Shown here in pieces: positions 1 to 15,643 of a stretch of DNA of 15,643 nt. The stretch's first letter is position 1. Each line of letters starts with the position of its first letter. The DNA comes from Candidatus Fermentibacterota bacterium. Lineage in GTDB: Bacteria > JAFGKV01. The stretch lies in assembly GCA_030620115.1 (NCBI GenBank), contig JAUXFG010000090.1:1-15643 (forward strand), given 5' to 3'. The notes under the pieces were generated by a model, which was given only the letters and a program-made list of their open reading frames with translations, did not search any database and had not been told where the DNA came from. A program made the position numbers and the translations under genes.

Positions 1-1
1 A

Positions 2-85
2 AGTTCGAGACCCGCCTTCGTCGGATGGCTTCCGTCTTCTCCTGGCGGATACGCCGTGACCAGTCGGCGTGGCAAGCGAAGTTTG
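2..85. repeat. Direct repeat, long copy, downstream of the giant gene
   Basis: It shares its left arm (AGTTCGAGACCCGCCTTCG, then TCGGATG) and right arm (GGCGTGGCAAGCGAAGTTTG) with 12489-12539. Relative to that copy it has 33 extra bases in the middle. These include most of a hairpin, ACGCCG (51-56) / CGGCGT (65-70). Together the two copies bracket the whole giant gene in the same orientation. Confidence 0.85.
51..70 (-). other. Hairpin after the giant gene stop codon
   Basis: A 6-bp stem with an 8-nt loop starts 27 nt past the stop codon at 98-100. No T-run follows on the minus strand, so this is not a canonical intrinsic terminator. It may only be part of the dispersed repeat. Nothing else is visible in 1-97. 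Confidence 0.3.
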
Positions 86-97
86 GGAGGGGGGATG

Positions 98-3000
98 TCA
101 TCGCGAACCTCCTTGTGGCCAGTAGGACCAGATGGTGGTGTAGATGGCTACAAGCTCGGCTAGGGGCTCCTGGATTTCGGGGCCGGATCGTTCTCGTTCG
201 AGACGCAAGGAGAGGTCGCTCAGCTTCGCTATTGCTTGGCCAAGCTGCTTGCGGTTCAGGAGCTGCCGGCTCGCCACCTGTTCGAGCGTTGCCATGCATT
301 CAGCGGCTATCTCAGGCTTGAGTTCTGTGTTCGCGGCTACAATTCGTTGCAGCTCGCGTAATGCTTCTCTTGATTCGATCTCCACTGTAGCCTCCGCGGA
401 CTTCCAGCCTTCTCTACGGTATACTCCGCCTCGGAGCGGGCGCACCTCCGTCTCTACTCTGTACCTGCCACGGATATCGGGCAGAACGCCGGAGTAACCT
501 AATTCCTTACCACTCTTGTCTAGTTCAATGTACCAGCTCAAGGTGGGACCGGATATATCGCCACTGCCATGGTCCACCAGCTTGATGCCGTCAGACAGTT
601 TCTCGCGTACCTGGCCTCTGCCTTCGCCGTTTACTCGGATCTTTATGTTCACCACTCTGGCGCCGCCGGTACGCGGTGAGGTTCTCCCCTCACCCTGACC
701 CTCTCCCCGGGGAGAGGGGATAAGACTGGTGCAGAGAGCGTTGGCCAATGCGGCATCAATTGTTTCGGCTGAGATTCCAGCATAGATGGCATGGCCATAA
801 CCAAGCTCTCTCACTGTAACGACCGGCAGATCGCCACTCGAAGCAACCACAACGGCTTCTTCGACCTTCACCAGAGGAGCCTCAGATCCAATCTCCCATG
901 TTCCGGCAGCAATCAGCTCGTCTCCGGCTGTGGAGATCTCATCCACATACTGGGTTCCACCGGTCACCTTGATGCCAAGGATGAGCTCGAGCTGCTTTGC
1001 GAGGCCTCCCTCTCCGTCGAATACCACCAGCCTATTGCCTCGACGGACGAATAGGCCAAGCTCGCCTATCAATGAACTGTCGATGGGAACAGATTCACCG
1101 GTGATTGCAACGGTGCTGTGCAGACCGTTGCGGAGCTCGGGGATGAAGGCTTCTCTTGTCTGAACAGTGGTTATGGGGTTTCCCCTCACCCTAACCCTCT
1201 CCCCAAGGAGAGGGGATAGAGAGGACAGAGAAGAACTGGCACTCATGGGGGAGAAGGGGTCGGAGGAGGACGGATCGGTCATCTCCCAGATCAGGAGGCC
1301 GTCGGGATGTTCGATGCACTTGTCAACGGTCCATTTGGTGAGCTCTAGCTCTTCTTCCGTTTGCTCTACATGTATCACGATACGATGCTCGCCAGGAGAG
1401 AGGCTGACTCCTCCCGCACTGACAGGAACAGACTCGCCATTGATCTCGAATCGCACGCCATGGCCCGCAGGAACCTCGCTCGCGTTCCATGTCAGGATGC
1501 CGTCTTGATCCGAACTCGCGATTGCTTCCCATGTCCACGCATCGTCCGGTCCTCTCACATCAACCGCTAAGCGGCTGAATGCCCCGCTAGTCACCGGGAA
1601 GTACAACTCTGCATCCCCCGCGCGAAGCGCTGCGGGCACCGGCCGATCCAAACGCCTATCAATGCCTGAGCTTGCACGCCTTGCCACACCGCATGCTGCT
1701 CGGGCAGTTCCTTGTCCATTGGCCAGAGCGAGCCGCACCAACCAGTCAGGCCGCTCTTCCTTGACTCCAAGGGCCAGAACCATGCCTCGTGCCTCTGTTC
1801 CCACCTTGAGCAACGCGTCTTCATAGGCCGCTACATAGTGACCACGTCGAGGCTGCAACGTATCGCTCCATACCCAGCCGCTATCGTAGTGCCAGCAGCC
1901 ACCACCTACCGCTCCTCCAGGCTCGGTCATTGGACTACTGAAGTCCTCTGGCCCAAATATCGACCCCACCAAATTCCAACCGGTTGCCACTTGGTAAGTG
2001 AATCCGCCAACCGGTTCACCTTTCCACCGCACCGTACTGTCTTCCGGAGCCAATACCCAGTAGCCTTCGCCCACCTTGATGGTGTCGGCCAGTACAAAGT
2101 CGGAACCTCCAGGCAGGAGTCTGTAAACGTACGAACCGGCGGGTATGCTGTCCATGATCTCACCAGCCATGGGCACCACAGGGAACGACACCAGCTTGCC
2201 GATCCCGCCGAAAGCAACCCTGATCTGGGGCGGTATGGTGATCACGAGGTCATGCGTGGTCTCCTCATTGCCTGCGCTGTCAACAGCGCCATAGGCCAAC
2301 GTATGATCATCTTCTCCACTCAGCCACAACGTATCCGTGTAGGTTTCCTGCGGCCCGCCGTCGATGCTCACCAGGATCTGCGCAACACCGCTCAACGTAT
2401 CGCCGGCTTGCAGCACATAGCCGCATTCCTCGTACGCATAGTACTGGTCGCCATCATCGTATAAGGTATCGGTCACCGTGAGCTCGGTTTCGGGGGCCAC
2501 ATTGTCCACTATGAATGGAATCGATAGGGTATCCCCCAGCTGATTCCATGCACTATCTATTGCGGTCATTTCCATAACCCGGCGCCCATCGTCGCCTGAT
2601 GTCGTGTGCCACACCATCTCATACGCTCCATCCAACGCATCACCGCTTATCAGCGGCAGAGCTTCCCACGATGCACCATCCAAACGATAGCTCACTTCCG
2701 CCACGCCATCGTGATTGTCTGTGGCGCGGACATGGATACTCACATCCCCTCGCTGGAAACTCCCGCTGTCCGGGGTCACCTCAGAGAGCACAGGACAAGT
2801 CAAATCCGTCACCATCAGGGCGCCTGATGCCACTGACACCGTGTCCCCATTCACTACAGCTCCCAGCCACAGCATATACGGCTTCCAATCAAGACCGCTG
2901 CCACCTGTTTCCACACTATCAACCACGCTGGCGCCAATCCCCAGGCTCGCACTCCTGGACCAGTCCTTGGCCAGACTGCTCGCCTGAACATCCACAATTC

Positions 3001-6000
3001 CTATCACTACATCCAGATTAGCCACTGACTGATTGCCCAGATTCTCCAGTTCGTAATGAATCGTGGTGCTGTCGTCAGGCTCTACCTTGTTGGGCAATGC
3101 CCGGATCCACCCTGTCAATTGATAGGTCGAGTCTTCTGATGAAGCTTGGATCGAGAAGCTCGTGGTAGAGCTCGCCAGCAGATCCCCTTCCTTGCTCAGC
3201 ACCAGGAAGCCCGCGGAAAAGCTCCCAGGAGACTCTGTTCCGGTCTCCCACATCTGTTCTGTTTCATGGATTCCTTCAGGTTCCACCTGCGCGACCTCCC
3301 ACAAATAGGTCGCTAGCGTATCTGAACCTGCTCGAACCACATACAGCCGCGCATCCAATGAGTCTACCGCCTGGTTGCCAGAAAGGTTCTTGATCCCACA
3401 TGCAAAACGCACAGTCTCGTTGGCCAGATAGCTCATGGCATCACTGTTCACCCACGTTTCCATGCCTGTGTTGGCGCGAATCGTGAATGTGACCTCATCC
3501 TCGTCCAAAACCTCCCACGATGACATCACACGCGTTCTCATCACATACGTTCCAGGAACCGTACTCCCCGTATTCCATCGAGTAAGAACCCGCTCCGTCT
3601 CGCCTGGTACGAGCTCGCCTATCTCTTCCTCATCGAGCTCCGCCAGAATCGTCCCATCAACGGTCTCTATGCGACACCGCACGCTCACCGTGTCTGGAGT
3701 CCCTCCAGTGTTCTCCACATCGGCAGTCAACACCACATCCTGGTTCGCCCAGTATGATGCCGCATCGGTCCACGTCTGCAGAACCACGAGGCTGCTCAGG
3801 ACCTCGATTGCTTTGTGCCCTGTGTTGTTGTTCTCATCGATCTCAGCAACTCTGCCCGCCGCATCGGCGATGGCCACGATGTGGCGAGGTCCCGGCTGGT
3901 AGCCGACGAACCAGTCCGTCCCGAATCGAACGCTGTCACCAACCGCCAGCTCAGGAATGAGGTCTCCTCGCAGCAGAGTCTCGACGCTATCGTCGTCATA
4001 TGCCAGGATAGTAAGACCGGCCGTAGGGCTCGGACCGGTACCGACATTGTGAATCGTCACAACGACCCGCGCCTGCTCACCTGGGAGTAGTTCTTCGGGG
4101 TACACGGAGATATCGTTGTCCGATATCAAAAGGTCGACACCCCATGGCATGGCCGGCACTGCCCCGGATAACGAGCTCTCTGACCCGCTCCAGTCCACTG
4201 CACTCACTTGGAATGAATAGCTCGTCCCTGCATCCAGACCTATATCAACGTAGGAGAGCGCCCGAATCGAATCCGCCGTGACTCTCCCGCCGTCTCGATA
4301 CACGTGATAGCCCGCAATGTCGGGCTCGGTATTGGCTTGCCACGTCAGCACTACACTGAGGTTGCCTTCCTCTGCCGCAAGCCCTGCCGGCGCCACGGGA
4401 GGGCCGCTGTCAAAGGTCATGGCCGAGTCGCTTTCAGAGAACGCACTCTCGTTCCCCGCCTCATCCACCGCAGTGACCGCATAGTAGTATACGACTCCAC
4501 TCTCAAGGTGCATTGACCCATAAGTGTACCAGGTGGATGTCGACTCAAACACGAATTGCTCATCGAACCCATCAGCCCGATAGATCCTATAGAAATCCAG
4601 ATCCGGCTCCGTATTGGCATCCCAGGCCAGATCGATCCGATGCTCACCTTGACCTGTGGCCACAAACCCTGTGGGAGCCGCTGGTGGGGAATCATCGATG
4701 GAGCACCAGACGGTGTCACCACCTGTCTGCCCCACGAGGTCAACAGCATCCAAACGAAAACTCCACACGCCGGTAAGGGCCTCCGTGTCCCACAACGCCA
4801 CCATAAGGGTGTCATAGCGCCCATACTCGTCTTCCCAGCTCACGGCGGAACCAAAGGCCAACTGATCCCAGCTCGTTGGCGAAATCCCTTGGCCCGCCCA
4901 AAGCGACCAGCGATCCATATGGTCCTCGATGATGAGAGCCCGAATGCGCCATTCTCCCCCCACGGCTTGAGCAGACTCAGGTGAGACGATCTCTATGGAT
5001 GGGGGAGTGATATCAACCAGCACTTCCTCGACTGTTGCGGCGCCACTCTCGTTGCTCGCCGTGTCCACCGCAGTGACTGCATAGTCATAGAAGTCTTCAT
5101 CGAGGCCGCCGTCTACATACTCGCTTGATCCCAGCAGGGAACCAGTAATGAGAGTGCTGTCACGATACACATAGTAGCCCGAGAGATCATCCTCTGTATT
5201 GCTGTTCCATTGCAGGTAGACCGTGTCCTGTGACACCGTTGCCGCCAGCCCGGTCGGTACGGCCGGAGGATCGGCATCATCAACCACGAACACCATGATA
5301 CTGTCCGGGGCACCATCCGTATTGGCAGACGAATCCGTAGCCACCGCACGGAGCGCGTATGTGCCCACGGAAAGCGAGCCGGTCTCCCAGTCAGCTTGGT
5401 AGGGGGCCATGGAATCCACGCCGATGGTGGCCCAACCGCCGCCACCCTCCTCTACATACTGTAGGGTGACGTGGGCGATATCCTGCGCGTCGCTTGCCGC
5501 TTTGACCAAAACCGTGCCTGCGACTCTGGCGGACTCAGCCGGAAAGGCGACCCATGCAACCGGAGCTCCGGTTTCGATTGCTGCCACAGCGGAATCCGAT
5601 GGCTGGCTGATGTTGCCCACGCTGTCTGCCGCACAGACTCGGTACTCATATGTACCGTCTCCACGCGAGGAATCGGTCACGCTGGTACCGGATATCAGGT
5701 AGTCCATAGGATCGGTGTAGTTCTCCGGCGCACCAAGCAGGAATCCATCACGATATGCCAAATAGCCTTCCACCACGTCAGCGTTCGCGTCCCATAGGAG
5801 ATCCACGTCATCGCCACTCGGCGTGGCTGTCAGCCCTGTGGGAACAGCAGGCGGCGTGTTATCTACCACCACCATCACGGAACAGCTCGCACTGCCGCCT
5901 CCGGCATCTTCCGCGGACAATCGGAGCGTGCATACCGTGTCAATCCATGATGTTTCCCAGATACCGAGCTCGCCAAGGCTCACGGACGCTGTTCCATACA

Positions 6001-9000
6001 CAATCCCCACGAACTCATCCTCGCTGGGGGTCATGCCCGGCGCGTACTCCAACGTGTACCATGAGAGATCAGCTGAAGCCGCCGTGCCCAAGACGTGCAC
6101 CGCCCCACGGATGCCTTGGCCGGAATCGGGGTAGGTAATACGAACGATGGGGATACTCGCCTCAGCCTCCACCACGCGTTCCGGCGAATGCGGACTCTCC
6201 CATCCAACGGTATCCACGGCAGTGATGGTATACTCGTACTCTCCTGGCCCTGCCACGGTATCACTCCATGCTGTTGTCTCCACAGGGCTTGCTGTCTGTG
6301 ATGCACCGTCTCGGTATACCTTGTAGCCAGCCATATCTCCCTCAGCATTCGCCTGCCACCACAACGAGACCACAAGACCATCAACAGACGCATCCGGGCG
6401 CGAAGGCGCAGCCGGCGGCCACGCATTGGTGGCCAGCGTACGCAGATCGGATGCTTCGTTGCCTGGGGAATCGACTACCATCAGCTTCAGAGTCTGTACG
6501 CCATCCGGCGGGAGCGGCCACCATGTGCCAAGGGGGCCATTGGTGACGGAGCTGGTCCCCTGGCACACCGTAGACCAGTAATCAGGCTCAGAGCCTGGAC
6601 CTACAAAGATCGTATGACGGGACAGATGAGCATCCGAGGCAGTGCCATGGATGATGGTCGAGGAGGTAAGAAGCGTATCAGCAGGAGGGAATGTAATGGT
6701 GGCAAGCGGATCCGTTCCATCCACCACCACGAATACCGAATCAACACCAGCAACGGATTCTTCATCCGTGGCAGTGAGCCGGATGGTGTATTGCCCATCT
6801 GCCAGCGATGTCACGTCCCAGGTTCCAAGAACTCCATGTTGTATGGAGACCGAATCCGTCGCAATAGATGTCCATGAGCCAGGGCTCGAACCAGCACCGT
6901 ATTCCAGCACATACTGGTCCAGAACAGGGGAGTAGGCGGCGCCAATCACATCCACTTGGCCTGCAACATGCGTTCCAGCCAACGGTTCCATGATGACCGC
7001 CAGCGGGCGGACTGTGTCGTTGTCCAATGTGACAAGGACACAGTCAGTTGCCGTCCGTCCGCCTTTATCAGTGACTTCCAGTCGTATGGTATAGTCACTG
7101 CCAGGAAAGGCCTCGGCGTGCCATGTACCCAACGGGCCGCTTTCGATAGCATCCACCGAAGATTCGACCCGAGCCCAACTGGAAGGAGAGTTTCCAGCTC
7201 CAACCTCCAGCATATAGTTGGAGAAATGATCATCCTGTGCAGTTCCTGTGATCTCCAGTGGTTCACCTGTCAAAGGTGTTCCGCTCGACGGAGAGCTTAT
7301 GATTGCCGTGGGATCAGTGTGGTCTACATAGCAATTCACCACTGGAGAGTATCCAAAACGATCGTAGTTATCCTCTCCTCTGGCCGCGAGCCTGAGAATC
7401 CCCTCTGGTTTGACGCTCGCATCCCACATCAGCACATATGGCGCCCCTGCATCCTCACCCAGAGTTTCCCACACACCAATAGAGTCACGCGCCCCGAAGA
7501 CCACACGAACGATCTCAGAGCTATCTCCTCCACATTCCTCTGTCACAAAGGCTGTTGCTTCAAGTCGAATCCTGTCATCCATCACCTGGCCCGTCTGCGG
7601 GCTGACAAGCAACACATACGGCGGGCAGTTGCTGATCCTCACTTGGATGGCATTGTTGAGCCAGATCCCTGAGATTGTCGTGCCGCTGACCGACAGCTCG
7701 CGCATTCCATCGGGGATAGTACGTGTGTCCCACATGACAGTGAAAGGGGCCTCTCCTGATGCGTCTCCTATGGGTTCCCACTGTAGGTTATCACCAGAAG
7801 GATCCCTGTGTTGGAGCGTCGCGTAATTGAGCTCCTCCGCTCCCCCGAGATAGTAGACAGTGATGCGAACGTCGCCCGAGACAGGGCAATTGGGCGTCGG
7901 AAACCCGATGAAGAGACCAACTTGGACCCCAACAGTGATGATATCCGAGCACAGAACTGCTTCATATTGATCCAGCGCCTCAGCCCGCATGTCGTAATGC
8001 CCGGGACTCGTGTTGGACAGGTCCCATAGGGTCTCAGCCTGTCCATACATGATGGGCTCCGTGCCTATGACGCCCCAGGATGAGCTATCATTCTCCTTCA
8101 CAGAGAACCGTGTGGTCACCGCCTGTGCCTGCCCGACATTCGCTTTGATCCAGTGGTTCTCAGCAAGGAGCACCTCATTGGCATTGGGATCCACGATCTT
8201 GATGCATGTAGAATCACTCTCATTCTCGTCGTACTCAAACATGACAGTCGCAATGGCTGTGTCCTGATTCGCTGCACAATCAAGCCCGATGAGACGGAAA
8301 TCATGCTCCCCTATGACAAGCCCTGTGGTAGTGAGCGTGAACATCTGATTCTCCAGCTCTCGCCTTCCGTTTTCCAGAGGAAACCACAGGGAAAAGGCCT
8401 CCACATACCAGTCCAGTCTCCATTCGCATAGATGCTCATCCAGGACCGTAGCTATCACACTCGCACCCTCACCCGGATCCAGCTCAACAATGGGGGGTGT
8501 AGTGTCCACATCAAGCGGGAGCCTGATATCATCAATAGCAAGCCTGTACTGGCCATCCGGAACCGTATCACCCAGGGCGCTTGTGCCTGTCCACAAGAAA
8601 GAGGAGTCCGCCGGCTCGGAGTGCGTATGACTCGTGGACCATACCGGAGTGCCTCCTTGATCCACGATCTCGAAATCAAAGACACCGGCCTCCAGAGCCG
8701 TGTAAGTGATATTGCAGGTGTCAACAGCTCCATCCGCATTGGGGGAGAAAGGGTTCGGCACGGCATGACAACCCGCAAGGCGTTGGTCTTCGATCCACTG
8801 CACGATCATATAGTCGCTGGCAGTATTGCCCGCTTTGTCCCATACGTCCAGCCGTAGCGTATACGTCCCCACTCCAGGCGGCACCCAGACGCCAAGATCA
8901 TTTTCCCGGACTTCCGCTGACTGTTCAGGCCCTGCAGGATGGAAGGCGAGAGGATCCTCCCCTTGGCCATAGAAAAGCTGGTACTTCTCGAAATTCGCGT

Positions 9001-11746
9001 CGCTGGCAGTTCCCCGTATGGTCAAGGCGCCAGGGTTCTCGGCCGTGCGGGAGACCTGGTCGATATGGGCCACAAGGTTCCGCAGTGACACCACAGCATA
9101 TATATGCCCGGAGGGAGACCATTCTGGCGCAGTGAAAAGCAGCTTCGATCCATCGGGAGAGAAATCACCGAGAGCACGGATCTCCTCCCCGACCTGTATC
9201 TGGACCATTTCCTCAGTCTTCAGATTCTTGGCCCATACAGCGCCTCCAAAAGGAGAATCCCACTCAGCCCTGGAGAAAACGAGCCAGTCACCTGTTCCTG
9301 GGTATGTCGCGGCTGCTCCGTCATCGATGATGAGCTGGACCCCCGTTCCGTCGAGAGCCATCCGTCTTATACCCCTTGTCCAGATGTGTATGCCAGGGCC
9401 CCCTGCCATCTGGATTCTTGTGGAATAGAAGCTGTCTGTCCCAGGCATCCAGCAGATCTGAGGGGGATTCCACACAGCCCCCCTCAGCTCGGCTCCTGCT
9501 TCACAGAGGAAGCGCTGACCGTTGCCGTTTCGCTCTGCTACCCAGAGTTGAAAACTGCTGGGCCAGTACGTGAGACTATATGGGGAAAAGTCGTACCTTT
9601 CAATTCCCTTATAGAGTATGTGGTCGCTGCTGGGAGACCACTCAGGTTGATCGGCATCGTCAATGACTCTGATCGCGCCACTGCCGTCATGATTCATGGT
9701 CCATACACTGACATAACCGGAATCATCGAAGGCTTCAAAAGCGATGAGATCCCCGTCAGGTGACCATGCCGCGCTACGATGCCACTGGCCGCTGCCTGCG
9801 GAATCAGTGAGCCGCCACTGCGCGCCGGTAGAGGTATCGATCTTCCATAAGTCCACCTCTGGGCGGGTGCCGGATGCCACAAGCAGGTACCGGCCGTCCG
9901 GGCTCCACGCGCACTCAAAACGACCGAAGTTCGAGTACCATGGCAACGTGGAGACTTGCTCCTCGCCTGTTCCGTCAGCATCCATGACCCATACATGGGA
10001 GCCTTGCCCATAGGCTATTCGGTCACCGCTCGGTGACCATCGTGGGCCATTGCACAATCCGGTTTCCGTGTATTGGAGGACCACGTAGTCGCCGGAGATC
10101 ATGTCTTGGATGAGCGGGCTACGGTTGGTGTCAACCACGATGCCAAGCGATGCAACATTGCTCGCTCCGCCGGAGCCATAAGTTCTCAATTCAAATCTGT
10201 ACTGCCCATCAGGCACGACTTCGCCATTCTCACTTCGTCCGTCCCATGTGTACGAATGAAGCCCGGAACCAAGCGCCACTTCCGAAGCCAGGGTTCTCAC
10301 CTCTGTGTCTTCACCCTCGAGGATTCTCACCGAAACCGTCCCATAGTCGGCCAGGTCAAAATAAAGGCGCGTCTCGTCCTTGATGCCATCGCCATTCGGA
10401 GAGAAGTATTCGGCGCTGACGTAGACAGAGTCTGCCCCAGGCGGCGTGAGGTCTATGACGAATACCTGTTTGAGAGCGTCGTTATTGCTCTCATTCAGCT
10501 CGCGAATGACATCGGACGAATCGATCCACGCGTGTAGATCAACATAGCCATTGATATCTCCCGTTCCCCAGATGAAGGCCGTTGAATCGATACCACCCGC
10601 GGGGATGCTCGTGATTGTCTGTACCGTTCCAACCTTGGCAGCATCAGCGTACAAGACAACAGGCACGTTCTGTGCGGATTCATCTCCGGTGTTCCGAACA
10701 TGTACTGTGACCGTGACATCATCCCCTTCATAGATGGTCACAGGATTCGTGATGACATCGCTCTCTGTGATCTCGAGATCCGGCAGCACTGCCTGGGATA
10801 AAGCCTTCACGGCCATGGCAGTGAGGTAAGAATCATGGCCCCACGAGCCATCAGATTCCTGAGCTCCCTCCAAATGGGCTCGCGCGGCGATTCTCGCCGA
10901 GGTGCCGGTCTGCTCGGCCAGCAGCAACAGAGAAGTAAGCGCGGTCTCGTACACAGTACTCCCCTCGCTGCCAAAACCCCCATCAGGATTTTGGTTGTTG
11001 AGGAGCCAGACCAGCCCCACTGACAACGCACCTTGGGAGTTATCATCCCCCCGCAGGGCATCAAGGCATAGCACGGTGAGATACACACTGGGATCACCAT
11101 TGTCCCATGGCCAATAGCCTGCGGGATCTTGCGCGAAACGGATGTAGGAGAGCCCGGAAACGAATGCAGTGGCTGTGGTCACCCCCCAGTCACGAAGCGC
11201 CTGGACCACCAAGGAGCTGGTGAGCAGATCGCGGTAGTGGTTCCCATCAAATCCCCAGCCGCCTTCGGCCGTGGCGTGATCGAGCAGAATAGCGCCCAGT
11301 CCGCCTGAGGATTGGCCTGTCAGCATGTTCGTGTAGAGTTTCCTTGCCGCATAGTCGTCATTGAGAACCACGGCGTCGTCGAGCCACGCGAGCCCCTGGA
11401 CAAAGGCGGCGCCAGTGGCATCAGCAGAATACAATGCCTCAATGGCCCGACAGGTGGTCCGAAGCCGTTCTTGCCCGCTGCCCCAGGAGCCATCGGTGTT
11501 CTGGTTGGATTCGAGCCAAGTGACGCCGTCGGAGACTGGATCTTGGGCATGGAGCGGTGCGGTGAGAAGGATCTGAACCGCAAGGACGAGAAGAGCGCAA
11601 AGCAGAAAGGGCGTATGGCGAGAAGACCGTAGGCAGGGGTTGCCCCTCACCCTAACCCTCTCCCCAAGGAGAGGGTAAAAGAGAGATGACAGGGCGTGGG
11701 AATACGCCGAAAGGGGCCGTGAGGGGTATTTCGGGGATGTCATCAT
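98..11746 (-). CDS. Giant exported multidomain surface protein (about 3,882 aa)
   Basis: Function unknown; probably a surface or secreted adhesion/scaffold protein. Domains seen, with residues counted from the chosen start: signal peptide 1-68 (cleavage near LHA|Q); prenyltransferase-like alpha/alpha repeats 73-319; CARDB 321-431; FlgD-like 435-544 ('FSPNGDG'); six-motif PD40 propeller 545-896; Ig-like module 891-989; second FlgD-like 991-1084 ('FSPNADG'); diverged beta region to 1478; Ig modules 1479-1776; Fn3 and Ig modules alternating 1778-2536; CARDB-like repeats 2537-2981; Ig-like to 3173; 'GWNLVG' block 3173-3316; amidotransferase-like fold about 3483-3674; helical tail 3789-3877. The start at 11746 is chosen because AAGGAG lies 5 nt upstream and the codon begins a tandem ATG ATG. 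The longer ATG at 11836 sits inside a 20-bp intergenic palindrome and is unlikely. A GTG at 11650 is a serious alternative. No enzyme active site is evident. Three palindromic DNA repeats are translated within it. Confidence 0.9.
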   Translation of the reverse strand: MMTSPKYPSRPLSAYSHALSSLFYPLLGERVRVRGNPCLRSSRHTPFLLCALLVLAVQILLTAPLHAQDPVSDGVTWLESNQNTDGSWGSGQERLRTTCRAIEALYSADATGAAFVQGLAWLDDAVVLNDDYAARKLYTNMLTGQSSGGLGAILLDHATAEGGWGFDGNHYRDLLTSSLVVQALRDWGVTTATAFVSGLSYIRFAQDPAGYWPWDNGDPSVYLTVLCLDALRGDDNSQGALSVGLVWLLNNQNPDGGFGSEGSTVYETALTSLLLLAEQTGTSARIAARAHLEGAQESDGSWGHDSYLTAMAVKALSQAVLPDLEITESDVITNPVTIYEGDDVTVTVHVRNTGDESAQNVPVVLYADAAKVGTVQTITSIPAGGIDSTAFIWGTGDINGYVDLHAWIDSSDVIRELNESNNDALKQVFVIDLTPPGADSVYVSAEYFSPNGDGIKDETRLYFDLADYGTVSVRILEGEDTEVRTLASEVALGSGLHSYTWDGRSENGEVVPDGQYRFELRTYGSGGASNVASLGIVVDTNRSPLIQDMISGDYVVLQYTETGLCNGPRWSPSGDRIAYGQGSHVWVMDADGTGEEQVSTLPWYSNFGRFECAWSPDGRYLLVASGTRPEVDLWKIDTSTGAQWRLTDSAGSGQWHRSAAWSPDGDLIAFEAFDDSGYVSVWTMNHDGSGAIRVIDDADQPEWSPSSDHILYKGIERYDFSPYSLTYWPSSFQLWVAERNGNGQRFLCEAGAELRGAVWNPPQICWMPGTDSFYSTRIQMAGGPGIHIWTRGIRRMALDGTGVQLIIDDGAAATYPGTGDWLVFSRAEWDSPFGGAVWAKNLKTEEMVQIQVGEEIRALGDFSPDGSKLLFTAPEWSPSGHIYAVVSLRNLVAHIDQVSRTAENPGALTIRGTASDANFEKYQLFYGQGEDPLAFHPAGPEQSAEVRENDLGVWVPPGVGTYTLRLDVWDKAGNTASDYMIVQWIEDQRLAGCHAVPNPFSPNADGAVDTCNITYTALEAGVFDFEIVDQGGTPVWSTSHTHSEPADSSFLWTGTSALGDTVPDGQYRLAIDDIRLPLDVDTTPPIVELDPGEGASVIATVLDEHLCEWRLDWYVEAFSLWFPLENGRRELENQMFTLTTTGLVIGEHDFRLIGLDCAANQDTAIATVMFEYDENESDSTCIKIVDPNANEVLLAENHWIKANVGQAQAVTTRFSVKENDSSSWGVIGTEPIMYGQAETLWDLSNTSPGHYDMRAEALDQYEAVLCSDIITVGVQVGLFIGFPTPNCPVSGDVRITVYYLGGAEELNYATLQHRDPSGDNLQWEPIGDASGEAPFTVMWDTRTIPDGMRELSVSGTTISGIWLNNAIQVRISNCPPYVLLVSPQTGQVMDDRIRLEATAFVTEECGGDSSEIVRVVFGARDSIGVWETLGEDAGAPYVLMWDASVKPEGILRLAARGEDNYDRFGYSPVVNCYVDHTDPTAIISSPSSGTPLTGEPLEITGTAQDDHFSNYMLEVGAGNSPSSWARVESSVDAIESGPLGTWHAEAFPGSDYTIRLEVTDKGGRTATDCVLVTLDNDTVRPLAVIMEPLAGTHVAGQVDVIGAAYSPVLDQYVLEYGAGSSPGSWTSIATDSVSIQHGVLGTWDVTSLADGQYTIRLTATDEESVAGVDSVFVVVDGTDPLATITFPPADTLLTSSTIIHGTASDAHLSRHTIFVGPGSEPDYWSTVCQGTSSVTNGPLGTWWPLPPDGVQTLKLMVVDSPGNEASDLRTLATNAWPPAAPSRPDASVDGLVVSLWWQANAEGDMAGYKVYRDGASQTASPVETTAWSDTVAGPGEYEYTITAVDTVGWESPHSPERVVEAEASIPIVRITYPDSGQGIRGAVHVLGTAASADLSWYTLEYAPGMTPSEDEFVGIVYGTASVSLGELGIWETSWIDTVCTLRLSAEDAGGGSASCSVMVVVDNTPPAVPTGLTATPSGDDVDLLWDANADVVEGYLAYRDGFLLGAPENYTDPMDYLISGTSVTDSSRGDGTYEYRVCAADSVGNISQPSDSAVAAIETGAPVAWVAFPAESARVAGTVLVKAASDAQDIAHVTLQYVEEGGGGWATIGVDSMAPYQADWETGSLSVGTYALRAVATDSSANTDGAPDSIMVFVVDDADPPAVPTGLAATVSQDTVYLQWNSNTEDDLSGYYVYRDSTLITGSLLGSSEYVDGGLDEDFYDYAVTAVDTASNESGAATVEEVLVDITPPSIEIVSPESAQAVGGEWRIRALIIEDHMDRWSLWAGQGISPTSWDQLAFGSAVSWEDEYGRYDTLMVALWDTEALTGVWSFRLDAVDLVGQTGGDTVWCSIDDSPPAAPTGFVATGQGEHRIDLAWDANTEPDLDFYRIYRADGFDEQFVFESTSTWYTYGSMHLESGVVYYYAVTAVDEAGNESAFSESDSAMTFDSGPPVAPAGLAAEEGNLSVVLTWQANTEPDIAGYHVYRDGGRVTADSIRALSYVDIGLDAGTSYSFQVSAVDWSGSESSLSGAVPAMPWGVDLLISDNDISVYPEELLPGEQARVVVTIHNVGTGPSPTAGLTILAYDDDSVETLLRGDLIPELAVGDSVRFGTDWFVGYQPGPRHIVAIADAAGRVAEIDENNNTGHKAIEVLSSLVVLQTWTDAASYWANQDVVLTADVENTGGTPDTVSVRCRIETVDGTILAELDEEEIGELVPGETERVLTRWNTGSTVPGTYVMRTRVMSSWEVLDEDEVTFTIRANTGMETWVNSDAMSYLANETVRFACGIKNLSGNQAVDSLDARLYVVRAGSDTLATYLWEVAQVEPEGIHETEQMWETGTESPGSFSAGFLVLSKEGDLLASSTTSFSIQASSEDSTYQLTGWIRALPNKVEPDDSTTIHYELENLGNQSVANLDVVIGIVDVQASSLAKDWSRSASLGIGASVVDSVETGGSGLDWKPYMLWLGAVVNGDTVSVASGALMVTDLTCPVLSEVTPDSGSFQRGDVSIHVRATDNHDGVAEVSYRLDGASWEALPLISGDALDGAYEMVWHTTSGDDGRRVMEMTAIDSAWNQLGDTLSIPFIVDNVAPETELTVTDTLYDDGDQYYAYEECGYVLQAGDTLSGVAQILVSIDGGPQETYTDTLWLSGEDDHTLAYGAVDSAGNEETTHDLVITIPPQIRVAFGGIGKLVSFPVVPMAGEIMDSIPAGSYVYRLLPGGSDFVLADTIKVGEGYWVLAPEDSTVRWKGEPVGGFTYQVATGWNLVGSIFGPEDFSSPMTEPGGAVGGGCWHYDSGWVWSDTLQPRRGHYVAAYEDALLKVGTEARGMVLALGVKEERPDWLVRLALANGQGTARAACGVARRASSGIDRRLDRPVPAALRAGDAELYFPVTSGAFSRLAVDVRGPDDAWTWEAIASSDQDGILTWNASEVPAGHGVRFEINGESVPVSAGGVSLSPGEHRIVIHVEQTEEELELTKWTVDKCIEHPDGLLIWEMTDPSSSDPFSPMSASSSLSSLSPLLGERVRVRGNPITTVQTREAFIPELRNGLHSTVAITGESVPIDSSLIGELGLFVRRGNRLVVFDGEGGLAKQLELILGIKVTGGTQYVDEISTAGDELIAAGTWEIGSEAPLVKVEEAVVVASSGDLPVVTVRELGYGHAIYAGISAETIDAALANALCTSLIPSPRGEGQGEGRTSPRTGGARVVNIKIRVNGEGRGQVREKLSDGIKLVDHGSGDISGPTLSWYIELDKSGKELGYSGVLPDIRGRYRVETEVRPLRGGVYRREGWKSAEATVEIESREALRELQRIVAANTELKPEIAAECMATLEQVASRQLLNRKQLGQAIAKLSDLSLRLERERSGPEIQEPLAELVAIYTTIWSYWPQGGSR
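686..720. repeat. Palindromic GC-rich repeat, copy A, inside the giant gene
   Basis: The core begins CCCCTCACCCTGACC and contains a perfect 20-bp palindrome, CCCTCTCCCCGGGGAGAGGG (699-718). On the minus strand it is translated as 'IPSPRGEGQGEG', a different frame from copies B and C. It lies in the linker between the amidotransferase-like fold and the C-terminal domain. Confidence 0.9.
725..1300 (-). other. Degenerate class I glutamine-amidotransferase-like fold near the C-terminus
   Basis: Alternating strands and helices are visible: 'GLLIWEM' (strand 1), 'REAFIPELRNGLHSTVAITG', 'IGELGLFVRRGNRLVVFDG', 'LELILGIKVTGG' and 'GYGHAIYAGIS'. This resembles the GATase1-like domains found in large envelope proteins. 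No nucleophilic cysteine is present where one would be expected after 'TVAITG', so it should be non-catalytic. Repeat copy B falls where helix 1 would be. The assignment is by pattern only. Confidence 0.45.
1182..1216. repeat. Palindromic GC-rich repeat, copy B, inside the giant gene
   Basis: The core differs from copy C at only its last bases and from copy A at a few positions. Its stem is CCCTCTCC (1195-1202) and GGAGAGGG (1207-1214). It is translated on the minus strand as 'SPLLGERVRVRGNP'. Similarity with copy C extends further to a serine/leucine-rich 'SSLSSL'-type peptide encoded at about 1217-1245. Confidence 0.9.
2805..4138 (-). other. CARDB and CARDB-like beta-sandwich repeats
   Basis: The first unit (to about 3790) is a clear CARDB: 'DLLISDNDISVYPEELLPGEQARVVV' style entry, 'TIHNVGTGPSP' and the closing 'EIDENNN'. 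Three weaker units follow. They share a '.V.L...V.N.G..' strand and a 'G.Y....V' return, with entry strands such as 'YWANQDVVLTADVENTGG' and 'YLANETVRFACGIKNLSG'. They look like diverged tandem duplicates of one domain. Confidence 0.6.
4140..7312 (-). repeat. Array of about 100-residue Ig-like modules and five Fn3 domains in the giant protein
   Basis: Two module types alternate. The Ig-like module has the pattern I..P..G..V.G...I.GTA.D, then LEYG.G..P..W, then G.LG.W, then YT.RL...D. It occurs three times in tandem (about 6420-7312) and again near 5870-6152 and 4690-5010. A further outlying copy is at 8780-9075. The Fn3 type has W.AN.E.DL.GY.VYRDG followed by Y.Y.VTAVD..GNES, near 6160-6415, 5580-5860, 5010-5260, 4415-4690 and 4140-4410. 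Such arrays usually form rigid extracellular stalks. Copies are well diverged at the protein level. Confidence 0.8.
9060..10114 (-). other. PD40/TolB-like beta-propeller
   Basis: Six PD40-type blade motifs can be read in order: PRWSPSGDRIAY, CAWSPDGRYLLVA, AAWSPDGDLIAFEA, PEWSPSSDHILY, GDFSPDGSKLLFT and PEWSPSGHIYAVV. They are interleaved with 'VWVMDADGTG' and 'VWTMNHDGSG' strands, as in the TolB propeller. Six motifs fit a closed six-bladed propeller of about 350 residues. The likely role is protein or carbohydrate binding outside the cytoplasm. Confidence 0.85.
10115..10786 (-). other. CARDB domain followed by a FlgD-like Ig domain
   Basis: The first half begins 'LPDLEITESDV' and contains 'VTVHVRNTGDESAQNVPV' and 'ELNESNN', the usual signatures of a CARDB (cell-adhesion-related) beta-sandwich. 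The second half has 'EYFSPNGDGIKDE', 'TWDGRSENGEVVPDGQY' and 'FELRTYGSGG', typical of FlgD-like Ig folds in extracellular proteins. A second FlgD-like domain lies near 8495-8775 with 'PNPFSPNADG' and 'VPDGQYRLAI'. Confidence 0.75.
10790..11530 (-). other. Prenyltransferase / squalene-cyclase-like alpha/alpha repeat domain
   Basis: This N-terminal domain of the giant protein carries at least five QW-like motifs: QNTDGSWG, AEGGWGFDG, DPAGYWPWD, QNPDGGFG and QESDGSWG. They are separated by alanine/leucine-rich helices (for example 'TSSLVVQALRDWG'). This matches the alpha/alpha toroid fold of terpene cyclases and prenyltransferase beta subunits. The class II cyclase DxDD acid motif is not visible, so a binding or structural role is more likely than cyclase activity (inference). 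Confidence 0.8.
11643..11675. repeat. Palindromic GC-rich repeat, copy C, in the signal-peptide n-region
   Basis: This is nearly identical to copy B, with stem CCCTCTCC / GGAGAGGG at 11656-11663 and 11668-11675. It is translated as 'YPLLGERVRVRGNP' between the first start codon and the hydrophobic core of the signal peptide. It contains the alternative Shine-Dalgarno and GTG described separately. Confidence 0.9.
11648..11663 (-). promoter_or_regulatory. Alternative repeat-borne ribosome binding site and GTG start
   Basis: Inside repeat copy C the minus strand reads GGAGAGGG (11656-11663), then 5 nt, then an in-frame GTG (11648-11650). Starting here gives a signal peptide of about 35 residues with a short basic n-region, instead of 68 residues with a long n-region. 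The spacing and the resulting peptide are both normal. Which start is used cannot be settled from the sequence. Confidence 0.4.
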
Positions 11747-11751
11747 TGGGG

Positions 11752-11757
11752 CTCCTT
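11752..11757 (-). promoter_or_regulatory. Shine-Dalgarno of the giant gene (first candidate start)
   Basis: The minus strand reads AAGGAG, followed by 5 nt and then ATG ATG (11746 and 11743). This is the best ribosome binding site upstream of the hydrophobic signal segment, and it decides against the ATG at 11836. Confidence 0.6.
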
Positions 11758-11786
11758 GGTTTTGGAAGCCATCAGCTATCTGCGTT

Positions 11787-11807
11787 GGGCGAACACAAGG
11801 TTCGTCC
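11787..11807. repeat. Imperfect REP-like inverted repeat upstream of the giant gene
   Basis: GGGCGAAC and GTTCGTCC face each other across ACAAG, with one mismatch, and are followed by GTAGG. It resembles a degenerate copy of the short palindromic 'GTAGGGGC...GCCC' units that are widespread in bacterial intergenic DNA. Confidence 0.55.
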
Positions 11808-11825
11808 GTAGGGTCCGCCTCTGTT

Positions 11826-11845
11826 GGGCACGGCATGCCGTGCCC
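11826..11845. repeat. Perfect 20-bp palindrome (REP-like)
   Basis: GGGCACGGCATGCCGTGCCC is its own reverse complement and is followed by CTAC. It belongs to a type of short palindromic unit common in intergenic DNA of many bacteria. It contains an in-frame ATG (11834-11836) for the giant reading frame, which I consider accidental. A regulatory operator is the less likely alternative. Confidence 0.8.
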
Positions 11846-11865
11846 CTACATGGGGAGACCAATCC

Positions 11866-11911
11866 TGTGACAAATCCGTGCGCCAAGATTGTGAACTCAT
11901 TTCTGAGCGAA
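11866..11911. repeat. Dispersed 46-bp repeat, copy 1
   Basis: It aligns without gaps to 13436-13481, with 32 of 46 positions identical by hand count. Shared words include AATCCG, CAAG and AACT. It lies between the MITE copy and the REP-like palindromes upstream of the giant gene. Confidence 0.55.
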
Positions 11912-11933
11912 CCCTTATGATTGATTCTTGTAG

Positions 11934-12063
11934 CTTCTCAATAAGTCCGTGCGAAATCGGAGAAATCCCCCTCACCGAGCCGTAGGCTCTACGAGCCGGA
12001 GGCCTTAATCCCCCTTTGCGAAAGGGGGAAAGGGGAGGTTGGATGGGCGGGCTTATTGAGAAG
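11934..12063. mobile_element. MITE-like element, copy 1 (130 bp)
   Basis: The terminal inverted repeats are CTTCTCAATAAGTCCG (11934-11949) and, inverted, CTTCTCAATAAGCCCG (12048-12063): one mismatch in 16. Inside are two hairpins, CGTAG-GCT-CTACG (11981-11993) and CCCCCTTT-GCG-AAAGGGGG (12010-12028). It encodes no transposase. It is highly similar to 15350-15473 in the same orientation. A target-site duplication is not obvious. It lies about 190 bp upstream of the giant gene's start. Confidence 0.85.
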
Positions 12064-12300
12064 TCACTGATTCTTTGCATGACTGGGTCCTTAGGATGGC
12101 GGGGGAGGGATTGGGGAAGCGAGCAGCGTTGAGCATGCAGCGGGCAGACGTCGGAAGGGATTGGGGAGGGAGGAGGAGGAGCAAGGAAATATCCAACATC
12201 GAACATTCAACATCGAAGTTGGGGAATTGGGGGAATCGACGAGGCTCCCGATGAAGCTCCCGGAGGATCGCAGGCAGGGGAAGATCGCAGGCAGGGACGC

Positions 12301-12365
12301 CTGCGCCACTGACCTGCGCCACTGACCTGCGCCACTGACCTGTGTCACTGACCTGCGCCACTGAC
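12301..12365. repeat. Tandem repeat, 13 bp x 5
   Basis: Five contiguous units of CTGCGCCACTGAC run from 12301. The fourth (12340-12352) reads CTGTGTCACTGAC and the other four are identical. It begins right after a CAGGCAGGGACGC word. It is a candidate variable-number tandem repeat. Confidence 0.95.
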
Positions 12366-12488
12366 TGGAGGGGAGAGGGATCTGGGGGATTCGACAAGGC
12401 TCCCGACGAAGCTCCCGATGAAGTTTTGGGAGGAGGAGGGGAAGTGAGGAGACATTCAACATCGAACGTCGAAGTTGGGATAGGAGGG

Positions 12489-12539
12489 AGTTCGAGACCC
12501 GCCTTCGTCGGATGACTTTGGCGTGGCAAGCGAAGTTTG
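12489..12539. repeat. Direct repeat, short copy, upstream of the giant gene
   Basis: This is the 51-bp partner of the repeat at 2-85 and lacks its central 33 bases. The outer arms are nearly identical and the orientation is the same. It lies just downstream of the Fn3 gene on the minus strand. Confidence 0.85.
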
Positions 12540-12576
12540 AGATGAAGTTTGGGACAAAGTTCATGGGGGGAAGAGG

Positions 12577-13377
12577 TCATGGGAGTTGGAAGCGGAAGGC
12601 GGCGGCGGGGAGGGAAGGCTCGCCTTGCCGATTGCCGCTGTCTACGGCGCGAGCGCGATAGTAGTGGGCGCCATCGGGTAAGGACCAGACTCCCACGTCG
12701 ATGTACGTGGTATCAATGGGAGCTGCAATGGAATCAGGGAAAGTTGCCTCGAAATGGGCTTGTTCCGATCTATACAGGGTATAGTGCGCTACACTTATGG
12801 GGGCGCCGTAGATGTTCTCATCTACTTCGGACCAGGCCAGAAGAAGATCCAAAGATCCCTCGTCCGTTACTCTGAGGTTCTGAACCTGGGCCGGGGGAGC
12901 GGTGGTATCGCCGGCTGCATAGGCAATCTCCACGCATCCTGACTCCGTGAAACGGACCTCCGTAGTGTCTCTCATATCGATGCCATCGATACTCAGGGTT
13001 CCTTCCGCAGGGAGGCTTGATGGTTCCCATGACACTGAGACCGTGTCGGTGACTTCTGCAAAGCATAGATTCCATTTCACGGAATCCTCGGTGGCATCGC
13101 GGATATCAGTGCCCAGGTAGGGAAATGTCACGGTCCCCTGGAAGTAGGAATAGAAGATGACCCCGGGAGGAGGGATGGGGACATCCAGACCCACATCATA
13201 TCCATCAGTGCCCAGCGAATCAACGCCAAAGGTACGCAACTGCTGCGAGAATAGGTGGTCGATGGTCAGCTCTACGCTCCACTCCTGGGCAGCGCCGGGG
13301 AAACAGAGAAGCGAGAGTACTGATAATGCGACAGGAATGATACGGCGTGGGGTTCGTTCAGCGAGGGATTTGCACAT
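12577..13377 (-). CDS. Exported 'TDGYD' beta-domain / fibronectin type III protein (266 aa)
   Basis: Function unknown. Residues 1-30 are a clear Sec signal peptide: basic 'RTPRR', hydrophobic 'IIPVALSVLSLLCF', cleavage at GAA|Q. Residues 31-157 form a beta-rich domain with 'LRTFGVDSLGTDGYDVGLD', a proline run, 'TDIRD' and 'VSVSWEPSSLP'. I have seen this pattern in secreted proteins of FCB-type bacteria, but I know no assigned role. Residues 160-262 are one Fn3 domain ('PPAQVQNLRV', 'YTLYRS', 'YYRARAVDSGNRQGEPS'). The start at 13377 is chosen because it places the signal peptide at the N-terminus. The reading frame stays open upstream to 13524 and overlaps the secretin gene. The Shine-Dalgarno is weak (GCGGAA directly before the ATG), so translation may depend on coupling to the upstream gene, 89 bp away. 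Cotranscription with the secretin is likely. Confidence 0.85.
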   Translation of the reverse strand: MCKSLAERTPRRIIPVALSVLSLLCFPGAAQEWSVELTIDHLFSQQLRTFGVDSLGTDGYDVGLDVPIPPPGVIFYSYFQGTVTFPYLGTDIRDATEDSVKWNLCFAEVTDTVSVSWEPSSLPAEGTLSIDGIDMRDTTEVRFTESGCVEIAYAAGDTTAPPAQVQNLRVTDEGSLDLLLAWSEVDENIYGAPISVAHYTLYRSEQAHFEATFPDSIAAPIDTTYIDVGVWSLPDGAHYYRARAVDSGNRQGEPSLPAAAFRFQLP

Positions 13378-13394
13378 TTCCGCAGCGGGCACGG

Positions 13395-13410
13395 TCCGCC
13401 AGCCGGCGGA
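13395..13410. repeat. Intergenic hairpin between the secretin and Fn3 genes
   Basis: TCCGCC (13395-13400) and GGCGGA (13405-13410) pair across AGCC; flanking GG and CC could extend the stem past a two-base bulge. There is no T-run, so it is probably a REP-like palindrome, not a terminator. It could still affect mRNA stability between the two genes. Confidence 0.5.
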
Positions 13411-13435
13411 TACCCCCACGATGCTGGGCAAAACT

Positions 13436-13481
13436 CGGTACCAATCCGGGCGGCAAGGCTGAAAACTTATTCTTGATCGAA
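13436..13481. repeat. Dispersed 46-bp repeat, copy 2, overlapping the secretin stop codon
   Basis: It aligns without gaps to 11866-11911 (about 70% identity). The last codons of the secretin (Phe-Asp-Gln-Glu-stop) lie inside it, while the rest is intergenic. The other copy has TGA at the equivalent place, in a region with no gene. Confidence 0.55.
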
Positions 13482-15326
13482 CTCTTGGGATGGCCAGATC
13501 GAATCCACTTCTTCCGGCTGCCATGTCTCCCCCCCCAGCTCATCTCCCTGCACGAGATGAGGTGTAATGAATATCACGAGCTCCGACGAGTCCTCTGTCT
13601 TTATGGTGTGACTGAACAATCTGCCAAGGAATGGAATGTGCCCAAGTACCGGGAGTCGCTCCACCTGCTCGAGCTTCGCCGTCTGTATGAGGCCGCCGAT
13701 GACCACCGTCTCGCCGTCTTTCAGGCGTACTGTGGTATCTACGGTTCGCCGAGCGATCTCGGGAAGACCATCCGGACCGAATCCCGTGAGATTGGAGACC
13801 ATGGGATGGAGCTCAACAGTCACATCACCTGACGCGCTCACCCAAGGGATTATGGTCAACGAGATGCCGGCATCAATGGAGTGCAATCTGGTGATTGGTG
13901 CATCCACATTGCCTGTGGACGTCTTGTACCATCTGACCCACCCCACGTTGATCTTTGCTTCGTGGCCGCTCACCGTTACGACGCGCGGTCGCGCCTTGAT
14001 TTTCGCCTCCCCCCGGGACTCAAGCGCCTCGATTCGTACCGTAAAATTATCCGGCAGCTTTCCAAAGGAATCGATACGCAGCCACCGAGCCACGTCTTCA
14101 AGCATTGGTCCCAGCTCTTCCGGATGCAGCTCCCCATACATGTTCGGCAGCAGTTCCCGACCCGTAGTGCTCCCGAAAAGGCCCGCTCGCAGACCGAGGG
14201 TGGTGCTGGCCTTGGTGGAGAGCTCAACTATGAGCGCCTCGATCATTATCTGGGGAGAGGGCCGATCAAACTCATCAAGAAAGGCAGTCATCCGCTCATG
14301 CAGGTCCTGCGCCCCGGTCACGAGCAGGGCGTTCTGCTCCTTGATGGCCTTGACCTGTGATCCCGGCAAGACCGCAGGCAGGGCCGCAAGTGCATCCTCA
14401 GCCTTGACATGCTTGAGCAAGAAGAGCCGAGTTTCTGAAAGGATCTGAGCGGCCGGGCTTTGTGGGCTCGCGTCGCCAATAAGAAAGATCTCACGATCGC
14501 GCTTGTAGGAGTATCGAGATCCTTGAAGGAGGATGGCCAGCGCCCCTTCAACAGACACAGAATCGACCCGAGCTGATACTTCGCCTGCCACCGAGCCATA
14601 GGTTACAAGGTTCACGCCGCTCTGCATCGCGATCTCTCGGAGCACGCCGGCAAGATCGGCGCTCTCCACATCCATGTACACCAAACTGTCTTGGACCGAT
14701 ATGTCCAAGGCATAGGAAGCCGGGGCCTTGGGCCCTTGTCCTCCCCGGGATCTGACGCGATAGAGGCCTCCCTCCTGGCGCAGGGTGAAGCCATTGGCTC
14801 GAAGCAACCCTTCCAATGCGGCCAGTGGAGGAAGACCGGAGATGTAACCCGTGAGGGTTCCCTCCACCCCGGCATCCAGGATCACACTGAAGCCCGCGTT
14901 CCGCGCCACCTCCTGAACCACCACACGGACATCGGCATTCGATAGATCCGCGGTCAGAAGGCCCCCTACGACTTCGATGTTCACCTTTTCACCCGAATTG
15001 CCAGGCCCTACATACGCAATGCCATCGCGCCATTCAAGCCGGAACCCATTCCCGTACACGATGGACTCGAGCCCGTCCACAATCGGAACATCTTCGATAT
15101 GGACTGTCACATCGCCTGATACCGTTGGATCAACCACGATGCTGAACCCATAGGTAGCGCCCACCGCGCGGAGCACATCCTTGATCTCCGCACTCTCGAA
15201 ATCCACGGTCATGTGTTCGTCTGGGTGAAATGCGGGCTGTGCAAAGCAGGAGATATCGTCAATATGTAACACAAGAAAAAGTGCCAGAAAGGAACAGTAA
15301 CGCGGATAGCCACACATCCTCGTCAT
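13467..15326 (-). CDS. Secretin (PilQ/GspD family) with three STN domains
   Basis: This is an outer-membrane channel protein of the type that forms the gate for type IV pili or type II secretion. Residues 1-29 are a signal peptide (hydrophobic 'CSFLALFLVL', cleavage at CFA|Q; no lipobox). Three STN/N0-like domains follow at about 39-108, 118-192 and 216-285. An N1-type secretin_N domain (about 298-355, 'LKHVKAEDALAALPAVLPG', 'NALLVTG') comes next. The secretin barrel domain spans 358-593, with 'PRVVTVSGHEAKINVG', 'DGETVVIGGLI', 'LPVLGHIPFLGRLF' and 'SSELVIFITPHLV'. The AMIN domain of many PilQ proteins is absent. The ATG at 15326 is chosen because AAGGGG lies 6 nt upstream; the open frame extends to a TTG at 15347. 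No pilM/N/O/P or gsp partner is in the window, so the machine it serves is unknown. It is probably the first gene of its transcript. Confidence 0.93.
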   Translation of the reverse strand: MTRMCGYPRYCSFLALFLVLHIDDISCFAQPAFHPDEHMTVDFESAEIKDVLRAVGATYGFSIVVDPTVSGDVTVHIEDVPIVDGLESIVYGNGFRLEWRDGIAYVGPGNSGEKVNIEVVGGLLTADLSNADVRVVVQEVARNAGFSVILDAGVEGTLTGYISGLPPLAALEGLLRANGFTLRQEGGLYRVRSRGGQGPKAPASYALDISVQDSLVYMDVESADLAGVLREIAMQSGVNLVTYGSVAGEVSARVDSVSVEGALAILLQGSRYSYKRDREIFLIGDASPQSPAAQILSETRLFLLKHVKAEDALAALPAVLPGSQVKAIKEQNALLVTGAQDLHERMTAFLDEFDRPSPQIMIEALIVELSTKASTTLGLRAGLFGSTTGRELLPNMYGELHPEELGPMLEDVARWLRIDSFGKLPDNFTVRIEALESRGEAKIKARPRVVTVSGHEAKINVGWVRWYKTSTGNVDAPITRLHSIDAGISLTIIPWVSASGDVTVELHPMVSNLTGFGPDGLPEIARRTVDTTVRLKDGETVVIGGLIQTAKLEQVERLPVLGHIPFLGRLFSHTIKTEDSSELVIFITPHLVQGDELGGETWQPEEVDSIWPSQEFDQE

Positions 15327-15332
15327 CCTCAG

Positions 15333-15338
15333 CCCCTT
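15333..15338 (-). promoter_or_regulatory. Shine-Dalgarno of the secretin gene
   Basis: The minus strand reads AAGGGG, 6 nt before ATG at 15326. It lies only 11 nt downstream of the MITE end at 15350, so the element sits directly against the ribosome binding region. Confidence 0.7.
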
Positions 15339-15349
15339 AAGGATCAAAG

Positions 15350-15473
15350 CTTCTCAATAAGTCCGTGCGAAATCGGAGAAATCCCCTCACCGAGCCATAG
15401 GCTCTATGAGCCGGTGGCCTTAATCCCCCTTTGCAAAGGGGGAGAGGGGTCGGATACTCGGACTATTGAGAAG
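15350..15473. mobile_element. MITE-like element, copy 2 (124 bp), in the secretin leader
   Basis: The termini CTTCTCAATAAGTCCG and, inverted, CTTCTCAATAGTCCG match those of copy 1. The hairpins are CATAG-GCT-CTATG (15396-15408) and the perfect palindrome CCCCCTTTGCAAAGGGGG (15425-15442). It sits between the predicted promoter and the secretin start codon, so it would be transcribed in the leader. No coding capacity and no clear target-site duplication. Confidence 0.85.
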
Positions 15474-15495
15474 TTTCCAGAGATCAGCACAAAAT

Positions 15496-15515
15496 GGGTC
15501 ATCCAAACGTGACCC
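15496..15515. repeat. Inverted repeat GGGTCA / TGACCC
   Basis: Six-base arms are separated by TCCAAACG. It lies in the predicted secretin leader next to the operator-like repeat. It could be a leader hairpin, a protein-binding site, or a remnant of a transposon end (GGTCA/TGACC words occur in some IS21-type termini). I cannot choose between these. Confidence 0.35.
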
Positions 15516-15525
15516 CGGCCAAAGG

Positions 15526-15543
15526 TTCTCACACGCGTGAGAA
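15526..15543. promoter_or_regulatory. Operator-like inverted repeat over the -10 region
   Basis: TTCTCACACGCGTGAGAA has 7-bp perfect arms around ACGC, and only the central pair breaks full symmetry. It overlaps the predicted -10 element and start-site region of the secretin promoter, a typical place for a repressor to bind. Confidence 0.5.
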
Positions 15544-15568
15544 TAGACACATCTGAGCCGGTTGTCAA
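15540..15568 (-). promoter_or_regulatory. Predicted sigma70-type promoter of the secretin gene
   Basis: On the minus strand a perfect -35 TTGACA (15563-15568) is followed by a 17-bp spacer and -10 TATTCT (15540-15545), four of six matching the consensus. Transcription would begin near 15533, giving a leader of about 205 nt that contains the MITE. Nothing else gene-like is visible in 15474-15643; the far end is purine-rich. Confidence 0.55.
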
Positions 15569-15643
15569 CAGGAAAGAGAGGGGGGAAGGATGTACAATCT
15601 GAAATCTGGAACCTATAATCTTGGGAGGGGGGAAGAGGGATTG

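Follow-up and report, generated by a model that had tools for sequence, protein, structure and literature searches.

The closest described relatives of the repeats studied here are the boxC sequences of E. coli, also named PIT elements or TMECO (Hoyne et al. 2000; Holder et al. 2015, PMC4666352), of which MG1655 carries 23 copies, every one of them intergenic and without any associated gene class or mobile element (PMC4666352). This ‘triplex motif’ (TM) is built from a hairpin with one pyrimidine and one purine arm, a 3-nt spacer and a third arm, also of purines, that is the mirror image of the purine arm in the stem. TMECO forms a triplex in vitro, and PIT elements showed neither promoter nor terminator activity (PMC4666352). 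Palindromic DNA lying in frame within protein genes, where it is apparently tolerated, has been described as the Rickettsia palindromic elements, which are 105–146 bp long, have terminal inverted repeats and are Rickettsia-specific (PMC2229807). Short in-frame palindromes within unrelated proteins, sometimes twice per gene, are also documented for the GTAG/CGTC REPs, with the GTAG REPs going with RAYTs (PMC3733652). Here we describe three repeats within one giant gene in a contig of 15 643 nt from a Candidatus Fermentibacterota bacterium (GCA_030620115.1, JAUXFG010000090.1), the whole of which is referred to as the window.

Three boxC/PIT/TM copies in one giant gene

A core of 32 bp, CCCTCACCCTAACCCTCTCCCCAAGGAGAGGG, was found exactly in copies B and C and with three mismatches in copy A, all in the same DNA orientation (Table 1), and 200 dinucleotide-preserving shuffles of the window gave no match to this core. 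A repeat finder grouped the three copies as one 40-nt family, in which identity to B is 98% for C and 85% for A. The original prediction, that three copies with the same orientation lie within one giant open frame, was thus borne out, as was the claim that two reading frames are used among them, since copies B and C are read as PLLGERVRVRGNP (GERVRVRG) and copy A as IPSPRGEGQGEG (GEGQGEG), which is another frame of the same repeat.

Table 1. Features of the window, with positions as read on the forward strand.
Feature	Position	Strand	Sequence or composition	Reading or remark
Giant ORF	98..11836	-		3912 aa as ORF; 3882 aa from likely start ATG at 11746
TM copy A	687..719	-	CCCCTCTCCCCGGGGAGAGGG, spacer TCA, third arm GGGTGAGGG; core at 687-718	Read as PSPRGEGQGEG; peptide at ORF codons 3706-3717
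TM copy B	1183..1215	-	CCCTCTCC-TTGG-GGAGAGGG, spacer TTA, third arm GGGTGAGGG; core at 1183-1214	Read as PLLGERVRVRGNP; peptide at ORF codons 3542-3554
TM copy C	11644..11676	-	Core as in B, at 11644-11675	Read as PLLGERVRVRGNP if the start is 11746 (signal-peptide n-region); peptide at ORF codons 55-67
Likely start	11741..11757	-	AAGGAG at 11757-11752, then ATGATG at 11746-11741, 5 nt on	Upstream of C; from sequence
Whalefall-1 matches	1182-1216, 11643-11677, 686-720		TM's hairpin and AGGGTGAGG arm	Rfam, sub-threshold
MITE-like element	11934..12063		Ends CTTCTCAATAAG / CTTATTGAGAAG	Outside the giant gene; roughly 125 bp
Weaker TM-like motif	12010-12040	+	CCCCCTTT-AAAGGGGG	Inside the MITE-like element 11934-12063
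Second MITE-like copy	15350-15473		CTTCTCAATAAG / CTTATTGAGAAG
Tandem repeat	12300-12365		13-bp unit CCTGCGCCACTGA	Five copies head-to-tail, one diverged
Repeat of ACATTCAACATCGAAC type	12196-12223, 12452-12479		ACATTCAACATCGAAC
Two-part direct repeat	2-88, 12489-12542		AGTTCGAGACCCGCCTTCGTCGGATG ... GGCGTGGCAAGCGAAGTTTG	Flanks the giant ORF on both sides

All three copies form a hairpin of pyrimidine and purine arms, having 8-nt arms with no mismatches, and in each the third arm GGGTGAGGG follows after a 3-nt spacer. The hairpin, the TTA spacer and the GGGTGAGGG arm match TMECO type A (Table 1 of PMC4666352). Judged on their sequence, the three repeats were shown to be boxC/PIT/TM copies and not a new repeat, with the same hairpin, spacer, mirror third arm and consensus as a motif found in many bacteria. 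The original prediction had read them as a palindrome inserted in the manner of the Rickettsia palindromic elements, and the notion of one DNA palindrome with several insertions in one open frame, comparable in kind to those elements, held up; what it had overlooked was that the repeat belongs to a described family present in many phyla (PMC4666352) and that in-frame palindromes are documented outside Rickettsia, for the GTAG/CGTC REPs (PMC3733652). The unit common to the window copies is 40 bp, and TM repeats, at about 33–40 bp and in many phyla, differ in both respects from the Rickettsia elements. They are also another repeat than the GTAG/CGTC REPs, and neither tetranucleotide was found in the sequence flanking the three cores. 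The MG1655 copies are all intergenic, whereas here three lie in one reading frame, with A and B inside coding sequence; an intergenic location is an observation made in MG1655 and stands outside the definition of the motif.

The use of two frames can be explained by the spacer. When the purine strand is read, a repeat with a TTA spacer has a single open minus-strand frame, giving GERVRVRG, and its GEGQGEG frame holds a TAG; the TCA spacer of copy A turns this TAG into CAG, thereby opening the GEGQGEG frame. The difference between A and B/C thus follows from the TTA and TCA spacer subtypes, with no need for any special shifting mechanism. We abandoned the idea that selection within the gene had produced the TCA of copy A by substitution, because TCA is a common spacer subtype in other genomes. 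The other in-frame copy read as GEGQGEG, at locus L118, likewise has TCA.

The hairpin is perfect on the coding strand and all three copies gave sub-threshold matches to the Rfam family whalefall-1, as could be expected if the repeats were retained as nucleic-acid elements in the gene, such as an mRNA hairpin, an attenuator or an sRNA-like element. The whalefall-1 scores were, however, 25.3, 24.2 and 21.8 bits versus a gathering cut-off of 37, which together with the lack of promoter or terminator activity of PIT elements (PMC4666352) makes such a role very improbable. Its model shares the hairpin and the AGGGTGAGG arm with TM, and whalefall-1 may thus be a DNA repeat of TM type itself.

The product of the giant ORF is a secreted multi-domain protein with cyclase-like repeats, CARDB, FlgD-Ig, propeller-like repeats, fn3 and Ig domains. 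Codon usage learned from the central part of the ORF scored the ORF frame above the other two on either side of copies A and B, including the stretch that separates them and the one past A. Copies A and B lie within what is well-supported coding sequence and look like linkers near the C-terminus. That separate genes were fused at the shared repeat during assembly could be imagined for a draft of 296 contigs having the motif at several places, but a single coding frame continues across A and B, codon usage is consistent on either side of them, the repeat is no longer than about 35–40 bp, and outside the window this hairpin variant was found as just one more single copy, all of which makes an artefact of that kind very unlikely. 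AlphaFold, run on the single sequence of the C-terminal 509 aa, gave a mean pLDDT of 39 and was not used, and a search for orthologues of these 509 residues in 145 genomes returned, apart from the protein itself, a single match that was weak and partial (E 8.8e-4).

Around copy C the codon-usage score was ambiguous, and it was poor before about codon 76. If the true start were downstream, copy C would be untranslated leader DNA, in keeping with these scores and with the often extragenic location of REPs at N-termini (PMC3733652). We find this rather doubtful, since there is no ATG, GTG or TTG between copy C and the signal peptide and a good ribosome-binding site with ATGATG lies upstream of C. 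For the same reasons copy C is probably located in the signal-peptide n-region, or may else be 5′ leader DNA.

Other repeats were also seen in the window (Table 1). The two MITE-like copies bracket genes upstream of the giant ORF, and a stretch similar to the ACATTCAACATCGAAC-type repeat is found on another contig of the genome (C18, locus L028).

Occurrence in other genomes and proteins

The exact 32-bp core was found in 51 stretches, the record titles of which cover at least eight phyla, and an exact 20-bp core in 22 of the 290 genomes sampled. A search of the source genome for the core, as the original prediction had proposed, gave with up to three mismatches copies on four contigs only: the three in this gene, one on C18, and others on C177 and C216. 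The copies on the latter two contigs are mostly alternating inverted, with a spacing that is in part periodic at close to 135 bp, and at these loci (L026 and L027) they were seen between FHA, kinase-like, phosphatase-like and other genes.

Over all genomes examined the repeat was read in four of the six frames. Several long ORFs across repeats at other loci were excluded as probably spurious, and some five of about 115 copies examined were in frame in recognisable proteins, namely a CHAT domain protein (L094), a UvrD/AddA-like protein (L095), a cytochrome cd1-type protein (L098), a class II aldolase (L100) and an Eco57I-type protein (L118). For two of these, the NirN-type cytochrome L098 and the aldolase L100, the repeat coincides with residues missing from the solved homologues 6rtd and 2fk5, respectively. 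In-frame boxC is rare but recurrent, and the window is unusual in having three copies in one gene. The L098 protein also has, at about residues 328–346, a second peptide, PPFIKGGTNGGF, at an 18-residue insertion relative to NirN; this peptide resembles what a motif of the CCCCCTTT/AAAGGGGG family would encode in frame.

Because this DNA is used in two frames in the window and in four of six over all genomes, and because the copies in L098 and L100 match extra residues relative to solved homologues, we regard the copies as inserted DNA. That the gene of one secreted protein contains boxC/PIT/TM copies at the DNA level, each of them free of stops in the frame used and kept in frame, is well supported by the sequences compared. 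Each insertion would have added about 11–13 arbitrary residues at a tolerant site, be it the n-region or leader or the linkers near the C-terminus.

Neighbourhood of DUF559 genes

The first lead to a gene associated with the repeat came from two Aquimarina loci, in which a DUF559 gene lies between TM copies. We analyzed DUF559 loci from a family search over 290 genomes, chosen by score alone, using the top 40 and then the next 40. Window-type sequence was found within 200 bp of DUF559 in 19 of the top 40 loci, and a family-independent motif finder gave a motif within 200 bp in 36 of them, on both sides in 25. Among the next 40 loci 25 had a motif within that distance, giving 61 of 80 for both sets together, with some near-duplicate loci from the same genomes retained in these counts. 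In the first set, motif density was 2.47/kb near the DUF559 gene versus 0.12/kb beyond 400 bp. The finder was written after the flanks of DUF559 loci had been seen, and therefore the controls, and not the absolute counts, carry the argument. None of 30 HU loci, taken from the genomes of the first DUF559 set, had a TM motif within 200 bp, nor had any of 30 top-scoring Y1_Tnp loci of other genomes, which are probably mostly IS200-like and under-sample true RAYTs.

The latter control bears on whether the repeats could be ordinary REPs mobilised by a RAYT (Y1 tyrosine) transposase. The genome of the window has four Y1_Tnp genes, and such REPs are known inside genes (PMC3733652). The TM motif was, however, absent around all four genes, as it was at the Y1_Tnp loci elsewhere with their probably few true RAYTs, and the repeat carries no GTAG or CGTC tag, so that we consider mobilisation by RAYT very unlikely.

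The motifs next to DUF559 genes have an inverted arrangement, with 59 of 70 in the first set having the purine strand upstream in the same or downstream in the opposite orientation, a rule that was weaker in the second set of 40 loci (32 of 50 motifs). The motif sequence varies between DUF559 loci while the plan is constant, and the two sides usually have the same sequence family. When hairpins were located blind to the third arm, the third arm was present in 48 of 68, versus at most 28 in 500 between-locus permutations; in these hairpins a G of the stem is opposite a G of the third arm 324 times, and an A of the stem is opposite an A 47 times and a T 56 times. From one motif family to another, hairpin and third arm change together. 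DUF559 was not found in phage records, and no link between DUF559 and repeats was apparent from the titles and abstract openings of open-access papers naming DUF559.

E. coli MG1655 has ycjD as its DUF559 gene, downstream of which TMECO 9 is located (TM at 1,351,205), and YcjD is a PD-(D/E)XK protein related to Vsr (PMC1189080). E. coli KE47 (L205) has a full TM directly at the 3′ end of ycjD, with the version in MG1655 being shortened. Where one genome has paralogous DUF559 units at separate sites, these have 573–664 bp in common, spanning the motifs, and differ in the DNA around them, which suggests that the unit moves. The similarity between dispersed units continues outside the motifs, and these are therefore not the exact ends of the unit. 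As candidates for a clean empty site in E. coli, adk-hemH and zntA-tusA were rejected, their alleles showing a replaced block or a larger rearrangement and no clean footprint.

It could be that the neighbourhood of TM and DUF559 is real without being causal, with the units inserting at, or settling near, TM repeats whose spread has another cause. This would agree with the unit similarity reaching beyond the motifs, with a GTAGTGTCAAAA-like sequence at both outer edges of one unit family (L158/L172), as if another enzyme had moved the unit, and with genomes that have TM copies and no DUF559 gene: no DUF559 match was found in the genome of the window (98% complete), nor in 7 of 21 other genomes having the exact 20-bp core. 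We nevertheless hold it to be somewhat unlikely, considering that the motifs lie on both sides of the gene, inverted and usually of the same sequence family, with that family differing between DUF559 loci. The unit with the gene between inverted motifs was not found in the genome of the window but was found in this genome's two family members (G001 and G002), which makes it necessary to assume that the unit was lost or that the copies came from elsewhere.

Proposed mode of spread and known counterparts

As a joint explanation, we think it probable that TM copies were inserted in tolerant places of the giant gene and that TM repeats are satellites of DUF559/YcjD that have spread occasionally in frame. 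TM repeats might thus be to DUF559/YcjD-type nucleases what REPs are to RAYT transposases, this being the less certain part. The DUF559 nuclease would recognise or cut the folded motif, and repair or copying would then spread copies one at a time, for the most part into intergenic DNA and sometimes into a gene in frame. Those in the genome of the window would be what is left of an element that the assembly lacks, or have been acquired from elsewhere. That DUF559 may spread TM repeats is, by association, the best lead. We tentatively propose, at somewhat short of even confidence, that boxC/PIT/TM repeats in general are dispersed satellites of a DUF559/YcjD system, in which a PD-(D/E)XK enzyme would recognise three-armed folded DNA, co-evolve with it and spread the motif across phyla, occasionally in frame.

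To our knowledge, neither an associated gene nor a mechanism of spread has been available for the boxC/PIT repeats, although they were known by the 1990s. The close, inverted and covarying association with DUF559, a family of small nucleases that has received little study, gives a concrete candidate for that spread, testable in E. coli K-12, where ycjD lies beside a boxC copy. boxC repeats can also add peptide segments to proteins, and repeat-bearing ORFs should neither be discarded nor over-interpreted.

In comparison with boxC/PIT/TMECO as described, for which no associated gene was reported, the present analysis adds the proposed link to DUF559. If true, DUF559/YcjD-TM would be a second and unrelated counterpart of RAYT-REP. 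The two are alike in that the gene of a DNA-cutting enzyme is bracketed by inverted repeat copies, with the repeat also being dispersed in genomes, and they differ in that DUF559/YcjD is a Vsr-related PD-(D/E)XK protein (PMC1189080) and not a Y1 transposase, and in that TM has a third arm.
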